A DNA stretch of 64,000 nucleotides, from assembly GCA_038741495.1 (NCBI GenBank), contig JAVYKX010000001.1, positions 738,918 to 802,917 on the forward strand, read 5' to 3'. The translations under genes were made by a program, and so were the position numbers. A model generated the notes under the pieces. That model did no database searches. It had not been told where the DNA came from and saw only the letters and a program-made list of their open reading frames with translations. Source of the stretch: Thermofilum sp. Its GTDB lineage: Archaea > Thermoproteota > Thermoprotei > Thermofilales > Thermofilaceae. Positions within the stretch are counted from its first letter, which is position 1; the number at the start of each line of letters is the position of its first letter. Positions 1-64,000 of the stretch are shown piece by piece.

Positions 1-322
1 TCATCCTGGGGTAGACGCTCCTCGAGAAGAGGATGGCTCGGTTAGCGTTCGTAACCATCAAGAACTCGAGAGTGCCGAGCTGCTGCTCCCTTCTGATCGC
101 CATGCCGAAGGACCACAAGCCGGCGGCGACGAAATCCCAGAGGATGTAGCCCCAGAAGAAGAAGTTAAGCATCACAGGGTTGCTCCACTGCTCCCTTGGG
201 AGGAACAAGAGGACAGGCGTGACGAACAGCACCAGCCAGGCAGGTGTGGCAATGATGTCCGAGATCAGCCACGCAATGTACCTGAAGTGGACTTTCACCC
301 CTGCCTCGACCGCCGCCCGCAC
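1..322 (-). CDS. ABC-2 type permease, 3' part cut by window edge
   Basis: The minus-strand frame is open from about 322 to the window edge, so the C-terminus is missing. The readable part has a short charged N-terminus, then two hydrophobic stretches, followed by the segment REQQLGTLEFL. The neighbouring permease has the parallel segment REEQLMGTFEL, which marks both as ABC-2 (DrrB-like) integral membrane subunits. It follows that permease by about 30 nt in the same direction, so it probably forms the second half of the same exporter. The start is uncertain. A GTG at 322 is the most usable codon, but the hydrophobic-basic pattern begins a few codons earlier. Confidence 0.7.
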   Translation of the reverse strand, partial: MRAAVEAGVKVHFRYIAWLISDIIATPAWLVLFVTPVLLFLPREQWSNPVMLNFFFWGYILWDFVAAGLWSFGMAIRREQQLGTLEFLMVTNANRAILFSRSVYPRM

Positions 323-353
323 CTCCAGGAGGAGGCGGTGAAAGCCCGCAGTT

Positions 354-1202
354 CTAGTGCTTGGATAGCTCTCCCTTCCTCCTCGCTTCATCCTCCCACC
401 TCGAGTAGAAGAACCTGCCCAGCGCGAGGTAGCCGAGAGCTAGTGCGGACATCAGCACCAGCCTCTGCCAGAGCTCGAGCTGGAGGGGGACGCCGGCGAC
501 AACCCCCTTCAGGATGGTGGCAGCGTGAGCTGTCGGCAAGGCTTCAGCTACGAGCTGCACGATTCTCGGGAAGATTTCCAGCGGGTAGTAGAAGCCGGAG
601 AGCGCTGCGACGAAAGAGTTCACGACGCTGGCGGCCGCCCACACCTCCTTGAAGCGCACAGTGAGCGCTGCGATGACGAGCCCGAGCCCAGCTAGAGGGA
701 GCAGCGCTAGGAGTATCACAGCTGCGGCTAGCGCCCACTCGGCTGGGGAGAGGAGAGACCCCTGCCACGCAACCACCGCGGCGATATCCACGGCGAAGAC
801 TAGTATCGTGAGGATCGAGTAGGCCAGGGAGTGGAGGAGCCACAGCGCTACAGCGCTGTTCGGGGTGAGGTAGTGGAGCTCGAAAGTCCCCATGAGCTGC
901 TCCTCCCTGATTATCGCGCTCGTGTTCTCGATGACGATCATGCTGGCGATCATCAGCACACCACCCAGAGTAATGTAGAGGAGGGGGCTGCTGGAGCCCG
1001 TGTTGGCTTGAAAGTTGGAGAGCGCCAGCGGCCCCGAGACAGCGTAGCCTATACCGATGAACAAGCCCGAAATCATGAAGGGCAGCGTGACAAGCAGGAC
1101 TAAGCTCCCAACGTAGCGGAACGTGATCTTGAGCTCCTTAGACACCACCCCGACGAGGACAAGGAAGGGGCCCAGCCTAGCCTTGCTTTTCAAGCCTTTC
1201 AC
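354..1202 (-). CDS. ABC-2 type transporter permease
   Basis: This 282-residue membrane protein has about six hydrophobic helices. The first is near residues 28-55, followed by a cytoplasmic REEQLMGTFEL segment near 95-105 that is typical of ABC-2 export permeases (DrrB/NodJ type). Its start overlaps the end of the upstream ATPase gene by 26 nt, so the two are probably translationally coupled. With the ATPase and the second permease at 1-322 it forms a drug, lipid or polysaccharide exporter. The substrate cannot be inferred. Confidence 0.85.
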   Translation of the reverse strand: MKGLKSKARLGPFLVLVGVVSKELKITFRYVGSLVLLVTLPFMISGLFIGIGYAVSGPLALSNFQANTGSSSPLLYITLGGVLMIASMIVIENTSAIIREEQLMGTFELHYLTPNSAVALWLLHSLAYSILTILVFAVDIAAVVAWQGSLLSPAEWALAAAVILLALLPLAGLGLVIAALTVRFKEVWAAASVVNSFVAALSGFYYPLEIFPRIVQLVAEALPTAHAATILKGVVAGVPLQLELWQRLVLMSALALGYLALGRFFYSRWEDEARRKGELSKH

Positions 1203-2202
1203 CCGTGAGTGTGATAAACACGTCCTCCAGCGTAGGCTCCAGGCTCCTCATGCTCACCAGCCTAGCACCGCTCGAGATCAGGGCCGAGAGGACTTCCCTA
1301 GGCATCTCGTCCCCCTGGTACACTACCCGAACCTCGTAGAGACCGGCGGCGGGGTCCTTAATGCTTGCAGCAGCGCCCACAACCCCCTCCACTCTCCTGA
1401 GCTTTGCCGCGATCTCCCCGTCCTGGAGGAAAGCTTCCAGCTCGAGCACCCTATGCTGGGAGACACGTGCTTTGAGCTCCGCTGGAGTGCCTACCGCGAT
1501 GATCGCACCCTTGTTGATGATAGCGATGCGGTCGCAGAGCATATCCGCCTCGAACATGTTGTGAGTAGTCAGGAGCACCGTCTTCCCCTCCTCCCTCAGC
1601 TGCAGCACTACTTCCCGAACTTTCCTGGCAGCGTAGGGGTCTAGCCCGATCGTCGGCTCGTCGAGGAACAGGATCGGGGGGTCATGCAGAAGCGCTCTGG
1701 CGATGTTCAGCTTCGACTTCATCCCCGTGCTGTACTCTTCGACGAGGCGGTCAGCATCACCCTGAAGGTCCAGGAGCTCGAGGAGGTACCTGATCCTCTC
1801 CTTAGCGTAGCTCGGCTCAAGGTGGTAGAGGCGGGCAAAGTACATGAGGTTCTCGCGCCCACTCAGCTTCCAGTAGAAGCCCCGGTCGCTGTAAAGACTC
1901 ACACCGATGCTCTCCCGCACCTTCCCCGGCTCCTCGACGACGTTAAAGCCATTCACCCACGCTTCCCCCTCGTCGGGGAGCAGCAGCGTGCTGAGAATCT
2001 TGATCGTCGTCGTCTTACCTGCACCGTTCGGGCCGAGAAGCCCGAAAATCTCTCCCCTCCGAACCTCGAACGACACACCCCTCAGCGCCTCCACGACACG
2101 CTTCTTCCCCCTGAAGAGGCGGCCTCCTTCACGAGTCTCAAACCTCTTCACAAGCCCTTTCGCGACGATCGCGCTCTGCAAACCGCTGCACCGCCCCCTC
2201 AA
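1177..2202 (-). CDS. ABC transporter ATP-binding protein, DrrA-like
   Basis: This 341-residue ATPase has Walker A GPNGAGKTT near residues 55-63, a Walker B with catalytic glutamate (ILFLDEPTIGLD) and an H-loop TTHNM. The signature region reads YSTGMKSKLNIARAL, a variant common in DrrA/CcmA-type exporters. The C-terminal third after the H-loop is the extra domain typical of DrrA-like proteins. It is the first gene of the exporter operon. The start is ambiguous: the TTG at 2202 lies about 20 nt after a TATA-like CTTAGTT, and an in-frame TTG at 2181 also suits the family N-terminus. Confidence 0.9.
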   Translation of the reverse strand: MRGRCSGLQSAIVAKGLVKRFETREGGRLFRGKKRVVEALRGVSFEVRRGEIFGLLGPNGAGKTTTIKILSTLLLPDEGEAWVNGFNVVEEPGKVRESIGVSLYSDRGFYWKLSGRENLMYFARLYHLEPSYAKERIRYLLELLDLQGDADRLVEEYSTGMKSKLNIARALLHDPPILFLDEPTIGLDPYAARKVREVVLQLREEGKTVLLTTHNMFEADMLCDRIAIINKGAIIAVGTPAELKARVSQHRVLELEAFLQDGEIAAKLRRVEGVVGAAASIKDPAAGLYEVRVVYQGDEMPREVLSALISSGARLVSMRSLEPTLEDVFITLTGERLEKQG

Positions 2203-2208
2203 CAGTCG

Positions 2209-2681
2209 CTAGGTAACTAAGCTTTTCGCGAGCTGCGAGCTCGTCCTCCCAGCGGTCCGCGAGGCCCTGGCGCTGGTAGGGGTAACCACCTCAATACCAC
2301 TCCGGGAAGCTTGAGCTGGCAGCTGCTTGTCGAAAGCCGGAAGCGGGATCTCCAGCCTCCCGGCAGCAGCCAGGATCACTTTATAATTACACCTCGCCAG
2401 CGAGATTCCCTCACCTTCAACCCTTGCCACAGCCCACCGAATATCCTGCTCAATCACAGGGGCTGCGCGGAGCTTTTCATGTCTCAGCTGCCTTGACCTA
2501 ACGTGAGTTCAAGGCCCAGGAGCTCGTGCAGAGCCCAAACCACCTCGTGAAGCACGAGAGTAGGAGCCACCCATGCTGAAAACTCTTCAAGCAGCCTCCA
2601 GGCCTCAACGTGGTAGTTCGAGTTCCTCACAGCCCTGTAGATGTAGACGTTACCGTCCATTAACGCTTCCATCGAGCGCAC
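2209..2681 (-). pseudogene. PIN-domain toxin (VapC-like), frameshifted
   Basis: The N-terminal half reads MDGNVYIYRAVRNSNYH and then VLHEVVWALHELLGLEL, the first acidic residue and conserved glutamate of a PIN ribonuclease. This frame stops at 2484. The C-terminal half, from QLRHEKLRAAPVIEQD through LPAFDKQL to GIEVVTP, continues in another frame and ends by 2209. A one-base shift around 2490-2500 joins them into a normal VapC of about 130 residues. The final 20 or so residues after VVTP do not look PIN-like. It overlaps its presumed antitoxin. A sequencing error is possible, but the antitoxin is also truncated, which favours real decay. Confidence 0.65.
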
Positions 2682-2871
2682 TCAGTTGGCGTAGCAGCTC
2701 CCGGCGGATCGCCTCCTCTATATCCTTCTCCGCAACTGGCCTCTCGAGCTCGAAAGCCGGCAAACCTTTCTCAACTTTCTCGATAACTATCCTTCCTTCA
2801 GCGACGGTAATTCTCGGTAGATCACCAGCTCTGATTCCCAGCCCCCTCCTCACCTCAGCCGCCCGCCCCAA
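2650..2871 (-). CDS. AbrB-like antitoxin, probably N-terminally truncated
   Basis: The reading frame gives VRRGLGIRAGDLPRITVAEG followed by RIVIEKVE, the second half of an AbrB/MazE swapped-hairpin fold, and then an acidic helical tail that would wrap a PIN toxin. The usual first beta strand with the IPxxVR motif is missing. Upstream, the frame continues only as a low-complexity Cys/Trp string with no good start, and the only start in range is a TTG at 2871. Together with the frameshifted PIN gene it looks like a dying VapBC module. Confidence 0.5.
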   Translation of the reverse strand: MGRAAEVRRGLGIRAGDLPRITVAEGRIVIEKVEKGLPAFELERPVAEKDIEEAIRRELLRQLSALDGSVNGR

Positions 2872-2914
2872 GTCCCAGCAGCAGCCAGCGCAAGTTCCAG
2901 TGAAGCTAAGCCGT

Positions 2915-4183
2915 TCAGTGCTTCGCGCCCACCCCGGAGTAGTTCCTCTCCTTCCCCGCGAAGACAGCTTTCGCCGCTAGGGCTGGGAAGCTGCGCACCA
3001 CGTAGCGGTAAAGGTCCCGGGTCGCCGTGGGGCTGGCGCGGTAGAGGAGGAGGGAGAGGAGCTTCGTAGCCTTCTCATCAGCCATGATCGCTCTCAGGGC
3101 GAAGCTCTGCAGAGCCGGCGAGCTGTACATGATCCTGGTCATGCGGAGCCCGTAGTCGATCTCTGGCCACAGCTCGGAGCGCCAGCTCTCCTCGTAGAGC
3201 TTGAGCGCTGCAGGGTCCTCCCTGTCGAGTGCCTCCTTCACAGCTCTCGCGGCGAGAACCCCGCTTCTCACCGACCCTGAGATACCTTCACCGGTGAGCG
3301 GGTGGACGAAGCCTGCAGCGTCGCCGGCGAGCAGGGTTCTGAGCTCTGGAGCGGCAGTGCGTGCCCTCGGCTTCGCCGGGATGAGCCACGACCTGTCAAC
3401 CCTGAAGGGGGAAGTATCCTTGAGGATGCCCAGCTTGCTCGCGAGCTCCAGCCCCTTCCTGTAGCCTTCTAGGTGTAGTTTGCCGTACTTCGCGGACTCG
3501 GGTAGCGTGGTCCCCATGCCGACGTTCATGTGGTTTCCTTTCGGGAAAACCCAGAAGTAGCCGTAAGTCACGAAGCCGAAGAAGAGGAAGATCGGCGCGA
3601 AGCCGTACCGCCTCCTCCACTCCGAGACCTGGCTCCTCGCGTCGTAGGGTGCCTCAGTCCCCCAGCAGTGCCCGAGGTCTTCCGGCCTCCTCGCCGGGAA
3701 GCCGAGCTGCTCGGGCAGCCTATCGCCCGCGCCGGTGCTGACGACAAGGTAGCGCGCGGAAAACTCTTCCCCTTTCCTGGTGCGGGCCACGACGCGGTCG
3801 CCGCGCAGCTGCACCTGAGTGACCCAGGAGCCGTGCTTGACTTCAGCGCCGCTGGACTCCGCGATCTCGCGGAGCTTCGCGTCGAACACGCTCCTCCTCA
3901 CCATCCCGTACTGCAGCCCCTTCACTGCATCCACGAGAACACGCTCCCCCGGCAGGACGAGGACGTGGCCCTCGCAAACCTCCTCGAAGGTCTCCTCCAC
4001 CTCCCCCGCTCCGATTTCCTTGAGGTGCTGGAGGGCGAGGGCAGTGATACCACCACCGCAGTACTTGTCCCTGAAGCGGTCCCCCTTCTCAACCAGGAGC
4101 GTGGAGATGCCGAGCCTCGAAGCAGCGATAGCGGCCGCGGCGCCAGCGGGCCCCCCGCCGACTACGAGCAGCTCCCGCTCCAC
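2915..4183 (-). CDS. Geranylgeranyl reductase family flavoprotein
   Basis: This 422-residue protein opens with the FAD-binding GGGPAGAAAAIAASRLG motif at residues 8-24 and an acidic end to the second strand (LVEKG). It has KYCGGGIT near 41-48, the family motif YGYFWVFPKG near 208-217, and the second FAD motif GDAAGFVHPLTGEGI near 289-303. These mark the GGR/ChlP group, which in archaea saturates the isoprenoid chains of membrane ether lipids. The GTG start at 4183 sits 26 nt after a TATA-like CTTATT (about 4206-4212), so the mRNA is probably leaderless. It is a single gene and not coupled to its neighbours. Confidence 0.88.
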   Translation of the reverse strand: MERELLVVGGGPAGAAAAIAASRLGISTLLVEKGDRFRDKYCGGGITALALQHLKEIGAGEVEETFEEVCEGHVLVLPGERVLVDAVKGLQYGMVRRSVFDAKLREIAESSGAEVKHGSWVTQVQLRGDRVVARTRKGEEFSARYLVVSTGAGDRLPEQLGFPARRPEDLGHCWGTEAPYDARSQVSEWRRRYGFAPIFLFFGFVTYGYFWVFPKGNHMNVGMGTTLPESAKYGKLHLEGYRKGLELASKLGILKDTSPFRVDRSWLIPAKPRARTAAPELRTLLAGDAAGFVHPLTGEGISGSVRSGVLAARAVKEALDREDPAALKLYEESWRSELWPEIDYGLRMTRIMYSSPALQSFALRAIMADEKATKLLSLLLYRASPTATRDLYRYVVRSFPALAAKAVFAGKERNYSGVGAKH

Positions 4184-4316
4184 GCGCGTCCAAGCCGGCG
4201 GAGGGTAATAAGGTTACCCTGGGAGCTGTGAACCGAAGCTGGCAGCGAGGTATGCTTCGAGAAGGGAAGGTTAAGAGGGGTTGCTGCAGCCTCTGAAGCG
4301 AGAAAGAGCTGGCCGG

Positions 4317-6134
4317 TTAGCGGTGGCGGGCTCTCTGAACGGCTTGAGCGAGAGCTTCCGCGAAGCTTGAAGCCTGAGCGTTCCAGAGGCGGTAGTAGAG
4401 CCCTTTCCTGGCGATGAGCTCGTCGTGCTTACCCACCTCGACGATCTCGCCGTTCTCCATCACGTATATGCGGTCCGCGTTCCTCACCGCGGACAGCCGG
4501 TGCGCGATGACGAGCAGGGTGATGTTCCTCTCGCGGATGATCCTCTGCAGCTCCCTGTAGATGCTGTGCTCGGTGGCTACATCGATGTTGCTGGTCGCCT
4601 CGTCGAGCACGAGGACGCGGGGCTGCGAGATGATTGCTCTCAGGAGCGAGAGCAGCTGCCGCTGGCCTTTCGAGAGGTTCTTCCCCTCCTCCACCACCTC
4701 TCCGTCCAGGCCTCCAGGTATACTCTGCACGATGCTCCTCACGCCGAGAGTGTCGATGAGCCTCTCAACCTCCTCCCTTGACGCCTTCCTGCTGGCGGTG
4801 ATGTTGTCGATCACGCGGCCTGAGATCGCTGAGGGCTCCTGCGGGACGTAGGCGACTACGCTGCGGAGGTACTCGAGGTCGTACTCCTCCAGAGGTGTGC
4901 CGTCGAGCAGGATCCTCCCCCGCTTGGGCTCGTAGAAGCGGAGCAGTAGCTTCGCCAGAGTTGTCTTCCCGCTGCCTGTGGGCCCGACCACCGCGACCAT
5001 TTCGCCGGGCTTCGCTTCGATGCTTACTCCCTTGAGCACGGGGACGCTCTCTTCGTACCAGAAGACCACGTCCTCCACTTTGAAGTGCCCCTCGACGGGG
5101 GGTTTCCGGCTCCCGCTCTTCTCCTGCTCTAGGGACAGGAGCTTAGTCACCCTCTCCGCCGAGACGAGGACGGACTGGAACATGTTCACGAACATTGCGA
5201 GCATCTGGAGAGGCCCGAAGAACATGTTCAAGTACCCGAAGAACGCTACAAGCGTACCTGCAGTGATCCTGCCTTGCGAGAGGAGGAAGCCGCCGTAGTA
5301 TATTATTACGGCGAGCCCCGCCACGCGGATGACCGAGAGCGTTGGGAAGAGCGCGGAAACCACCCTCGTCGCTTCCACGTTGCTCTCCATGAAGGCTCTG
5401 CTAGCTTGCTCGAACTCCGCCTCCCTAGCCCCCCTCCTGTGCACGAAAGTCTTCACCACAGCGGCACCGGAGGCGTCCTGCTCCACTCTCGCCGCGACCT
5501 CCGCGATCATCCTCCTCGCTCGGGTGAACGCAGCTCTAGCTCTGCGGGCGAAGTAATAGCTAGCTGCGAAAACCCCGAGGATGAGGGGTAGCACTGCGAG
5601 CGAGAGCTCGAAGCTAAGCAGGAACATGATTGCTAGTGCGCCGGACATGATCAAGACATCTGTGAAGAACTCTACAATGCCTTGCGTGAACGTCTCGGAA
5701 ATCACGTCCACGTCGTTCATCACTCGCGAGACAATCTTGCCCGTGACTTCGCTCCGGAGCTGCTCAACTCTCGCCCCGAGGAGCGTGCGGAAAAGCCTAT
5801 CCCTCAAATCCCTCACGAAGCTCTGGCCCGCGAGAGTGGAGAAGTAGACGCGGACAGCCCCCGAAACCCAGAGAAGGAGGGCTCCGCCCAGGAACAGTAG
5901 AGACAGCGCGGCGACGCGCCCCAGGTCCCCGGCGAGCGCAGCGTCGACCACACCGCCCGTGATCACCGGCATCGCGAGGTTTACCAGCAGCCTCACTAGC
6001 GACGCCGCCGCGATGATCGCGAAGTACTTCGCGTAAGGCTTGAGGAGCGGGAGCATCCTCGCTATGACTTCGCGCGCGGGAGCTTCAGGCTTCGCCTCGT
6101 CCAGCCTGCCGATACCGTGCCACATCATCGCCAT
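4317..6134 (-). CDS. ABC exporter half-transporter with competent ATP site residues (TM288-like)
   Basis: This 605-residue protein has six transmembrane helices (about 35-330) followed by an ATPase domain. Walker A is GPTGSGKTTL. Walker B with catalytic Glu is VLVLDEATSNID, and the switch His is present in IAHRLS. Its signature is NLSKGQRQ, where Lys replaces the first Gly of LSGGQ. The preceding gene shows the complementary pattern, with a canonical signature but Asp in place of the catalytic Glu. Known heterodimeric exporters such as TM287/288 show the same division, so the pair should form one good and one degenerate ATP site. It overlaps the partner gene by 10 nt. Confidence 0.92.
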   Translation of the reverse strand: MAMMWHGIGRLDEAKPEAPAREVIARMLPLLKPYAKYFAIIAAASLVRLLVNLAMPVITGGVVDAALAGDLGRVAALSLLFLGGALLLWVSGAVRVYFSTLAGQSFVRDLRDRLFRTLLGARVEQLRSEVTGKIVSRVMNDVDVISETFTQGIVEFFTDVLIMSGALAIMFLLSFELSLAVLPLILGVFAASYYFARRARAAFTRARRMIAEVAARVEQDASGAAVVKTFVHRRGAREAEFEQASRAFMESNVEATRVVSALFPTLSVIRVAGLAVIIYYGGFLLSQGRITAGTLVAFFGYLNMFFGPLQMLAMFVNMFQSVLVSAERVTKLLSLEQEKSGSRKPPVEGHFKVEDVVFWYEESVPVLKGVSIEAKPGEMVAVVGPTGSGKTTLAKLLLRFYEPKRGRILLDGTPLEEYDLEYLRSVVAYVPQEPSAISGRVIDNITASRKASREEVERLIDTLGVRSIVQSIPGGLDGEVVEEGKNLSKGQRQLLSLLRAIISQPRVLVLDEATSNIDVATEHSIYRELQRIIRERNITLLVIAHRLSAVRNADRIYVMENGEIVEVGKHDELIARKGLYYRLWNAQASSFAEALAQAVQRARHR

Positions 6135-7804
6135 ACCTGCACCACCTCCACGCTCGGTTTCAGCTCAGCTACGATCCTTCCTTCGTCCATGACCAGCACA
6201 CGGTCGGCGAGAGCCATAGTGCTGGGTCTCTGCGTGATCACGATCATCGTTTTGCCCTTCAGGTTCTTGGTGAGCGCCTCGTAGATCGCTTTCTCCGTCT
6301 CGGCGTCCACCTCCGACGTGGTGTCGTCGAGAATGATGATCCTCGGGTTAGCGAGGAGAGCTCTCGCGAGCGCTACCCTCTGCCTCTGCCCTCCGCTCAG
6401 CGTCACTCCCCTCTCGCCCACGAGAGTGTCGTAGCCTTGCGGTAAGCTAGCGATGAAGTCGTGTATGTGCGCAAGCTTAGCAGCTCGAACCACCTCCTCG
6501 TCGGTGGCGTCCGGCCTCGCAAACGCGATATTGTTCCTTATCGTGTCCGGGAAGAGGTAGACGTCCTGGTGAACTAGGGTGATATTCCTCCTAAGCGACT
6601 CCAGCTTCACCTTCCTGATGTCCTGCCCATCCACTAGTATCGAGCCCCTCTGCGGGTCTGCTAGCCGAATGAGAAGAGATGCGAGAGTACTCTTCCCGCA
6701 GCCCGGGGGCCCCGTGATCGCAACTATCTCGCCGGGCTTCACCTCGAAGCTCAAACCCTTGAGGACGTAGCCGCTGCCATCGTAGCTGAACCACACATCC
6801 CGGAACTCCACCCTCCCGCTGCTCACCACCAGCTCTGCAGCATCCTCCGCCTCCTCGACGTCAGGCTTCATGCTCAGCACCTCGTTCACTCGCGAGAGAG
6901 CAACCCGAGCCCTCTCCATGCTCACGATGACGAAGCCGAGCTGCGTGATCGGCCAGGAGATCATGCTAGTGTACATTGTCAGCGCCGTGAGGCTGCCGAC
7001 CGAGAGCTGTCCCTGCGCGATCTTCCATCCGCCTACGAGCAGGATGAAAAGCGTCGCAAGGTTGTTGACAAAGTTCAGCGTAGGCCACAGAATAGCGCGC
7101 AGCTTCCCGGCGCTCACCAGGGCTTCGCGGAAAGCCTGGTTGTGCTCCGAGAAACGGTCAAGCATGTACTTGGAGGCGTTCACCGCGCGTATCGGGATTA
7201 TGGAGACAAGGGTCTCCTGGAGTATCGTGGACATGCGCGCATACCTCTCTCTAGAGATGTCGAAGAAGCTCCTTATCCGCTTGGCGAGCTTCCGGGGAAG
7301 AACGGGGAGAACCGCGAGAATCCCGACGGTCAGGAGCGTCAGCTGGACATCCAGCGTGAGCATCGCGAAAACCGAGAACGCTACCAGCACGACTCCCCCG
7401 AGGAAGGTGGCCAGCTGCTCGAAGAAGCTCTTCACCTGCTCGACATCCCCCGTGACCCTCGCGACGAGGCCCCCGGCCCCCTGCCTGTGGATGATCGAGA
7501 GCGAGAGGTCGTGGAGCTTCCTGTAAAGCTCCACTCTTAGGTCGAAAGCTACCAGCTCGGATAGCTTCCTCGCGTTCACGCCCTGAAGGTACCCGAAAGC
7601 ACCCTGCAGCACCGTCAAGACTATGAAGACGGCGAGCAGCGCCGGGAGGTCTTCCCAGCGCGCAGAGATCGCGTAGTCTACAGCTTGCTTGGCCACCAGG
7701 GGCGCGTACATGCCCGCGACAGCTGCGAGCAGAGACGCTGTAACTGCGATAACTAGCTCGCGGCGGTGCTGGAGCGCGTAACTTACCAGAGTTCTTAGAT
7801 CCAC
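6125..7804 (-). CDS. ABC exporter half-transporter with degenerate catalytic site (TM287-like)
   Basis: This 559-residue protein has six membrane helices in residues 10-300 and an ATPase domain with Walker A GPPGCGKSTL and canonical signature TLSGGQRQRVALARAL. The Walker B region is IIILDDTTSEVD: Asp stands where the catalytic Glu should be, and the switch-His region reads ITQRPS, so no His is present. This is the non-hydrolysing partner of the downstream subunit. The GTG start at 7804 lies about 22 nt after TATATCGATA, which includes the palindrome TATCGATA at 7819-7826. That could be a site for a drug-responsive repressor, but no regulator gene is adjacent. Confidence 0.92.
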   Translation of the reverse strand: MDLRTLVSYALQHRRELVIAVTASLLAAVAGMYAPLVAKQAVDYAISARWEDLPALLAVFIVLTVLQGAFGYLQGVNARKLSELVAFDLRVELYRKLHDLSLSIIHRQGAGGLVARVTGDVEQVKSFFEQLATFLGGVVLVAFSVFAMLTLDVQLTLLTVGILAVLPVLPRKLAKRIRSFFDISRERYARMSTILQETLVSIIPIRAVNASKYMLDRFSEHNQAFREALVSAGKLRAILWPTLNFVNNLATLFILLVGGWKIAQGQLSVGSLTALTMYTSMISWPITQLGFVIVSMERARVALSRVNEVLSMKPDVEEAEDAAELVVSSGRVEFRDVWFSYDGSGYVLKGLSFEVKPGEIVAITGPPGCGKSTLASLLIRLADPQRGSILVDGQDIRKVKLESLRRNITLVHQDVYLFPDTIRNNIAFARPDATDEEVVRAAKLAHIHDFIASLPQGYDTLVGERGVTLSGGQRQRVALARALLANPRIIILDDTTSEVDAETEKAIYEALTKNLKGKTMIVITQRPSTMALADRVLVMDEGRIVAELKPSVEVVQVWR

Positions 7805-7899
7805 TCTATACCACCATCTATCGATATAGAAGGCGGGCCCAATTTAACGGTTACGCATCTAAGGCAGGTTATAATAGCTGTAGCTTCGCCACTATTCAG

Positions 7900-8259
7900 G
7901 TGAGCGGGCTGCTGCGAGAGCCCCCCGAGCCCAGCGAGCTGAAAGAGCGCTTGAGAGCCCTCCACAAAGACCTTCAAGGAGCGCTAGGCGCGCGGGGTGG
8001 GGAGTCTGCCGTATGGGTTGGAATGCTTCTGCCCAGCTATCTGTGGCGGCACTGGGGCGAGGAGCTTAAAGCCCTTGGGATCACTTGGCAGGATTTCCTC
8101 AGCCTCCTGAGGCAGCACTCGAGGGACATCGTCTCTTGGGCGCTGGAGGGGAAGCTGACCTGGCAAGAGCTAGTGCGCCGCATAGTCCACTCCATCGAGG
8201 GTCGGAGGGGAGCAGACCTCCTAAGCTACTTGGCTGAGAGCGAGAAGAAAGCAGAGTAG
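7900..8259 (+). CDS. Conserved-looking hypothetical protein
   Basis: This small protein has 119 residues and I do not recognise it. It is rich in Leu, Glu, Arg and Trp, with predicted helices throughout and no signal peptide or membrane segment. The motif WRHWGEELKALGITWQDF in the middle suggests a compact helical domain. The GTG start at 7900 lies 28 nt after a clear TATA box (TTATAATA at 7869-7876), which supports expression as a leaderless message. It is transcribed divergently from the ABC exporter pair across a 95-nt gap and convergently toward the MacB-like ATPase. Confidence 0.6.
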   Translation: MSGLLREPPEPSELKERLRALHKDLQGALGARGGESAVWVGMLLPSYLWRHWGEELKALGITWQDFLSLLRQHSRDIVSWALEGKLTWQELVRRIVHSIEGRRGADLLSYLAESEKKAE

Positions 8260-8294
8260 AGCTTCGGAGAGGGAGCGTGCGCCCTCCTCGGGTG

Positions 8295-9029
8295 CTAAGC
8301 CCTCTTGATGAAGCTTCGAAGCAGCTCCTCGTACCTGTCCGGGGTGTAAACGTCCTCGAGTCTACCTGAGTGCATGCGGGCTACCCGGTCGCAGCTCCAG
8401 ACGAGCTCGAGGTTGTGGGTAACCATGATCACAGTCATCTTCAGCTCCCTGTTAAGCCTCCGGAATAGATCCATGACGATCTTGCTGTTCGCCGCGTCAA
8501 GGTTTCCTGTAGGCTCGTCCGCTAGAAGCAGCCTAGGCTGCCCCACGATCGCTCTCGCAATAGCTACTCGCTGCTGCTCGCCACCGCTGAGCTGAGTCGG
8601 GTACTTGCCAGCAGCACCCTCTAGACCCACGAGAGCTAGCGCCTCCAGCGCCCTCTTCCGGCGCTCTCCGGGCGGCACGCCTCTCTTGACCAGGGGTAGT
8701 TCAACGTTCTCGATAACCTTCAGCCGGGGGACGAGGTAGAACATCTGGAAGACAAAGCCTACGAACTCGTTCCGGTACTTGCTCAGCTCTCGGTCGCTCG
8801 TGATGGATGTGAGATCCCTGCCGGCCACGGCGATCCTCCCCCTGGTCGGCCGGTCGAGCCCGCCGATCAGGTGGAGGAGCGTGCTCTTCCCGCTCCCGCT
8901 CGGGCCCACGATCGCCAGGAACTCCCCCTCCTCTACGCGGAGGCTCACGTCTCTCACGGCTTCGACGTGGTGGGGAGGCTTTCCGTAGACCTTCCAGACG
9001 CCGTCCAGAACTACTAGGCCGTCACTCAT
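8295..9029 (-). CDS. MacB/LolD-type ABC transporter ATP-binding protein
   Basis: From the ATG at 9029 the protein has about 244 residues. Walker A is GPSGSGKST, the signature is LSGGEQQRVAIARAIV, Walker B is LLLADEPTGNLD and the H-loop is VTHNL. The LADEPTGNLD sequence is diagnostic for the MacB/LolD/FtsE group, which drives mechanotransmission rather than solute import. An upstream in-frame start at 9044 is possible, but the ATG at 9029 overlaps the permease stop in the manner of coupled genes. It is the last gene of a three-gene operon with the permease and a surface CARDB-type protein. Confidence 0.92.
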   Translation of the reverse strand: MSDGLVVLDGVWKVYGKPPHHVEAVRDVSLRVEEGEFLAIVGPSGSGKSTLLHLIGGLDRPTRGRIAVAGRDLTSITSDRELSKYRNEFVGFVFQMFYLVPRLKVIENVELPLVKRGVPPGERRKRALEALALVGLEGAAGKYPTQLSGGEQQRVAIARAIVGQPRLLLADEPTGNLDAANSKIVMDLFRRLNRELKMTVIMVTHNLELVWSCDRVARMHSGRLEDVYTPDRYEELLRSFIKRA

Positions 9030-10209
9030 AGCGCAGCGCCTCAACCGGGTTCAGCTGAGCGGCACGGCGCGAAGGCACGTACGCAGCGATAGCGTTCGCG
9101 AGCAGCGGCAGCAGCGCTGCTGCCGCGACGGTCTGCGGTGTGAGGACTGGGCTGATCTCGAAGCCGAACGCTGATATCTTGACCGCCAGCGAGAGCGCTA
9201 GCGACACGGCCAGGCCGGCTGCGACGCCGATCGCAGAGACTACAGTCGCTTCGAGCACGAAGAGGAGGAGCACGTCGACCCCCGTGTAGCCAAGCGCTTT
9301 CAGGATGCCGATCTCCTTCGTCCTCTGAATCACGCTGATTGCGGTGCTGTCGAGGATCCAGAGAGCTGTGACACCCATGCCGACTGCCGAGATCAGGCCG
9401 ACGAAGAGCTGGAGAGCGCCGACCAGGGAGACGAACTGTTGCACAATCGCCGCGGCGGAAATCACCCTCGAGCCCGGCGGGGACACAGCTCTGATGTCTG
9501 CCGTGACCTCCTCCAACCTAGAGAGGTCCTCGACGAGGACTAGCGCAGCCGAGTAGCTCCGGGATGGTGAAACGTAAGCGAAGAAGGTGTCCGGGCTCAT
9601 GTAGATACTCGGTGCCGCAAACGTCACCCCGTGCCCCATCCCCCCGGAGGAGCCGATCTGCTTCAGCAACCCTACGGCGATGAGCTGCAGGCTCCTTCCC
9701 CTCAACCTGATGGTGAGCGTGGAGCCGATGTCTAGCAGCTTCCTCCCAGTGCCGGGATCTGCCCAGAGGTCGTGGGAGACGAGAACCCCCATGCCTCTCG
9801 GCTCGCTCTCGCCCTCCTCGACAGCTTTCGTCATGTCGCCGACGCCCAGGTAGAGTGGCAGCACTGCAGGGTCCACTGCGACGATCTGCACCGTCTTCTC
9901 GCCGTCCGCTGTGAAGATAGTACCCTGAGCCATCGCGATGCCGAAAGCATCCCTCACCCCAGCTACGCCCTTGAAGTACATGATGTCGATGTCGGTTAAG
10001 CCGGCTGCACCCCCAACCACTATGATGCTGTTAGCGGCGACAGTCCTTTGAAGCTGCTCCACGAACTCTCTCTGGAAGCTCTCGCCGATCCCGAGCGCCA
10101 TGCTCAGCGCGATAACCGCTATCATTACCCCGATTACCGCACCAATCGCTCTACCTCTCTTCTCGATAAGGCTCGTCGTCGCGAGGTAGATGTAATCAGC
10201 TGCCTTCAC
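9022..10209 (-). CDS. MacB/FtsX-like ABC permease
   Basis: This 395-residue protein has one N-terminal membrane helix (about 18-40), a long extracellular domain (about 45-255) and three C-terminal helices (about 260-385). It ends with ANAIAAYVPSRRAAQLNPVEALRYE, shortened here to the typical FtsX terminus SRRAAQLNPVEALRYE. That is the MacB periplasmic-core plus FtsX layout. The GTG start at 10209 overlaps the stop of the upstream surface-protein gene by 14 nt. The system is probably a mechanotransmitter acting on an extracellular partner, with the upstream CARDB protein the obvious candidate. Confidence 0.88.
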   Translation of the reverse strand: MKAADYIYLATTSLIEKRGRAIGAVIGVMIAVIALSMALGIGESFQREFVEQLQRTVAANSIIVVGGAAGLTDIDIMYFKGVAGVRDAFGIAMAQGTIFTADGEKTVQIVAVDPAVLPLYLGVGDMTKAVEEGESEPRGMGVLVSHDLWADPGTGRKLLDIGSTLTIRLRGRSLQLIAVGLLKQIGSSGGMGHGVTFAAPSIYMSPDTFFAYVSPSRSYSAALVLVEDLSRLEEVTADIRAVSPPGSRVISAAAIVQQFVSLVGALQLFVGLISAVGMGVTALWILDSTAISVIQRTKEIGILKALGYTGVDVLLLFVLEATVVSAIGVAAGLAVSLALSLAVKISAFGFEISPVLTPQTVAAAALLPLLANAIAAYVPSRRAAQLNPVEALRYE

Positions 10210-11764
10210 GCCTGAACACCCTCCTCCTCAGCGCGAAAACCCCCGCTCCCACGAGCACCAGAGCGAGCACCGCTAGAGCTGTGCCGCCCCACGGGCTGCT
10301 TCCCTGGGAGCCTTGAGAGGCTTGGCGCGCGACAGCGTTGATTAGGATGCTTCGCTCAACCACCCTGGCGACGCCGTAGGGGTCCCTGAAGTAAGCGACT
10401 ACCCTAAGCTCGTGGACACCCTCCTCGTCGACACGGAACGAGAAAGGTACGCTCGTCAGCACTTGAGGGTTGAGCTGGCCGAGGTAGGCATAAGGCGTCC
10501 TAAGCGGTGTTAAGCCCCTTGAAGCCTGAACGGAGACGTTCACTGCGTAAATGGGGAGAGTCCCGTCGTTCACGAGTGTCGCAGCTAGGATGAGGTTTGA
10601 GCCAACCTGCGGCTGCTGCGGTACCGCCTCGAGGCTCGTGATCGTTAACCGGGAAGCGAAAACCGTGAAGAGGGTGAAAGCGCCCTGAAGTGACGAGATC
10701 GACCCGCTCTCTGTCGTGAAGAAAACCTGGTAGGTTATCGATTCGCTGCTCGAGGCCGTGGCGGGTGCTAGGACTTCGACGCTGAACACCTTGTCCTCGC
10801 CGGGCTGAAGGCTCCCTACGTCGAGGAGCGAGGGGTTCACGGAGATTTGGCTCTTCTGAAGGGATAGGACGACCTTAACTCCTTGCAGAGGCACGCTGCC
10901 CACGTTAACCACGTGAAGGTTAACTCGGTTGGGCGAGCCCGCTGTCACCACCGCGGGGTCTGGGGCTACGAGGATGCTCTGCCCAGAAGCTGTGAAGAGC
11001 GGGATCGATATCGTCCTGGACACTAGTGAGCCCGTGCAGCTCACGTAGGAGATGCTAACCTGCAGCGTGGGGGAGGCCGTCGGCACTAGGTTCAAGTAAA
11101 AGGATGCGAGCTGGCCGGGCTCTAGCCTAGGGAGCGTGAACACGGCAGGTACCTCGCGGTCAAGGAGAACTGCACCCTGGGGGTAGACTGAGAGGAAAAT
11201 GCTGGATACGCTCTCCCTCCCTCTGTTCTCTACGTTTACGCTGACCAGGTTGGGGGAGCCGGAGTACAGTGCGGAGGGTGAGACGCTGACAGCTACGTTT
11301 TCACCCCAGCAAGCCGTGATGCTGAGGTCCATCAGCACAGCGCCTCCCTCGTAGGTGAGAGAGGCGAGCGAGTCGTCCCACGTGTTGTCCCAGCTGATGA
11401 TCAGCTTAGCTGGGCAGATAGGCTTCGCTTTAGTTGTGTTGAGAGTTACCTGGAATGTTTTTGCGGTGCCGGGGCGCCACGAGCCTAACGCGACTGGTTG
11501 ACCAGACAGCACTGATGCGTTGCAAAGCAGCTCGAGCTCCGCTTGAGCGCCCAGCAGCGTTCTCTTCCCGAAGTACGAGACTGTCAGCTGAACTACTCCC
11601 CTGTCAGCGCTCGAGTCGATCACGCTCAAGCTTTCAACTGTGAAGACGAAAGTTGAAGGAGTTAACCCTGTGGTCTGCCGCTGAGGCTGTGCGAGTGGCT
11701 GAGCTCCCGCGAGCGCTAGAGCCGCGAGTACCAGCGCGAGGAGATAGATGGAGAGCCTCCTCAT
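10196..11764 (-). CDS. Secreted, membrane-anchored CARDB/NEW3-type surface protein
   Basis: From the ATG at 11764 the protein has about 522 residues. The signal peptide reads LSIYLLALVLAALALAGAQP. Several beta-sandwich repeats follow, with motifs such as VNVENRGRESVSSIFLSVYP and LHVVNVGSVPLQGVKVVLSL that are typical of archaeal CARDB/NEW3 adhesion-like domains. A C-terminal membrane helix (ALAVLALVLVGAGVFAL) and basic tail anchor it, so the repeats face outward. It starts the operon with the MacB-like permease and ATPase. A longer frame continues upstream, but the signal peptide fixes this start. An AT-rich palindromic stretch (CTCGATATATCGCGAG) lies about 10-25 nt upstream. Confidence 0.82.
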   Translation of the reverse strand: MRRLSIYLLALVLAALALAGAQPLAQPQRQTTGLTPSTFVFTVESLSVIDSSADRGVVQLTVSYFGKRTLLGAQAELELLCNASVLSGQPVALGSWRPGTAKTFQVTLNTTKAKPICPAKLIISWDNTWDDSLASLTYEGGAVLMDLSITACWGENVAVSVSPSALYSGSPNLVSVNVENRGRESVSSIFLSVYPQGAVLLDREVPAVFTLPRLEPGQLASFYLNLVPTASPTLQVSISYVSCTGSLVSRTISIPLFTASGQSILVAPDPAVVTAGSPNRVNLHVVNVGSVPLQGVKVVLSLQKSQISVNPSLLDVGSLQPGEDKVFSVEVLAPATASSSESITYQVFFTTESGSISSLQGAFTLFTVFASRLTITSLEAVPQQPQVGSNLILAATLVNDGTLPIYAVNVSVQASRGLTPLRTPYAYLGQLNPQVLTSVPFSFRVDEEGVHELRVVAYFRDPYGVARVVERSILINAVARQASQGSQGSSPWGGTALAVLALVLVGAGVFALRRRVFRREGS

Positions 11765-11860
11765 ATTTCTACTCGATATATCGCGAGATAAAGTAGCCCT
11801 ATAAGCTTTGCGCAGCCGCCTTTGCACTGCTCGCAGCTGCCCTTTGGCCGCAGACAAGTA

Positions 11861-11868
11861 GATATACC
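11861..11868 (+). promoter_or_regulatory. TATA box for ferredoxin-AOR operon 1
   Basis: GATATACC is centred 26 nt before the ATG at 11891, the spacing expected for a leaderless archaeal transcript. No Shine-Dalgarno sequence precedes this ATG. Confidence 0.55.
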
Positions 11869-11890
11869 GGCTGAAGCAGGATACCGAGCA

Positions 11891-12391
11891 ATGAGTAAGC
11901 CTCTGTTCATTCTGCGAGACCCTCTCAAGTGCTCGGGTTGCCGCCTCTGCGAAGTCGCCTGCTCCCTCAGGCACGAGGGCACGGTGTGGCCGGAGGCCAG
12001 CAGGATAAAAGTATTCGAGCTATTCCCCGGTGTCGACGTGCCGCACACCTGCGCGCAGTGCAGGGACTACCCCTGCGTTAAAGCCTGCGGGTACGGGGCT
12101 CTCAAGCCCGACGAGAGAACGGGCGCCGTGCTTGTAGACGCGGAGAAGTGCGTGAGCTGTGGGGAGTGCGTGAAAGCGTGCCCTGGCAAGGTGATGAGGC
12201 TGCACCCAGCTACCCGAAAGGCGATGGTGTGCGACCTCTGCGGGGGAGATCCGGAGTGCGTGAAGGTTTGCGTCGAGGCAGGCTTCAACGCCCTGACGGT
12301 TATCCCCTACGAGAGCGTCACCCTCCACGTCTACTCCATCGTGCCGGACGAGGTTTCGCGGAGGCTTTACGAGACGCTTTTCGGCGAGTAG
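11891..12391 (+). CDS. 16-Cys polyferredoxin subunit of AOR (cytoplasmic)
   Basis: This 166-residue iron-sulfur protein has four cysteine groups: CSGCRLCEVAC near residue 15, CAQCRDYPCVKAC, CVSCGECVKAC and CDLCGGDPECVKVC. They fit four [4Fe-4S] clusters in the HycB/DmsB-like arrangement. There is no signal peptide, so it should be cytoplasmic. The AOR gene follows 9 nt after its stop, and ferredoxin-like small subunits are known partners of WOR5- and GOR-type AORs. It would pass electrons from the AOR to a soluble acceptor. A paralogue with a Tat signal lies at 21196 beside a second AOR. Confidence 0.88.
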   Translation: MSKPLFILRDPLKCSGCRLCEVACSLRHEGTVWPEASRIKVFELFPGVDVPHTCAQCRDYPCVKACGYGALKPDERTGAVLVDAEKCVSCGECVKACPGKVMRLHPATRKAMVCDLCGGDPECVKVCVEAGFNALTVIPYESVTLHVYSIVPDEVSRRLYETLFGE

Positions 12392-12400
12392 GTGGAGGGC

Positions 12401-14278
12401 ATGCAGCTGTACGGCTACCACGGGAGGCTCCTCGAAGTGGATCTCTCCAGGGAGAGGAGCAGGGAAGTAGAGATCGAGCCCGAGATCCTGGAGCAGTACG
12501 TGGGCGGTAGGGGGCTGGCCTCCTACCTGCTTTGGAGGGAGCTCGGCGGCAGCTGGCGCGAGGTGGACCCGCTGGGCCCCGAGAACTTGCTGCTCCTCCT
12601 CACGGGCCCGCTGACCGGCTACTACCCTGGCGTGAAGCTGGCGGTTTCGGGGAAAAGCCCCCAGAGTAATGGGATCGTTGGGTCGGTTCTGTCCAGCGAG
12701 GTTGCAATAGAGCTGAAGGCTGCCGGTTACGACGGCCTCGTGGTGAGGGGACGGGCCAGCAGCCCTGTCTACGTGTACGTCGAGGGGGACAGGGTTGAAA
12801 TCAGGGAGGCGGCGCACCTCTGGGGGCTGGGCGGCAGGGAGACTTTCCGGAAGCTGATGGAGGAGCTCTGGGGCGAGCTGAAGAGGCGGCGCCTAGCCAG
12901 GGAGGGGTTGACGAAGGAGCCTTCGTTCGTGTACATCGGCCCCGCCGGCGAGAACAGGGTTAGGACCGCTGCCGTCATGGCGAAAATCGCCCACGCGGCA
13001 GGCTACGGGGGTTACGGGGCGGTTATGGGGAGCAAGAACCTGAAAGCTGTTGCTGTGAAGGGCTTCGGCCCCATGCCGAGGGCGAAGAGGCCCGAGCTCG
13101 TGAAGATTCTCCTGCGCGAGGCCTGGAGGAGGCTCGTGAGGCGCACGGGCTTCAGGCAGTGGGGGACGGGGAGCGGAGGGTACTACTTCGCTTCAGTGAC
13201 TAGCAGCGAGCCTGTCAGGAACTGGCAGGAGGAGTGGCACGCGAACCGGGCTTTCGGCCCGCAGAACTTTGAAGCTCACTGGGTGAAGAGGTACTGGGGC
13301 GATTACGGCTGCCCTACGACCTGCATGAAAATCTCTGCTATACGCTCCGGGGCGCACCGCGGCGCGCTCACGGACGCTCCCGACTACGAGATGCAAGCTT
13401 ACCTCGGGGCGAACCTCGGGGTTCTCGAGCCCAAGGCGTGCATCTACCTCTCCAGCTTAGCCGACGAGCTCGGCCTCTGCGGTATACAGACGGGCAACGT
13501 GGCCGGCTTCGCCGCGGAGCTGTTCCAGAGGGGGATCTTGACGCGGGAGGATATCGGCTTCGACCTCCGCTGGGGTGACGCTAAAGCGTTCGCTAAGCTG
13601 CTGGAGATGATTGCGCGTAGGGAGGGGATCGGGGACGTGCTCGCCGAGGGGACTTACCGCGCAGCGCTGAGGATCTCGAAGGAGAAGGGTGTGGATGCTC
13701 TCCAGTACGCGGTGGTCTCCAAGGCCATCGGGGTGGGCGCCCACGGGGTAAGGAGCGCGAAAGACTTCCTTCCCGACTTCTCGTACGCAGTCTGCGTGCA
13801 GGGTGGGGACCACACCTCAGCGCCAACGGGCTTGAGAGGCTACAAGAGCGAAGTCTCCTCCGCGTTCGACGACTCCGCTGTCATCTGCTCGTTCAACAGC
13901 ATCCGGGAGCTAGCCTTCCCCCTCCTCCAGGCTGTAACCGGCTTCGACATCGATGAGGAGCGTTGGTCGAGGGAGCATGGCCGCAGAATCCTGACGATCC
14001 AGCGCGTGGCGCTCCTCGAGGGGGGCCCAGACCTCCGCTGGAGGCCTGGACTCGACGACGACCTTCCGCCGCGCTTCTACGAGCCCCTGCCCTCCGGGCC
14101 CTTCCGGGGCCGCGCCGCGAACCGCGAGGAAGTTGCCGCGAAGAGAAAAGAGTACTTCCTCTCTCTCGGCTGGGACGAGCAGGGGATCCCGCGGGACGAG
14201 ACGCTGGAGGAGCTGGGCCTCGGCTTCCTCAAGCCAGCTGTCTCGAGGCTCAGAAGCGAGCTAGAACACGGAAGCTAG
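12401..14278 (+). CDS. Aldehyde ferredoxin oxidoreductase, tungstopterin family (AOR 1)
   Basis: This protein of about 625 residues has the AOR start GYHGRLLEVDLSRER, the pterin-binding region GGRGLASYLLWREL, TGKSPQSNGIVG-like VSGKSPQSNGIVGSVLS, GPAGENRVRTAAVMAKIAHAAG, and the pterin contact VQGGDHTSAP. The family oxidises aldehydes to acids with a W-bis-pterin and one [4Fe-4S] cluster. The usual cluster motif CxxCxxxC appears here as DYGCPTTC, with Asp in place of the first Cys. The fourth ligand region VICSF is intact. The start is set by AGGTG six nt before the ATG at 12401; a GTG at 12392 is the alternative. The substrate is unknown. Confidence 0.92.
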   Translation: MQLYGYHGRLLEVDLSRERSREVEIEPEILEQYVGGRGLASYLLWRELGGSWREVDPLGPENLLLLLTGPLTGYYPGVKLAVSGKSPQSNGIVGSVLSSEVAIELKAAGYDGLVVRGRASSPVYVYVEGDRVEIREAAHLWGLGGRETFRKLMEELWGELKRRRLAREGLTKEPSFVYIGPAGENRVRTAAVMAKIAHAAGYGGYGAVMGSKNLKAVAVKGFGPMPRAKRPELVKILLREAWRRLVRRTGFRQWGTGSGGYYFASVTSSEPVRNWQEEWHANRAFGPQNFEAHWVKRYWGDYGCPTTCMKISAIRSGAHRGALTDAPDYEMQAYLGANLGVLEPKACIYLSSLADELGLCGIQTGNVAGFAAELFQRGILTREDIGFDLRWGDAKAFAKLLEMIARREGIGDVLAEGTYRAALRISKEKGVDALQYAVVSKAIGVGAHGVRSAKDFLPDFSYAVCVQGGDHTSAPTGLRGYKSEVSSAFDDSAVICSFNSIRELAFPLLQAVTGFDIDEERWSREHGRRILTIQRVALLEGGPDLRWRPGLDDDLPPRFYEPLPSGPFRGRAANREEVAAKRKEYFLSLGWDEQGIPRDETLEELGLGFLKPAVSRLRSELEHGS

Positions 14279-15055
14279 CCTGCCCCCGTCGACCGGGATC
14301 ATCGCTCCGTTTATGTAAGCCGCGTAGTCGCTGGCGAGGAAAGCCGCAAGGTAGCCGACCTCCTCGGGCCTTCCGAGCCTCCCCGAAGGGATTCCGGAGG
14401 CGAGGCGCTTCAAAGCTTCTTCCCGGCCCACCCCTTCCCTCTCCTGGATGTCCCTGGCAATCTCCTCCACTCTCGAGGTGTGGATGATGCCCGGCATGAT
14501 CCCGTTGGCGGTCACCCCGTAGCTTCCAACTTCTTTAGCGAGCGTTCGCACGAGGCCGGCGATCCCGATCCTAACCACGTTGCTGAGGACTAGGTTGGGG
14601 ATAGGCTCCTTGATCGCTACGCTGGCAAGGTAGATCAAGCGGCCCCATCTCCGCTCAATCATCGCCGGGAGGAGCTCCCTCGTGAGGTAGACTGCGGGCA
14701 CGAGGAGCAGCCTGTACGCCTGATCCCAGTCCTCAATGTTCAGCTCAAGGAAGTAGCCGGGTCTCGGCCCCCCGGTCGAGTAGAAGAAAATGTCGGGCCC
14801 GCCTCTGTCCTTCGCTTCGCGCGATAGCCTCTCAAGGTCTGCACGCGACGTCAAGTCGCCGGGCACTGCCATAACGTCCCTCCCGGTCTCCGAGGAGATC
14901 CTCCTTCGCGCTTCCTCGAGCCGGTCGCGGTCACGCGAGTTGATTACAAGGTCGGCACCGCACTCCGCGAGAACTCGGGCGACTCCGAAGCCGATCCCCC
15001 TGGAAGCTGCGGTGACGAGCGCTAGCTTACCCTTCAGGTTGATTACCAGCGGCAC
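14261..15055 (-). CDS. Short-chain dehydrogenase/reductase family protein with altered active site
   Basis: This 264-residue protein has a Rossmann fold with TAASRGIG near residues 16-23 and the SDR C-terminus IPVDGGR. After the catalytic Ser region (LASVAIKEP), the position of the usual Tyr is Ser and the Lys four residues on is Arg (SNVVR). Known BKR-like SDR subgroups lack the YxxxK pair, so it may use a different mechanism or bind without catalysis. The GTG start at 15055 lacks an obvious SD sequence; a TATA-like AGTATATT lies about 25 nt upstream. Its 3' end overlaps the AOR 1 gene tail to tail by 18 nt. Confidence 0.85.
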   Translation of the reverse strand: MPLVINLKGKLALVTAASRGIGFGVARVLAECGADLVINSRDRDRLEEARRRISSETGRDVMAVPGDLTSRADLERLSREAKDRGGPDIFFYSTGGPRPGYFLELNIEDWDQAYRLLLVPAVYLTRELLPAMIERRWGRLIYLASVAIKEPIPNLVLSNVVRIGIAGLVRTLAKEVGSYGVTANGIMPGIIHTSRVEEIARDIQEREGVGREEALKRLASGIPSGRLGRPEEVGYLAAFLASDYAAYINGAMIPVDGGRLASVF

Positions 15056-15125
15056 AGGAGAAGAAGTGCAGAAGTCGAGTAATATACTCTTCCGCCGAGC
15101 GTGAAGCAGAGGACCCTGCCGGCGC

Positions 15126-15251
15126 TCACCGGGAAGCCAGCCCGCTCAGCCTCTCCTCTGCGTGCTTCCTCGCCGCCTCCACGAGCTCCTCAGGCCCCAG
15201 CTCCTCGTCCGCTAGCCCCTCCGGCTTTTCCGCGAGGCTCACGAGCCCCAC
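15126..15251 (-). pseudogene. Coding relic, unrecognised C-terminal fragment
   Basis: Within the 321-nt gap between the SDR and cysteine synthase genes, the minus strand carries a 61-codon open frame (15126-15311). It ends in LADEELGPEELVEAARKHAE and a short basic tail. The regular acidic/basic helix pattern and GC-rich third positions look like real protein. There is no ATG, and only in-frame GTGs at 15251 and 15242 could start it. I do not recognise the family. It may be the tail of a lost gene or a very short protein. Confidence 0.3.
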
Positions 15252-15376
15252 TCGAGGGACTCCGAGCGCGCGAGTGGTCTGCGCTGAGTCCTCGGGGGCT
15301 GGTGAAGCGTCAAAATAATGGACTATACCTTAATTTTCGCTTTACGCTGTCAAAACATTTAAGTCTTGCAACAGCG

Positions 15377-16546
15377 ATGTTGCCTGTGCCGCGGTTCGAG
15401 CGTAACGGGCAGCTTGCGCGAATCCTAGAGGAAGCTGGGAGAATCCTCAGCAGCGGGTACGTTGAGTGGCCACCTCGCGGTAACCGTGAAGTTGTTGAAG
15501 AAGCGTTGAGGATGCTCGGCTGCAGAATCCCGGACCGCGCTGGAGCTTTCCCGCTGGAGGAGCTCGGCTTTTTCAGCGGGATCTCGCCGTCGCCTCTGCG
15601 GGTTTTCGAGAGCACTGAGGAGCTCCTCTACAGGAACTGGCCCACTCCCCTCGTTAAGCTGAGGTCCCTGTCGGGAGAGGGTGTAAGCGCGTGGGCTAAG
15701 CTGGAGTTCTACAACCCCTTCAGCATGAGCGTGAAGGATAGGATCGGGTGGTCCATGGTCACCGAGTACCTGGCTCGAAACCCCGGTGCTAACGTGGTTC
15801 TCTACGAGGCAACCAGCACGAACACTGGCATGGCGCTCGCAGCTATGGCGGCGGTGAAGAACCTTAAGGTGAAGCTGTACCTTCCGGCTACTATCCAGAA
15901 GGCATCCGACATCCTGCTCACCGTCATGGGGGCTGAAGTCTACAGGAAGCCGAAAGCGCTGACAGTAGAGTTCATCGAGGAGGTGGATGAGGAGGCGAGG
16001 AAGGCTGGCGGTGCGCACTTAAACCAGTTCGAAAATGACGCGAACTTCAGAGTGCACCTCCAGTATACGGCTAAAGAGCTCGACCTGCAGGCGAGAAGCG
16101 TGCCCCTGGACTTGAAAGGGATCGTGGGAGGTCTCGGAACCTCGGGCCACATGTCCGCGATAGCTCTCTACTTCAAGAGCAGATACAGCGGCAGAGTGAG
16201 GATTTACGGGGTCCAGCCGGCGCCAGGCACCGCGATACCGGGTATCCGGCGCATCGAGACAGGGATGAAGTGGGTTCACTACGTGGACTTTGACACCGTG
16301 GTCGACGTCTCGCCTGACGAGGCTGTAGAGCACGCTATACGCGTCGCCAGGAGCGAGGGGCTGCTCATCGGCTTGAGCAGCGGCGCCGTCACGGCAGCTT
16401 TCGAGAAGCTGAGAAGAGAAAAGCTTCTCGAAAAAGGCGACTACGTGCTAGTGTACCCTGACCACGGCTTCAAATACGTGGAGCAGTTCGCAGAGTACCT
16501 GTCCAGGAAAACAGTAATCGGCGAGCAGCAGCAATACCGCACTTGA
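15377..16546 (+). CDS. O-phosphoserine sulfhydrylase / cysteine synthase
   Basis: From the ATG at 15377 the protein has 389 residues, the size of the characterised Aeropyrum pernix O-phosphoserine sulfhydrylase, including the extra N-terminal region of about 80 residues absent from ordinary CysK. The PLP lysine lies in SMSVKDR, the substrate loop in ATSTNTGMALAAMAA, and the phosphate-binding glycines in GGLGTSGHMSA. It makes cysteine from O-phosphoserine (or O-acetylserine) and sulfide. AT-rich TATA-like elements (TTAATTTTCG and ACATTTAAG) lie 19-45 nt upstream. The long upstream extension of the frame is low-complexity Pro/Ala and is not translated in my view. Confidence 0.9.
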   Translation: MLPVPRFERNGQLARILEEAGRILSSGYVEWPPRGNREVVEEALRMLGCRIPDRAGAFPLEELGFFSGISPSPLRVFESTEELLYRNWPTPLVKLRSLSGEGVSAWAKLEFYNPFSMSVKDRIGWSMVTEYLARNPGANVVLYEATSTNTGMALAAMAAVKNLKVKLYLPATIQKASDILLTVMGAEVYRKPKALTVEFIEEVDEEARKAGGAHLNQFENDANFRVHLQYTAKELDLQARSVPLDLKGIVGGLGTSGHMSAIALYFKSRYSGRVRIYGVQPAPGTAIPGIRRIETGMKWVHYVDFDTVVDVSPDEAVEHAIRVARSEGLLIGLSSGAVTAAFEKLRREKLLEKGDYVLVYPDHGFKYVEQFAEYLSRKTVIGEQQQYRT

Positions 16547-16733
16547 GGGGAGGGCAGGCATTCGCTCTCCTACGTCAGAGGTTGTGCGCTAAGAGCTTCA
16601 TGCCCGCGGAGAACAACCTTAGACTAGTAGGCTTGCTCAGCGTCGGAGCAGGGCAAGAACCACGAGCCAAATCTAGAGTTGTAGCCTGGCTGGAAGCGGA
16701 GCAGTCGCAGCAAGGGAGTGCTGGAATGCCGGG

Positions 16734-17060
16734 GTGGAAAGCTGGGAGAGAGTGCCGCTGGCCTCAGCCTCGTTTATCGCTGGAAGCTGGTGCGCTGGTT
16801 GCCACGCTTCCCCTCACTGTGAGGGAAAAGAGGGAACCTGGAGGCGGGGCTGGCTATCAGCGTGCAAGGAGCCTGTTTACACCCTAGCGAGCCTGCCTGC
16901 AGGGAAGATACTCGTGCTGCTTCTCGACACGCCAGTCGGCTTAGCTTTTTACGTGGAGAGAAGCCTTCATGAGGTGCTGGTGGTCCGCACCGTCGAAGGC
17001 GTACTAGAGCACTCACCCGGTCCAGTGATCAGCCTAGCCTCAGTAAATCTTTACACTTAA
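16734..17060 (+). CDS. Possible small Cys-containing protein, doubtful
   Basis: The gap 16547-17192 has one plausible open frame of up to 108 codons. Its middle has WCAGCHASPHC and a later Cys, and its end, from KILVLLLDTPVGLAF to VISLASVNLYT, alternates hydrophobic and charged residues like real protein. No convincing start or promoter is visible, and the first third looks non-coding. It could be the tail of a degraded gene. The rest of the gap holds nothing I can assign except the promoter of the next gene near 17149-17157 (ACGATATATCC). Confidence 0.25.
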   Translation: MESWERVPLASASFIAGSWCAGCHASPHCEGKEGTWRRGWLSACKEPVYTLASLPAGKILVLLLDTPVGLAFYVERSLHEVLVVRTVEGVLEHSPGPVISLASVNLYT

Positions 17061-17192
17061 TACCTGTACACCCGGCTGCCGTTAAGGAGATGAAGCGCGC
17101 TTGCTTCAAATTCGTGTGATAAATTGGTGTGTATTGGCTAGGACAGTTAACGATATATCCAACGGCTAGATTGCACAGTAGGGGCAGCAGGT

Positions 17193-18251
17193 ATGGCACT
17201 TGCAGCTGTAAAGCCCCCTTCATACACGGAACTGTTTGAGCGTAACCTAGGGGTGCTTACGGAGAAGGATCAAGAGCGGGTGCGAGAAGCTCGAGTTATG
17301 ATAGTTGGCGCAGGTGGGATGGGCGGGGCCCTAGCCATACTGCTTGCCAGGACAGGGTTCACCAGGTTCCTTATCGTCGACCCGGAGGTGTATGAAGCTT
17401 CCAACATGAATAGGCAGATTTGCTGCTTCATCGACACCCTGGGGAAGCCTAAAGTTGAGGTGCTTAAGCAGGAGATCTTGAGGATCAACCCCGAGGCCGA
17501 GGTGAGTGTTCTTCAGAAGGCTTTATCTCTAGAGGAAGTAAAGCAGCTCATTATAGAGTGGAAGCCGGACGTTATTGCTGCTGAAGCTGATGACGTCGCG
17601 TATAGCGCGAAGGTGATACGGATAGCTACTCAGATGGGTATCTACGCGATCACCGGCATGCCTTCAGGGCTCATGGGCTACGTCATGGCTTTCCCACCAT
17701 TCACGAAGCACACTCCTGAAGGGCTCTTTGGCCTGCCTGAGAACCTCAGCTATAAGGAGCTCCACGACACCGTTGAAACCTGGGAGAATAGATGCGGCCG
17801 CAGGTGGTACATTCACAAAGGCAAGTGGAGGGTTCCGTACTGGGATGAGTGGAGGTACGGGAAGAGGCCTATAACTCAGCTTGCACCGATGGTGTGGTTC
17901 ACAGCTTGTGTGACAGCAATTGAGATCTTAAAATACATTGTAGGTAAGTGGAAGCTCATCACAGCCCCTCACGTCTGGCTCCTAGACCCCGCGGACGGCA
18001 AAATCAAAGTTCGGAAGTACGCTGAGGGTAGGCTCTTCAACAAGTACGCTCTCAAAGCCTTTTCGATCAAACCCTTCGACATAGGCAGGAGGTGGAGGCG
18101 AGCAGCACTGAAAATACTCTCATATCAGCTTAAGATGTGGGAGCGTAAGCAGCTGAAGGAAGACGCAGAGGCAGAGCGCCGCTACCAGGAGCGCCTCAGA
18201 GCTAAGGAGGAAGGGTTAAAGAAAAGCCTTCACGAGATCAGCGAGAAATAG
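17193..18251 (+). CDS. E1-like adenylyltransferase (ThiF/MoeB/HesA family)
   Basis: This 352-residue protein has the nucleotide-binding motif VGAGGMGGALAILLARTG near residues 37-54, the acidic DPEVYEASNMNRQ stretch with the NxNRQ arginine near 65-77, and a later Asp in EADDVAYS. These are hallmarks of enzymes that adenylate the C-terminus of ubiquitin-like sulfur carriers (ThiS, MoaD, SAMPs). The CxxC zinc pairs of MoeB are absent and the C-terminal third is unusual. A sulfur-carrier role in tungstopterin or thiamin synthesis is plausible given the AOR and YeeE-like neighbours, but no carrier gene is in the window. Confidence 0.85.
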   Translation: MALAAVKPPSYTELFERNLGVLTEKDQERVREARVMIVGAGGMGGALAILLARTGFTRFLIVDPEVYEASNMNRQICCFIDTLGKPKVEVLKQEILRINPEAEVSVLQKALSLEEVKQLIIEWKPDVIAAEADDVAYSAKVIRIATQMGIYAITGMPSGLMGYVMAFPPFTKHTPEGLFGLPENLSYKELHDTVETWENRCGRRWYIHKGKWRVPYWDEWRYGKRPITQLAPMVWFTACVTAIEILKYIVGKWKLITAPHVWLLDPADGKIKVRKYAEGRLFNKYALKAFSIKPFDIGRRWRRAALKILSYQLKMWERKQLKEDAEAERRYQERLRAKEEGLKKSLHEISEK

Positions 18252-18671
18252 GTAGTAGTAGATAATACCGAGGTAGAAGCCCGCCAGGAACCACCAGGCT
18301 CTCTTTTCGCCCGAACCCGCTCTCCAGTGCATTTTAAAGGGGCAGCCCCCAGCCCTCATCGAGAAGTAGCCGAGAATGATTCCGCCGATGAAAGAGAACA
18401 TTGCGTGAGGTAGAGTCAGCGCGCTCGGTGCTACTGGTCTCCCGAGCAAGACTACAGCCAGGTACGCGGCCAGCGAGCCTAGAAAAACTGCAGCAAGCGT
18501 GCTTTCCTCAAGGAAGCCTTTCAAGTCGTAGCGCAGCTGCACAGCTACGATGCGCGGCGCTACGAGGAACTTCCTCAGCGGTGTTACGAAACAGACCTGG
18601 TATCTCTTGCCAAAGTACCCGGCAAGCAGCCCTACCGCGAGCGAAACTATTGGAACCACTACTCCCTCCAC
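18216..18671 (-). CDS. YeeE/YedE-family sulfur transport protein, second half
   Basis: From the GTG at 18671 the protein has 151 residues and about four membrane helices. It shows conserved Cys motifs YQVCFVTPLRKF near residue 20 and MRAGGCPFKMHWRAG near 110, which match the thiosulfate-channel cysteines of YeeE/YedE proteins. A typical YeeE is twice this size; the upstream overlapping gene supplies a second half with its own cysteine motifs. The start overlaps that gene by 13 nt. Its 3' end overlaps the convergent E1-like gene by 36 nt. Transport of thiosulfate or sulfane sulfur is inferred from the family only. Confidence 0.72.
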   Translation of the reverse strand: MEGVVVPIVSLAVGLLAGYFGKRYQVCFVTPLRKFLVAPRIVAVQLRYDLKGFLEESTLAAVFLGSLAAYLAVVLLGRPVAPSALTLPHAMFSFIGGIILGYFSMRAGGCPFKMHWRAGSGEKRAWWFLAGFYLGIIYYYLFLADLVKAFL

Positions 18672-19093
18672 AGGAGCACCCCGACAACCACACCGGCTAG
18701 CACGGCTAAAGCCCCGGGATCCATCCACGCGAGAAGCATGACCGCTCTGGCTTGGCACGCGCCGGCTAATAGTGCTCCTAGAGCTACCGAAAAACCCGTA
18801 AGCATGCTGTCTAGCAAGCCTCTCTCCCCGCTCTCACCAGCAGTACTTGAGCTCTGTCTACGGGAAGCTAGAAAGGAGCCGAGCAGAATGCCTACCGGTG
18901 TGAGGAAGAGACCGAACGTGAAGTAGCTGAAGCCTAGAGCTTTGAGAAACCAGTTAACCATGTCGCGAGCATGGCATACTATACAGATGCCGTAAGCTCT
19001 GGGAAGCCAGCTGCAATCGAGCAGTACGCAGATTGCTAAGTTTGGCAGAAAACCCAGTACAGCAGCTTTGACGAGGAAGCGCCCCACACCCAT
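18659..19093 (-). CDS. YeeE/YedE-family sulfur transport protein, first half
   Basis: This 144-residue protein has about four membrane helices, with cysteine motifs GICIVCHARDM near residues 36-46 and LLAGACQARAVML near 108-120. The pattern Cys-x-x-x-x-Arg-Asp in a helix break is typical of the YeeE/YedE (DUF395) fold. It starts 6 nt after the stop of a secreted-protein gene and overlaps the second half downstream, so the three form one operon. The two halves together match one full-length YeeE and probably assemble as a heterodimer. Confidence 0.7.
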   Translation of the reverse strand: MGVGRFLVKAAVLGFLPNLAICVLLDCSWLPRAYGICIVCHARDMVNWFLKALGFSYFTFGLFLTPVGILLGSFLASRRQSSSTAGESGERGLLDSMLTGFSVALGALLAGACQARAVMLLAWMDPGALAVLAGVVVGVLLWRE

Positions 19094-19099
19094 AAGGAG

Positions 19100-19549
19100 T
19101 CACTTCTTCAGGAGTATCACTAGGTATTGGTAGAGAGGAACTAGCTGCTCGCTGCAAGCGCTCTGCTGAGCAGCCCCGACGGCTGTTGCATTGAAGAAGT
19201 ATCTCCCCGGAGTTGGCTCCACCGTATCGATAGGCAGCATCTCCCAAATCGTTTTCCGCTCACCCGGCTCCAGCCTAACTCTCACGAGTGCTTCTGATAC
19301 GTGGGTGTTTAGCTGCGCGTCCCAGCCGTCGATCCTCAAAAAGCCATCGAAGGGGGAGCGGTCCGGGTTCCACAGAGTCAGCGTGACGTTGAACTGAGTG
19401 CCTTTGCAGTGAACCAGACTAACCTCAGCGCTAATGCTTTCGACAACTATGTTGGCGCTGGGGCTGCGGAGCACAGCGGGAACTTTCACCTGTGTGAGTA
19501 GCACAGGTACAGCAAGCGCGGCAAGCGCGAAAACCAGTATACCTCTCAC
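19100..19549 (-). CDS. Small secreted protein with beta-sandwich domain
   Basis: This 149-residue protein has a signal peptide (GILVFALAALAVPVLLTQV) and one beta-rich domain with phrases like NVTLTLWNPDRSPFDGFLRI and VRLEPGERKTIWEMLP, reminiscent of CARDB/DUF11-like sandwiches. Two lone cysteines (VHCKG and QSACSE) could form a disulfide. It is the first gene of the operon with the split YeeE-like transporter and may be its extracellular binding partner. Its GTG start lies 28 nt from a TATA element that also appears to serve the divergent gene at 19603. Confidence 0.6.
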   Translation of the reverse strand: MRGILVFALAALAVPVLLTQVKVPAVLRSPSANIVVESISAEVSLVHCKGTQFNVTLTLWNPDRSPFDGFLRIDGWDAQLNTHVSEALVRVRLEPGERKTIWEMLPIDTVEPTPGRYFFNATAVGAAQQSACSEQLVPLYQYLVILLKK

Positions 19550-19573
19550 ACTCTATCTAAGGCTTACAGCATG

Positions 19574-19581
19574 TATTTAAG
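19574..19581. promoter_or_regulatory. Shared TATA element between divergent genes
   Basis: TATTTAAG (CTTAAATA on the other strand) is the only TATA-like sequence in the 53-nt gap. Its centre is about 26 nt from the ATG at 19603 and about 28 nt from the GTG at 19549. Both divergent genes therefore appear to use one element as leaderless promoters. Confidence 0.5.
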
Positions 19582-19602
19582 GATGTACATATGCCCATAC
19601 CG

Positions 19603-20172
19603 ATGCCCGACTACGTTAGATGGGTTCTCGCGGTGATACTTGCCGCATCAACAGTGCTACTATACTTCTCCGCAACGCTCGAGTGGTGGGTTATGGAGGT
19701 TCACGACCTTCATTCAAACAGGTGGAGCTGGCTTCACATATACGCGTATGGGCTCGTGCACAATATGAGCGAATTACGGCAATTCGTCACCAGGCACGAG
19801 ACCCCTCCACCCCTCATGGCGGCTGCGCAGGCTTTCACTATGGGCTTAGTTGTCCTCACGGGGGCCGCCGCCGTCCTCGTAGCCTTAAGGAAGGGGTGGG
19901 TTTGGAAGATTACCCTATCTATAGGGCTCGTGTACCTATTCTACTCTCTCGCCTTCATCCCGGTATTGGAGGAGGGTACGCGCACCGCCCCGAGGCCGGT
20001 TCCCATGCAGGGAGACATCATAGAGTTCATGTACGAGTACACGGTAAGGATCATCACGTACTTCGCGCCGGGCTACTATCTTGCGGTTGCGAGCAGCATC
20101 CTTCTCATAGCTCTCTCGCTAGTGCTGTTATGGTGGTCTAGGCGTGCTGCCCCGGCAGGCTCGCAACCTTAA
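19603..20172 (+). CDS. Membrane protein of unknown function
   Basis: This protein of about 189 residues has four predicted membrane helices, near residues 7-25, 75-98, 103-123 and 155-180, and an outward-facing loop between the first two that is rich in His, Trp and Tyr. I do not recognise the family. The ATG at 19603 is preferred over the one at 19591 because it sits 26 nt from the TATA centre. The next gene overlaps its end by up to 29 nt, suggesting joint expression. It lies just before the Tat-AOR operon and could be a haem or quinone-binding subunit, but no diagnostic motif is visible. Confidence 0.6.
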   Translation: MPDYVRWVLAVILAASTVLLYFSATLEWWVMEVHDLHSNRWSWLHIYAYGLVHNMSELRQFVTRHETPPPLMAAAQAFTMGLVVLTGAAAVLVALRKGWVWKITLSIGLVYLFYSLAFIPVLEEGTRTAPRPVPMQGDIIEFMYEYTVRIITYFAPGYYLAVASSILLIALSLVLLWWSRRAAPAGSQP

Positions 20173-21094
20173 CATCGCCACCTCAGTGTACTATGAAGTC
20201 CTGGTGGTGAGAAATTTGGAAGTGGCCAGCAAGTACGGCATCCTCGATGTGAAACCTTCCCAGTGGAGGGGCCTACGCACTTGGCGGTACAAGTTGGCAG
20301 ACGCACCTGGAGCTTACGAGCTCGTGCTGTGGGATCAGCGTAGAGGGGCGCTCAAGCCGGAGAAGCCTGTTATGACTCCTTACGGAGAGCCTGCGGTGCT
20401 AGAGTTTGATGAAGCTGTTTTCCTAATAAGGTATTACCCGCACCCGAGTGAGCCTTGCTTTGAAGATTTCTCCGTAGAGGAGCAAGCTTTACGGCTGAGC
20501 GAGATTTTCGAGAATGGGTCAGCTTCTTTCCCCGCTGAGGGCTTTGAAGATAGGTTGAGCGAACTTCACTTCAACGTCGGCTTGATGATGCTCGCAGCCG
20601 GAGTATTTCACAGCGCGGTTAGGCTATCGCTGATGTCACAGGAGCGCTTCGTCAGCATCGCTGAGGAGGGTGTAGAGCTGCTGGGAAAACAGCTCGTTGA
20701 GCCGGGAGGCACAGATAGGAACGTAGCGGGGTGGCAGCTCTCCTGGAAGCTCTTCTCGAAAGTCGCGAAAGTTTACGTGGAGCAGCTAGGCAAGCCTTAC
20801 GCGGTAGTTGAGCGGGTAGAGCCGGGCCGCATATGGATTTGCAGAGAATTAGGGTGCGTTGAAAACGAGTCAAACGACTACTTGTTGAGAACAGTGGAGG
20901 TCATCTTTATACCTGAAAAAGAGGACTTCGTTATTAACGCGATCGAGGAAAGCTTGAGGAAAATCGAGGAGGAGGTGGGCACTAGGCCCCCTCCCTCCGA
21001 CGGGAAGCTGATCCCCTACATTCAAGTCCTCTGGAGAGAGGGAAAAGAGCTCCTGCGCTCTGAAGAACTTGCAGAGATACTTGACGTAGCATAG
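20144..21094 (+). CDS. Unrecognised soluble protein, next to Tat-AOR operon
   Basis: This protein of up to 316 residues has no signal or membrane helix. The first 100 residues look mixed alpha/beta, and the middle and end are helical. I do not recognise a family. It ends about 100 nt before the Tat ferredoxin gene. One possible role is a maturation chaperone for the exported AOR, by analogy with TorD/DmsD-type proteins encoded beside Tat-exported pterin enzymes, but I see no TorD motif and do not assert it. Start uncertain: the GTG at 20144 overlaps the previous gene, while the TTG at 20216 has GGTGGTGA five nt upstream. Confidence 0.6.
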   Translation: MLPRQARNLNIATSVYYEVLVVRNLEVASKYGILDVKPSQWRGLRTWRYKLADAPGAYELVLWDQRRGALKPEKPVMTPYGEPAVLEFDEAVFLIRYYPHPSEPCFEDFSVEEQALRLSEIFENGSASFPAEGFEDRLSELHFNVGLMMLAAGVFHSAVRLSLMSQERFVSIAEEGVELLGKQLVEPGGTDRNVAGWQLSWKLFSKVAKVYVEQLGKPYAVVERVEPGRIWICRELGCVENESNDYLLRTVEVIFIPEKEDFVINAIEESLRKIEEEVGTRPPPSDGKLIPYIQVLWREGKELLRSEELAEILDVA

Positions 21095-21136
21095 CCTCTT
21101 TCCGGAGGTTTCACCAGAAATTTAGCTATGTTAACC

Positions 21137-21158
21137 GTTATATATGTACAAATATAAC
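21137..21158. promoter_or_regulatory. Palindrome upstream of Tat-AOR operon TATA box
   Basis: The sequence has perfect 7-nt arms, GTTATAT and ATATAAC, around an 8-nt spacer. It lies directly upstream of the TATA-like AATATTTATTA (21158-21169), which is itself about 30 nt before the ATG at 21196. The position suits a transcription factor acting at the BRE/TFB site. The regulator is unknown. Confidence 0.4.
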
Positions 21159-21195
21159 AATATTTATTACTGGGTCAAGTATCAACCATACTTGC

Positions 21196-22011
21196 ATGAC
21201 GGAAGCAAAGCCTTCAGTTTCAAGGCGTGACTTCCTAAAAGGCCTTGCAGCAGGCATCGTCGCAGGAGCCGTCGTTGGAGGAGGAGGGGTGGCCGCCCTA
21301 GTTCCCTCTAGGGAGGTTGTTGTCGAGAAGGTTGTTGAGAAGCCGACGACCGTCGAGAAGCCTGTTGCACTCGTTCAGCCAACCGGCGTAAAACGGCCGA
21401 CGATATTCCTTACGGAGTTCTTCACGGATATTCCGAGGCCAACAATAATTTGGAGGAGGCATGAGCTCTGCGCCGGAGACGAGCTTTGCGTCTGGGCTTG
21501 TAGTGTGGCGAAGGAGGGGAGGATTTGGCCTGAAGCTTCGAGGATTCGGATTTACCACTTTGCAGACCAGCTGGAGATTATCCACCTCTGCGCGTTTTGC
21601 AGAGAGTGGCAAGACCCTACAGGTGCGAAAACTCCACCACCATGCGTAGCTGCATGCCCTCAAGAAATCTTAAAAGTAAGTGAGAAAACCGGGGCAATCA
21701 TCGTTACAGACATAGAGAAGTGTCTCGGCTCAAAGTGCGGAAAATGCTACGAAGCATGCCCTGCCAAATACCCCTACTTCCACCCCACAACAGACAAAGT
21801 ACTAATCTGCGACCTCTGCGAAACAAGAAAAGACGACCCCGCAAAAGCCGGAATCCCCGCATGCGTAGAAGCATGCCCCACCGACGCACTAAAAATCATG
21901 GGCACTGTTGCTCACTCCGTGAAAACCTTCTCCCAGCCTCCTGAGGTGTTTGCTGCTTTGATTGCGAAGAAGTGGTATGGGCATTTGTTAAAGCCTGAAG
22001 AGGTGGAGTAG
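21196..22011 (+). CDS. Tat-signal 4x[4Fe-4S] ferredoxin subunit paired with AOR 2
   Basis: This 271-residue protein begins with a consensus twin-arginine signal (SRRDFLK at residues 9-15, then a Gly/Ala-rich hydrophobic run to about 38). A Val/Glu/Lys/Pro linker follows, then a ferredoxin domain homologous to the one at 11891. Cysteine groups are CAGDELCVWAC, CAFC...CVAAC, CLGSKCGKCYEAC and CDLC...CVEAC. In the first group Asp stands where the cytoplasmic paralogue has its second Cys. The AOR gene starts 1 nt after its stop with AGGTG inside this gene, so they are tightly coupled. I infer that it carries the folded AOR across the membrane. Confidence 0.88.
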   Translation: MTEAKPSVSRRDFLKGLAAGIVAGAVVGGGGVAALVPSREVVVEKVVEKPTTVEKPVALVQPTGVKRPTIFLTEFFTDIPRPTIIWRRHELCAGDELCVWACSVAKEGRIWPEASRIRIYHFADQLEIIHLCAFCREWQDPTGAKTPPPCVAACPQEILKVSEKTGAIIVTDIEKCLGSKCGKCYEACPAKYPYFHPTTDKVLICDLCETRKDDPAKAGIPACVEACPTDALKIMGTVAHSVKTFSQPPEVFAALIAKKWYGHLLKPEEVE

Positions 22012-22012
22012 T

Positions 22013-23905
22013 ATGCCGGGCGGTTATACAGGTAAGTTTGCTGAAATTGATTTAACGAGAGGCACTGTCAGGGAGGTCACCTTCCCCGAAGAAATCCTTA
22101 GAGACTACGTTGGCGGCAGGGCGCTAGGAGCATGGATTACCTGGCAAAGACTCAAAGACAAACCCTGGGAAACAGTCGACCCCCTAGGCCCCGACAACGT
22201 CCTCGTCGTTCTTACAGGGCCCGTAAACGGTCTGTACCCCGGTTCGAGGACATGCGTTACTGGTAAGAGTCCTCAGAGTAATGGGATTGTGGGTAGTAGT
22301 GCTGGGAGTTGGTTTGATGCTGCTTTGAAGATGGCTGGTTGGGATGGTTTGATTATTACTGGGCGTGCTACTTCGCCTGTGTACCTCTGGGTGTTTGACG
22401 ATACGATTGAGATTCGTGATGCTTCGAAGTATTGGGGGAAGCGGGTTACTGAGTCGAGGAACGGGATTTTGAGGGAGTTGCGGAGTGAGCTTGACCGGAA
22501 GAGGCCGAGCCGGCACCACAGGCCTCCTGCTATTGCTTTGATTGGCCCTGCTGGGGAGAATAAGTGTAGGAATGCTGCAGTGATTTTCGACCAGGAGAAA
22601 GCTGCTGGGCGTGGGGGTTACGGCGCGGTAATGGGTAGTAAGAACCTGAAAGCTATTGCAGTGTACGGTACTAAACCCCTACCAGAACCAGCAGACAAAA
22701 CAGCCTGGAAAACACTCTTCGATGCTCTCGTGGCGAGGAACATACAGAGATACGAAGCCTATAGGCGCTGGGGTACAGCGAGAGGTCTCTGGCAGTTCGG
22801 CTGGTGGACCGCCAGCCTATGTATCAGGAACTGGCAGGACGAGTGGCACGAGAGGTTAGAGGCTGGCCCTCACATGTACGAGCACGGCCTTTGGGTCAGA
22901 GTCTTCTGGTCTAGGTGCTGGGGCTGCGTCCAGCATTGCTACAAGACTGCGGTGGTTGTTGAGCCGGGGAAGCATGAGAGACTGGTAAGCGAGCTTCCAG
23001 ACTACGAGAACCAGGCCACGCAGGGCTCGATAGGCGACATCTGGGACCCTGACGAGATATGCAAGAACACTACGCTGTGTAACGAGCTTGGTTTTGATAC
23101 GATTGGTATTGGGAATACAGTGGCTTTTGCTTTCGAGCTTTACGAGAAGGGGATTTTAACTAGGGAGGATACTGGTGGGCTTGAGTTGAAGTGGGGTGAT
23201 GCGAATGCTTGGAGAGCTTTCCACGAAATGATTGCCGCAAGGAAAGGAATTGGTGCTGTTTTCGCTGAAGGACAGTATAGAGCGGCACTTGAAATTGCAA
23301 GGAGGAAGAACCTCCCACCCGAGAAAGTCCTCTACTACGCAATCCAGTGCAAAGGAATCGAGTGGGGAGCACACGGCATAAGAAGCACACTCGACTACAC
23401 TCGCTGGACAATCACTTACGCAGTTAGCGTACAAGGAGGAGACCACACCTCCATCGCCAGCCCCAGACTCGAAGACTTCGAGCGAGGACCGATCATCAAC
23501 GACACTGCAATGTTCTGCTCCTTCACCGCGCCCCCGATAGACCACGCTGCGATGTGGCTGACTGCTGTGACGGGCTGGAGCTACTCCGTAGATACGCTGA
23601 ACACTATTGCTCTCAGAACTATTATGATTCAGCGTGCGGCTTTGCTGCTTGGTGGGCCGGATGTGAGGTGGTACGATGAGGCTACTGGGAGGGCGATTGA
23701 CGAGAATCCTGGAAGAATGAGGGAAGAACCACTACCTTCAGGGCCTGTGAAAGGCAGGAAAGTTGACCCCGCTACTTTCCAGGCTGAGTTGAAGACATAC
23801 TACGAGACTCACGGCTACGATGAGAAAGGTATACCGAAGTCTGAAGTCCTCCTCGCACTCGGCCTCAAAGACGTCGACGACGCACTCAAAAAACTCAGAA
23901 AGTAA
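22013..23905 (+). CDS. Aldehyde ferredoxin oxidoreductase family enzyme (AOR 2), probably Tat-co-exported
   Basis: This 630-residue protein has the full AOR layout: GGYTGKFAEIDLTRG at the N-terminus, GGRALGAWITW, TGKSPQSNGIVG near residues 83-94, GPAGENKCRNAAV, and the pterin contact VQGGDHTS. The cluster ligands are complete: CWGCVQHC near 302-309 plus CSF near 503. It has no signal sequence. Being encoded directly after a Tat-signal ferredoxin partner and before Tat-signal and NapH-like proteins, it is probably exported as a folded complex. AORs bind W- or Mo-bis-pterin and oxidise aldehydes or reduce acids. Its third-codon-position base use alternates in blocks, unlike the neighbours. Confidence 0.92.
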   Translation: MPGGYTGKFAEIDLTRGTVREVTFPEEILRDYVGGRALGAWITWQRLKDKPWETVDPLGPDNVLVVLTGPVNGLYPGSRTCVTGKSPQSNGIVGSSAGSWFDAALKMAGWDGLIITGRATSPVYLWVFDDTIEIRDASKYWGKRVTESRNGILRELRSELDRKRPSRHHRPPAIALIGPAGENKCRNAAVIFDQEKAAGRGGYGAVMGSKNLKAIAVYGTKPLPEPADKTAWKTLFDALVARNIQRYEAYRRWGTARGLWQFGWWTASLCIRNWQDEWHERLEAGPHMYEHGLWVRVFWSRCWGCVQHCYKTAVVVEPGKHERLVSELPDYENQATQGSIGDIWDPDEICKNTTLCNELGFDTIGIGNTVAFAFELYEKGILTREDTGGLELKWGDANAWRAFHEMIAARKGIGAVFAEGQYRAALEIARRKNLPPEKVLYYAIQCKGIEWGAHGIRSTLDYTRWTITYAVSVQGGDHTSIASPRLEDFERGPIINDTAMFCSFTAPPIDHAAMWLTAVTGWSYSVDTLNTIALRTIMIQRAALLLGGPDVRWYDEATGRAIDENPGRMREEPLPSGPVKGRKVDPATFQAELKTYYETHGYDEKGIPKSEVLLALGLKDVDDALKKLRK

Positions 23906-23964
23906 ATTAGAGAAAAACTAAATTAGAAAAACAAATATATTTTTCTATATATTGTGGGATTGCT

Positions 23965-24540
23965 ATGAGCCTAACGCGCAGGGAGTTCGCGGCATTTATC
24001 GCGAAGTTCGCCGTGCTCACAGGCATCGCAGCTGCTATACCCGCAGCCGCTTCTACCCCTCTAAACTACAGGAGGCCGCCCGGAGCTGTCGAGGAGCCGG
24101 TGTTCAAGATTGTTTGCGTGCGCTGTGGCCGCTGTGTGAGCGTGTGCCCCCAGAAGATCGTCAGGCAGGTGTCTCCGCTAGAAAACCTAGCCTCTGCTGG
24201 TACACCGGTTCTTGTGGAGAATGGGGTCTGCGCCCTCGACTTTGAATGCGATAAAGTTTGCCCCACAGGTGCACTGCAGCTGCTGCCGAAAGAAAAAGCG
24301 AAAATGGGCACTGCTACCATAGAGAGGGATAAGTGCATAGGCTGCGGTATCTGCATTAAAGTATGTATGCCGATAGTGGAGGCGATCAGCTGGGAAGACC
24401 CGAAGAAGAAAGACAAAGCAGTTGTCGACCCTGCGAAGTGCCTAGGCTGCGGCGCGTGCGTGCCCGAGTGCCCTGTAGAAGCGATCAGCCTGTCCCCCGA
24501 GGGGGCGTATAGGCCCCAGTTCCGGTGGCCGAGTAGGTGA
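23965..24540 (+). CDS. NapG-like polyferredoxin with Tat signal
   Basis: This 191-residue protein has an N-terminal twin-arginine signal (LTRREF at residues 3-8, hydrophobic to about 30 and ending in AAAS). The mature part has four cysteine groups: CVRCGRCVSVCP, CALDFECDKVCP, CIGCGICIKVC and CLGCGACVPECP. Size, signal and arrangement match NapG/MauM proteins, which hand electrons between a NapH-like quinol/quinone protein and an exported enzyme. A very AT-rich stretch (23925-23955) just upstream may be an internal promoter. The NapH-like gene starts 5 nt after its stop. Confidence 0.87.
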   Translation: MSLTRREFAAFIAKFAVLTGIAAAIPAAASTPLNYRRPPGAVEEPVFKIVCVRCGRCVSVCPQKIVRQVSPLENLASAGTPVLVENGVCALDFECDKVCPTGALQLLPKEKAKMGTATIERDKCIGCGICIKVCMPIVEAISWEDPKKKDKAVVDPAKCLGCGACVPECPVEAISLSPEGAYRPQFRWPSR

Positions 24541-24545
24541 TAGTT

Positions 24546-25412
24546 ATGAGTAAGCCTGTTGAGAAGAGACCGCTTCCGAAGGTTGTTAAGAGGAGAAAGC
24601 TCAAGCCGCTGAGGTACGCGATTCAGACTATCAGCTTTATCGTACTAGTGCTTCTCGTCCCGATAGGGATCCTGGCAGTGCCGGCCGGCATCTGCGCTAT
24701 ACCGGTCGGCGACTTGTGGAGGATAGACTGCCTCTACGGGTTCCTCCAGAGGTTCTTCTCCTCCCCGCTTAACGTGGCGCTGTGGGCGCTCGTAGCGTTC
24801 GTCGCGGTGCCATTCCTCGGCTCGCTGCTCCTCGGCAGGGTGTTCTGCGGCTTGATGTGTCCCGTCGGCACGGTTCTCGACCTGCTCGGGAAGGTGAAGC
24901 GCGTAAATTACCTGGGGAAGCTGAAACTCAACAGCAAGTACAACAAGTACGCTGTTCTCGCCTCCTTCACCGCTGCGTCTGCAGTAACCGGGTTCCCTGT
25001 TTTCTGCACGGTTTGCCCGGTTCGAGGGATATGCACAGCTTACGGGTCGATTAAGCCTGTAGAGCTCACGCTGGCTGCCGTGCCGGTAGCGTTGGAGTTC
25101 AGCGAAAAGCGCGCCTGGTGCCGCTACTTCTGCCCCATTGGCGGCGCTATAGGCCTTGCGGGCTTCAGGAAGACTCTCGGCTTGAGGATCAATCCTGAGA
25201 AGTGCATCAAGTGCAAAGCATGCATGCGCGTCTGCCCTACCGGGGCGATCACCGATGAGAGCTTAGCCACGGGCGATATCTCGAGAACGGAGTGCATCGT
25301 CTGCCTTAGGTGCTACGACGTCTGCATGTACGACGCGCTCAAGTTCGGCGCGCTACCGCTACGCTCAGCTAAAAGCGGTAGAGATATTAAGGCGAGCGCT
25401 CAAGCAGTCTAG
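24546..25412 (+). CDS. NapH-like membrane iron-sulfur protein
   Basis: This 288-residue protein has a basic N-terminus and membrane helices near residues 20-45, 65-90, 125-145 and 150-175. The NapH/CcoG-family cysteine motifs are FCGLMCPVG, CTVCPVRGIC and CRYFCPIGGAIG, and the cytoplasmic tail has two [4Fe-4S] sites, CIKCKACMRVCP and CIVCLRCYDVC. NapH partners NapG at the quinone pool. AGGTGAT six nt before the ATG at 24546 fixes the start. In this operon it should link the exported AOR complex to menaquinone. The direction of flow cannot be read from sequence. Confidence 0.88.
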   Translation: MSKPVEKRPLPKVVKRRKLKPLRYAIQTISFIVLVLLVPIGILAVPAGICAIPVGDLWRIDCLYGFLQRFFSSPLNVALWALVAFVAVPFLGSLLLGRVFCGLMCPVGTVLDLLGKVKRVNYLGKLKLNSKYNKYAVLASFTAASAVTGFPVFCTVCPVRGICTAYGSIKPVELTLAAVPVALEFSEKRAWCRYFCPIGGAIGLAGFRKTLGLRINPEKCIKCKACMRVCPTGAITDESLATGDISRTECIVCLRCYDVCMYDALKFGALPLRSAKSGRDIKASAQAV

Positions 25413-25450
25413 TGCTGAACCCTATCCAAAACCTAAAAGGTGATTTTTTC

Positions 25451-25606
25451 GTGCAGATAGGCCCTACAGAGATACTTCTAGTCGCCCTCCTAGCGCTACT
25501 CCTCTTCGCGCCGCGCAAGCTTCCAGAGCTGGCGAAAGCAGTGCGGGAAGCCGCAGATATCATCAGAGGAAAATCCAAGGAGGAGGAAAGCGAGGAGAAA
25601 AAGTAG
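25451..25606 (+). CDS. tatA: TatA-family translocase component
   Basis: From the GTG at 25451 the protein has 51 residues: a short extracytoplasmic start IGPTEILL, one membrane helix, the hinge and amphipathic helix LFAPRKLPELAKAVREA, and an acidic/basic tail KSKEEESEEKK. That is a minimal TatA, with the characteristic FxPxKLPEL motif. AGGTGAT lies six nt before this GTG; an upstream GTG at 25412 overlapping the NapH-like stop is less likely. TatA pores move folded proteins with twin-arginine signals, exactly what two genes of this operon encode. No TatC is in the window. Confidence 0.88.
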   Translation: MQIGPTEILLVALLALLLFAPRKLPELAKAVREAADIIRGKSKEEESEEKK

Positions 25607-25613
25607 AAACAAC

Positions 25614-26108
25614 TCACTTAGAGATTATTTTTTCAACTTCGGCTGGGCGCGCTACTCCTGAAAGTACAAGAGTAGAACTTTCAGAAACTAGGATGATATC
25701 GCCGTAGTTTAGGAGCTTCGCGAGAGGTCCTTGCCTCCGCGATATCTTCACGCCAGGCTTCCTCTCTATAGTTTGCGTCTTCACGCCCCTTATAGAAAAC
25801 TTCTTGCATGTTACAGCTCCCTCTGTAACTGTGTACTCGTTCAACGTGCTGAGAACTACAGGTATTAGGACTACGGCGAAGCCCAGAGCCGCCAAGATGT
25901 AAGCCGCTAAGATGATAACACCAACGTACCTCGCCAGGATCTCGCCTATAAAAGCGTAGAAGACCATGCGTCTAATTTCCGGGACCAGGTACCAGTTAAT
26001 GGTAGCGGCCACCGCGAGGAGCAGAGCTCCTAGGAGGTATAGCGGTGCTCCAGCTCTAACCGAGTAGCTACCAGCCCAGAGGATCTTCTCTTCCACGGAT
26101 CTGGGCAT
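25614..26108 (-). CDS. Membrane protein with bacterial-PH-like (bPH2) domain
   Basis: This protein of about 164 residues has two membrane helices near residues 20-40 and 65-90. A beta-rich domain follows that starts NEYTVTEGAVTCKKFSIRGV and runs through GDIILVSESSTLVLSGV and ends with VEKIISK. This is the layout of PH_9/bPH2 (YdbT-like) proteins, whose role is poorly defined. It converges on the tatA gene with only 7 nt between stops. The ATG at 26108 is preferred; a GTG at 26129 is possible. Confidence 0.7.
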   Translation of the reverse strand: MPRSVEEKILWAGSYSVRAGAPLYLLGALLLAVAATINWYLVPEIRRMVFYAFIGEILARYVGVIILAAYILAALGFAVVLIPVVLSTLNEYTVTEGAVTCKKFSIRGVKTQTIERKPGVKISRRQGPLAKLLNYGDIILVSESSTLVLSGVARPAEVEKIISK

Positions 26109-26201
26109 TGAGCTCAATCTTTGAGGCACCGTCAGGTAAAAGCTTATGGGTTAAGCTTCACCTCAAGAGTGCGGAGAAAAATTGAGGAAGGTTAAGTAAA
26201 G

Positions 26202-27419
26202 CTAACCTGAAGCATGCTTGACAATGTAGTCGATGATTCTGCTCACCTCAGGCCTGACGGCCTCCGGCAGAGCACTCTCCTCCGCTGAGAGGAAGCCTCT
26301 GAGCAGGATGGCCCTAGCCTCCTCTTCCGTGAAGCCCTTGGACATGAGGTACTCGACCTTCTCTCCGGCTATCATGCCGATCGCAGCCTCGTGGGACAGC
26401 TCCACCTCCTGCACTGTCGAAGAGAGGATCGGGATAGCCTCGATGCTCGACACGCTATCCATCAGCACGCCGAGGCACTCGATATGCCCTTTAGCGCGCG
26501 GAGCTGTAGCTTTCACCTCGGCTCGAGAGTACACTTTAGCCCCGCCCTTTGCTAGGACTCTCGAGACGAGCTCCGCCGACGCGCCGGGACCCTCCAGGAC
26601 CGCCCGCCCCCCTATGTCGTACTCGCCGCTGCCGATTCCGGCGATCACTGAGACGAGCTTCGCCCGGGCGCCCTCCGCCAGGTGCACGGTGGGGTAGGTT
26701 TGAAGGGAGGCGACGGGGCTGTAGACAGCGTAGTAGCTCAGGTACTCCCCGCCTTCCTCCACCCTCACAGCGGTCCTGGGCCTCACGTAGACACCCTCAC
26801 CCCACGCGTGGATCATCGCGAAAGCGAGCTTCGCGCCTCTCGCTACGAAGAACTCCGAGATCCCGATGTGCACACCGCCCTTGACGCCGTGGGGGACGAG
26901 GCAGCCCGTGGTGACGACAGCTTCGCCGCCCTCATCGACGTAAACGATGTTGTGAGCGAACTGCACTTCCTCGCCGGTGAAGAGGCTGAGGCACGTGTAG
27001 ATCGGCCACGGCACTTTCACGCCGGGAGGCACGTAGACGTAGTAGCCGAGCTCCTCGCCGTAGCTGTATGCGTAGGCAGTGTACTTGTCAGTCGCAGGGT
27101 CGATGATGCTCCACGCGAGCTTCCGCGGGAGCTCATCCTCCTCGAGAGCCCTCCTGAGCGGCTTCACCACAACTCCCAGCTTCGCAAGCTTCGCCGCCAT
27201 CGCTCTCGCGAACACGGTCTCGCCAACCTGCACGTAGCTCGCCTTCTCGAGCTCCACCCCCACGCGCTGCCTCGCAGACTCCGCCAAGAGCCTGTCAGGC
27301 TCCCCCGAGACGATAGCCGCCCGCCCGACTCTGAACTTCGAGAGGTCGACGTCGACGCCGAAGGGCGCGGGCTTGGTGAGCGCGGCCCTCACCCTCTCAC
27401 TGCTCACAAACCCCACCAA
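26202..27419 (-). CDS. sufB: SufB/SufD-family Fe-S assembly scaffold
   Basis: This 405-residue protein has the SufBD beta-helix core, with phrases such as GGEAVVTTGCLVPHGVKGGV, EVQFAHNIVYVD and the C-terminal SHEAAIGMIAGEKVEYLMSKG that includes the conserved His-Glu-Ala. Archaea often use only SufB and SufC for iron-sulfur cluster assembly, which fits the many Fe-S proteins here. The gene overlaps the end of sufC by about 23 nt. A GTG at 27407 with GGTGG upstream is an alternative start. Confidence 0.9.
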   Translation of the reverse strand: MVGFVSSERVRAALTKPAPFGVDVDLSKFRVGRAAIVSGEPDRLLAESARQRVGVELEKASYVQVGETVFARAMAAKLAKLGVVVKPLRRALEEDELPRKLAWSIIDPATDKYTAYAYSYGEELGYYVYVPPGVKVPWPIYTCLSLFTGEEVQFAHNIVYVDEGGEAVVTTGCLVPHGVKGGVHIGISEFFVARGAKLAFAMIHAWGEGVYVRPRTAVRVEEGGEYLSYYAVYSPVASLQTYPTVHLAEGARAKLVSVIAGIGSGEYDIGGRAVLEGPGASAELVSRVLAKGGAKVYSRAEVKATAPRAKGHIECLGVLMDSVSSIEAIPILSSTVQEVELSHEAAIGMIAGEKVEYLMSKGFTEEEARAILLRGFLSAEESALPEAVRPEVSRIIDYIVKHASG

Positions 27420-28107
27420 ACCCCCTCTTCCTGAGCTTGTCTAAGAGGCTTTCCGCATCCCCCTTGCAAGCTATCCTGCCGTCAACCAGGACGTGGGCAG
27501 GCACGCTGCCGAGGAGCGATGCCAGCATCTGCGTGTGCGTGACGACAATTACTGACGAGTTGAACTCCGCCGCCATGTACCTGACTGCTTCCGCGATCAG
27601 CGAGACACTATCCACATCCACGCCGCTGTCCGGCTCGTCCAGCAGAGCGACCTTCGGCCTCAGGAGCGCTGTCAGGAACACCTCGGCCCTCTTCCGCTCC
27701 CCGCCGCTGAAGCCGCGGAAGGCATCCCTGCCGAGGAGGTGGCCCAGCCCGAGTAAGCTGGCCAGCTCCTCGAAGTGGGGCTTCGTGCCGAAGCGCTCGG
27801 CAAGCATCGCGGCAAGCTTCCCGAGGGGGATGCCGGTGAGCTCCGGCGGGATCTGGTAGGCAAGCACAAGCCCGAGCCTTGCTCTCTCGTAGGCTGGTAG
27901 CCCCGTGACCTCGACCCCTCCCAAAGCGATCCTCCCGCGCGTAACCCTAACCCTCGGAAGCCCCGCGATCGCGGAAAGCAGCGTCGTCTTCCCCGCGCCG
28001 TTCGGGCCGAGAAGCAGGTGGATTTCGCCCTCGCCCACCTCGAGGTCAACACCCTTAATGATCTCCGTGCCGTCCACGGAGGCGTATAGCTGGGAAACGC
28101 TCAGCAT
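27397..28107 (-). CDS. sufC: SufC ATPase for Fe-S cluster assembly
   Basis: This 236-residue ABC-type ATPase has Walker A GPNGAGKTT, the SufC-specific FSGGERKRAEVFLTALL signature and Walker B VALLDEPDSGVDVDS, with the DSGVD typical of SufC. It works with SufB to assemble [4Fe-4S] clusters in the cytoplasm. A TATA-like CTTTTAAGAG lies near 28152-28160, giving a short leader before the ATG at 28107. No SufD, SufS or SufE is adjacent. Confidence 0.92.
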   Translation of the reverse strand: MLSVSQLYASVDGTEIIKGVDLEVGEGEIHLLLGPNGAGKTTLLSAIAGLPRVRVTRGRIALGGVEVTGLPAYERARLGLVLAYQIPPELTGIPLGKLAAMLAERFGTKPHFEELASLLGLGHLLGRDAFRGFSGGERKRAEVFLTALLRPKVALLDEPDSGVDVDSVSLIAEAVRYMAAEFNSSVIVVTHTQMLASLLGSVPAHVLVDGRIACKGDAESLLDKLRKRGFGGVCEQ

Positions 28108-28262
28108 ACCTGAACACCTTAAACTGCTCCCGCAGCATACTCTCTCCGCTCTTAAAAGTACTGTTGCGCAGAAAGCCTCGGCTAGATGCTAGCGCCGCCG
28201 CAGCCGAAAGCAGTGCTGGACGCGCGGCCCAAGCCAAGGCCCTCGCAGATGAAGCCCGTCGA

Positions 28263-29414
28263 TTAGCCCTCCGCAGCGCTGAATCCCTTCACGAGGGGCT
28301 GCACCGCGGCTGCCGCTAGCCCGGCGGACGCAGCGGATAAGAGGAAGAGCTGCCGCGGGCCGAAGAGGTCTGCCAGGTAGCCGGACAGAGCTGCTAAGGC
28401 GGCGCCGTAGATCGAGGAGAGGATGCTCTCGAACGCGAATAAGGCGGCTCGCTCAGTCTGGTCGCTGACGTCCATCAGCGCTTTGCTGTAAGCGATCCAG
28501 AAGGCGGGCCACACTGGGAGCACGAAGAAGACGGCGAAGATGTAGGGGCTGGGGGAGAGGTAGTAGCCTGTGTACAGGGCAAGCCAGCCGAGCCCGGCTA
28601 GCGCGAACATGCGGTTGACCGGGAGCCTGTCGGCCATCCTGCCGTACGGGATGGAGGCCAAGCCGAAGAGGGTTGTCACCGCGGAGAGAGCTGCCCAGCT
28701 CTCCGGGGAGCCGCCGAGGTAGCGGATGTAGTAGATCGCGAAGACGGGCCCGCTGAGCGCGCCCGGTAGGGACATCAGCAGGCGTGCGGTGAAGAGCCTC
28801 CAGAAGCTAGGTGGGATCCTCGGGAGCAGCTTTCCGCTGCTTTCAGGCTTCCCGCTGTTGGTCTCGGGGAGGAGCGTGATGAGGATGAGCGGAACCAGGT
28901 TGAGAGCTGCGGATACTCTCAAAGCGTTCCTGAAGCCTACTTGGGTGTAGAGGGCCCCTGACGCGAGACTGCCGAGGAAACCCCCGAGCACCGTCGCGGC
29001 GCTGTACCTGCCGAGAGCCTCCCCCCTCCTCTCCTTGAAGACCTCGGCTACGAGTGCTGAGAACGCTGCACCCCCGGCGCTGCCTGTGAGGGCTCCGGCT
29101 ACCTGCACCGCGAAAGCCTGCTCAGCGCTCTCGACGAAGCTCAGCGCTAGGCTCGCTGCCCCGCTGGTTGCAATCGATATCTGCACGAATAGCTTCCTCC
29201 GGCCGCTCCTGTCGGAGAAGCGGGCCCAAAGGTAGCCCATGAGCACCGAGATCGCGCCGGGAACTTGCCCGATCAAGCCTGTCTGGAGGAAGCTGCCGTG
29301 CGTGAGCTCGAAGAGGAAGAGTCCGAAGAACGGAGCCACGAGGTTGCCCGCGAAGCTGGACGCGAAGCCGTATCCCATGAGAAGCTTCCGCGCCCGCCGG
29401 GTAGGTTCAGCCAC
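28263..29414 (-). CDS. Major facilitator superfamily transporter
   Basis: This protein of about 383 residues has 12 predicted membrane helices and the MFS loop 2-3 motif (LWARFSDRSGRRKLF) near residue 55, repeated in weaker form after helix 8 (GRMADRLPVNRMF). It is a drug- or metabolite-efflux type by pattern, with no substrate call possible. The frame extends to 29447, but GTTTAAAC (29439-29446) is the TATA box and the GTG at 29414 lies about 28 nt after it, so I place the start there. It is divergent from the HtrA-like gene. Confidence 0.85.
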   Translation of the reverse strand: MAEPTRRARKLLMGYGFASSFAGNLVAPFFGLFLFELTHGSFLQTGLIGQVPGAISVLMGYLWARFSDRSGRRKLFVQISIATSGAASLALSFVESAEQAFAVQVAGALTGSAGGAAFSALVAEVFKERRGEALGRYSAATVLGGFLGSLASGALYTQVGFRNALRVSAALNLVPLILITLLPETNSGKPESSGKLLPRIPPSFWRLFTARLLMSLPGALSGPVFAIYYIRYLGGSPESWAALSAVTTLFGLASIPYGRMADRLPVNRMFALAGLGWLALYTGYYLSPSPYIFAVFFVLPVWPAFWIAYSKALMDVSDQTERAALFAFESILSSIYGAALAALSGYLADLFGPRQLFLLSAASAGLAAAAVQPLVKGFSAAEG

Positions 29415-29494
29415 GCTGCATGGGAGCTGCGGACAGCGTTTAAACATTTCCCTCGGTAGATAGAGGTATAAAGCAGGTGTGCGGTAGAGAGGTT

Positions 29495-30427
29495 ATGGTC
29501 GAGGAGCTGCAAAGGAGGATTATCGAAGTCTACGAGAGCACGATACAGAGCGTTGTCGGCGTTTCCACCATCCGCCTCGTCGACATGCTCTTCGCTCAGG
29601 CGCCTGTCCGCGGCTGGGGCTCCGGCGTCATCGTCGACGAAAACCTCGTAGCCACGAACTCGCACGTAGTCGAGGGCTTCGAGAGGGTTGCCGTATCCTT
29701 CCACGACGGCTCCGCGAGCCACGCAGAAGTCCTCGCAGCCGACCCCCAGATCGACATCGCCTTCCTGGAAGCAGACACCAGCGGGCACAAGCCCGCGAAG
29801 CTGGGGGATAGCGGCAAGCTCAAGGTGGGTCAGTTCGTCATCGCGATTGGTAACCCCTTCGGGCAGGTACTCGGGGGACCCTCGCTCACTCTCGGAGTGG
29901 TGAGCGGGCTCGGCAGGACGCTGCACGTGGAGGGGAGGATCTACGAGAACCTGATCCAGACGGATGCCGCCGTGAACCCGGGCAACTCGGGCGGGCCTCT
30001 GATGAACCTTGACGGGGAGGTAGTCGGCATCACGACGGCGATGATCCCCTTCGCTCAGGGAATCGGTTTCGCGATCCCGATCAACGAGGTGAAGTACGCG
30101 CTAGAGCAGGTTAAGAGGCACGGCAGGATCCTCCGCCCCTGGATCGGAATCTACGGGCTCGACGTCAACCCGGCGGTCGCAGCTCAGCTCGGCCTCCCCG
30201 TGCAGAGAGGGGTGCTCGTCGTGAGAACTGTGCCGAGGGGGCCCGCGCACGCGGCAGGCGTTAGGCCCGGAGCCGTTATCCTCGCTGTGAACGGCGAACC
30301 CATCACGGGCGTCACAGACCTCCTCGCCGCGCTGCGGAAAGCGGGCGTCGGCTCCACGGTTAAGCTCCGCGTACTCTACAAAGGTTCAACCTTCAATGTA
30401 GACGTCGAAGTGGAGGAGGCCCCCTAG
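29495..30427 (+). CDS. HtrA/DegP-like serine protease with one PDZ domain
   Basis: This 310-residue protein has a trypsin-like domain with catalytic His in NSHVVEG (about residue 53), Asp in PQIDIAFLE (about 84) and Ser in NPGNSGGPLMN (about 165). A PDZ domain follows from about 220 (RGVLVVRTVPRGPAHAAGV). There is no signal peptide or membrane anchor, so this quality-control protease appears cytoplasmic, unlike most bacterial DegP. The ATG at 29495 is 26 nt from TATA element GTATAAAG (29466-29473); the earlier start in the frame lies inside the promoter. Confidence 0.88.
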   Translation: MVEELQRRIIEVYESTIQSVVGVSTIRLVDMLFAQAPVRGWGSGVIVDENLVATNSHVVEGFERVAVSFHDGSASHAEVLAADPQIDIAFLEADTSGHKPAKLGDSGKLKVGQFVIAIGNPFGQVLGGPSLTLGVVSGLGRTLHVEGRIYENLIQTDAAVNPGNSGGPLMNLDGEVVGITTAMIPFAQGIGFAIPINEVKYALEQVKRHGRILRPWIGIYGLDVNPAVAAQLGLPVQRGVLVVRTVPRGPAHAAGVRPGAVILAVNGEPITGVTDLLAALRKAGVGSTVKLRVLYKGSTFNVDVEVEEAP

Positions 30428-30466
30428 CCGCTGTACGGGAAAACAGAAAAAACATTATTTCGCGGG

Positions 30467-32029
30467 TTAAATGGCGATAGCGATTGTGAAGGAAGTGTCG
30501 ACAGTGTAGTCTCCGGTAGCCCAGCCCCCGTACAGCTCCTCCCAGGTTGGTGACTGCCCAGCAACATCGTAAGCGTTAGAAGCGTAGTCATTTTCCGTGA
30601 TCGTCCTCCCAGTCACGGGGTCGTAGGCGTTGTTCTTCCCGGGGTCCCATATGCCGCCGAAGCTGTTCGCGAACGTTATTACGGTAAGCCTCATCGGAGC
30701 CACTCCCTTGTAGATCCTCAAGCCGGGTAGCGCGGAGAGAGGTATTGACACCTCTATCACGCCGCTGGAAGCGTCGATGCTTAGAGAGCCTGTGAAGGTG
30801 GGGCTCCAGCTATGGTAGAAGACGAACGGCTTATCTCCCTTACCCAAGTTGATGCCGATTACCGCGTCCCACTTCCAAGGAAGTCTGGTATCGCTCCAGT
30901 CGGGTAGCCACTCGCTGAAGCCGTCAGTAGGGTCGTCAGGAGTGAAATCGATCGGCACCATGATGTAGGGGCAGTAGGGGTTCTGCAGCGTAGATAGCTT
31001 GAACCTTAAGCGCAGGTTAGCGCCATCGCTCCAGAGCGTGACTTCTCTGAGGTCTAGGTCGCTGGTGATAGGCCAGTTCCAGTCCGGGCGGTAGAACTTG
31101 TACTGGTCGTCCGCAGGATCGGAGACCGACCAGACCTTCCAGATCACTGTGCGCTTCGCGAGCGTGTTTGCGTAGCTTAACATCCTCTCAAGCTTGGGGG
31201 TTCCCGCGAAGACTCCGTTAGAGAGCTCGACAACCACGTAGGGGGCAACCTCCCGGATCCCCTTCGCCCAGCTACCGTAGACCTCATCCCAGGTTCTGGC
31301 CAGGCCGATGATATCGTACACGTTGGGAGCGTAGAAGTCTTCGCTGATGAAGATCCCTGTCCTGGGATCGTAGGCGTTGTTCTTCCCGGGGTCCCATATG
31401 CCGCCGTAGTCGTTCGCGAAAACCACCACTGTGAGCCTCACTTTACCGCTCTTCGGGAACCCCGGGAGGCTGGTGAGGGGGACTACAGCCTCTATGACGC
31501 CGCTGCTCTTATCCAAGGCGAGCTGGCCCGTGAAGGTGGGGTCCCAGCTATGGTAGAAGACGAACGGCTTATCTCCCTTACCCAAGTTGACACCAATGAC
31601 CGCGTCCCACTTCCAGGCGAGCCTAGCGTCGCTCCAGTCGGGTAGCCACTCGCTGAAGCCGTCAGTAGGGTCGTCAGGAGTGAAATCGATCGGCACCATG
31701 ATGTAGGGGCAGTACTCGCTCTTCAGAGTGGAGAGCTTAAACCTCAGGTAGAGGTTGCCCCCATCGCTGTAGAACCTCGCCTCCAGAAGGTCTAGGTCGC
31801 TGGTGATAGGCCAGTTCCAGTCCGGGCGGTAGAACTTGTACTGGTCGTCCGCAGGATCGGAGATGATAAGCTCTCCAGCGCTGACAGCGACGACCTCAGT
31901 AACGCCCGGAGGCTTCCCGACCCAGCTTCTTAAGAGGGATGGGGGCTGGGGCTCCGCTGCAGCGAGGGCGGCCATCGAGGCTGCGAGGACCAGCAGAGCT
32001 GCTAGAAGAGGCGCTGGCTTACCTCCCAT
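30467..32029 (-). CDS. Secreted protein with two tandem glucodextranase-C/DOMON-like domains
   Basis: From the ATG at 32029 the protein has 520 residues: a signal peptide (LLAALLVLAASMAALAAAEP) and two near-identical domains of about 200 residues, each starting SDPADDQYKFYRPDWNWP. The repeat period is 738 bp and includes stretches of perfect DNA identity (86 and 75 bp). The fold resembles the C-terminal domain of glucodextranase and related DOMON-like sugar-binding modules. Its place beside the GH57 glucanase suggests it holds glucans at the cell surface. It is leaderless: TTATAAAA is centred 26 nt upstream. T-rich sequence after its stop (30440-30460) looks like a terminator. Confidence 0.75.
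   Translation of the reverse strand: MGGKPAPLLAALLVLAASMAALAAAEPQPPSLLRSWVGKPPGVTEVVAVSAGELIISDPADDQYKFYRPDWNWPITSDLDLLEARFYSDGGNLYLRFKLSTLKSEYCPYIMVPIDFTPDDPTDGFSEWLPDWSDARLAWKWDAVIGVNLGKGDKPFVFYHSWDPTFTGQLALDKSSGVIEAVVPLTSLPGFPKSGKVRLTVVVFANDYGGIWDPGKNNAYDPRTGIFISEDFYAPNVYDIIGLARTWDEVYGSWAKGIREVAPYVVVELSNGVFAGTPKLERMLSYANTLAKRTVIWKVWSVSDPADDQYKFYRPDWNWPITSDLDLREVTLWSDGANLRLRFKLSTLQNPYCPYIMVPIDFTPDDPTDGFSEWLPDWSDTRLPWKWDAVIGINLGKGDKPFVFYHSWSPTFTGSLSIDASSGVIEVSIPLSALPGLRIYKGVAPMRLTVITFANSFGGIWDPGKNNAYDPVTGRTITENDYASNAYDVAGQSPTWEELYGGWATGDYTVDTSFTIAIAI
30891..30976. repeat. Direct repeat A, copy 1 (86 bp)
   Basis: Identical to 31629-31714. Both lie inside the two-domain surface protein gene, 738 bp apart. 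Confidence 0.9.
31051..31125. repeat. Direct repeat B, copy 1 (75 bp)
   Basis: Identical to 31789-31863 at the same 738-bp offset. It encodes the conserved start of each domain. Confidence 0.9.
31629..31714. repeat. Direct repeat A, copy 2 (86 bp)
   Basis: Identical to 30891-30976. Confidence 0.9.
31789..31863. repeat. Direct repeat B, copy 2 (75 bp)
   Basis: Identical to 31051-31125. Confidence 0.9.
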
Positions 32030-32094
32030 ACGGGAAGAAGTCTCCACTCGCTTATAAAAAGTTTTCTCAAAAAACAAAAAGTGTTGATAAGAGT

Positions 32095-35000
32095 TTAAGG
32101 CTTTTTCGTGGAGCGTGCGTAAGCCAGTATCAGAGCTGCTCCGACAGCGATCGCTGCAGCTATGAGTGCTAGAGCCACGAAGGTGGCCGGCGGGAGTTCT
32201 GGGGAAGGCTGCCCTGGGGAGGGTTGAGGCACTGGAGGCTGTTCTGGAGGCCTACCTGCAGGTGGTCCGGAGGGGGCGATTCTCTCGGCTTCGAGGTTGA
32301 GGCCGAGCTGGTCGAGCTTCGCTGCTTGCTCTTCACCCAGCTGGTAGAGCTTCGAGACGACTTCGGCCCAGGTCGTGGTGTGGGGGACGAACAGGAAAGA
32401 CCTGTGGATCACGTCGCTGTTGAGAGCCATGAAGATGGCGAAGAGCGCAGCTTTGTAGACTCTGCTGTCGGAGCCGTACTTGCTCTCGATAGACTGGATG
32501 AGGGAAGCTGCCCTGTCGATTGCCGGCCACTGCTGCTGCCTCTGCTCCGGGCTTCCTGTCCACACGTCGCTGCCGCCAGCCCAGCTCGCCGTTGGTATGC
32601 TCCTAAGCACTGGGAGGCCGCTGGTCTTCGAAGCTACCTCCTCCACTGTAGCGGTGTCGATGATACCTCTAGCTTCGGTGAGGTACCTGCAGAGGCTTTC
32701 GAAGAAAATTCCCGTTGTGGCGACAGTGGGGCTGAAGATCATCCAGTTCTCGCCGTCAGCCGCGATTACGACGACTTCTGCGCTGGGGTCTTCGAACCTC
32801 CTCGAGGCGACCGCGAGAACGAAGTTCCTCGCAGCGGTTTCAGCGTCCTGCGGTGACTGGAACCTGTTCTCGAAGCTAATCACGTTGCTAAGGTACGCGT
32901 CCCGGAAGAGCACGACGAGCCGGTAGCTCTCAAACTGGTAGAGGTAGGGGGTGTAGATCCCCCGCTTATCCCCCGAGCTGCCCTTGTAGTGCGTCTCGGA
33001 GTCTAGGACAATGTACTGGACGCCGTGCCGGGCTAGAATCGGGACTAGCTTCTCGCTGAAGAACATCTCAGGGATCCAGGCGCCCTTGGGCCTAACCCCC
33101 AGGACGCGCTGAGTCACCGCGAAGCCCCACTCGAGCTCGATCTCCATGAGCCGGGCGCCCCACGGGTAGGTGTCAACCACGTAGCCGGGGATCGGGTGGT
33201 TGAAGAAGTCGCTGAAGATCTCGATCTGGCCCCTAGCGGCTAGCTGCTTGTACGCCTGGAGGGCTTCCGCTACTCTCCTCATCTCGGCGCTGTCTGGCGC
33301 GACGAACCGCCCACTCATGCCGTCGTAGAAGCCGTACTTCAACCCGTACTCCCACTGCCAGAGGAGGCTCGGGCTCAGGTGGTACACCATCTTCACTGCA
33401 GGGTACTTGCTGAGGATCTTCGCCTGGACGAGGTAGGCGCCCCCCTCGTAGTAAGGCTTGAACTCGTCCTCGTAGGTGTGCGTGAAAGCCCAGGGCCCGT
33501 GGAAGGTCCCGTTAGGCCACATGTTGATACCCTGGTGGTGGTGCCACACGAAGACGAGCTTCAGCGGCTCGCCCCAGGCAGCCCTGTTGACGACGCCGAT
33601 CCTCACTTCTCGAGTGACGGTGATCTGCTCGACAGTTAAGGTGAGGGTTATCGACTGAACTCCCTGCGCGCTCTGCGCCCTAACCTCTAGAGTGCGAGTC
33701 GTAGGCTTAGGCGAGAGCTCGAGCGCTACCCTGCCGCCCGGGTAGTCGAGGTAGCCTGTAGCCGCTCCCCGCCTGTAGGCGGCGCTGACGGTTACGCGCA
33801 CCGCCTCGCCTGGAGCGTAGAAGAGCTTGTCTGTAGTCACGTTAAAGCTGAGCGCTAGAGCTGCTAGAGCGCTGGCAAGCTGAGCGTGGAGGTGGGGGTA
33901 GCCGTAGTCTGCTAGCCGGTCGAGGGGGCCGCCGAACACCCTGTACTTGAAGGTGACGCTCTCGCCCGGCTTGAGGGCGAAGGGCGGGTACTCAGCTCTC
34001 ACCTCCGTGCCCCACGTGCTTGCCTCGAGCCACGCGACCGTGGCGCCGGGCGTTACAAGGTAAGCGATTATGCCCGCGTTCTCGCCGGGGTCGAGCATGC
34101 CGATCCAAAGCAGGTCGGGGGCCGACTTCCAGGTGAAGTGAAGCTTATCGCTTGGGCTGAGCAGGTGGACGCCGCTGGAATCTTCCCAAGCTTGCCAGTC
34201 GTCCTCCCCTCTTGCGCCGATCACGCCGGTCACCGCGAAAGTGTATCCAATGGTCCGGTCCCAGACGACCTTGCTCTCCATAGCTACTTTGCCGGCGTTC
34301 GAGATCGTCACCTCCTGGTCGAAGCCGTAGAGGCCAGCGTAGAAAGTGAACCTCTTAGTGACGGCGAGCACGGTCTGGTCCCCTGCAGCGGTGGTGAAGG
34401 GCACGCTAGCCGAAAGCTTGAGCACGAGCACCGTACCGTTGAAGCGCTCTACTTCTGCGGTGAACTTCGCGGAGACGATAAGGCCTGGCCAGCTCTGAGT
34501 GGGGAGCCAGTCGTACAGCGGGTAGCTCTTACCCATCGCACCCCTACTCCCAGCGTTAGCAGCCAACTCCACCCCATCCACCAGCCAGCTAACAGGGCGA
34601 CCTCCCTCAAGCGACAGCAGCAGCCTAGCAACACCGGTGTCCACGAGCACGGAATCTCTCTCGAGCGAGTACTTGATCACCCCGGTGGGCTGCGGCATAG
34701 ATGGAGGGCTGCGCTCAACTGCAGGGGGCGCGGGAGGAGCCTCTCCCCTCAGCAGGGCCTTGACATCGGCGAAGCCCTCGAGATCCAGGTTGTCCGGCGA
34801 GCCACCGTAAACCGTGTAGATGAAGGTGACGGGGGCTCCAGGCTTCAGCTGAAGCGTCGGGTACTCCGCTCTCACCTCGAGACCCCAGACGTCCGCTTCC
34901 AGCCAGAGAGCTGCGGTGGCGTTGTGGAGCCGGGCGAGCATGATTCCCTTCTCCTCCGGGTCGTAGATGCCGATCACCCGTACAGTGGAGCTCTTCCGCC

Positions 35001-35643
35001 TAACCCAGCTCTCCCTCTGGTTCGGGTCTCTCGTGTGGAGAGTGTTGCCGTCCACCCAGAGCTGCCAGTCGTTATCCTTGCTGGTCCCGACAACCCCTGT
35101 CACGGCGAAAGTGTAGCCAATCCTGGCGCCATCCCAGTTCACCTCGATCACTAGAGGGGTCGTACCCAGGTTGAGGAGCGTCACCTTCACGGTGAAAGCG
35201 CGCTTCCCCTGGGTGAAGACGTACTCTCTCGTTACCTGCACTCTTCCAGTAGTCCCCGTGATGCTGGTGACTGGGATCTCCGCTTTAAGCCGGACTACCG
35301 CCACCCCGGCTTGAGGGCGCTCTACTTCTGCGGTGAACTTCGCGGAGACGATAAGGCCTGGCCAGCTCTGAGTGGGGAGCCAGTCGTACAGCGGGTAGCT
35401 CTTACCCATCGCACCCCTACTCCCAGCGTTAGCAGCCAACTCCACCCCATCCACCAGCCAGCTAACAGGGCGACCTCCCTCAAGCGAGATCGAAAGCTCA
35501 GCTACGCCGGTGTTCACGTAGACGACCGTTCCCCGCTCCTCCACTACCGGCTGCGCTTGAGCGGCAGCTAAACCGAGTAGAGGCTGCAGCAGGACGATGA
35601 TCGTGAGAATGGCTGCGAGGCGCTTCAACCACCTCACCGGCAA
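32095..35643 (-). CDS. Cell-surface GH57 alpha-glucanase (amylopullulanase-like) with two duplicated N-terminal domains
   Basis: This 1182-residue protein has a signal peptide (residues 8-28) and two homologous domains (about 32-300 and 325-600), each starting with TGVAxLxxSLEGGRPVSWLVDG. A beta-sandwich linker (about 610-690) precedes a GH57 catalytic domain. It has FVWHHHQG, the nucleophile motif GAWIPEMFF and the acid/base region AADGENWMIF. A Pro-rich stretch and a C-terminal membrane helix with tail RSTKKP anchor it outside the cell. The duplicated domains resemble the YidC periplasmic beta-supersandwich. GH57 enzymes of this type hydrolyse starch and pullulan. TATA GTTTTATAAC lies 25 nt upstream; the start may be GTG 35637. 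Confidence 0.85.
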   Translation of the reverse strand: MPVRWLKRLAAILTIIVLLQPLLGLAAAQAQPVVEERGTVVYVNTGVAELSISLEGGRPVSWLVDGVELAANAGSRGAMGKSYPLYDWLPTQSWPGLIVSAKFTAEVERPQAGVAVVRLKAEIPVTSITGTTGRVQVTREYVFTQGKRAFTVKVTLLNLGTTPLVIEVNWDGARIGYTFAVTGVVGTSKDNDWQLWVDGNTLHTRDPNQRESWVRRKSSTVRVIGIYDPEEKGIMLARLHNATAALWLEADVWGLEVRAEYPTLQLKPGAPVTFIYTVYGGSPDNLDLEGFADVKALLRGEAPPAPPAVERSPPSMPQPTGVIKYSLERDSVLVDTGVARLLLSLEGGRPVSWLVDGVELAANAGSRGAMGKSYPLYDWLPTQSWPGLIVSAKFTAEVERFNGTVLVLKLSASVPFTTAAGDQTVLAVTKRFTFYAGLYGFDQEVTISNAGKVAMESKVVWDRTIGYTFAVTGVIGARGEDDWQAWEDSSGVHLLSPSDKLHFTWKSAPDLLWIGMLDPGENAGIIAYLVTPGATVAWLEASTWGTEVRAEYPPFALKPGESVTFKYRVFGGPLDRLADYGYPHLHAQLASALAALALSFNVTTDKLFYAPGEAVRVTVSAAYRRGAATGYLDYPGGRVALELSPKPTTRTLEVRAQSAQGVQSITLTLTVEQITVTREVRIGVVNRAAWGEPLKLVFVWHHHQGINMWPNGTFHGPWAFTHTYEDEFKPYYEGGAYLVQAKILSKYPAVKMVYHLSPSLLWQWEYGLKYGFYDGMSGRFVAPDSAEMRRVAEALQAYKQLAARGQIEIFSDFFNHPIPGYVVDTYPWGARLMEIELEWGFAVTQRVLGVRPKGAWIPEMFFSEKLVPILARHGVQYIVLDSETHYKGSSGDKRGIYTPYLYQFESYRLVVLFRDAYLSNVISFENRFQSPQDAETAARNFVLAVASRRFEDPSAEVVVIAADGENWMIFSPTVATTGIFFESLCRYLTEARGIIDTATVEEVASKTSGLPVLRSIPTASWAGGSDVWTGSPEQRQQQWPAIDRAASLIQSIESKYGSDSRVYKAALFAIFMALNSDVIHRSFLFVPHTTTWAEVVSKLYQLGEEQAAKLDQLGLNLEAERIAPSGPPAGRPPEQPPVPQPSPGQPSPELPPATFVALALIAAAIAVGAALILAYARSTKKP
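34444..34614. repeat. Perfect 171-bp direct repeat, copy 1
   Basis: By eye every base matches 35317-35487. It encodes the conserved core of the second duplicated domain of the GH57 protein. Flanking sequence diverges at once on both sides. Confidence 0.92.
35317..35487. repeat. Perfect 171-bp direct repeat, copy 2
   Basis: Same as 34444-34614. It encodes the core of the first duplicated domain. The distance between copies is 873 bp, in frame. Confidence 0.92.
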
Positions 35644-35847
35644 GAAATGTCACTAATCCATTGTTATAAAACTTCTGTTAGAAAAGCTAATATTTAGGAA
35701 ATGGACTGCATTTCGATAGCAGCTCCAGGTCGTGCAACTCCCTCTCCCCCGCTCTGTGCCGGAGCTTTCCTGCCGCTGGATGCGCGGGTTGAGAATTGCC
35801 TGCCGAAGCTCGAGAATGTGCTTTAGAATTCTCCTGAATTCCCGCAG

Positions 35848-36759
35848 CTAGGCTTTAACAGCTCCCATCGTGAGGCCCGCTCGGAGGTACCTTTGGCTGA
35901 CCACGAAGAGGATTAAGACAGGGATGGACGCCATGATGCTTGCTGCAGCAAAGGCCGGAATTCCGCCGTAGCTGCTTGCGTACTGCTGGTTCCGGAGCTG
36001 AGTGATGAAGACAGGTAGCGTGTAGTAGTCTTCGTTTCCCAACAGGAGAGTCGCCAGCATGAACTCGTTCCAGACTCCGATGAAGACGAGGATGGCGATC
36101 GCCGCTATCCCGGGTGCTGCTAGAGGAAGGGTGATCTTCAGGTAGACTTCCCACGGTGAGGCGCCGTCCACGAGCGCCTGCTCCTCGACTTCCCGCGGTA
36201 TAGAGTCGAAGAATGTTTTGAGGAACCATGTAGAGTAGGGGATGCTTCCCGCCAGGTACACGAGCACGAGGCCGCCGGGCCCTAAGAGGAGCCCCTTTGG
36301 GAGCCCGACTGCGCGGAGGGCTTGATCGTAGGTGACTAGGAGCCTGTAGAGGGGGATGAAGGTCACGAGCCCCGGGATGCTGTTGAGGACCAGGAGGAAC
36401 CAGAGGATCTTCCTCCTCCCAGGGAAGTTGTACCTGCTGAAGGCGTAGCCGGACATTGTGCCCACGATCACCGCGAGAAGGGTTGTGAGCGTGCCGACGA
36501 GTAAGCTGTTCCTCATGAACGTGAGGAACTTCGTGTTGAAGATCAGCGTGTAGTAGGCGGTGCTCTGGTAGCTGCTCGGCAGTTTCTCGGGAAGGGGCAG
36601 GAGCACCTCCCACAGGCTGATGAGGCTGGTCGGCAGGGAGGCTCCAAACTCCCTTAAGCTTGTGCCGATGATCCAGAAGAAGGGGTAGACCGCTACGTAG
36701 GACGCTAGAGCGGCGAAAACTAGAAGCAGAAGCGATACCGCGATGTTTCTCCGCTTCAC
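35848..36759 (-). CDS. Sugar ABC transporter permease, MalG-like (system 1)
   Basis: This protein of about 303 residues has six membrane helices and the EAA loop (EQALVDGASPWEVYLKITLP) that docks the ATPase. Its short cytoplasmic N-terminus and long first outer loop match MalG. The GTG at 36759 is supported by GGGTGA five nt upstream; it overlaps the end of the malF-like gene. It is the last gene of operon 1 (binding protein, MalF-like, MalG-like). No ATPase gene is nearby. The glucanase and surface protein lie just downstream on the same strand, so the import substrate is probably a maltodextrin or similar oligosaccharide. Confidence 0.9.
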   Translation of the reverse strand: MKRRNIAVSLLLLVFAALASYVAVYPFFWIIGTSLREFGASLPTSLISLWEVLLPLPEKLPSSYQSTAYYTLIFNTKFLTFMRNSLLVGTLTTLLAVIVGTMSGYAFSRYNFPGRRKILWFLLVLNSIPGLVTFIPLYRLLVTYDQALRAVGLPKGLLLGPGGLVLVYLAGSIPYSTWFLKTFFDSIPREVEEQALVDGASPWEVYLKITLPLAAPGIAAIAILVFIGVWNEFMLATLLLGNEDYYTLPVFITQLRNQQYASSYGGIPAFAAASIMASIPVLILFVVSQRYLRAGLTMGAVKA

Positions 36760-36760
36760 G

Positions 36761-37690
36761 CTACTCACCCACAACCCTCATCTTCTTCATCGCGTAGATG
36801 CTCGCGGGCACTACTAAAGCAGCTATGAGAAGGCTGTAGGCGGCTCCGTAGCCGTAGTCGCCGTACTGCCATATCGTCCTGAAGCCGTAGGTCATCAGCA
36901 GCTCGGTCGTGTAGAGGGTGCCTATGCCGGGGACTACGATCGCTGGGCCGCCCCCGGTGAGGAGCCAGACCACGCCGAACTGCTGGAAGGTAGTGATCGT
37001 GGTTAGCACGGTAGCTACTGTGAGCGGTGGGAGTATGTGGGGGAACACGACAGCCCTGAAGACTCCCCAGGTGGAGGCCCCATCCACCTTCGCAGCGTCG
37101 ACCAGCTCCGGAGGGACGCTCTGGAGGGCTGCCAGCGTGACTGTCATTATGAATGGGTAAGCGAGCCAGGTGTTGGTGAGGTTTATCGAGACCCAAGGCC
37201 AGAAAGTATCCAGCGTCTGCCCTAGCCAGTCCACGCGGGGTAAGCCGAGGTTCAGCAGGAGCTGGTTCACGTAGCCGTACGAGTACTGGTACAGGAAGAG
37301 CCAGGCCATGATGCTGATGTAGCCCGGAACAGCCCAGGGAACGATCATCAGCGTTCTCCAAAGTCTCTTGAGCGGGAGCGATCTCGCGTTAAGCATGAAA
37401 GCATACGCCACGCCGGTGACAACCTGGAGCGTCACGTTGACGACCGTGAAGACGACAGTGTTCACAAGCGCTCTGAAAAGGTTTGAATCCGGCGATGCAA
37501 GCTCTCTAGCGATACGGGCGAAGTTCTCCAAGCCGACAAAGTCCCAGCTGAGCCACTTACCCTTAGTGGTCGAGATGTTGGTGAAAGCCATGTAGACGCC
37601 GAATGCCAGCGGGTAGATGCTCACAACTGCTAAGAGCGCGAAAGCTGGAAGCAGGAAGAGGAGCGGCGCCCGGTACTTCCGTATACTCAC
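36761..37690 (-). CDS. Sugar ABC transporter permease, MalF-like (system 1)
   Basis: This protein of about 309 residues has six membrane helices, an EAA loop (ELVDAAKVDGASTWGVFRAV) and the MalF-type stretch GVVWLLTGGGP. The GTG at 37690 is preceded by AGGTGGTC at good spacing; a GTG at 37699 is also possible. The gap before it (37691-37745) carries two T-runs on the coding strand. These could partly terminate transcripts after the binding-protein gene, which would give more binding protein than permease. Confidence 0.9.
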   Translation of the reverse strand: MSIRKYRAPLLFLLPAFALLAVVSIYPLAFGVYMAFTNISTTKGKWLSWDFVGLENFARIARELASPDSNLFRALVNTVVFTVVNVTLQVVTGVAYAFMLNARSLPLKRLWRTLMIVPWAVPGYISIMAWLFLYQYSYGYVNQLLLNLGLPRVDWLGQTLDTFWPWVSINLTNTWLAYPFIMTVTLAALQSVPPELVDAAKVDGASTWGVFRAVVFPHILPPLTVATVLTTITTFQQFGVVWLLTGGGPAIVVPGIGTLYTTELLMTYGFRTIWQYGDYGYGAAYSLLIAALVVPASIYAMKKMRVVGE

Positions 37691-37745
37691 AGCGACCACC
37701 TTCGAAAAAAGGAATTCAGAAAAAACTTAAAATGTTCCGCAGAGC

Positions 37746-39008
37746 TCAACCCTTCAGCTTTGCTCTCAGCTCAGCTGCCGCCGCCCTAGCGGCGTCGCTA
37801 GGGCTCATCTTACCCTGGTAGACCTGGGTGATGTAGGCCGGCGTGACCTCCCACATTTTCGCAACTTCAGGGACGTTGGGCATTGGGACGCCGTACTGAG
37901 CTTGCTGCATGAAGCCAGCCAGGACCTTGTCTCCCTTGATCGCTGGGTCGTCGAGCGCTTTCTTCCAGGTGGGCACGTGGCCCGCAAGCTTCGCCAGCTT
38001 CACCGAAGCCTCTCCAGTGATGTAGCGCGCGAGCTCGACGACCTCTTTAAGGATACCCTTGTCGGCCGCGTTCTTCGTCACGAAAACAGCCTCGACAGTC
38101 ATGAAAGGCCTCGCAGGCTTGCCGTCGATCGCCGGGATAAGGGTGATCTCTATCCCTTCAAGGTTCTCGCCGAACTTCTTCTTCAGGTCGCCGATCCACC
38201 AGGGCCCGTTGATAGCCATCGCAGCCTTCTCGTTCATGAAGAGGTTAACCATCATGTCGTAGCCGATGTCCGGCGGCAGGTACTCGCTGAACCTCTTGAT
38301 GATCTCGAAAGCCTGCACCGCGCCTGGGCTGTCAAGCGCCGTCTCCAGCGTGTTGGGATCCAGGTAGTAAGCGCCTAAACCGTAGAACCAGCAGCTGCTG
38401 AAGTACGCGTTCATCACGTCGTAGGCGAGCGCGTACATGCCCCTAGCCTTGAACTGGTCCATGAGAGGCCAGAGCTCGCTCAGCGTCTTAGGCGGGGTGG
38501 GCAGGAGCTTTTTGTTGACGATCAGCGCGGGCAGCTTAATGCTCTCGGGGAGCCCGTAGACTTTCCCCTTGAGCTCCACACCGGCTAGCGCGCTCTCCAT
38601 GTACTCTCCTCTAAACGCGGCAATCTCCTTCGAAATATCGACGACAACGCCTGCGGCAGCAAGCTCACCAGTCCAGTCATGAGGCCCTGTGAAGAGGTCG
38701 GGGCCCTCCCCCACGGGGACGGCTTGAATCACCTTACCTTTCAGCTGGTCGAAAGGCACGTTGACGATATCTATCTCGTAGTTAGGGTTCTTCGCCTTGA
38801 AGTCTTCCACTACTGCTTTCAGGGCATCGTACTCGCCGCCAGTCCAGGCGGTCCAGATAACCACTTTCACGGGCTTGGGGGCAGAGGGGGCTGGGGGAGC
38901 GGGTGGGAATAGCGTCGGCCACAGAGCAGCTAAAGCGAGAACAGCAATCACGATGATAGCTATACCAGCGTAGAGGAAAGTCTTCCTGGGTTTAGCTTTC
39001 TCCCCCAT
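37746..39008 (-). CDS. Extracellular sugar-binding protein (system 1)
   Basis: This 420-residue solute-binding protein has an N-terminal membrane helix (LYAGIAIIVIAVLALAALW) that likely anchors it, then a Pro/Ala linker and a MalE-like fold beginning VKVVIWTAWTGGEYDALKAV. Internal phrases such as AAMAINGPWWIGDL are typical of family 1 oligosaccharide binders. It is leaderless: the TATA TATTTAAG (39033-39040) is centred 28 nt upstream of the ATG. This TATA lies inside an imperfect palindrome (39035-39058), a candidate operator for TrmB or a similar regulator. Confidence 0.9.
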   Translation of the reverse strand: MGEKAKPRKTFLYAGIAIIVIAVLALAALWPTLFPPAPPAPSAPKPVKVVIWTAWTGGEYDALKAVVEDFKAKNPNYEIDIVNVPFDQLKGKVIQAVPVGEGPDLFTGPHDWTGELAAAGVVVDISKEIAAFRGEYMESALAGVELKGKVYGLPESIKLPALIVNKKLLPTPPKTLSELWPLMDQFKARGMYALAYDVMNAYFSSCWFYGLGAYYLDPNTLETALDSPGAVQAFEIIKRFSEYLPPDIGYDMMVNLFMNEKAAMAINGPWWIGDLKKKFGENLEGIEITLIPAIDGKPARPFMTVEAVFVTKNAADKGILKEVVELARYITGEASVKLAKLAGHVPTWKKALDDPAIKGDKVLAGFMQQAQYGVPMPNVPEVAKMWEVTPAYITQVYQGKMSPSDAARAAAAELRAKLKG

Positions 39009-39034
39009 ACAGGAACAGACTCCATATTCCTCTA

Positions 39035-39058
39035 TTTAAGCATTTCCAAACATACTTA
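39035..39058. promoter_or_regulatory. Imperfect palindrome over TATA box of sugar importer 1
   Basis: Arms TTAAGCAT and ATACTTAA (7 of 8 positions complementary) flank an 8-nt spacer and overlap the TATA element. A factor bound here would block TBP. Confidence 0.35.
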
Positions 39059-39243
39059 ATGAGTATATTCGCATCCCTCCTCCCCAGAGTTACCATCTGT
39101 TAAAGCTGCAGAAGAGCATCACTTCGGAGCAGCTGCAATCACCAGACACCCGCTCACCGCTAGAGCTTCGCTGCTTGAGCCTTCAGCTCAAACTCCTCGC
39201 AAGCTCTTCAGCTCCTCAAAGCTAGCTTCACTCTCAGGAGCGG

Positions 39244-39516
39244 TTGTGTTGCCGAGCGACTGTTGCTCTCATAAACCTCCTCAGATCCCTCCGCGTCAAA
39301 AGCACCGGGAGGAAGTTCAGGCTCGCTAGCAGCCAGGTTATCGAAAGGAAGGATGGAATCATCGGCATAGAGGTGAATGGCATTCAAACGCGAAACCATA
39401 GCAGTGTTCGGAGACGAAGATGCTATCTTCTCGGCGGCGTCACCCTAGAGGAGCTCGGCCTAGAAGTTGACCCAGTAAAAGGCGAGCTCAAACCACTTGA
39501 GCTCGTACTCATGTGA
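39244..39516 (+). pseudogene. Clan AA (retropepsin-like) aspartic protease relic
   Basis: The frame gives RKFRLASSQVIERKDGIIGI and ends LLGGVTLEELGLEVDPVKG, the second half of small archaeal aspartic proteases that normally have D-T/S-G near the start. The catalytic segment is missing upstream. In the middle this frame reads SVRRRRCY, but the +1 frame reads AVFGDEDAI, the expected family sequence, so two compensating frameshifts have scrambled about ten residues. No promoter is evident. It is a relic in a decayed region. Confidence 0.55.
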
Positions 39517-39563
39517 AAAAGGCTTAGTGCCGCCTCCAGCGTAAGACTATCCGTGGGAATCCT

Positions 39564-39848
39564 TCATTTCTGCATAAACTTCACGTTTTTAGCAAACTTT
39601 TCCATCTTCTCAATCAATTCCACCATTTCGAGGAGCTCCCGCTCGGTAATCCTGTAGTACTCGTGCGCAATCAAATTCCTAAGAAAGATCAGCCTCTTTG
39701 AACTCTCAAGAGTTTCCCTGTCAATCAAAGAGTGCCGGTACAGCAATTCAAACGTCTCTCTATACGTTGAGGGTTTTAGTGGGTTTCAAACCTTAGAATG
39801 AGATCCACTATCCTCATGTAGGACTCTCTTCTTCACTCTCTCGTACAT
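39564..39848 (-). pseudogene. HepT-like HEPN toxin, frameshifted
   Basis: The C-terminal 60 codons carry the toxin motif RNLIAHEY (Rx4HxY), whose Tyr is the AMPylation target in HepT/MntA pairs. The N-terminal part reads MYERVKKRVL and then, in another frame, MRIVDLILRFE; a stop follows, and the rest (TYRETFELLYRHSLIDRETL) is in a third frame. At least two shifts near 39815 and 39785 break the gene. The start at 39848 directly adjoins the stop of the MntA-like antitoxin gene, the normal arrangement. Confidence 0.65.
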
Positions 39849-40193
39849 CTACGCGGTATCTAAGTACTCTCTGAGCACTCTGCGCTTTACTTCGAGGAGC
39901 TCTTCTTCGTCGCGGCAGAAGACCACCCTCCCGTGCTTCAAAACCTCGAACTGTATGTGCAGCGGTAAACGGTGGAACAGCACAACGTCAAAGTAAGGCG
40001 AGTACATGCTGCCAATCTCAGCCTCCACCTGCTTATCAGGCTTCCTAACGATAACCGCGTTGTCAATGTCCGAGGTACCCTTTACGGCACCCCTAACGTA
40101 GGAGCCAAAGAGGATAATAGCTAGAGTCTCTGGAAATTCTTTAATCCTTTCTATTAGAGAGTTAAGCTCATACTCACCCCTCACCTTCCTCAC
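39849..40193 (-). CDS. MntA-like nucleotidyltransferase antitoxin
   Basis: This 114-residue minimal nucleotidyltransferase has IILFGSYVRGAVKGTSDID near residues 27-45, giving the GSxxRG and SDxD motifs, and a third acidic residue in FDVVLF. Proteins of this type AMPylate and silence HepT toxins. The toxin next door is frameshifted, so this gene may be an orphan antitoxin that still looks intact. The GTG start lies in a run of GGTGAG sequences. Confidence 0.75.
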   Translation of the reverse strand: MRKVRGEYELNSLIERIKEFPETLAIILFGSYVRGAVKGTSDIDNAVIVRKPDKQVEAEIGSMYSPYFDVVLFHRLPLHIQFEVLKHGRVVFCRDEEELLEVKRRVLREYLDTA

Positions 40194-40449
40194 CCCTCCA
40201 AGCGCAACACGCCTTCCAATCGGTGCAGGAGTATAAAGGGATTCAGCGAGTTAAAAGTAGCTGCGCGCACGGGCAAGCAGCTAAACGCAGAAGACGGAAA
40301 GTATCGGCTATGAAGGTATATCGCGAGCCGTGGGCCCCAAAGCGTTCACAAACCCCCTCTCCGAGATCACTACACGCCTAAGGGAGAAGCTAGAATAATC
40401 AGGGTCTTGAACTTCTCATACCCACAAGAACTTAAATGCGCGAGACACC

Positions 40450-41033
40450 ATGGAGGCAAAACGTGATTCTAGCTGTGATCTAACCTTATTTGAGGATCGC
40501 TTTTCGACGTCTCAGACCCCGGCGCGATGCGCGAAATCTCGAGCGTCAAGCTGGCTGGTGCTTACTCGCCAGCCCTCCAGGACCACCACGCGGTCCAGGT
40601 CTGGCTCAGCAGGAGCTTGGCGCTCATCCCCTTGACTGCTCGGGGCAACATAGGAGGGGTCGCGGTCTTCGAAGTCGAGGGGAGGGCTGTGAGCTTCACG
40701 ACCCTCCTGGAGCACCCGGGGGCTTCGAGGAGCCTCTACATCGGAAGCGAGACAGCCTCCCCGAACCGAGTCAAAGTGTTCGACGCAGACAGCTTCAAAC
40801 AGGTAGCTGCTAAAGGGCTTCTACGGGGTCGAGATCTAGAAAAGGGGTGTGAGGCCGTAGTCTTCCGCGCCTATGCCGTGATGCAGAGGTTCTCATCCTA
40901 CTCTTCAGGGGGGCATGACGTCGACGGTTGGGATCATCAGCCCCTAAAGGTGGTTAAGGTGGAGAGGGGTTTCATCTCTCACGGTTACAGTCGCGACCGT
41001 GGCAGTGGAAGTGAGGAAAGTGGGCTGCAGTAA
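40450..41033 (+). pseudogene. Frameshifted hypothetical protein
   Basis: A TATA-like ACTTAAATG precedes the ATG at 40450, whose frame reads MEAKRDSSCDLTLFE and then turns to nonsense. A second frame from about 40497 continues sensibly as SLFDVSDPGAMREISSVKLA, through GGVAVFEVEGRAVSFTTLLE and KVFDADSFKQVAAKGLLRGR, to about 40900. One indel near 40490 would join them. After 40910 the sequence again appears shifted (LTVTVATVAVEVRKVG in another frame). I do not recognise the family. It looks like a recently broken gene. Confidence 0.4.
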
Positions 41034-41169
41034 GGATACCTATGCACTTCCTTTAACCCCGCCGCGTTGTCTGAGCTCTCCAACCCAGTTCAATGGGATT
41101 ACGCAGAACTCTCCACAGGTGATCGTCAAGCCGCTAACACCTTGCTCATCGAGCCGGAGAGCCGGGCAG

Positions 41170-41571
41170 TTAAATAGGTAAGCGCACCGCTGGGGCTTCG
41201 CGAGCGTAGGCGACGTTCGAGTCCGTGGTGACTACCGCCGCGTTCAGCCGCTTAGCCAGGGCGAGGAGGTAGCAGTCCGCTAGCGAGAGTTTCTGCCAGT
41301 GCTTCAGCTTCAGCGCAGCTGCCTCAAGCGTGAGCTGCTCGTCCACCCCTACGACCTTGACGGGGCTGCGCCTGACCAGCGCGTTCCTCGCCAGCGCAGC
41401 TTCCCAGCCGAAAACACGGGCGTAGCTGTAGAGAAACTCTGCCAGGTTCACTTCGCAAACGTAGACCGCGTAGCCGCGCTCGTAAGCTGCTTCAACGTAC
41501 TTCCTCGCATCCTCCCTGCCGGCGAAGTAGAGAGCGAGGACCCCGGCGTCAAGCACGAAACTCTTTCTCAA
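41170..41571 (-). CDS. vapC: VapC toxin, PIN-domain ribonuclease
   Basis: This 133-residue PIN protein has the first Asp in FVLDAGVLALYF, the conserved Glu in CEVNLAEFLYSY, the third acidic site in LSLADCYLLALAK and the fourth in VVTTDSNV. All four metal-binding positions are present, so it should be an active RNase. The start overlaps the AbrB-type antitoxin gene by 23 nt, as in typical VapBC operons. Confidence 0.88.
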   Translation of the reverse strand: MRKSFVLDAGVLALYFAGREDARKYVEAAYERGYAVYVCEVNLAEFLYSYARVFGWEAALARNALVRRSPVKVVGVDEQLTLEAAALKLKHWQKLSLADCYLLALAKRLNAAVVTTDSNVAYAREAPAVRLPI

Positions 41572-41797
41572 GCTCCTCCCTCCTCGCCTCGGAGATCAGC
41601 TTGACCACTTCGAGAGCTTTCTCGCCGTCGATGCCGAACGCTCTCCTCAGATCCAGAGGAGTGAGCAGCCGCACCCCGCTCTCATCCACGACAAGGTCTA
41701 TGTAGGAGCCCTCAGCGATGCCTAGCCTCCTCCTGACAGCCGCGGGGATCACAATGATCCCTTTGCGGTGCACTTTAACCCTATACCTCTCAACCAC
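41549..41797 (-). CDS. vapB: VapB antitoxin, AbrB type
   Basis: From the GTG at 41797 the protein has 82 residues with an AbrB/MazE fold (KVHRKGIIVIPAAVRRRLGI) and an acidic helical tail for toxin binding. The GTG is 27 nt from a TATA element (AACTTATC on this strand, 41821-41828). The 14-bp palindrome at 41826-41839 and a matching half site at 41805-41811 flank it, consistent with autorepression. Confidence 0.85.
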   Translation of the reverse strand: MVERYRVKVHRKGIIVIPAAVRRRLGIAEGSYIDLVVDESGVRLLTPLDLRRAFGIDGEKALEVVKLISEARREELEKEFRA

Positions 41798-41804
41798 GGG
41801 AAAA

Positions 41805-41839
41805 GTTAAACACATCCACTGATAAGTTTAACGTTAAAC
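41805..41839. promoter_or_regulatory. Candidate VapB operator
   Basis: A perfect 14-bp palindrome GTTTAACGTTAAAC occupies 41826-41839 at the TATA/BRE position. A further GTTAAAC half site is at 41805-41811. The rest of the 41840-42108 gap shows nothing I can assign. Confidence 0.45.
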
Positions 41840-42108
41840 CAAGCTTCGAGTCCCCGCACGTGGGCCCTGTCACAGTGGAAACGGCAATCCGTGCTGTTCT
41901 GGTGAGGGCGATGAAGCTAGATGCTCACGTGTGGACTCACGCTGTAGGCTCGCTTGCCGCTGAGCCCGCGTGGTAGTTTCACTCTTCTCCCGCGACGGTA
42001 GAAAAACCCGGGTCCAGCGGGACTGCCTGCCCGCGTTCCAGCTTAGCTTGAGCGTCAGGGATTGTGCACAGCTACTCCACGCTGCCACCAGGGAGGTTGT
42101 CGGCCCAC

Positions 42109-43362
42109 CTAGTTTGCAGCGCTCTTGCTGAGGAGGCTGGAGAACAAGGTGAGGTATCGGCCCACGTGCTTAGTAATCACGAAGTTTTGCCTCACGTGCT
42201 CTCTGCCGGCATCTCCCAGCTTCCTCCTGAGCTCCTCGCTCTTTAGCAGAAGTAAAGCCCTTTCTGCCAGCTCCTCCACGCTCCACGCTGTGAGCCCGGT
42301 GACCCCGTCTAGAACCTGCTTCTTCACCCCGCCGACAGGCCTCGCGACGACCGGGACCTTCTTCCAAAGCATCTCAGTCACCGCGAGGCCGAAGCCCTCT
42401 CTGGTGGCTGTGTGGAGCCCCACCGTGGTCGCCCTCTGGAAAGCGTTCACTTCTAAGTCTCGGACTCCAATCGCATCAGTTAGTATGTGGATTGAGGGGT
42501 CGCCGGCAACGTACTCGAGAACTTTCTCGTAGAACAACGCGCCCTCCGGGTCGTCTCTGGCCATCGAGGATATGAGAAGCAGCTGGACGTCCGGCATGCT
42601 CTTCTTCAGGGTTCTCGCCACGTCTATTGCTGCGAACACGTCCTTCCACGGGTCAAATCTCGCAACCTTCGCCAGCGTCGGCTTGCTCGGATCCACGCCG
42701 AACCTCGAAAGCACCCTCTCCACATCGCTCCGCTCCAGCTCCCGGTTTTTGTCGCTGAGAGGGTCGATGCTCGGCGGCGAGACGTAGGCGCGGTCCGCGA
42801 ACTCCGGCTTCACGTACTCTTCGCTGTGCACAATCACGGCGCTGTAGTAGGGTAGAAGGGTTGACACGCGATTCCAGAAGTTGGGGTTTGGAGCATGGAT
42901 ATCGATATGGCACCTCCAGACCCATACACCCTTCCCGCGCCTGAAAAGGGGGAGAGCCATGGGCTGTGGATCGTGAACGAGCACAATGTCCGCGTCGAGG
43001 TTAAGAATCTCTGCATTGTACTCGTTCCAGCGGAGGTAGGTTCTCCAATCGCTCTCGCTGAGTGAAAGCCTCACGTCGCCCTGAAGCCCATTATGCATCT
43101 TCTTGGTCACCTGGAAGAACTCGTCCTCAGCTTCCAAAACCTCCCAGTAGGCGTCGAGACCTAGAGACCGCATCAGCGGAACCATGCTGTGCAGGATTTC
43201 CGCAACTCCACCGCCATAGGCTGTCGAATTCACGTGTACGATGCTGACGCCCTTCAGTCTCTCTGCAAGCTGCTGAAGCTCCTCGATGTCGCGCAAGCCG
43301 ACAGCGGGGATGTACTCCTCAACTTTTCTCGAGTACCTGGGCTGCGCGCGGATTTCTACCAC
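42109..43362 (-). CDS. treT: Trehalose glycosyltransferring synthase TreT (GT4 family)
   Basis: This 417-residue GT-B fold enzyme has the N-terminal HVNSTAYGGGVAEILHSMVP loop (residues 40-59), the central LVHDPQPMAL and RCHIDIHAPN stretches, and the GT4 E-x7-E motif in REGFGLAVTE near 333-342. TreT reversibly joins or splits trehalose using NDP-glucose and glucose; in Thermococcus it sits in a trehalose/maltose importer operon. Here it is divergent from a sugar-binding protein gene. The GTG at 43362 lies about 28 nt from the shared TATA at 43387-43397. Confidence 0.9.
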   Translation of the reverse strand: MVEIRAQPRYSRKVEEYIPAVGLRDIEELQQLAERLKGVSIVHVNSTAYGGGVAEILHSMVPLMRSLGLDAYWEVLEAEDEFFQVTKKMHNGLQGDVRLSLSESDWRTYLRWNEYNAEILNLDADIVLVHDPQPMALPLFRRGKGVWVWRCHIDIHAPNPNFWNRVSTLLPYYSAVIVHSEEYVKPEFADRAYVSPPSIDPLSDKNRELERSDVERVLSRFGVDPSKPTLAKVARFDPWKDVFAAIDVARTLKKSMPDVQLLLISSMARDDPEGALFYEKVLEYVAGDPSIHILTDAIGVRDLEVNAFQRATTVGLHTATREGFGLAVTEMLWKKVPVVARPVGGVKKQVLDGVTGLTAWSVEELAERALLLLKSEELRRKLGDAGREHVRQNFVITKHVGRYLTLFSSLLSKSAAN

Positions 43363-43386
43363 CTTTCTGTGAAAGTTGAGCGCAAT

Positions 43387-43397
43387 ATTTATATATA
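43387..43397. promoter_or_regulatory. Shared TATA element between treT and sugar-binding protein gene
   Basis: TTTATATATAG (CTATATATAAA on the other strand) is centred about 28 nt from the treT GTG at 43362 and 27 nt from the ATG at 43418. It is the only TATA-like sequence in the 55-nt gap. Confidence 0.5.
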
Positions 43398-43417
43398 GCG
43401 ATCACGATAAAAGTCCG

Positions 43418-44782
43418 ATGAGCGAGAAACAACAGCGGTTGTTACCACTGGCCGCGATAGCGCTTGCCGTCGTGTCGCTTGTAGTTAGCGCGTACGTCTT
43501 GTTGACGGTAACAAGCATTGAGGGGCAGATTGCGGCTTTGGGGATCTCTATCGGCGAGCTCAGGAGAGAGATCGACGCGCTCTCCACTCGAGTCAGCAGA
43601 CTTGAAGGAGCTGCCGGAGCCCCGCCACCCGCACCCTCCGCTCCCGCTAAGGTCAAGCTGGTTGTGATCGGGCCTTGGGCTGGAAAGGAGGCAGAGTACT
43701 TCGATGCTGTGATCAAGGAGTACGTGAGAACGCATCCCAACGTGGAAATCGAGTACAGGACCATGCGAGCAGAGGATGTTGCGGCGATAATGCCGGTTCA
43801 GTTCGCAGCCGGTTTAGCTCCCGGAGACGTGATCTTCGGGTGGGCTTGGTTCATCGCGAAAATGGGTAAGGAAGGGCACCTCGTTGACTTGACCGGCGTG
43901 ATCAACGAGAAAGAGTACGTGCCCGGCATCGTGGACGCGGTGAAAGCGGACGGGAGAGTGTGGGGCGCTCCCTTCACGATGTGGCTTAAGCCGGGCTTCT
44001 GGTATAGGAAGTCATTCTTCGAGAAGAACGGGCTGAGCGAGCCGAAATCCTACAGCGAGTTCGTCGCGCTACTGAGCAAGATCAAGGGTATTCCGGGGGT
44101 GAAAAACCCGATCGCGACTGGTGACGGCGTCGGCTGGCCGATGAGCGACGTCACAGAGCACTTTATAATCGCGTACGGAGGGCCTCAGGTTCAGCTGGAT
44201 CTCATCACGGGCAAGGTCAGGTTCACCGATCCCGTAGTAAGGAGCGTGTTCGTCGACAAGCTTGTCCCGCTGCTGAGAGAGCGCTTCTTCAGCGAACCGA
44301 TCGAGTGGACTACAGCTATACCGAAGTGGTGGGCTGGCGAGTACGGGCTCTACTTCATGGGTACTTGGATCACCGGCATGGTGGACGATCCCAACGACCT
44401 CGACTTCTTCCCACTACCTGAGGCAAAGGGAGTGGTCGGAGGAGCCGATTACTGCTTCATCCCCAAGTACTCTAAGAACGTTGAGGCTGCCCTCGACTTC
44501 GTTAAGTGGCTAGCTACCGAAGGTCAGGGAGTTCACGCGAGCGTTCCGTCCGGAAAAGTTCCAACGTGGACGAAGATCCCGGTTGAAAGGCTCTGGAAGC
44601 CGATGCAGTCCGTGTACACGAAGATTGCTGGCCGCGGGCTCGCAATCCTCCCCGACCTCGACGACTCCATCGGTGGCGACTGGCAGAAGCTGTTCTGGGA
44701 CCAGCTGAAGCTGCTGTGGGTTGACCCCGGCAGAGTGGATGCCGTGCTCTCAACCCTCGAGAGAGCCCAGCCGAAGCCTTAG
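43418..44782 (+). CDS. Extracellular sugar-binding protein (system 2)
   Basis: This 454-residue binding protein has an N-terminal membrane helix (LPLAAIALAVVSLVVSAYVL), a short coiled-coil-like stretch (IAALGISIGELRREIDALST) and then the binding fold from KVKLVVIGPWAGKEAEYF. Conserved features include YGLYFMGTWITGM and VEAALDFVKWLATEG. The coiled coil between anchor and binding domain is unusual and may lift the domain or oligomerise it. It heads the operon for importer 2. The frame upstream of 43418 overlaps the promoter and is not used. Confidence 0.9.
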   Translation: MSEKQQRLLPLAAIALAVVSLVVSAYVLLTVTSIEGQIAALGISIGELRREIDALSTRVSRLEGAAGAPPPAPSAPAKVKLVVIGPWAGKEAEYFDAVIKEYVRTHPNVEIEYRTMRAEDVAAIMPVQFAAGLAPGDVIFGWAWFIAKMGKEGHLVDLTGVINEKEYVPGIVDAVKADGRVWGAPFTMWLKPGFWYRKSFFEKNGLSEPKSYSEFVALLSKIKGIPGVKNPIATGDGVGWPMSDVTEHFIIAYGGPQVQLDLITGKVRFTDPVVRSVFVDKLVPLLRERFFSEPIEWTTAIPKWWAGEYGLYFMGTWITGMVDDPNDLDFFPLPEAKGVVGGADYCFIPKYSKNVEAALDFVKWLATEGQGVHASVPSGKVPTWTKIPVERLWKPMQSVYTKIAGRGLAILPDLDDSIGGDWQKLFWDQLKLLWVDPGRVDAVLSTLERAQPKP

Positions 44783-44825
44783 GTAAAGAAGTGAGGGTGA
44801 AAAAATAAGAGAAAGTTTCTTTACC
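44782..44825 (+). terminator. Intercistronic stem-loop after sugar-binding protein gene
   Basis: Perfect 9-nt arms GGTAAAGAA and TTCTTTACC enclose a 26-nt A-rich loop between the binding-protein stop and the permease start. It may stabilise the upstream mRNA or partly stop transcription, giving more binding protein than permease. Confidence 0.45.
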
Positions 44826-44846
44826 AAGATTACTCGGTGGGGGTTT

Positions 44847-45740
44847 TTGCCTTCCGGAACCTTTAGGGACCTGGTAGTCCTGCTCGGGCTGCCTCTTGCG
44901 GTGCTGTCCATCTGGGTGTTATACCCCATAGCGGCGACAGTCGTTATCAGCTTATCCTCGAGCAGTGGGCTTACCCTAGATAACTACGTGGGAGTTCTGA
45001 GCGAGCAGATACCGCTAAAGGCACTGGTGCTGCTAGACCCAGGACCCTACCCGCCCTGGGGCGCTCTAGTTCACAACGCTGTCTGGATTCTCATAGCAGT
45101 TCCCGCGGTTGTCTTCCTCGGGCTCGTGATCGCGTATCTGATCCGTGACGTGCCCGGCTCGAGCGTGATCGCCGGTGTGGTATTCATCGGCATGGTGCTT
45201 CCAGGCGTGGTGAGCGGTCTAGTGATCCGCTTCATGTTCGACGGCGATATCGGGATATTTCCGAAGATTTTCAGCGCACTAGGCATCCCGTCCTTCTCGA
45301 AAACGTGGACGATCTACCCGCAGACCTCCCTGCTAGCTTTAATCCTAGGCTCTATCTGGTTGTGGCTGGGCTTCAGCGTGACGCTTTACCTCGCGGGGCT
45401 TGAATCGATCCCCAAAAGCGTGATCGAAGCTGCAGTGATCGACGGGGCTTCGGACTGGGAGATCTTCGCCAAGGTAGTGGCGCCGCAGCTGAAGCCAGTG
45501 ATGCTCGTCGTCGCGCTCATGACTATCATGTGGGTGCTCAAGATCTTCGACATCGTGTACGTGGTGACGGGAGGCGGTCCCGGGGGCTCCTCAACGGTTC
45601 TCGCGCTAGTAATGTACAACTACTTCGCGGCAGCGCTGGAGTATGGGAAAGCGTCCGCGGTCGCGGTGTTCCTAGCTCTCATCACGCTCATCCCCGCTGC
45701 TTGGTACGTTAGAACCCTTCTCAGGGGTGAGCAGGCGTGA
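44847..45740 (+). CDS. Sugar ABC transporter permease, MalF-like (system 2)
   Basis: This 297-residue protein has six membrane helices with the EAA loop VIEAAVIDGASDWEIFAKVV and the downstream motif FDIVYVVTGGGPGGSS. The TTG start at 44847 is preceded by GGTGGGGG at suitable spacing. It overlaps the MalG-like gene by 4 nt. With the upstream binding protein and divergent treT it probably imports trehalose or a related disaccharide, inferred from the Thermococcus TMBP operon layout. Confidence 0.9.
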   Translation: MPSGTFRDLVVLLGLPLAVLSIWVLYPIAATVVISLSSSSGLTLDNYVGVLSEQIPLKALVLLDPGPYPPWGALVHNAVWILIAVPAVVFLGLVIAYLIRDVPGSSVIAGVVFIGMVLPGVVSGLVIRFMFDGDIGIFPKIFSALGIPSFSKTWTIYPQTSLLALILGSIWLWLGFSVTLYLAGLESIPKSVIEAAVIDGASDWEIFAKVVAPQLKPVMLVVALMTIMWVLKIFDIVYVVTGGGPGGSSTVLALVMYNYFAAALEYGKASAVAVFLALITLIPAAWYVRTLLRGEQA

Positions 45741-46573
45741 AGAGGACTCAGCCGATGAAACTCGCTAAAACCCTACTGCTCTGGCTATTCGCCGCGCTCT
45801 GGCTCCTACCTTTCGCCGCACTCATCGTCATGTCGGTTAAACCGTACACCGAAGTTATCCTGCAGGGGTGGTGGACGCTCAGCGGAAGCTACTCGCTGAA
45901 GAACTACGCCGAAGTGCTCTTCAACCCCTGGTACGACTTCGCCTTAGGATTCCGAAACTCTCTCACGATAGCAGCGCTCAGCACTATGCTACCCGTAGCC
46001 CTGGCTGCGATGATGGCCTACACACTCACGTACATTCCCCTAAGGTACAGGACGGCTCTCTTCATCGCTATCCTCTTCATGATGTCAGTCCCGCAGCAGA
46101 TGGTAGTCATCCCGCTCTTCATCCTCTACTCCAGAGTAGGCCTGCTCGACCAGCTCCTCGGCCTAATCCTCCTTCACAGCGCTTGGGGGACGCCGTGGAT
46201 CACCTTCTTTATGAGGAACTACTTCCGACTAATCCCAACCAGCCTAGTAGAAGCAGCTAGGATCGACGGGGCCTCCGAGCTCACCATCTTGTGGAGGATC
46301 CTGATCCCCGTGAGCTTGCCGGCCCTACTAGCAGCCTCAGCAATCCAGTTCACGTGGGTCTGGGGAGACTTCTTCTACGCGCTCGTCTTCCTACCCTCTC
46401 CTTCCAACTACGTGGTCACCCAGAGACTCGCCCTGCTAAAGGGGGAGTACCACATCGACTGGGGTCTCCTCAGCGCTGGCTCGATCATAGCTATGCTCCC
46501 TCCCCTGCTCGTCTACGTACTTCTGAGAAGGTTCTACATCAGGGGCTTCGTCGGCTGGGGCGTCAAGGGCTAG
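45737..46573 (+). CDS. Sugar ABC transporter permease, MalG-like (system 2)
   Basis: This 278-residue protein has six membrane helices with the EAA loop LVEAARIDGASELTILWRIL and the C-terminal MalG-type FYIRGFVGWGVKG. The start GTG overlaps the previous stop and has GGGGTGAGC upstream. No ATPase follows; the next gene is the convergent trmB, whose end is 23 nt away. A shared MalK-type ATPase elsewhere in the genome must energise both importers. Confidence 0.9.
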   Translation: MKRTQPMKLAKTLLLWLFAALWLLPFAALIVMSVKPYTEVILQGWWTLSGSYSLKNYAEVLFNPWYDFALGFRNSLTIAALSTMLPVALAAMMAYTLTYIPLRYRTALFIAILFMMSVPQQMVVIPLFILYSRVGLLDQLLGLILLHSAWGTPWITFFMRNYFRLIPTSLVEAARIDGASELTILWRILIPVSLPALLAASAIQFTWVWGDFFYALVFLPSPSNYVVTQRLALLKGEYHIDWGLLSAGSIIAMLPPLLVYVLLRRFYIRGFVGWGVKG

Positions 46574-46595
46574 CTCGCCCGAAAAGCTGTGATTG

Positions 46596-47624
46596 CTAAG
46601 CCTCGCACCTGAGCCTAAAAACCTTCCCTTCTATATCCTCGGATAAAGTGCCGATCCAGCCTACCCTAACAGCACCCCCGCTGGACGACTGGATCAGGAG
46701 AGACATGACCACCCCCTTCCCGTTCTCAAGGAACGCGGATACCCCTCCAGAGACCCTGGTAGGGGCACCGCTACGCCTGTCCACGCCTTCTACTACGACC
46801 TGTAGATTGGGGCAGCGAAGCTTCTCCAGCTCCCGGATCAACCAGATGCAAGTCGTCATCAACTCCTCTCCAGCTGTGAGCGTGAAAGTTTTCCTCTCCT
46901 CGCTCACTCTCCAAAGGGCGTGGTAGAAGAAGTCGTTAAGCACCCTCATGAGCCCTGTGCCTGTGATCTCGAGCGCTGAAGTCTCACTCACGAGAAGACC
47001 CACGGAGGAATCAACTACGAGAACCGGCATCACAGGCACCCCCCTCACGCAAACGGAGGCCGAAGGGATCTTGAGGATAGCACTCGGAGGCTCACCGTAG
47101 GAGACAACGGCGATAGCCCTTCTCGGCTTTAGCCCGGAGAGCCTAGCCAGCGAGGGAGCTAGCTGCTCGAGAAAGCGCGGGTCGCCAGCAAGTAGCACGT
47201 CGAGCTGAGCACCCTCAATAATCCTCCGAGCCCTGTTCACGATCTCCCTCCTGTTCCTCAGAAGCTTTACCCCCTCCCCTCCCCCCTCCACCCGGCGGTA
47301 GCGCTCCTCCAGAGCCCTCACAACAGCATCCTTGCTGCGCTGTAGCTTCAGCACAGTCGAGCTGTAGAGGATGTCTACAGCTACTCGCGGGTCCACGGCG
47401 CGGTAGCGCCTAGGCTTTTCAAGAATTATTTCCACAAGCCCCCTGCTCGCCAGCGACTCCAGCGTGCTGTAAACCCTAGGCTGTGGTATGCCTGTAAGCC
47501 TCACGATCTCGGAAGCTGTCCTGGCGCTGCCGTCCGCGAGAGCTACGTATACTCTCGCCTCGTAGGGAGTAAGCCCTAAATCCTCGAGAGCTCTCCACGC
47601 GTCTTCTAGCTCTGCGAAATTCAC
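46596..47624 (-). CDS. trmB: TrmB-family sugar-responsive transcription regulator
   Basis: From the GTG at 47624 the protein has 342 residues, close to characterised TrmB. The winged helix covers LGLTPYEARVYVAL, ASEIVRLTGIPQPRVYSTLE and GLVEIILEKPRRYRAVDP (residues 12-72). A coiled linker follows and then the sugar-binding domain. The long upstream extension of the frame is not protein-like. AACTTATC centred about 28 nt upstream is the TATA box. TrmB controls maltose/trehalose uptake in Thermococcales, and its place between two importers and glucan genes suggests it controls them here. Confidence 0.88.
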   Translation of the reverse strand: MNFAELEDAWRALEDLGLTPYEARVYVALADGSARTASEIVRLTGIPQPRVYSTLESLASRGLVEIILEKPRRYRAVDPRVAVDILYSSTVLKLQRSKDAVVRALEERYRRVEGGGEGVKLLRNRREIVNRARRIIEGAQLDVLLAGDPRFLEQLAPSLARLSGLKPRRAIAVVSYGEPPSAILKIPSASVCVRGVPVMPVLVVDSSVGLLVSETSALEITGTGLMRVLNDFFYHALWRVSEERKTFTLTAGEELMTTCIWLIRELEKLRCPNLQVVVEGVDRRSGAPTRVSGGVSAFLENGKGVVMSLLIQSSSGGAVRVGWIGTLSEDIEGKVFRLRCEA

Positions 47625-47878
47625 GCATAAATGCTGAACACCATGTAGATAAGTTATTTGAGCCATGCTCGAGAGCTCTACTAGCCGTATCGCGTAGCTC
47701 ATCTCGGTAAAAGTACAGAGGGTGGTTTCCGAGCACTTTCTGCTCCAGCGACCGGTAGCCACACCCACTTTCCCAAGCTCTTCGCACAATAAAAGCCATC
47801 CAGCTAGCTTTGCAGGCAACCTACCTCGCTCTGCAGAGTGCCAAGCCGTGAGCCGGCGCAGCGGTCGGGTAGGAGGGT

Positions 47879-49453
47879 TCATAAAACCGGGATCGTGTAC
47901 CTTTCCAGGACTTCCTCGAACTCTTCGCGGAGCATCCTCATGGCCTTTGGGAGGAAGCGCATGATCGCCGATGCTGTGACGCCGTCTTCTCCGAGAGCCT
48001 CGGCTGCGAGGTCGCCCGCGAGGCCGTGCACGAAGACCCCCATCCGGGCTGCTTCGACGATGCCGAGCCCGAGGCCGTACATCGCGGCAATCGTGCCGGT
48101 GAGCACGTCGCCCGAGCCTGCGGTCGCCATGCCGGGGTTACCGGTGAGGTTCACGTACACGCGCCCGTCAGGCGTGCCGATGAGCGTGTGAGCACCCTTA
48201 AGAACGATGACTGCGTTGAAGTCTGCGGCCGCGCGGCGCAGGACAGAGACCTTATCCTTCTTCACTTCCTCGACGGAGAGGCCTGTGAGGCGGGACATCT
48301 CGCCGAGGTGGGGGGTGAGGATGGTGGGCGCTTCCCTGGACTTCACGCACTCCGGCTTCCTCGCTACCGCGGTGATGCCGTCGCCGTCCACGATGACGGG
48401 CTTGCTCACCTTCGACACGAGGTCGGCTGCGAGCCTCAAGGTCTCCTCGCTCGTGGAGAGGCCGGGGCCCACAGCCACGATGTCCGACTGCTCCGCCAGC
48501 TCGAGCAGCCTGTGTAGGTTGCTGTACGCGATGCTCCCGCTCGGCGTCTCCTCCAGCGGGATGTACACGACCTCGCTGCCCCTCGAGCCCAGGTGGGGGA
48601 CGATGCTCCTCACGGTAGCGAGCCGGGAGTAGCCTCCGCCCGCCTTCAGGAAGCTCATAGACGCGAGGTAGGGCGCCCCGAGGTAGCCGGCAGCCCCAGC
48701 GACGAAGAGCGCTTTCCCGTAGTCCCCCTTGTGCGTGTCAGGCCTCCTGGGGGGCAGGGGCAACGGGTCGTTCGTCTCCACCTTGATCCTCTCGTCCTCC
48801 AGGAGCTGCGGCGGGTAGGAGAGCCGGGCCACGCAGAGGAGCCCGCTGTGCTCCGCGCCCGGGTAGATGAGGTTGCCCAGCTTCGGGAGCCCGCACGCGA
48901 CAGTGTAGTCTGCGCTCACCGCAACCCCCAGCACCTGCCCCGTGTCCGCGTCGATGCCCGAGGGTACGTCGACGCTGACCACTAGAGCTCCGGACTCGTT
49001 GATGAGCTCAACCACGCGCTTGTAGAGCCCCTCCAGCGGCCGCTTGAGGCCCACTCCGAACAGCGCGTCCACGACGGCATCCGCCTCCGCGAGGCTCCCG
49101 GCAAGCTCCTCAAGGCTCTCCTCGCTCACCCAGCGGGCAGGGATGCCGGCTCTACGCACCCTCTCCAGGTTCAGCCTGGTGAGCTCGGCGAGCCTACCCT
49201 CCTCTCCCACCACGAAAACCTCGACTTCAGCCCCCATGCTGTGCAGAACGCGAGCAGCTACGAGGCCGTCGCCACCGTTGTGCCCGGGACCCGCGACGAC
49301 AACGACCAGCGAGCCCGCAGCCCCGAGAACGTTCTCGATGAGCCGCGCAACCGCAGCGCCCGCGTGCTCCATGAGGATCTCGCTCGTCAAACCGTAGAGC
49401 TCGGCAGCCTCCCTGTCGATCCTCCGGATATCCTCAGCGCTGGCGACTTTCAC
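47879..49453 (-). CDS. nnr: Bifunctional NAD(P)H-hydrate epimerase/dehydratase Nnr
   Basis: This 524-residue fusion enzyme repairs hydrated NAD(P)H. The N-terminal epimerase (YjeF_N, about 1-215) shows GPGHNGGDGLVAARVL and DVPSGIDADTG. The C-terminal kinase-like dehydratase (YjeF_C, about 230-510) shows VAGAAGYLGAPYLAS, VGPGLS, TPHLGEMSRL and GNPGMATAGSGDVLTG. The GTG at 49453 lies about 25 nt after TATA TTTTTATAG. Heat speeds NAD(P)H hydration, so the enzyme is expected in thermophiles. The 49454-49814 gap downstream of its promoter holds only the palindrome noted at 49655-49679. Confidence 0.93.
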   Translation of the reverse strand: MKVASAEDIRRIDREAAELYGLTSEILMEHAGAAVARLIENVLGAAGSLVVVVAGPGHNGGDGLVAARVLHSMGAEVEVFVVGEEGRLAELTRLNLERVRRAGIPARWVSEESLEELAGSLAEADAVVDALFGVGLKRPLEGLYKRVVELINESGALVVSVDVPSGIDADTGQVLGVAVSADYTVACGLPKLGNLIYPGAEHSGLLCVARLSYPPQLLEDERIKVETNDPLPLPPRRPDTHKGDYGKALFVAGAAGYLGAPYLASMSFLKAGGGYSRLATVRSIVPHLGSRGSEVVYIPLEETPSGSIAYSNLHRLLELAEQSDIVAVGPGLSTSEETLRLAADLVSKVSKPVIVDGDGITAVARKPECVKSREAPTILTPHLGEMSRLTGLSVEEVKKDKVSVLRRAAADFNAVIVLKGAHTLIGTPDGRVYVNLTGNPGMATAGSGDVLTGTIAAMYGLGLGIVEAARMGVFVHGLAGDLAAEALGEDGVTASAIMRFLPKAMRMLREEFEEVLERYTIPVL

Positions 49454-49654
49454 GTGCAGCCTACACGGCGTCTCTATAAAAAGTGTGTGAGCACGCTAGC
49501 CCAGCAGCCACCCTGCAGCCCGCCTCAGAGCGCTTTCAGCAAGTCGCGGGGAAACTGCCGCGAAAACCCTCCAAGCACTCGAGCTTCCAGCGGCGCTACC
49601 AGGCAGCCCCACACCGCTCAGGGCAGCTGAACGCAGCTCTCGCTTTTCAGTATA

Positions 49655-49679
49655 CTTACGCCAGTGCTGCGTAAGCACT
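49655..49679. repeat. Nested inverted repeats in intergenic gap
   Basis: CTTACGC and GCGTAAG (49655-49661 and 49669-49675) form one perfect pair. AGTGCT and AGCACT (49663-49668 and 49674-49679) form an overlapping alternative. A GTG-initiated open frame begins at 49684 and a TATA-like AGTATACTT lies at 49649-49657, but I do not call that frame a gene. Confidence 0.4.
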
Positions 49680-49814
49680 TAGCGTGGCGAAGAAAGCGAT
49701 CGCATTGGAGGTTACTGCGTTCTCGCCGAAGAGGGGGATGGGCTATAGGATCGTGAAAGAGGCTGGTCGAGCTCGAGGAGGGCTCGGGCAGGGGGCTTGG
49801 GGTGAGCTGGCTTT

Positions 49815-51362
49815 TTACTCCCACTCGATCGTTGCTGGCGGCTTGTGCGTTATATCGTACACGACTCTGGTGACTTCAGGTATCTCGTTAGTTATCCTGG
49901 TTGATATTCTCTCGAGCACCTCGTAGGGGACTTTCGCGAAGCTGGCGGTCATGCCCTCTCGGCTCTCGACGATCCTCACCGCTACGACGTAGCCGTAGGC
50001 TCTCGCGTCGCCCTTGACGCCGGTGCTTCTCGTGTTCGTTAGGACCGCGAAGTACTGCCACAAGCGCTCTCCCAGCCCGCTCCTCTCGATCTCCTCCCTC
50101 ACGATCCTGTCGGCTTTCCTGACGATCTCAACCTTCTCCCTGGTTACTTCGCCTATGACTCTCACGGCGAGGCCCGGGCCGGGGAAAGGCTGCCTGTGGA
50201 CCAGCTCCCTGGGTAGGCCGAGGATCTCGGCGATCTTCCTGACCTCGTCCTTGTAGAGGTCCCGCAGCGGCTCAACGATCTTCTTGAACTTGATGCGCTC
50301 GGGGAGGCCTGCCACGTTGTGGTGGGTTTTTATCCTGTCCGAGAGCTTCCTGAAGCCGGACTCGATCCTATCCGGGTAGATTGTCCCCTGGATCAGGCAC
50401 TCCGCTCCAACCTCCCTCGCCACCTCCTCGAAGACCCTGATGAACTCCTCGCCGATGATCTTCCTCTTCTCCTCCGGGTCGACCACGCCTTCAAGCCTCT
50501 TGAAGAAGCGGTCCTGGGCGTTCACCACCACGAGCTTGACCCCCATCGCCTCGAAGAGTTTCTTCACCTCTTCGGGCTCGCCTTCGCGCATGAAACCGGT
50601 GTCGACGAAAACCGCGGTGAGCTTATCCCCTAAAGCTCTCGCCGCTAGAGCTGCAGCTACGCTGGAGTCGACGCCCCCGCTCAAAGCGATGATCGCCTTG
50701 CTCTCGCCGACCTCCGCTCTCACCTCTTCGACCAGCTGGTCTACGACGTGCTCCATCCTCCAGGTGGCTTCGCACCCGCACACCTCGAAGAGGAAGTTCC
50801 TTATCATCTGAGCACCTTTATCCGTGTGGCTCACCTCCGGGTGCCACTGCAAGCCGTAGATCGGCTTCTCCTTGTGCCTGAAAGCGGCGACAGGGGTGTT
50901 CTCAGAGTGGGCTAGAACCTCGTAGCCCTCAGGAACCTCGAAGACAACGTCGCCGTGGCTCATCCAAACCCTCTCCCTCCTCTCCAGCCCCTTCAGCACC
51001 CCTACAGGCTTGTCGATCGTAACGTACGTCGCACCGTACTCCTTCTTCTCAGCGGGGCCAACCCTCCCTCCAGCGATGCGGGCCAGCAGCTGGTGGCCGT
51101 AGCAGATGCCTAGAACCGGCAGGCCCAGCTCCAGAATCCTGGCGTCGATCCCAGGAGCGCCCTCGTCCAAGACGCTGGCAGGCCCCCCGGAAAGCACTAT
51201 CCCCTTGACGTTGAACCGAGCGCTCAAAGACTCTATCTCCTCCACCCCTACATCGTGGGGGAGGATCTCCGAGTAGACTCCCTGCTCCCTCACCTGCCTC
51301 GCTATGAGGTGGGAGTACTGGCTCCCGAAGTCTAGAACCAGCACGGCGTCGTGGCGCCTCAT
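49815..51362 (-). CDS. guaA: GMP synthase (glutamine-hydrolysing), fused form
   Basis: From the ATG at 51362 the protein has 515 residues. The N-terminal glutaminase has [10 protein letters not shown] (nucleophile Cys) and [11 protein letters not shown] (His and Glu of the triad). The ATP-pyrophosphatase domain has [10 protein letters not shown], and the C-terminal dimerisation domain has [16 protein letters not shown] and ends [13 protein letters not shown]. It converts XMP to GMP. Many euryarchaea split this enzyme in two, whereas the fused form here is complete. TATA-like GCTTAATAG lies about 30 nt upstream. A longer N-terminal frame reads through the promoter and is rejected. Confidence 0.95.
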
Positions 51363-51601
51363 GCCCACGCCCAAGCTCGTCGAGCACTGAAGCCTATTAA
51401 GCAATCTCGCAATCCTGAAGCTGAAAGCAGTGTGCAAGCTCTACGGGAGCGCCAGCCGCTCGCGAGCCTCGCCCGCCACGCCCAGGGGGCTTGAAGAAAG
51501 CTACTAGGCTCGCCGCGGGCGTAGCCTCGCGTTGCCGCGCCTAGGCGTGGCGCGCTTATGAAAGCTTTAATGCTTAGGCGCAGCATGCTCTAGGGGGCGA
51601 G

Positions 51602-52009
51602 GTGGCGGACAAGAATATCGAGGAAGGGCTGCGCTGGCTCGACCAGGCGGAAGCCGACCTCAAGACCGCTAAGGATTGCCTTAAGGACGGCAACTACTAC
51701 GCGGCAGCATTCTTCTCGCAGCAGGCGGCCGAGAAGGCTCTCGAGGGCTTCCTCTACTCGAAGGGCTACAGAGCGCTGCTAACACACTCGGTGCTGGACT
51801 TAGTGGGCGAGGCTTCAAAGCTTGAAAGCGGGTTCGGGAGGTTTACGGACTTCGCTAGGGAGCTGGATAGGCACTACATAGGCTCAAGGTACCCGAACTT
51901 CTACCCGTCTGGCGCCCCCTACAGGTACTATACGGCTGAGGTGGCTGAGAGGTGCGTGTACTACGCAGAATCGATCTTAGTAGAAGTGAGGAGGTTCTTG
52001 CGAAAGTAG
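51602..52009 (+). CDS. HEPN-domain protein (toxin partner of MNT)
   Basis: This 135-residue helical protein has the HEPN features WLDQAEADLKTAKDCLKDGN, AAFFSQQAAEKALEGFLYSK and RYPNFYPSGAPYRYYTAEVA. An Rx4H motif (RALLTH) like that of HEPN ribonucleases lies near residue 60. It overlaps the nucleotidyltransferase gene by 58 nt, forming a HEPN/MNT pair that may act as toxin-antitoxin. The GTG at 51602 has no clear SD; CTTTAATGC about 30 nt upstream may be its TATA box. Confidence 0.82.
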   Translation: MADKNIEEGLRWLDQAEADLKTAKDCLKDGNYYAAAFFSQQAAEKALEGFLYSKGYRALLTHSVLDLVGEASKLESGFGRFTDFARELDRHYIGSRYPNFYPSGAPYRYYTAEVAERCVYYAESILVEVRRFLRK

Positions 52010-52320
52010 AGAAGTACAAGGAGGCTATCGTCAGGAGGCTGAAGCCGAAGAAGATCATCCTCTTCGGCTCTTTCGCTAGAGGCGACTACAGCGAGGCCTC
52101 CGACATCGACTTGATCGTCGTAGCGGACTGGAGCGAGCCGTTCCTCGACAGGATCAAGGTGCTGCTGGAGCTGAACGACCAGTTGCTGCCCGTAGAGCCC
52201 ATCGGCTACACTGAAGAGGAGATCAGGAGAATGGTCGAGAGCGGGAACCCCTTCATACTGAAGGTCCTGGAAGAAGGCGTAGTAATCTACGAGGAAGGTC
52301 GCCCCACCGAGAATGAGTAA
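51952..52320 (+). CDS. Minimal nucleotidyltransferase (MNT), HEPN partner
   Basis: This 122-residue protein has LFGSFARGDYSEASDIDLIV near residues 37-56, with the GSxxRG and SDxD motifs. The third Asp of catalytic nucleotidyltransferases may be Glu in EPIGYTEEE. The start used here is a GTG deep inside the HEPN gene; a shorter product cannot be excluded because no later ATG or GTG exists before the conserved core. The sequence downstream to 52953 contains no intact gene. Confidence 0.8.
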   Translation: MRVLRRIDLSRSEEVLAKVEKYKEAIVRRLKPKKIILFGSFARGDYSEASDIDLIVVADWSEPFLDRIKVLLELNDQLLPVEPIGYTEEEIRRMVESGNPFILKVLEEGVVIYEEGRPTENE

Positions 52321-52590
52321 GCCGGACAAGCGCAGAGCCCTAGAGATTCTTGGCAGAGAAGCCGGCGGCTTTTTCTGGAAAAACCCAGCAACCCCTCGTG
52401 CGAATCTCCTTTTCGAACTCTACCTGCGAGCACCTGCTAGCGAACTTCAGAAAACCTGAACTTCAGAAAACCTATCTCTCCAGAGGCTCTAGCCTGACGT
52501 GCTACTAGAGGGAGTAAGGCGGAGTGCGGCCGCCCTCCTTGTCTGGGCGTACTAAAGCGTCAAAGATATCCTCGTAGTTAGAGGACAAGC

Positions 52591-52725
52591 TTGTCTTCGT
52601 TCTCCAAGAAACTATGGGAAGAGGGGGAGGATTTCTTACCTTGGCACTCTAAGCTTAGCTTAACAGTTGAAGACGCGCAGCGAGCAGCCTTGAAAGAGTT
52701 AAAACGCAGGAACCTTCTTCCTTAA
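52591..52725 (+). pseudogene. Coding relic, C-terminal fragment
   Basis: Within the 52321-52953 gap, one frame reads SFSKKLWEEGEDFLPWHSK and then LSLTVEDAQRAALKELKRRN before a stop. The composition is that of a charged helical protein end. A stop lies just upstream of a TTG at 52591 and no promoter is visible. The family is not recognised. The rest of this gap looks like eroded coding DNA without an assignable feature. Confidence 0.35.
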
Positions 52726-52953
52726 GGCTGGGGCCAGCACCCGGATGCGGCTCCACCACCCCTTGAAGCAAAGCCGGCTAGCTTTTCCCAAGCTAGAAAA
52801 CGCAAGAGAATAGATGATTGACATGGTATGGTTACAGTTGAGATAAGTAGAACAGCTCTGACTCATCATGTGCTCTACAGCTTCGGGAATTTAATTTGAG
52901 CCGATAGCTGTAGATGGACTCAGCGAGTACCGCTGCTCTCCAATCCTTCAGCG

Positions 52954-53358
52954 CTAGAGAGTTTCCGGCTTGATGCGCGTTAGCCCGGGCACCTTTTCAT
53001 AGGCTTTGTCGAAAGAAATTATTTTACCATCTAGGTTCAGCGCGGTCGCGGCGTAATGTGAGTCAAAGAAAGATAGGTTGAGCGTCTGCCTCAAGTACAC
53101 GCTCGTAAGCGCTACGTCAGGTGTCAGCGGCACGTATTCTACGTTCGGTAGCGCAGCTAGAGCAGCTAAGTCCTTCAGGAGCCTACCCTCCCTCTTCTCG
53201 CTCCTGTAGATGAGTTCCATCTCGAGTAGGCTGATGCTCGAAATCTCTACGCGGAGTTCGCCCCTCCTAAGCTTCTCGAATATCCTTTCGGCATTTTCGT
53301 GGTTTGGGTCGTACTCGTTCAAGTACGCGAAAATTACGTCGTTCTCCAGCAGGGGCAT
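52954..53358 (-). CDS. vapC: VapC toxin, PIN-domain ribonuclease
   Basis: This 134-residue protein has acidic sites in PLLENDVIFAYL, SLLEMELIY, SFFDSHYAATAL and IISFDKAYE. In the first motif the usual Asp is Glu-Asn-Asp. It lies 6 nt after the stop of an AbrB-type antitoxin gene. It is probably an active toxin. Confidence 0.85.
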   Translation of the reverse strand: MPLLENDVIFAYLNEYDPNHENAERIFEKLRRGELRVEISSISLLEMELIYRSEKREGRLLKDLAALAALPNVEYVPLTPDVALTSVYLRQTLNLSFFDSHYAATALNLDGKIISFDKAYEKVPGLTRIKPETL

Positions 53359-53364
53359 GAAGCA

Positions 53365-53598
53365 TCATCTCCGTGCTTCCTCTTCAGCGATAAGCTCGGC
53401 TTGCTTCCTCAGCTCTTTAAACGGCTTCTTAGTGTTGAACGCGCCGTGGAGTGCTTCAAACGGGTCTGAGGGTATGGGGACTACTTTGAGATGATCTCCG
53501 GCATTTATGACCAGCACCTTCTTCCCAATGCCAAGGGATACTCTAACCCGCTTCGGGATCGTCAAACGACCCTTGCTGTCGAGCTCCAGTATGCTCAT
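53365..53598 (-). CDS. vapB: VapB antitoxin, AbrB type
   Basis: This 77-residue protein has the swapped-hairpin DNA-binding sequence ELDSKGRLTIPKRVRVSLGI and a basic-acidic helical tail ending AELIAEEEARR. It is paired with the PIN gene downstream. AGTTTAAATC at 53631-53640 is a possible TATA box with a short leader. The gap 53641-53900 up to the next gene shows no other feature. Confidence 0.85.
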   Translation of the reverse strand: MSILELDSKGRLTIPKRVRVSLGIGKKVLVINAGDHLKVVPIPSDPFEALHGAFNTKKPFKELRKQAELIAEEEARR

Positions 53599-53930
53599 CC
53601 CACCTCAATAGCATCGAGCTCAGAATGTGGGATTTAAACTTTTATCGCTTTTCATTGGACACCGGGTTCATGCACGAAGGCGAGACCGGAGCGGCAAAGG
53701 CAGAACCTAAGCATTCGTTTACTGCCTTGTGCGCTTTCGAGAGGAGAGCCTAGCCATGAGCGTATAGAGTGTAGAGAGGTTCCCCGAGCCGAGCCCAGCG
53801 TACCCGACTGTGTGGATAAAGCTTGCTGCACTCACGTTAACGTGCGCCGGGCGTTTAATGCAGGATCGACCGCTACCTAATGAATGGTTCCTTCGGAAAT
53901 GACTTTAAATGTGCGTCGGCGAGATGAGCT

Positions 53931-55382
53931 GTGTATATCTTGCAGAGGTCTTCGAGAAGCTTAAGGTTCATCGTGCTCATCCTGCTAGCCGCCGCCACCC
54001 TATCTGCTGCCTCCTGGATCTTCTTCTCGTCTAACCTCTCCGAAAGTCGAGAGGTGCCGCTAGCTGAGGAGCAGGATCAGACTACGCTCTCTCAGAGTCG
54101 AGAGTGGCAAGCCATCCCGCTTGGCGCGGTGCCGGTCGCTAACCCTCTAAAGGGTTTTATCCCGTTCGTTGAAACAGCTCGAGACCTCGGAGAGCTGGCA
54201 CCTATTCCCTACATGATGGAGTTCGCAATTATCCCTGTGAATAGCGTAGTTAAGTGCAGCGGATCAGCGTACTACTTCGACTTCACCTACCTGGAAAATC
54301 TTCTCGATGAGGTTGCGGACCGCGGGCACCAGGTGGTACTCCGCTTCTACTTTGACTACCCTAGTCTTCCGTCGGGCATCCCTCAGTGCCTGATCGAGGA
54401 GGGATTGAGGGTGAGAGTGTACGAGGATTACGGCGGCGGCTTATCGCCGGACTACGACGACCCTCGCTTGGTGAAGCTTATGGTGGAGCTCATCCGGGAG
54501 CTGGGGTTGAGGTATGACGGTGACCCTAGGATAGCGTTCATCCAGGTTGGGCTTCTAGGCTTTTGGGGAGAGTGGCACACGTACCCGCACATCGAGTGGT
54601 TCGCCAGCGAAGAAACGCAGCGGGTCGTGCTGGAAGCATACGATCGATACTTCAACACGACGAGGCTTCAAGTCCGCTACCCGAGCGAGGTGACAGGGGG
54701 TTATAACGTGGGCTTCCACGACGATTCCTTCGCTTACGCTACGCTGGGAGAAGTAGAATGGTACTTCTACAATCTGCTCCGCAGGTCTGGGTTGACTGAT
54801 AGGTGGAAAACCGAGCCGATTGGGGGCGAGGTCCGCCCGGAGATCCAGGCAGATGTCTTCAGTAGGGTAGACCTTTTTGAGCACTTCATGCAGTGCATTG
54901 AGGCTACGCGCACCAGCTACCTGCTCATGGACCAGCTCTTCTACCACCCATACACTCCGGCAGAGCTGCGCAGGGCAGCTGAAGCATCCCAGAAGATGGG
55001 CTACGTATTCGCCGCTCTCTACGCCTCTGTCGAGCCTCTCCCAGGTGATTCCGTGGTTGTGCACGTTGTGGTGAAGAACTTCGGCGTAGCCCCCTTCTAC
55101 TACAGCTGGCCGGTGGAGTTCGGCATTGTCACAGCTGACGGGGAGGCGGTCTACGCAGAAGCGAGCAGGAACACGGTTGCAGGGATACTGCCCAACGAGA
55201 CTGTCGTCTGGTCGCACATGCTCCACAACGTCTCCCGCTACTGCGGCGAGGGGCGCTACTTCGCCATAAGAGTCCCGAACCCGCTACCCAAGGGTATGCC
55301 CGTCATGTTTGCGAACGAAAAGCAGCTGCCTAGCGGCTGGCTCCTCCTGATCGAGTGCGGGCGGCACAGTGAGCGCCACTAG
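53931..55382 (+). CDS. Secreted DUF4832-like (glycosidase-related) protein
   Basis: This 483-residue protein has a signal or anchor helix (FIVLILLAAATLSAASWIFF, residues 13-32), an opening strand around ANPLKGFIPF, and a TIM-barrel-like stretch with VVLRFYFDYPS, IAFIQVGLLGFWGEWHTYP and RYPSEVTGG. A C-terminal beta domain starts near 365. This matches DUF4832/DUF4874 proteins, thought related to glycoside hydrolases. The EWHTYP glutamate is a possible catalytic residue. The GTG is 25 nt after TATA CTTTAAAT (53903-53910). It may be part of the surface carbohydrate machinery. Confidence 0.72.
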   Translation: MYILQRSSRSLRFIVLILLAAATLSAASWIFFSSNLSESREVPLAEEQDQTTLSQSREWQAIPLGAVPVANPLKGFIPFVETARDLGELAPIPYMMEFAIIPVNSVVKCSGSAYYFDFTYLENLLDEVADRGHQVVLRFYFDYPSLPSGIPQCLIEEGLRVRVYEDYGGGLSPDYDDPRLVKLMVELIRELGLRYDGDPRIAFIQVGLLGFWGEWHTYPHIEWFASEETQRVVLEAYDRYFNTTRLQVRYPSEVTGGYNVGFHDDSFAYATLGEVEWYFYNLLRRSGLTDRWKTEPIGGEVRPEIQADVFSRVDLFEHFMQCIEATRTSYLLMDQLFYHPYTPAELRRAAEASQKMGYVFAALYASVEPLPGDSVVVHVVVKNFGVAPFYYSWPVEFGIVTADGEAVYAEASRNTVAGILPNETVVWSHMLHNVSRYCGEGRYFAIRVPNPLPKGMPVMFANEKQLPSGWLLLIECGRHSERH

Positions 55383-55462
55383 CAAGCGAGCCGCACTCCG
55401 GTCTGCGAGCTCGCAATCGTGTAGCTCAGCTTCCCTAGAGAAGGGTAGCGGCATGGAGGTAG

Positions 55463-55858
55463 CTATAGCTCGGTGAGGATTCTTAGCCCGAAGCTCCTCA
55501 GCTTCTCGTAGTGCCCCAGGTCTCTGGAGAGCAGCGGCGCGTCAAGCGTGAGCGCGGTTGCAGCGATTAGAACGTCTGCTTGGGGGATCGAGAACCCCTG
55601 CTTCCTGAGCTGGACGTCCAGCTCCATTGCCTTGAGCGTGATCCGCTGATCGGGGTAGACAACTGTGAAAATTTTCTCGATCAGCTCCTTCTCCTTCAGG
55701 TGGTCGCGGCCGATGTAGAGGTATCCCCACAGGTACTCGTAGAGGGCGACAGAGGGCACAAACACGTCGAACTCTAGGAGTTTCAGCAAGAGCCTCTCGT
55801 CTCCCCGCTCGAAGATGTCGATGAGGATGTTCGTGTCGACTACAATCTTCTCAGCCAC
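55463..55858 (-). CDS. vapC: VapC toxin, PIN-domain ribonuclease
   Basis: This 131-residue PIN protein has VVDTNILIDIFERGD, SVALYEYLWGYL, IPQADVLIAATAL and LLSRDLGHYEKL. All four acidic sites are intact, so it should be an active RNase. It overlaps its antitoxin gene by 19 nt. Confidence 0.9.
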   Translation of the reverse strand: MAEKIVVDTNILIDIFERGDERLLLKLLEFDVFVPSVALYEYLWGYLYIGRDHLKEKELIEKIFTVVYPDQRITLKAMELDVQLRKQGFSIPQADVLIAATALTLDAPLLSRDLGHYEKLRSFGLRILTEL

Positions 55859-56085
55859 ACGCCCTCCTCCCTCAGCTTCTCTCTCAATCTAGCTAGAGCT
55901 TCAGCCTCCTCCCCGCTCAGCTGCTTGCTCCTCACGTGCTCCAGCGCCTCGAAGACGAGAGCCTTTTTGGATAGCTCCGCTAACTTTCTCACCGTCTCAT
56001 CCATCGTCCTACAACCCATTCTCCGCTTTAACTCTACAAGGATCTTGTAAGTCTCCTCCGTGACCGCAACAGTCCTCTTCGCCAT
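55840..56085 (-). CDS. vapB: VapB-type antitoxin (ribbon-helix-helix-like)
   Basis: From the ATG at 56085 the protein has 81 residues. AKRTVAVTEETYKILVELKR is a ribbon-helix-helix start of the archaeal VapB group, followed by a long charged helix that would cover the toxin. The start lies 26 nt from a TATA element (TGATATACC on this strand), which is inside the palindrome at 56107-56138, so self-repression is likely. Confidence 0.82.
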   Translation of the reverse strand: MAKRTVAVTEETYKILVELKRRMGCRTMDETVRKLAELSKKALVFEALEHVRSKQLSGEEAEALARLREKLREEGVWLRRL

Positions 56086-56106
56086 CAAGTGCGAAAGCGG
56101 TGCACC

Positions 56107-56138
56107 GGTATATCAGTATTACCATATACTGGTATACC
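56107..56138. promoter_or_regulatory. Palindromic operator over VapBC TATA box
   Basis: Arms GGTATATCAGTAT and ATACTGGTATACC (12 of 13 positions complementary) flank TACCAT. One arm contains the TATA box of the VapBC operon. Confidence 0.5.
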
Positions 56139-56300
56139 ACTGGACAGCGTGGCCAGGCTGGGACAGCTCTACGCGGCTCCGCCCACCCTCTAACCTCCAG
56201 CTCGGCCGCTGGCGCTGGGCCGCCCACCGACGAGGCCTAAGAGCGCGAACCCCTCCGGCAAGCTTGCATGTTTAAAAGGCAGGCTGCGGGAGAGCTTACC

Positions 56301-56876
56301 GTGCCTCTCTCGCTTCGGTTCGGCAGGGTGCTGGTCGAGAGGGCCGGGTACTCTGGCGTCACCTTGTCCCTCGGCGGCGAGAAGCTCTGCATCGACGTGC
56401 TCGAGCCGCGTGGCTGCAGCGCTGTCCTCTACTCTCACAGCCACCCGCGCCACGCCCCGGGAGTGGTTCCGCGGGAGGCTCTCGCACCGTTCCTGGGCAG
56501 CGTGAAGCCCGGCTCGCAGGTGGACTTAGGCTGGGCGCGCGTCGAGGCGGTTGAAGCGTACAACCCCTGGGAGGGGGCTCCGCACCCCAAGGGCTTCGGG
56601 GTGGGCTTTCTCGTGGAGCTGGGGGGCTTGAGGGTTTACTACGCGGGGGATACGAGCTTCGTCGAGGAGCTCTCCTCGCTGCCCGCCGGCCTGGAGGTAG
56701 CGGTGCTCCCGGTTGGCGGCGGGGCTGTGATGACGCCTGAGGAGGCTTTCGAGGCTGTGAGGACTCTGAAGCCCGTGTTGACGCTCCCCGTCCACTTCGA
56801 CGACGAGAAGCTCTACTGGAAGTTCAAGGTACTGGCTCAGCCCTACACGCAGGTCGCTGCCTTGAGGGTGAGGTGA
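56301..56876 (+). CDS. Metallo-beta-lactamase-fold protein with altered metal motif
   Basis: From the GTG at 56301 the protein has 191 residues with the UlaG-like fold: VLYSHSHPRHAPG (residues 39-51), VYYAGDTSF and LTLPVHFDDEK. The hallmark HxHxDH reads HSHPRH, with Arg in place of the second-metal Asp, so at most one metal site seems complete. The TATA TTTAAAA (56271-56277) lies about 27 nt upstream, inside the longer open frame, and so sets this start. It heads an operon with an acyl-CoA synthetase-like gene and a SWIM gene. Confidence 0.8.
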   Translation: MPLSLRFGRVLVERAGYSGVTLSLGGEKLCIDVLEPRGCSAVLYSHSHPRHAPGVVPREALAPFLGSVKPGSQVDLGWARVEAVEAYNPWEGAPHPKGFGVGFLVELGGLRVYYAGDTSFVEELSSLPAGLEVAVLPVGGGAVMTPEEAFEAVRTLKPVLTLPVHFDDEKLYWKFKVLAQPYTQVAALRVR

Positions 56877-58709
56877 GTGGGCGAGAGGATCGTGCCGCCG
56901 AGCATGCGCTGGAAGGCGATGAGCCTCCAAGAGTACCAGCGCATCTACTCGGAGAGCGTGAGGAACCTCGAGGGCTTCTGGGCCCGCGAAGCCGGTAAGC
57001 TGAAGTGGAGGGAGCCCTGGCGCTCCGTGAGGGAGGGCGCGGGGCCGGCCTCGAGCTGGTTCGTGGGTGCGAGCCTCTCCCCCTACGAGAACGTCGTCTC
57101 GAAGCACGAGGGTACTTGGGTGTGGCACAAGCCTGCGCTCATCTGGGAGAACGAGGCTGGGGATTCGAGGATCGTCACCTACGCGGAGCTCGACAGCCTC
57201 GCGTCCAGGCTGGCTGCCGGCCTGGCGAGCCTGGGGGTGAGGAGGGGGGACTGGGTGGTAGTCTACTCGCAGCCTTCCATCGAGTCGGTTGCCGCGATGC
57301 TGGCAGCCGTGAAGCTGGGAGCCCCCTTCGAGCCTGTCTTCACAGGCTTCAGCGCGGAGGAGCTGGCCCGCAGGCTCGCGAGGAGGAAGGCGAAAGCGCT
57401 GGTCACCTCGTCGGGCTTCCTGAGGAGGGGGAGGGCCGTCCCCCTCGCCGGGGCAGCGCGGGAAGCTCTAAGCCGCTCCGGCGTCCAGGCCCATCTTGTA
57501 GTCGCGGGGGAGGGGGCGGCGGAGGGGGGCATCGCTCTCGACGACCTCCTGCAGTGGGGCAGCTTGAAGGAGAGCGCGGTAGTCTCCTCGAACCACCCGC
57601 TGTTCGGGCTACACAGCGGGTACGAGGACGGCTTTCACCCTATCGCGCACCCAGCGGGGGGCTTCCTGGTGCAGGTCTACTCGACTAGCCAGTGGATCGG
57701 GCTGCGGCCCCGCGACACTTACTTCTGCACGGTGTGGCCCGGCTGGATCACCGGCGTCTCCTACGTGGTTTTCGGCCCGCTGATGGTGGGCTCCACAGTC
57801 CTCCTCTACGAGGGTGGGCCCGACTGGCCCTCCTGGAACCGGTGGCTCGAGCTGATCGACAGCTACGCGGTCACCCTCTTCCTCACCACCTCGAGCGCGC
57901 TGCGCATGATGTCGCGGCAGGAACCCTCAGCCCTCACCTCGAACAATGACACGCTGAAAGCGGTCCTCGTCACCGCCGAGCCGCTCGAAGCCGAGGTGTG
58001 GAGGTGGAGCTACGAGCGCCTCGCCTCCCTCACGGTACCGGTTGTCGACTCCGATGGGAGGAGAGCGGTGCCGGTGGTGAACCTCTACATCCAGAGCGAG
58101 GTCGGCACCTTCCTCACGGGGAACCTCGTCAACTACACCTTCCCGCCCGTGGCGCCCGGCTCAGCCGGCCCCCCGATCCCCGGCTTCCACCTCGACGTCG
58201 TGGACGAGCGCGGCGCGAGCGTGCGCGGCGCTCCAGGCCGCCTCGTCGTGAAGGGCTCGTGGCCTTCAATGCCTGTGGAGGCGCCGAGCGTTTTCCGGGA
58301 GAGGTGGGCTGGAGAGGTCTACGATACAGGCGACGAGGCGGTGATGCTCGACAGCTACATCCACCCGCTGGGTAGGCGCGACCCTGTGCTGAAAGTCAGC
58401 GGGTACAGGCTGAGCCCCGGAGCAATCGAGCGGGCGGCCGAGTCCCTGCCCGGCGTGCGGGCCGCGGTCGCGGCTGGGCTGAGGGACGAGCTGAGGTTCG
58501 AGGTACCCGTGCTGGTGTACGAGGGTGAAGCGGAGCCCGGCGAAGTTCGGCGGAGGGTGCGCGAAGCTGTGGGCCCTATCGCCGAGCCCCAGCACGTCTT
58601 CAGGGTCAGCTCGCTGCGCGGAGCGAGAGCTGAGCTGAGAGCGAAGCTTAAGCGGCTGCTCCGCGAGAAGACGCTGGAGGAGGCGGTGAGGGAGCTTGCC
58701 GCCGGCTAA
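56877..58709 (+). CDS. Acetyl/acyl-CoA synthetase homologue lacking catalytic motifs
   Basis: This 610-residue protein is collinear with AMP-forming acetyl-CoA synthetase: N-terminal EYQRIYSESVRNLEGFWARE, the middle block VWPGWITGVSYVVFGPLMVG, the hinge region YDTGDEAVML and GRRDPVLKVSGYRLSPGAIE. However, the P-loop between NHPLF and GGFLVQV, normally TSGSTGKPKG, reads GYEDGFHPIA. The C-terminal catalytic lysine motif (RSGK) reads RAELRAK, and the A5 motif is YIQSEVG. It is therefore probably a pseudoenzyme. The start follows the previous stop directly. Full length without frameshift argues for a retained function. Confidence 0.82.
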   Translation: MGERIVPPSMRWKAMSLQEYQRIYSESVRNLEGFWAREAGKLKWREPWRSVREGAGPASSWFVGASLSPYENVVSKHEGTWVWHKPALIWENEAGDSRIVTYAELDSLASRLAAGLASLGVRRGDWVVVYSQPSIESVAAMLAAVKLGAPFEPVFTGFSAEELARRLARRKAKALVTSSGFLRRGRAVPLAGAAREALSRSGVQAHLVVAGEGAAEGGIALDDLLQWGSLKESAVVSSNHPLFGLHSGYEDGFHPIAHPAGGFLVQVYSTSQWIGLRPRDTYFCTVWPGWITGVSYVVFGPLMVGSTVLLYEGGPDWPSWNRWLELIDSYAVTLFLTTSSALRMMSRQEPSALTSNNDTLKAVLVTAEPLEAEVWRWSYERLASLTVPVVDSDGRRAVPVVNLYIQSEVGTFLTGNLVNYTFPPVAPGSAGPPIPGFHLDVVDERGASVRGAPGRLVVKGSWPSMPVEAPSVFRERWAGEVYDTGDEAVMLDSYIHPLGRRDPVLKVSGYRLSPGAIERAAESLPGVRAAVAAGLRDELRFEVPVLVYEGEAEPGEVRRRVREAVGPIAEPQHVFRVSSLRGARAELRAKLKRLLREKTLEEAVRELAAG

Positions 58710-59097
58710 CCCTGAAGTGGCTGAAGCGGTGAGGAAGGCGAGGGAGGTTGTCGACAGCGCTCTCTCGGGCGCGTGCGGCGATAGCCTCTGCGAAGCTGTG
58801 AGAGACCTCTACGCGAGCTTCCCGCGGAGGGGCTGGCTGGTGCGCGCTACAGCTAGGCTCTTAATGGGGACTGTCAGGCGTTCGAAAGTCCCCTGGCTCT
58901 GGTACGTTGACGGTATTAAGGACTTCGGCGACAGCCAGGCAGTCTACCTGGTGGAGCTGGTGGGCGGGGAGGGCTACAGGTGCAGCTGCCACAAGAGCCT
59001 CTACGGGTACAGGAGGAGGGCTAGGGTCTGCACGCACGCCGCAGCGGTCATGCTTTACAGGCGGCAGCTGCAAGTGCTCGACTTCCTCGGGGGCTAG
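58696..59097 (+). CDS. SWIM zinc-finger domain protein
   Basis: This 133-residue protein has a helical N-terminal half and a C-terminal SWIM motif, YRCSCHKSLYGYRRRARVCTH (CxC...CxH, quoted here by its ends YRCSC and VCTH). A helix follows. SWIM domains bind DNA or proteins. The TTG start overlaps the upstream gene by 14 nt, so the three genes of this operon are co-translated. The pairing of SWIM with a degenerate acyl-CoA synthetase is unexplained. Confidence 0.75.
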   Translation: MPPANPEVAEAVRKAREVVDSALSGACGDSLCEAVRDLYASFPRRGWLVRATARLLMGTVRRSKVPWLWYVDGIKDFGDSQAVYLVELVGGEGYRCSCHKSLYGYRRRARVCTHAAAVMLYRRQLQVLDFLGG

Positions 59098-59219
59098 CGC
59101 AGCTCCTGAGCAGGCGCAGCGCCCCGGGGTGCGCGCTAGACCCGGCAGGTGCGCTGAAAGCAGAACGTGCGAGAGGCTGCCGCCCCCTCCTCGGGGTTCG
59201 CGCAAGCACGCCTGAAACG

Positions 59220-59645
59220 CTAGGCCTCGCTACGGACCCTTCTCGCAGAGCCAGAGCCGGGCGACTCGCTGCGAGCCCTGAGCTCTGGGGAGCTGGATAA
59301 GCCGTAGTCGTCTCTCAGGAAGACACCGCTGCGGGCTGCTTCGAGGGCCAGAGGGTTGCCTTTCTTCAGCAGGAGCGCGAACTCCTCCGGAGTCCACACT
59401 ATAACCTCGTAGCCCGGCGGGGCTTCTACCTTCCTCAGCCTCTCCAGGGGGCCGCCTCCGAGCTCTCCGGTTATTAAGAGAACATCGACATCGCTCCACT
59501 TGTTGAAGTCGCCTCTAGCGTAAGAGCCTACCAGGATAGCTGTAGCTTTGAAGCTCAGGCTCGAAGCCCACCTCCTGGCTTCCTCCACTACTCTCCTCCT
59601 CTCCGCAGCTCTCCTTCTAACGACCTCCACGTATCTTCGACCCAC
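59220..59645 (-). CDS. Minimal nucleotidyltransferase (MNT), HEPN partner
   Basis: This 141-residue protein has ILVGSYARGDFNKWSDVDVL near residues 37-56 with intact GSxxRG and SDxD, a third acidic residue in YEVIVW, and a charged tail of low complexity. It overlaps the HEPN gene by 58 nt, the same length as in the 51602/51952 pair. Confidence 0.82.
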   Translation of the reverse strand: MGRRYVEVVRRRAAERRRVVEEARRWASSLSFKATAILVGSYARGDFNKWSDVDVLLITGELGGGPLERLRKVEAPPGYEVIVWTPEEFALLLKKGNPLALEAARSGVFLRDDYGLSSSPELRARSESPGSGSARRVRSEA

Positions 59646-60019
59646 TCCAGAATACGTTTCGACGCACTAATAGCTTTAGCAGCATCGTCTGCGGTGTAGT
59701 ACTCGAAGGGCGCCCCTTCAGCCCACGCGTTAGGGTACCTTGTAGGGATGTACAGCTTATCTAGCTCCCTAGCGCAGTCCACCAGCTCGCCCGGGACGCT
59801 TAAGCCTCTGTTCGAAGCTTCCCTGAGCAGCCTCGCGACGCTGTGACCGTAGGCGTGCAAGCCGAGGCCGTGCAGCAGAGCCTTTACAGAGAGCTCGGCC
59901 GCCTGGTGGGACTTGAAGCAGGCCCAGTTGTAGTCGCCTCTCTCCGCATCCCCCTCGGCGGACTCGAGACTCTTCTTGGCGGTTCTAAACCACCTTTCAA
60001 ACTCCTCCCTGTCGAGCAA
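59588..60019 (-). CDS. HEPN-domain protein paired with MNT
   Basis: From the TTG at 60019 the protein has 143 residues: WFRTAKKSLESAEGDAERGD, CFKSHQAAELSVKALLHGLG and TRYPNAWAEGAPFEYYTADD are HEPN landmarks. The Rx4H RNase motif is not evident (the region reads GLHAYGHS), so it may be a binding subunit rather than a toxin. The open frame extends to 60064, but CTTATAAGG near 60046-60054 is a strong TATA box about 30 nt before the TTG, which I prefer. Confidence 0.78.
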   Translation of the reverse strand: MLDREEFERWFRTAKKSLESAEGDAERGDYNWACFKSHQAAELSVKALLHGLGLHAYGHSVARLLREASNRGLSVPGELVDCARELDKLYIPTRYPNAWAEGAPFEYYTADDAAKAISASKRILEWVEDTWRSLEGELRRGGE

Positions 60020-60311
60020 GAAGACCGCTCTCCCGCGGTCTCGAACCTTATAAGGCTTCCGCACCTACTTGTAGGCTAAAAGCCTCAAGCAGGCTTCACC
60101 GCTCCCGGGCTCCTCTTCATCAGATCCCCGCAGCTGCCAGGCACTAAGCGAAGCTGAAACCGGTAAGCGTGGTTTTCAACGCTTCGAGGAGAGCGGTGCT
60201 CGCGAGGCTGAGGAGTAGCTGGCTCGCAGTATACCGGCCTTCGCGATCACGGGGTGACGTGGAGCGGGCAGCGAGGGTGGCGCGAGCCCGGGGCTGGAGG
60301 AGTGGGTTGAG

Positions 60312-60425
60312 ATGCGGGAGCTCGACGCTCTACACCTGAAGTTGGAGAAGCTTGGCCTAGCAGCTGAGGGGTGCGCAAGCCTGAACACCGCTTCAAGTAG
60401 TGAAAGAATGAGGGAGAAAAAATGA
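60312..60425 (+). CDS. Possible very small protein, doubtful
   Basis: The gap 60020-60449 contains a plus-strand frame ending LEEWVEMRELDALHLKLEKL and a short tail, with a good helical pattern. The ATG at 60312 gives 37 codons, and sensible sequence continues a few codons upstream, so it may be the end of a broken gene. No promoter is seen. Nothing else in this gap is assignable. Confidence 0.22.
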   Translation: MRELDALHLKLEKLGLAAEGCASLNTASSSERMREKK

Positions 60426-60520
60426 GCTGCTTGAGGGGTGGAGGCGGGGCTAGCGGCGGGCTGCGAGCTTCCTCTGCCTCGCCACTGCCAAGGCCGCGAT
60501 CAGTAGTACTACCATTACTA

Positions 60521-61861
60521 CTATATGATTATGATGAGCCACGGGACTCCTGTCTCCGCCGGGGCTTGTGGAGCTGGGCCTCCCGGTACTCCTTCACCCG
60601 CTCTGCCCACTACCAAGAACCCGGTTAGGCCGTCAACTTCAATGGTATACGTGCCTTCCCTACTCGGAGCGTACGAGAAGCTCACCGTGGTCGACTCGCC
60701 TGGGTCTAGCGCGACAGTCTTAGATTCGATAACCTGGCTGTTGACTTTCAGCATGACCTCGTGCGTGCCGGGCTGCGCGCCAGTGTTCTTGATGTCAACC
60801 GAGATCGTCGAGTGGTCTCCCACCTTTACGGAGCTGGGGCTTATTCTCAGATTGCTGACCTCGAACCTCGCCGGCAGGATCCTCGAAACCGTGATGGTGA
60901 ATGTTATGCCGTCGACTTTCACGGTGTACGTGCCCTCCGCTGTGAAAGACAGCGTGTAGTTCAGGCTCTTCCTCTCGCCGGGGTTCAGAACAACTAAGAA
61001 GCTCTTCTCGACTTTTTCGTTCACAGTAATCGTCAAGTTGTGGGCACCGATAGCGTCGCCCGTGTTGGAAACCACGACTGTGACCGGATCCTCCTCGCCC
61101 GGCGCCACCCGCTCCTTATACCTCACGTCAGCGATCACGATGTTCGGCCTCGGCTGGGGGCGCACCAGCTCGATCGATAAGAGCTCGATGTCAAGCCACT
61201 TCTGGCGGTCAGAGCTCTCGAGGTACAGCTTCACCACGATAGTGCCGAAGCTCGCGGGGGCGAACCAGTACTCGGCGACCCCCCTAAACGCTTCAGGCGC
61301 GCTAGAGTACCCCTCCCACCTCCACTTGTAGACTAGAAGCAGAGTGGGGCCCACCGCCCTGAGCTCAGACCCGAGGAAGGTAATCCTCCCGTAACCGCCC
61401 TCCGCGAGGTTGTAGAGCACAGCGAACTCCCAAGTCTTTGTGTGAGTGCCGATGAAAGTCGCCCAGATAACTAGAAGCTGGCTCCAGAACATCTCGGCAA
61501 CCGGGCCAGTGTAGACCTCCCCCTTGAGCTCTACCTGCAAGCACCTGCTAGTGGATTTCGAGATCCATAGGGTTGCGACCGTCGCCTCCTTACCCCTCGG
61601 GTAGACTTCAAGCTTAACCTTCCACGCAGCCTCTCCCTGCACGGTCTCCTCCCCGAGGACCTGGAAGCCTATCTCTCCGGAGTTACCGTCGCTATCCGCG
61701 TAGCGGTACCTGACCTGCTTAACATTGTTCAGCAAAACCGCTATGCTCTCGTAGTCTACCTGCGCGTAGACCTGGGGGCTCCAGCTCAGCGGTAGTGCCA
61801 CTAGAAGGGCGAGGCATAGTGCGACCGCCTCCCTCGCTTTCGGGCAGCAGGTTTCTTTCAC
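60521..61861 (-). CDS. Secreted CARDB-domain protein with frameshifted C-terminal anchor
   Basis: This 446-residue protein has a signal peptide (VALCLALLVALPLSWSPQVYA), a unique domain (about 35-235) and two CARDB repeats (about 237-325 and 335-420, with VVVSNTGDAIGAHNLTITVN and VDIKNTGAQPGTHEVMLKVN). It ends at PWLIIII just as a membrane helix begins. One frame over, VVMVVLLIAALAVARQRK and a basic tail run to a stop at 60450, the missing anchor. The break lies in a short-repeat TAG/TAT tract (60510-60530). It may be phase variation, decay or an error. The protein as read would be released instead of anchored. Confidence 0.75.
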   Translation of the reverse strand: MKETCCPKAREAVALCLALLVALPLSWSPQVYAQVDYESIAVLLNNVKQVRYRYADSDGNSGEIGFQVLGEETVQGEAAWKVKLEVYPRGKEATVATLWISKSTSRCLQVELKGEVYTGPVAEMFWSQLLVIWATFIGTHTKTWEFAVLYNLAEGGYGRITFLGSELRAVGPTLLLVYKWRWEGYSSAPEAFRGVAEYWFAPASFGTIVVKLYLESSDRQKWLDIELLSIELVRPQPRPNIVIADVRYKERVAPGEEDPVTVVVSNTGDAIGAHNLTITVNEKVEKSFLVVLNPGERKSLNYTLSFTAEGTYTVKVDGITFTITVSRILPARFEVSNLRISPSSVKVGDHSTISVDIKNTGAQPGTHEVMLKVNSQVIESKTVALDPGESTTVSFSYAPSREGTYTIEVDGLTGFLVVGRAGEGVPGGPAPQAPAETGVPWLIIII

Positions 61862-61972
61862 TCCTTTTCAGGAAAAGGAGGCCTCTAGCCTATATAAGGA
61901 TTTTTAAACTCAGGAAGCGCTAGACTACCGGAATGCTTAATAATGACTATGTCATAAATGCCAACGATAAAT

Positions 61973-62314
61973 ATGAAGTGCCCTAACTGCGGGAGCGAAG
62001 TACGTGAAACTGACAACTACTGCCCCAACTGCGGGTACCCCCTCAAGCCGGAAGCGCGGCGAGCCTCTCCGGCCCCCACAGTAGTGGTGCTGGTAGCTCT
62101 CGCCGCGGCAATCCTGCTTCTCCTCGCCTTCTGGGCTCTCCCAGCCTTCTTCACTCCGTACTGGATGCCTTGGCACTGCCCGATGTGCGGCTGGTGGCCA
62201 GCCTACGGAGCACCCAGAGCACTACCAGGACTCATAGCTTCCATCTTGCTTTTCGCTCTCCTAGCTTTACTCCTCGCCGTGCTGCTACCCTACCTGTTGA
62301 GGAAGAGTAGGTGA
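61973..62314 (+). CDS. Zinc-ribbon membrane protein
   Basis: This protein of about 113 residues begins with a two-CxxC zinc ribbon (MKCPNCGSEV and YCPNCGYPL) and has two membrane helices (VVVLVALAAAILLLLAFWAL and the C-terminal LIASILLFALLALLLAVLLP). Between them lies an outer loop with another CPMCGWW motif. I do not know its function. The ATG at 61973 matches the usual ribbon start; an ATG at 61958 is possible. TATA-like CTTAATAA lies at 61935-61942. Confidence 0.65.
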   Translation: MKCPNCGSEVRETDNYCPNCGYPLKPEARRASPAPTVVVLVALAAAILLLLAFWALPAFFTPYWMPWHCPMCGWWPAYGAPRALPGLIASILLFALLALLLAVLLPYLLRKSR

Positions 62315-62451
62315 GCAGCAGCTCGCACGCTTCCCCCCGGTAGCCTCAACCGCTCCCGGGACCTCTACCATGGGAGCTCGTGAAGCCCCGCCTGTTTAAG
62401 GGTTCTGTACGCGGAGGATCCCCTCCCAGGGCCTGCTGCCCCCGATCCCGC

Positions 62452-62697
62452 CTAGCCCGCGACAACGCTCCTTAACCGGGCTCTAAGCTCTTTCGCGTAG
62501 CTTTCCGACAGCTTGCCCTCCTCCATCGCGGCGAAAAGCTCTTCCGCGAGCTCTACAAGCTTCTCCCTAACTTCTTCAGGTTTCCCGCGCCCTAGAAGGC
62601 CCCACTCGCTCTTCACCAGGCTTGTCTCGATCTCGACGGAGAGCTCGACCAGCAGCTCGAGGGGGTCGAGCGGCCTCCGCCTAAAACGGATGAGCAC
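62452..62697 (-). CDS. Small helical hypothetical protein
   Basis: This 81-residue protein has Leu- and Glu-rich amphipathic helices (PLELLVELSVEIETSLVKSE, then EEVREKLVELAEELFAAMEE) and no signal or membrane segment. The family is not recognised. The GTG start is 10-20 nt from no clear SD. It precedes nothing in an operon; the HerA gene end lies beyond its start on the same strand. Confidence 0.5.
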   Translation of the reverse strand: MLIRFRRRPLDPLELLVELSVEIETSLVKSEWGLLGRGKPEEVREKLVELAEELFAAMEEGKLSESYAKELRARLRSVVAG

Positions 62698-62770
62698 CGG
62701 TAGCCACTGAGCTTAAAGCGCAGGATTCCCTAGATAAGCGTATCTACCCGGGAGGCCGGCGGCGATGGCG

Positions 62771-64000
62771 CTAGAAGAACTCTTCGAGCGGGCGGCTCCT
62801 CCCCGCTGCAGCTTCCCCCTCCTCCACTTCCTCCTCGAGCTCGCGGGTGAGGTAGGGGGTCAGCTCCACCGGCTTCGGAGGCTGGCTCCACTCGCTAGCC
62901 CAGTCCAGGTCTTTACCCCCGAGCGCGATGCCGTGCCTAGCCTGGAAGTCGTAGAACCGGATGACCGCGGGTATCGGCGCGGCAGGGCCCGAGACGAGGG
63001 CTTCGCCCGTCGCGAGCCCCGAGAGGCCTTCCACCATCTCGCCGACCACGTCCTCCATGCTGCTGAGAATGTACTCCTGGTCTCTGGGGTTCGCCGTCCT
63101 CAGCGCGATCAGCGTACCGCACTGGGCTAGCAGGGTCTGGGAGAGCTCCCTGGGCCTCTGGCTCACTACGCCCAAGCCGATGCCGAACTTCCTCCCCTCT
63201 TTCGCGATGCGCTCGAGGATTTCCCGAGCCGGGCTCCACCTGCCCTGCGGCGCGTAGTTGTGCGCCTCCTCCACGACGAGGAGGGTTGGGAGCGGCGAGC
63301 CCGAGAGGACGCTCGCGGTGATGAGCCTCCACATAGACTTCAGGATGGTGGCTACTGTCGACGCCTGGGCGTCGCTGGGTAGGCCGCCCAGCGCGATGAC
63401 GGTGAGGCCTGGCTCCAGGAGCGTGCCGTAGATCTTCGCGTAGGCTTCGACGCTCTTCCTCGGCTCTGGCGCGTCAACTTTCTCGTAAACCTTCCTGCTC
63501 GCTCTAGGCCTCGTGACGTACCTGAGGTCGGCGTCGTCGAGGAGGATCTCGAGCTTGAGGACGAGGTCGTCGAGAGAGCGGTCGTAGCGGCCCCGCCCCC
63601 GCTTCTCGAGAGACTCCAGGAGCTCTTCAGCCTCGAAGTACACGATGTCGTCGGCGCCGGCCCGCTCGTACCGCTTCCGCCTAACTTCCTGCAGGGCGTC
63701 CCTCAGGTACATGAGCTGCTTCGTCGCCCTCGAGGGGTCGAGCCGCAGGAGCCCGGCAATCTCCTCGAAGCCCAGCGTCCAGATGGGTACCTCGAGGGGT
63801 AGCGGCTTGAGCCCGTACCTCGCTTCGAGCAGGCGCGCCGTCCACCCGGCTGGCGAGGCGACCCTCACGCTCTGGTACTTGCGCGCGAGGGGGACGTACT
63901 CGCTGTGAGTGTCCAGGACGATAACCCTCGAGTAGGGGTACTTCTCGAGGATCGAGGAGAGGATCACGGCGACCGAGTTCGACTTACCCGCACCCGTCAT
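62771..64000 (-). CDS. herA: HerA-type DNA helicase/translocase, N-terminus outside window
   Basis: The visible 409 residues start inside Walker A (MTGAGKSNSVAV), so the N-terminal HAS-barrel lies beyond the window. Walker B is TLLVVEEAHNYAP, and IGLGVVSQRPRELSQTLLAQ and CGTLIALRTANPRDQ are HerA/FtsK sensor regions. The C-terminus ends EEFF after a Glu/Arg stretch. HerA forms a hexameric DNA pump with NurA in archaeal end resection. No nurA is visible on this side. Confidence 0.92.
   Translation of the reverse strand: MTGAGKSNSVAVILSSILEKYPYSRVIVLDTHSEYVPLARKYQSVRVASPAGWTARLLEARYGLKPLPLEVPIWTLGFEEIAGLLRLDPSRATKQLMYLRDALQEVRRKRYERAGADDIVYFEAEELLESLEKRGRGRYDRSLDDLVLKLEILLDDADLRYVTRPRASRKVYEKVDAPEPRKSVEAYAKIYGTLLEPGLTVIALGGLPSDAQASTVATILKSMWRLITASVLSGSPLPTLLVVEEAHNYAPQGRWSPAREILERIAKEGRKFGIGLGVVSQRPRELSQTLLAQCGTLIALRTANPRDQEYILSSMEDVVGEMVEGLSGLATGEALVSGPAAPIPAVIRFYDFQARHGIALGGKDLDWASEWSQPPKPVELTPYLTRELEEEVEEGEAAAGRSRPLEEFF

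Follow-up and report, generated by a model that had tools for sequence, protein, structure and literature searches.

The question raised by this locus is what role could be served by a full-length homologue of acetyl-CoA synthetases (ACS) whose ATP-handling motifs have disappeared, encoded within a window of 64,000 nucleotides (the whole stretch of Thermofilum sp. DNA that was analysed). An earlier note, made from the letters alone, had described the gene, here called pACS, as an intact full-length frame of ACS ancestry, and both Pfam and an alignment to a solved structure agree: the protein contains AMP-binding (PF00501; 164.5 bits against a gathering cut-off of 29.9), ACAS_N (48.5 against 27) and AMP-binding_C (25.9 against 24.5) domains and no other Pfam domain, while its residues 13-606 align to the solved acetate--CoA ligase 8rpk with an E value of 7.7e-78. 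The same protein falls well short of the NCBIfam cut-offs for ACS (TIGR02188, 348.7 against 724.95 bits; PRK00174, 352.2 against 657), and the second ACS homologue of the same genome is of canonical type and 39% identical to it. Since the ANL-superfamily features A5 Glu, A7 Asp and A8 GRxD...GxR are all found, pACS is assigned to the ANL fold from its sequence; an AF2 model of it (mean pLDDT 49.7, input alignment of six sequences) was kept out of the fold comparison. The features discussed below are collected in Table 1.

Table 1. Positions in the window of pACS, its motifs and the neighbouring genes.
Feature	Position	Strand	Remarks
Pair of HEPN and nucleotidyltransferase (MNT) genes, toxin-antitoxin-like	51602-52320	+	first of two pairs
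PIN-domain gene, VapC-like	52954-53358	-	first of two
PIN-domain gene, VapC-like	55463-55858	-	second of two
MBL-fold partner, 202 aa	56268..56876	+	abuts pACS without a gap; in relatives usually after hypE
pACS, ACS paralogue predicted to be dead for ATP activation, 610 aa	56877..58709	+	GTG start, intact frame
Kept RRGR block (residues 183-186)	57423..57434	+	R183, G185 in 31/31
Replaced P-loop, GYEDGFHPIA (residues 248-257; canonical TSGTTGKPK)	57618..57647	+	from alignment
Altered A5 motif, YIQSEVG (residues 404-410; canonical WWQTETG)	58086..58106	+	E408 in 31/31
Kept A8/hinge block (residues 499-511, GRRDPVLKVSGYR)	58371..58409	+	R500, D502, K506, R511 in 31/31
Region without the catalytic Lys, RAELRAK (residues 584-590)	58626..58646	+	from alignment
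Small ORF with a CxC...CxH SWIM-like pattern, recognised by eye	58696-59097	+	shares 14 bp with the 3' end of pACS
Pair of HEPN and nucleotidyltransferase (MNT) genes, toxin-antitoxin-like	59220-60064	-	second of two pairs

To place the gene among its relatives, orthologues were gathered by two routes. A pattern scan across genomes recovered five relatives at 50-54% identity (L003-L007, archaeal MAGs), and whole-genome searches returned orthologues at 47-59%, separated by a clear gap from canonical ACS at no more than 41%. The search of the phylum covered 398 genomes, a subset of a larger group, with at most three candidates scored per genome; other phyla were covered by one insensitive pattern scan, which does not imply that pACS is absent from them. 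The resulting set, whose hosts are hot-spring archaea of the Thermoproteota, comprises 33 loci: 31 full-length copies, one copy truncated by its contig (DRTY201901, L006) and a fragment with one in-frame stop (G398). These last two were excluded from the residue counts, and the 3'-cut copy of G203 (the same record as L007) was counted.

The motif losses noticed in the single gene turn out to be properties of the whole family. The P-loop TSG(S/T)TGxPK, which the earlier note had found replaced, is present in 0/31 full-length pACS and in 12/12 canonical archaeal ACS, and the catalytic C-terminal lysine (SGK; K609 of Salmonella enterica Acs), also reported as gone, has the same distribution, no lysine occupying that column in any of the 31. 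Residue equivalences were taken from MAFFT and from alignments to 2p2j and 2p2b, the latter two also fixing the position of the lysine. Among 30 pACS (the contig-cut G203 excluded; two others yielded no GPIAEP-like block), at least nine proteins end 10-18 residues past the start of the GPIAEP-like block, and therefore lack the whole A10 element. The claim that the TE motif had likewise been lost was overstated: the A5 sequence is indeed altered, but its glutamate, E408, is found in all 31 copies and is preceded by serine or threonine in 28. A divergent subclade (L054-L056, from G044, G031 and G039) reads ITRE where the others have IQ(S/T)E and, at the former P-loop, PAT where they have H(S/V/A)(G/A). 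As the P-loop and the catalytic lysine are two defining catalytic features of an acetyl-CoA synthetase and both are missing, pACS is, judged by its motifs, not an acetyl-CoA synthetase.

The other half of the active site tells a different story. Ten residues are invariant in 31/31 copies (R183, G185, T292, E368, E408, D486, R500, D502, K506 and R511); we take the RRGR block to be the CoA-binding block of ACS, and the counterparts of the kept residues in S. enterica Acs presumably contact CoA, the ribose, the alpha-phosphate and the metal. The acyl pocket has been reshaped in a uniform manner, the equivalents of V310, V386 and G387 being Ile, Thr and Ala in 31/31 and that of W414 being Ile in 30/31, so that the tryptophan pair of ACS has become (Y/F)I; two tyrosines, Y510 (30/31) and Y249 (29/31), are newly conserved. 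Across the 326 columns that are invariant in canonical ACS (at least 11/12 sequences), 82 are kept in pACS (at least 20/22), 23, acyl-pocket positions among them, have switched to another conserved residue and 221 have drifted. In terms of these residues, pACS is predicted to have lost the ATP/pyrophosphate side and to have retained, but rebuilt, the acyl/thioester side.

A decaying gene, or an artefact of sequencing or annotation, would be one account of such losses, and an in-frame stop does occur, in the G398 fragment only. We consider this account vanishingly improbable and, for the family, disproved: the 31 full-length orthologues are free of internal stops, and pACS is under purifying selection, with dN/dS of 0.115-0.196 (eight pairs); five pairs each of HypE and of the neighbouring MBL gene gave 0.068-0.088 and 0.124-0.287, respectively. 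Local decay or error at the window's own copy was likewise rejected on the strength of the 31 conserved orthologues. The G398 fragment itself lies at a contig edge (L081, 1-1290) in a genome where HypD was not found, and perhaps reflects an error, or decay once the hyp genes had been lost. In a tree rooted on canonical ACS, pACS forms a single clade on a long branch (node support 0.584, a value affected by rooting). Because the losses are common to the orthologues, dN/dS is low and 23 invariant columns have been fixed anew, it is well supported that pACS is a conserved pseudoenzyme serving some new function, in line with the pseudoenzyme proposed in the earlier note; in the orthologue collection that the note had called for, the losses are shared, and canonical motifs, the outcome named there as contrary, occur in 0/31.

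Regarding what that role may be, the kept residues would allow the binding of acyl-CoA or AMP that the note suggested, but the suggestion is too general, and the main clue lies beyond the gene that the note had described, in its co-occurrence with hyp genes and with a gene for a metallo-beta-lactamase (MBL)-fold protein. The order hypD-hypC-hypE-MBL-pACS is found in 12 loci, with hypF preceding in three; four loci read hypC-hypE-MBL-pACS and four hypA-hypB-pACS-hypE, and most of those remaining have other orders beside nikR, hypA, hypB or hypD. A HypA-F gene lies within 10 kb of pACS in 29/33 loci; in 28/33 a gene for Hyp, NikR or MBL is no more than 200 bp away, the MBL gene being directly adjacent in 19. 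Pfam confirms HypF, HypD, HypC, HypE-type AIRS domains and HypA in example neighbourhoods. As a control, neither a hyp gene nor the MBL gene was found near canonical ACS in any of 16 genomes taken from those that carry pACS. In four loci no hyp gene lies within 10 kb (G028, G048, G398 and the window's genome, G000): in G048, pACS, MBL and HypD occupy three distant places, and in G000 the MBL-pACS pair is abutting and intact but the hyp genes lie elsewhere, hypC-hypE on contig C1 at about 162 kb and hypD on contig C4. The Thermoproteus tenax genome paper lists hyp genes at scattered genomic positions without naming them (PMC3189178). The small ORF overlapping the 3' end of pACS was considered as an operon partner and rejected; it has no Pfam match, and nothing matching it lies near any other pACS.

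The maturation machinery beside pACS looks whole. The PRIC tail is intact in 24/24 complete HypE, the nine conserved HypD cysteines are kept and HypF has its full domain set in the one example scanned; for these reasons the module would add to HypA-F rather than replace part of it. It would also be dispensable for maturation in general, since it is missing from 30 of the 52 HypD-bearing genomes of the class.

The distribution of the gene across genomes follows the same line. Within the class (81 genomes), pACS occurs in 22 genomes and HypD in 52, HypD being present in 22/22 pACS genomes against 30/59 others (Fisher 1.1e-5, with related genomes that are not independent trials). One family, f9, has 12 genomes with both genes, seven with neither and none discordant. 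Across the phylum (398 genomes), 30 of the 31 pACS genomes have HypD, against 220/367 others, the sole exception being G398; genome sampling is phylogenetically uneven, so that Fisher values given here are not independent-trial probabilities. A [NiFe] large-subunit family match was obtained in 21/22 pACS genomes of the class, the exception, G075, being 79% complete. A tie between pACS and one hydrogenase class was considered and rejected; G012 carries pACS and no large-subunit frame longer than 437 aa.

The association extends to the ancestry of the Hyp proteins themselves. A HypD tree was built from 32 genomes with pACS and 39 without (one more, G021, was left out, its frame not being recovered), the 39 being 29 of the 30 HypD-bearing genomes of the class that lack pACS and ten of the phylum. 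All 32 HypD of pACS genomes fall in one clade of 34 members (support 0.899), whose only members without pACS come from incomplete assemblies: G015, a sister of G012 whose HypD ends at a contig end, and G062, which is 67% complete. The other 37 lie outside the clade, and they include congeners of pACS carriers (G014 and G016 against G012; G168 and G173 against G082). A smaller tree, with 23 genomes having pACS and 20 lacking it, gave monophyly at 0.973, and pACS and HypD distances are correlated (r 0.79, 31 genomes, 0/2000 permutations). From the clade and the correlation it follows that HypD-C-E, MBL and pACS were inherited or transferred together as a cassette.

These patterns bear on the idea that pACS works in general metabolism as an active transferase or ligase for CoA, using a pre-activated donor such as an acyl phosphate, formyl phosphate or acyl-AMP, and merely travels with the hyp genes. 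The kept thioester-half residues would suit such an enzyme, as would the copies of G028, G048 and the window that lie away from hyp genes. We nevertheless find it improbable, for the coupling outlasts synteny in G048, the seven HypD-less genomes of family f9 all lack pACS, and pACS follows one HypD clade.

The second gene of the pair has nearly the same distribution as pACS. The MBL orthologue was found in 23 genomes of the class, comprising 22/22 pACS genomes against 1/59 others; the lone genome having it without pACS, G079, is 73% complete, the weakest matches among pACS genomes are those of G003 and G031, and what the remaining genomes contain is, at best, an MBL paralogue that matches less well and mostly over part of its length. 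By Pfam the protein is of Lactamase_B_3 type. Its AF2 model (pLDDT 86.3) has UPF0173 hydrolases as top structural matches (3kl7, Z 24.9, rmsd 2.3, 188 aligned; 3x2y, Z 22.9, rmsd 1.9, 175 aligned), and it thus resembles TM1162 and Igni18 in fold. It differs from UPF0173 in scoring 47.2 bits against NF001911 (cut-off 144), in possessing a C-terminal QPYTQ block of its own and in its metal motif: of 28 copies, 26-27 retain H57, H59, H62, H106, D128 and H176, but the Asp of HxHxDH (D61) is found in only two and lost in 26. A mononuclear metal site is plausible. In one locus (L044, G003, MBL at about 10000-10542) all metal ligands are lost, yet the order hypE-MBL-pACS is kept.

By genetic linkage and co-occurrence with hyp genes, comparative genomics strongly supports pACS as a putative accessory factor of the Hyp system, to which it and MBL contribute a conserved module of two genes. 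On the grounds of shared motif loss, purifying selection and physical as well as phyletic coupling to hyp genes and the MBL gene, we regard it as quite likely that pACS and MBL together constitute an ATP-independent accessory factor of one [NiFe]-hydrogenase maturation (Hyp) lineage in the Thermoproteota. Given that hypE-MBL-pACS is the commonest gene order, the pair would act alongside HypC, HypD and HypE, during assembly of the Fe(CN)2CO group. In the mechanism that we tentatively favour, pACS would bind CoA, an acyl or formyl thioester, or an adenylate in the thioester half of its site, which is kept (R183, E408, D486, R500 and R511) and has a rebuilt pocket, and jointly with MBL would handle a C1 unit destined to be the CO ligand.

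That pACS and MBL supply the CO ligand is our leading guess on mechanism, held tentatively. It is an argument by elimination, no HypA-F enzyme being assigned to CO and no protein of HypX length being present in these genomes, and by analogy, drawing on HypX, the retained CoA-side residues, E408 and the new tyrosines. Formyl_trans_N gave no match in 13 of the 22 pACS genomes; the other nine have frames of at most 330 aa, a frame type that also occurs in HypD-less genomes. The fuller version, an ATP-independent CoA-linked route such as decarbonylation of formyl- or acyl-CoA on a repurposed ACS fold, is a possibility we would put forward with some doubt. A review describes the source of the CO ligand in anaerobes as unresolved and discusses formyl-CoA as a possible precursor (PMC12134894). 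Counting against a CO step are 20 HypD-bearing genomes of the class in which both the module and a CODH/Prismane match are missing, the presence of both in G000, and the loss of the MBL Asp in 26/28 copies and of all metal ligands in G003.

The relation to carbon monoxide dehydrogenase (CODH) deserves separate mention. CODH is found in 1/22 pACS genomes against 10/30 HypD-bearing genomes without pACS (Fisher 0.016, the genomes being clustered by genus), and a simple replacement of CODH-derived CO by the module was rejected as an explanation, as this clustering and the 20 genomes with neither leave the pattern suggestive at most. The one pACS genome of the 22 with a CODH match is G000, where the module is retained. 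Its cluster (contig C4, L164, about 9572-16346, some 5 kb from hypD) encodes a CODH (Prismane, 638 aa), a 4Fe-4S protein, a MinD-type ATPase, an Mrp-type antiporter subunit and a 49-kDa/[NiFe] large subunit, and looks like a CO-oxidising, H2-evolving system.

Chemistry need not be involved at all. pACS may instead be a structural or regulatory Hyp subunit, an adaptor that binds a nucleotide or CoA and serves as a sensor of AMP or CoA or as a scaffold for HypC-D-E or the large subunit, which we hold to be possible, if hardly probable. Loss of P-loop and lysine in 31/31 with E368, D486, R500 and R511 kept fits binding without turnover, and the partner's metal motif is altered too; the rebuilt acyl-pocket columns (T366, A367, I405 and I291) and the retention of E408, however, suggest a specific substrate.

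The chemistry of ACS is the transfer of an adenylate to a thiol. This second half-reaction, and the position of hypE as usual upstream neighbour of MBL-pACS, would suit a role on the cyanide side, with pACS helping HypF and HypE to pass on a carbamoyl-adenylate or the HypE-Cys thiocarbamate/thiocyanate. We judge such a role unlikely, because the known CN route already looks complete, in HypF by the one example and in HypE by the 24 PRIC tails.

Set beside known systems, pACS shares with AcsA (TIGR02188, PRK00174) whole-length homology, the ACAS_N and AMP-binding domains, A7/A8, the A5 Glu and the RRG(K/R) block, and departs from it in the P-loop, the catalytic lysine and the acyl-pocket tryptophan pair, as well as in a hyp gene context where that of AcsA is metabolic. 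Like HypX, it is an accessory gene of hyp clusters, for which a CoA-linked role may be proposed by analogy (PMC6802093, PMC12134894). HypX, the formyl-THF/formyl-CoA decarbonylase in the maturation of O2-tolerant hydrogenases, is in its architecture a formyltransferase joined to an enoyl-CoA-hydratase-like domain, in contrast to the ANL fold of pACS; the notion of pACS as HypX in disguise was rejected, Pfam finding neither domain in it. HypX represents the aerobic solution: it is reported to bind CoA constitutively, with a proposed decarbonylation of formyl-CoA via a Tyr and a Glu (PMC6802093). With the HypA-F system, pACS loci share operons and the components HypC, D, E, F and A, and pACS and MBL make two genes more than the HypA-F and HypX covered in passages of the review (PMC12134894). 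The placing of pACS in the Hyp system is new here; within the titles, abstract openings and passages of open-licence PMC text covered by the searches, no description of pACS or MBL in hyp clusters, or of a pseudo-ACS, was found.

An automatic pipeline that named pACS genes acetate--CoA ligase would be mistaken; they offer a clear case of an ACS without ATP chemistry whose thioester-side pocket has been kept and rebuilt. For the Hyp machinery, two conserved genes tied to it by synteny, co-occurrence and inheritance with one HypD lineage become named candidates. If the CO role were true, the module would parallel HypX in anaerobic archaea and could explain where the ligand comes from.
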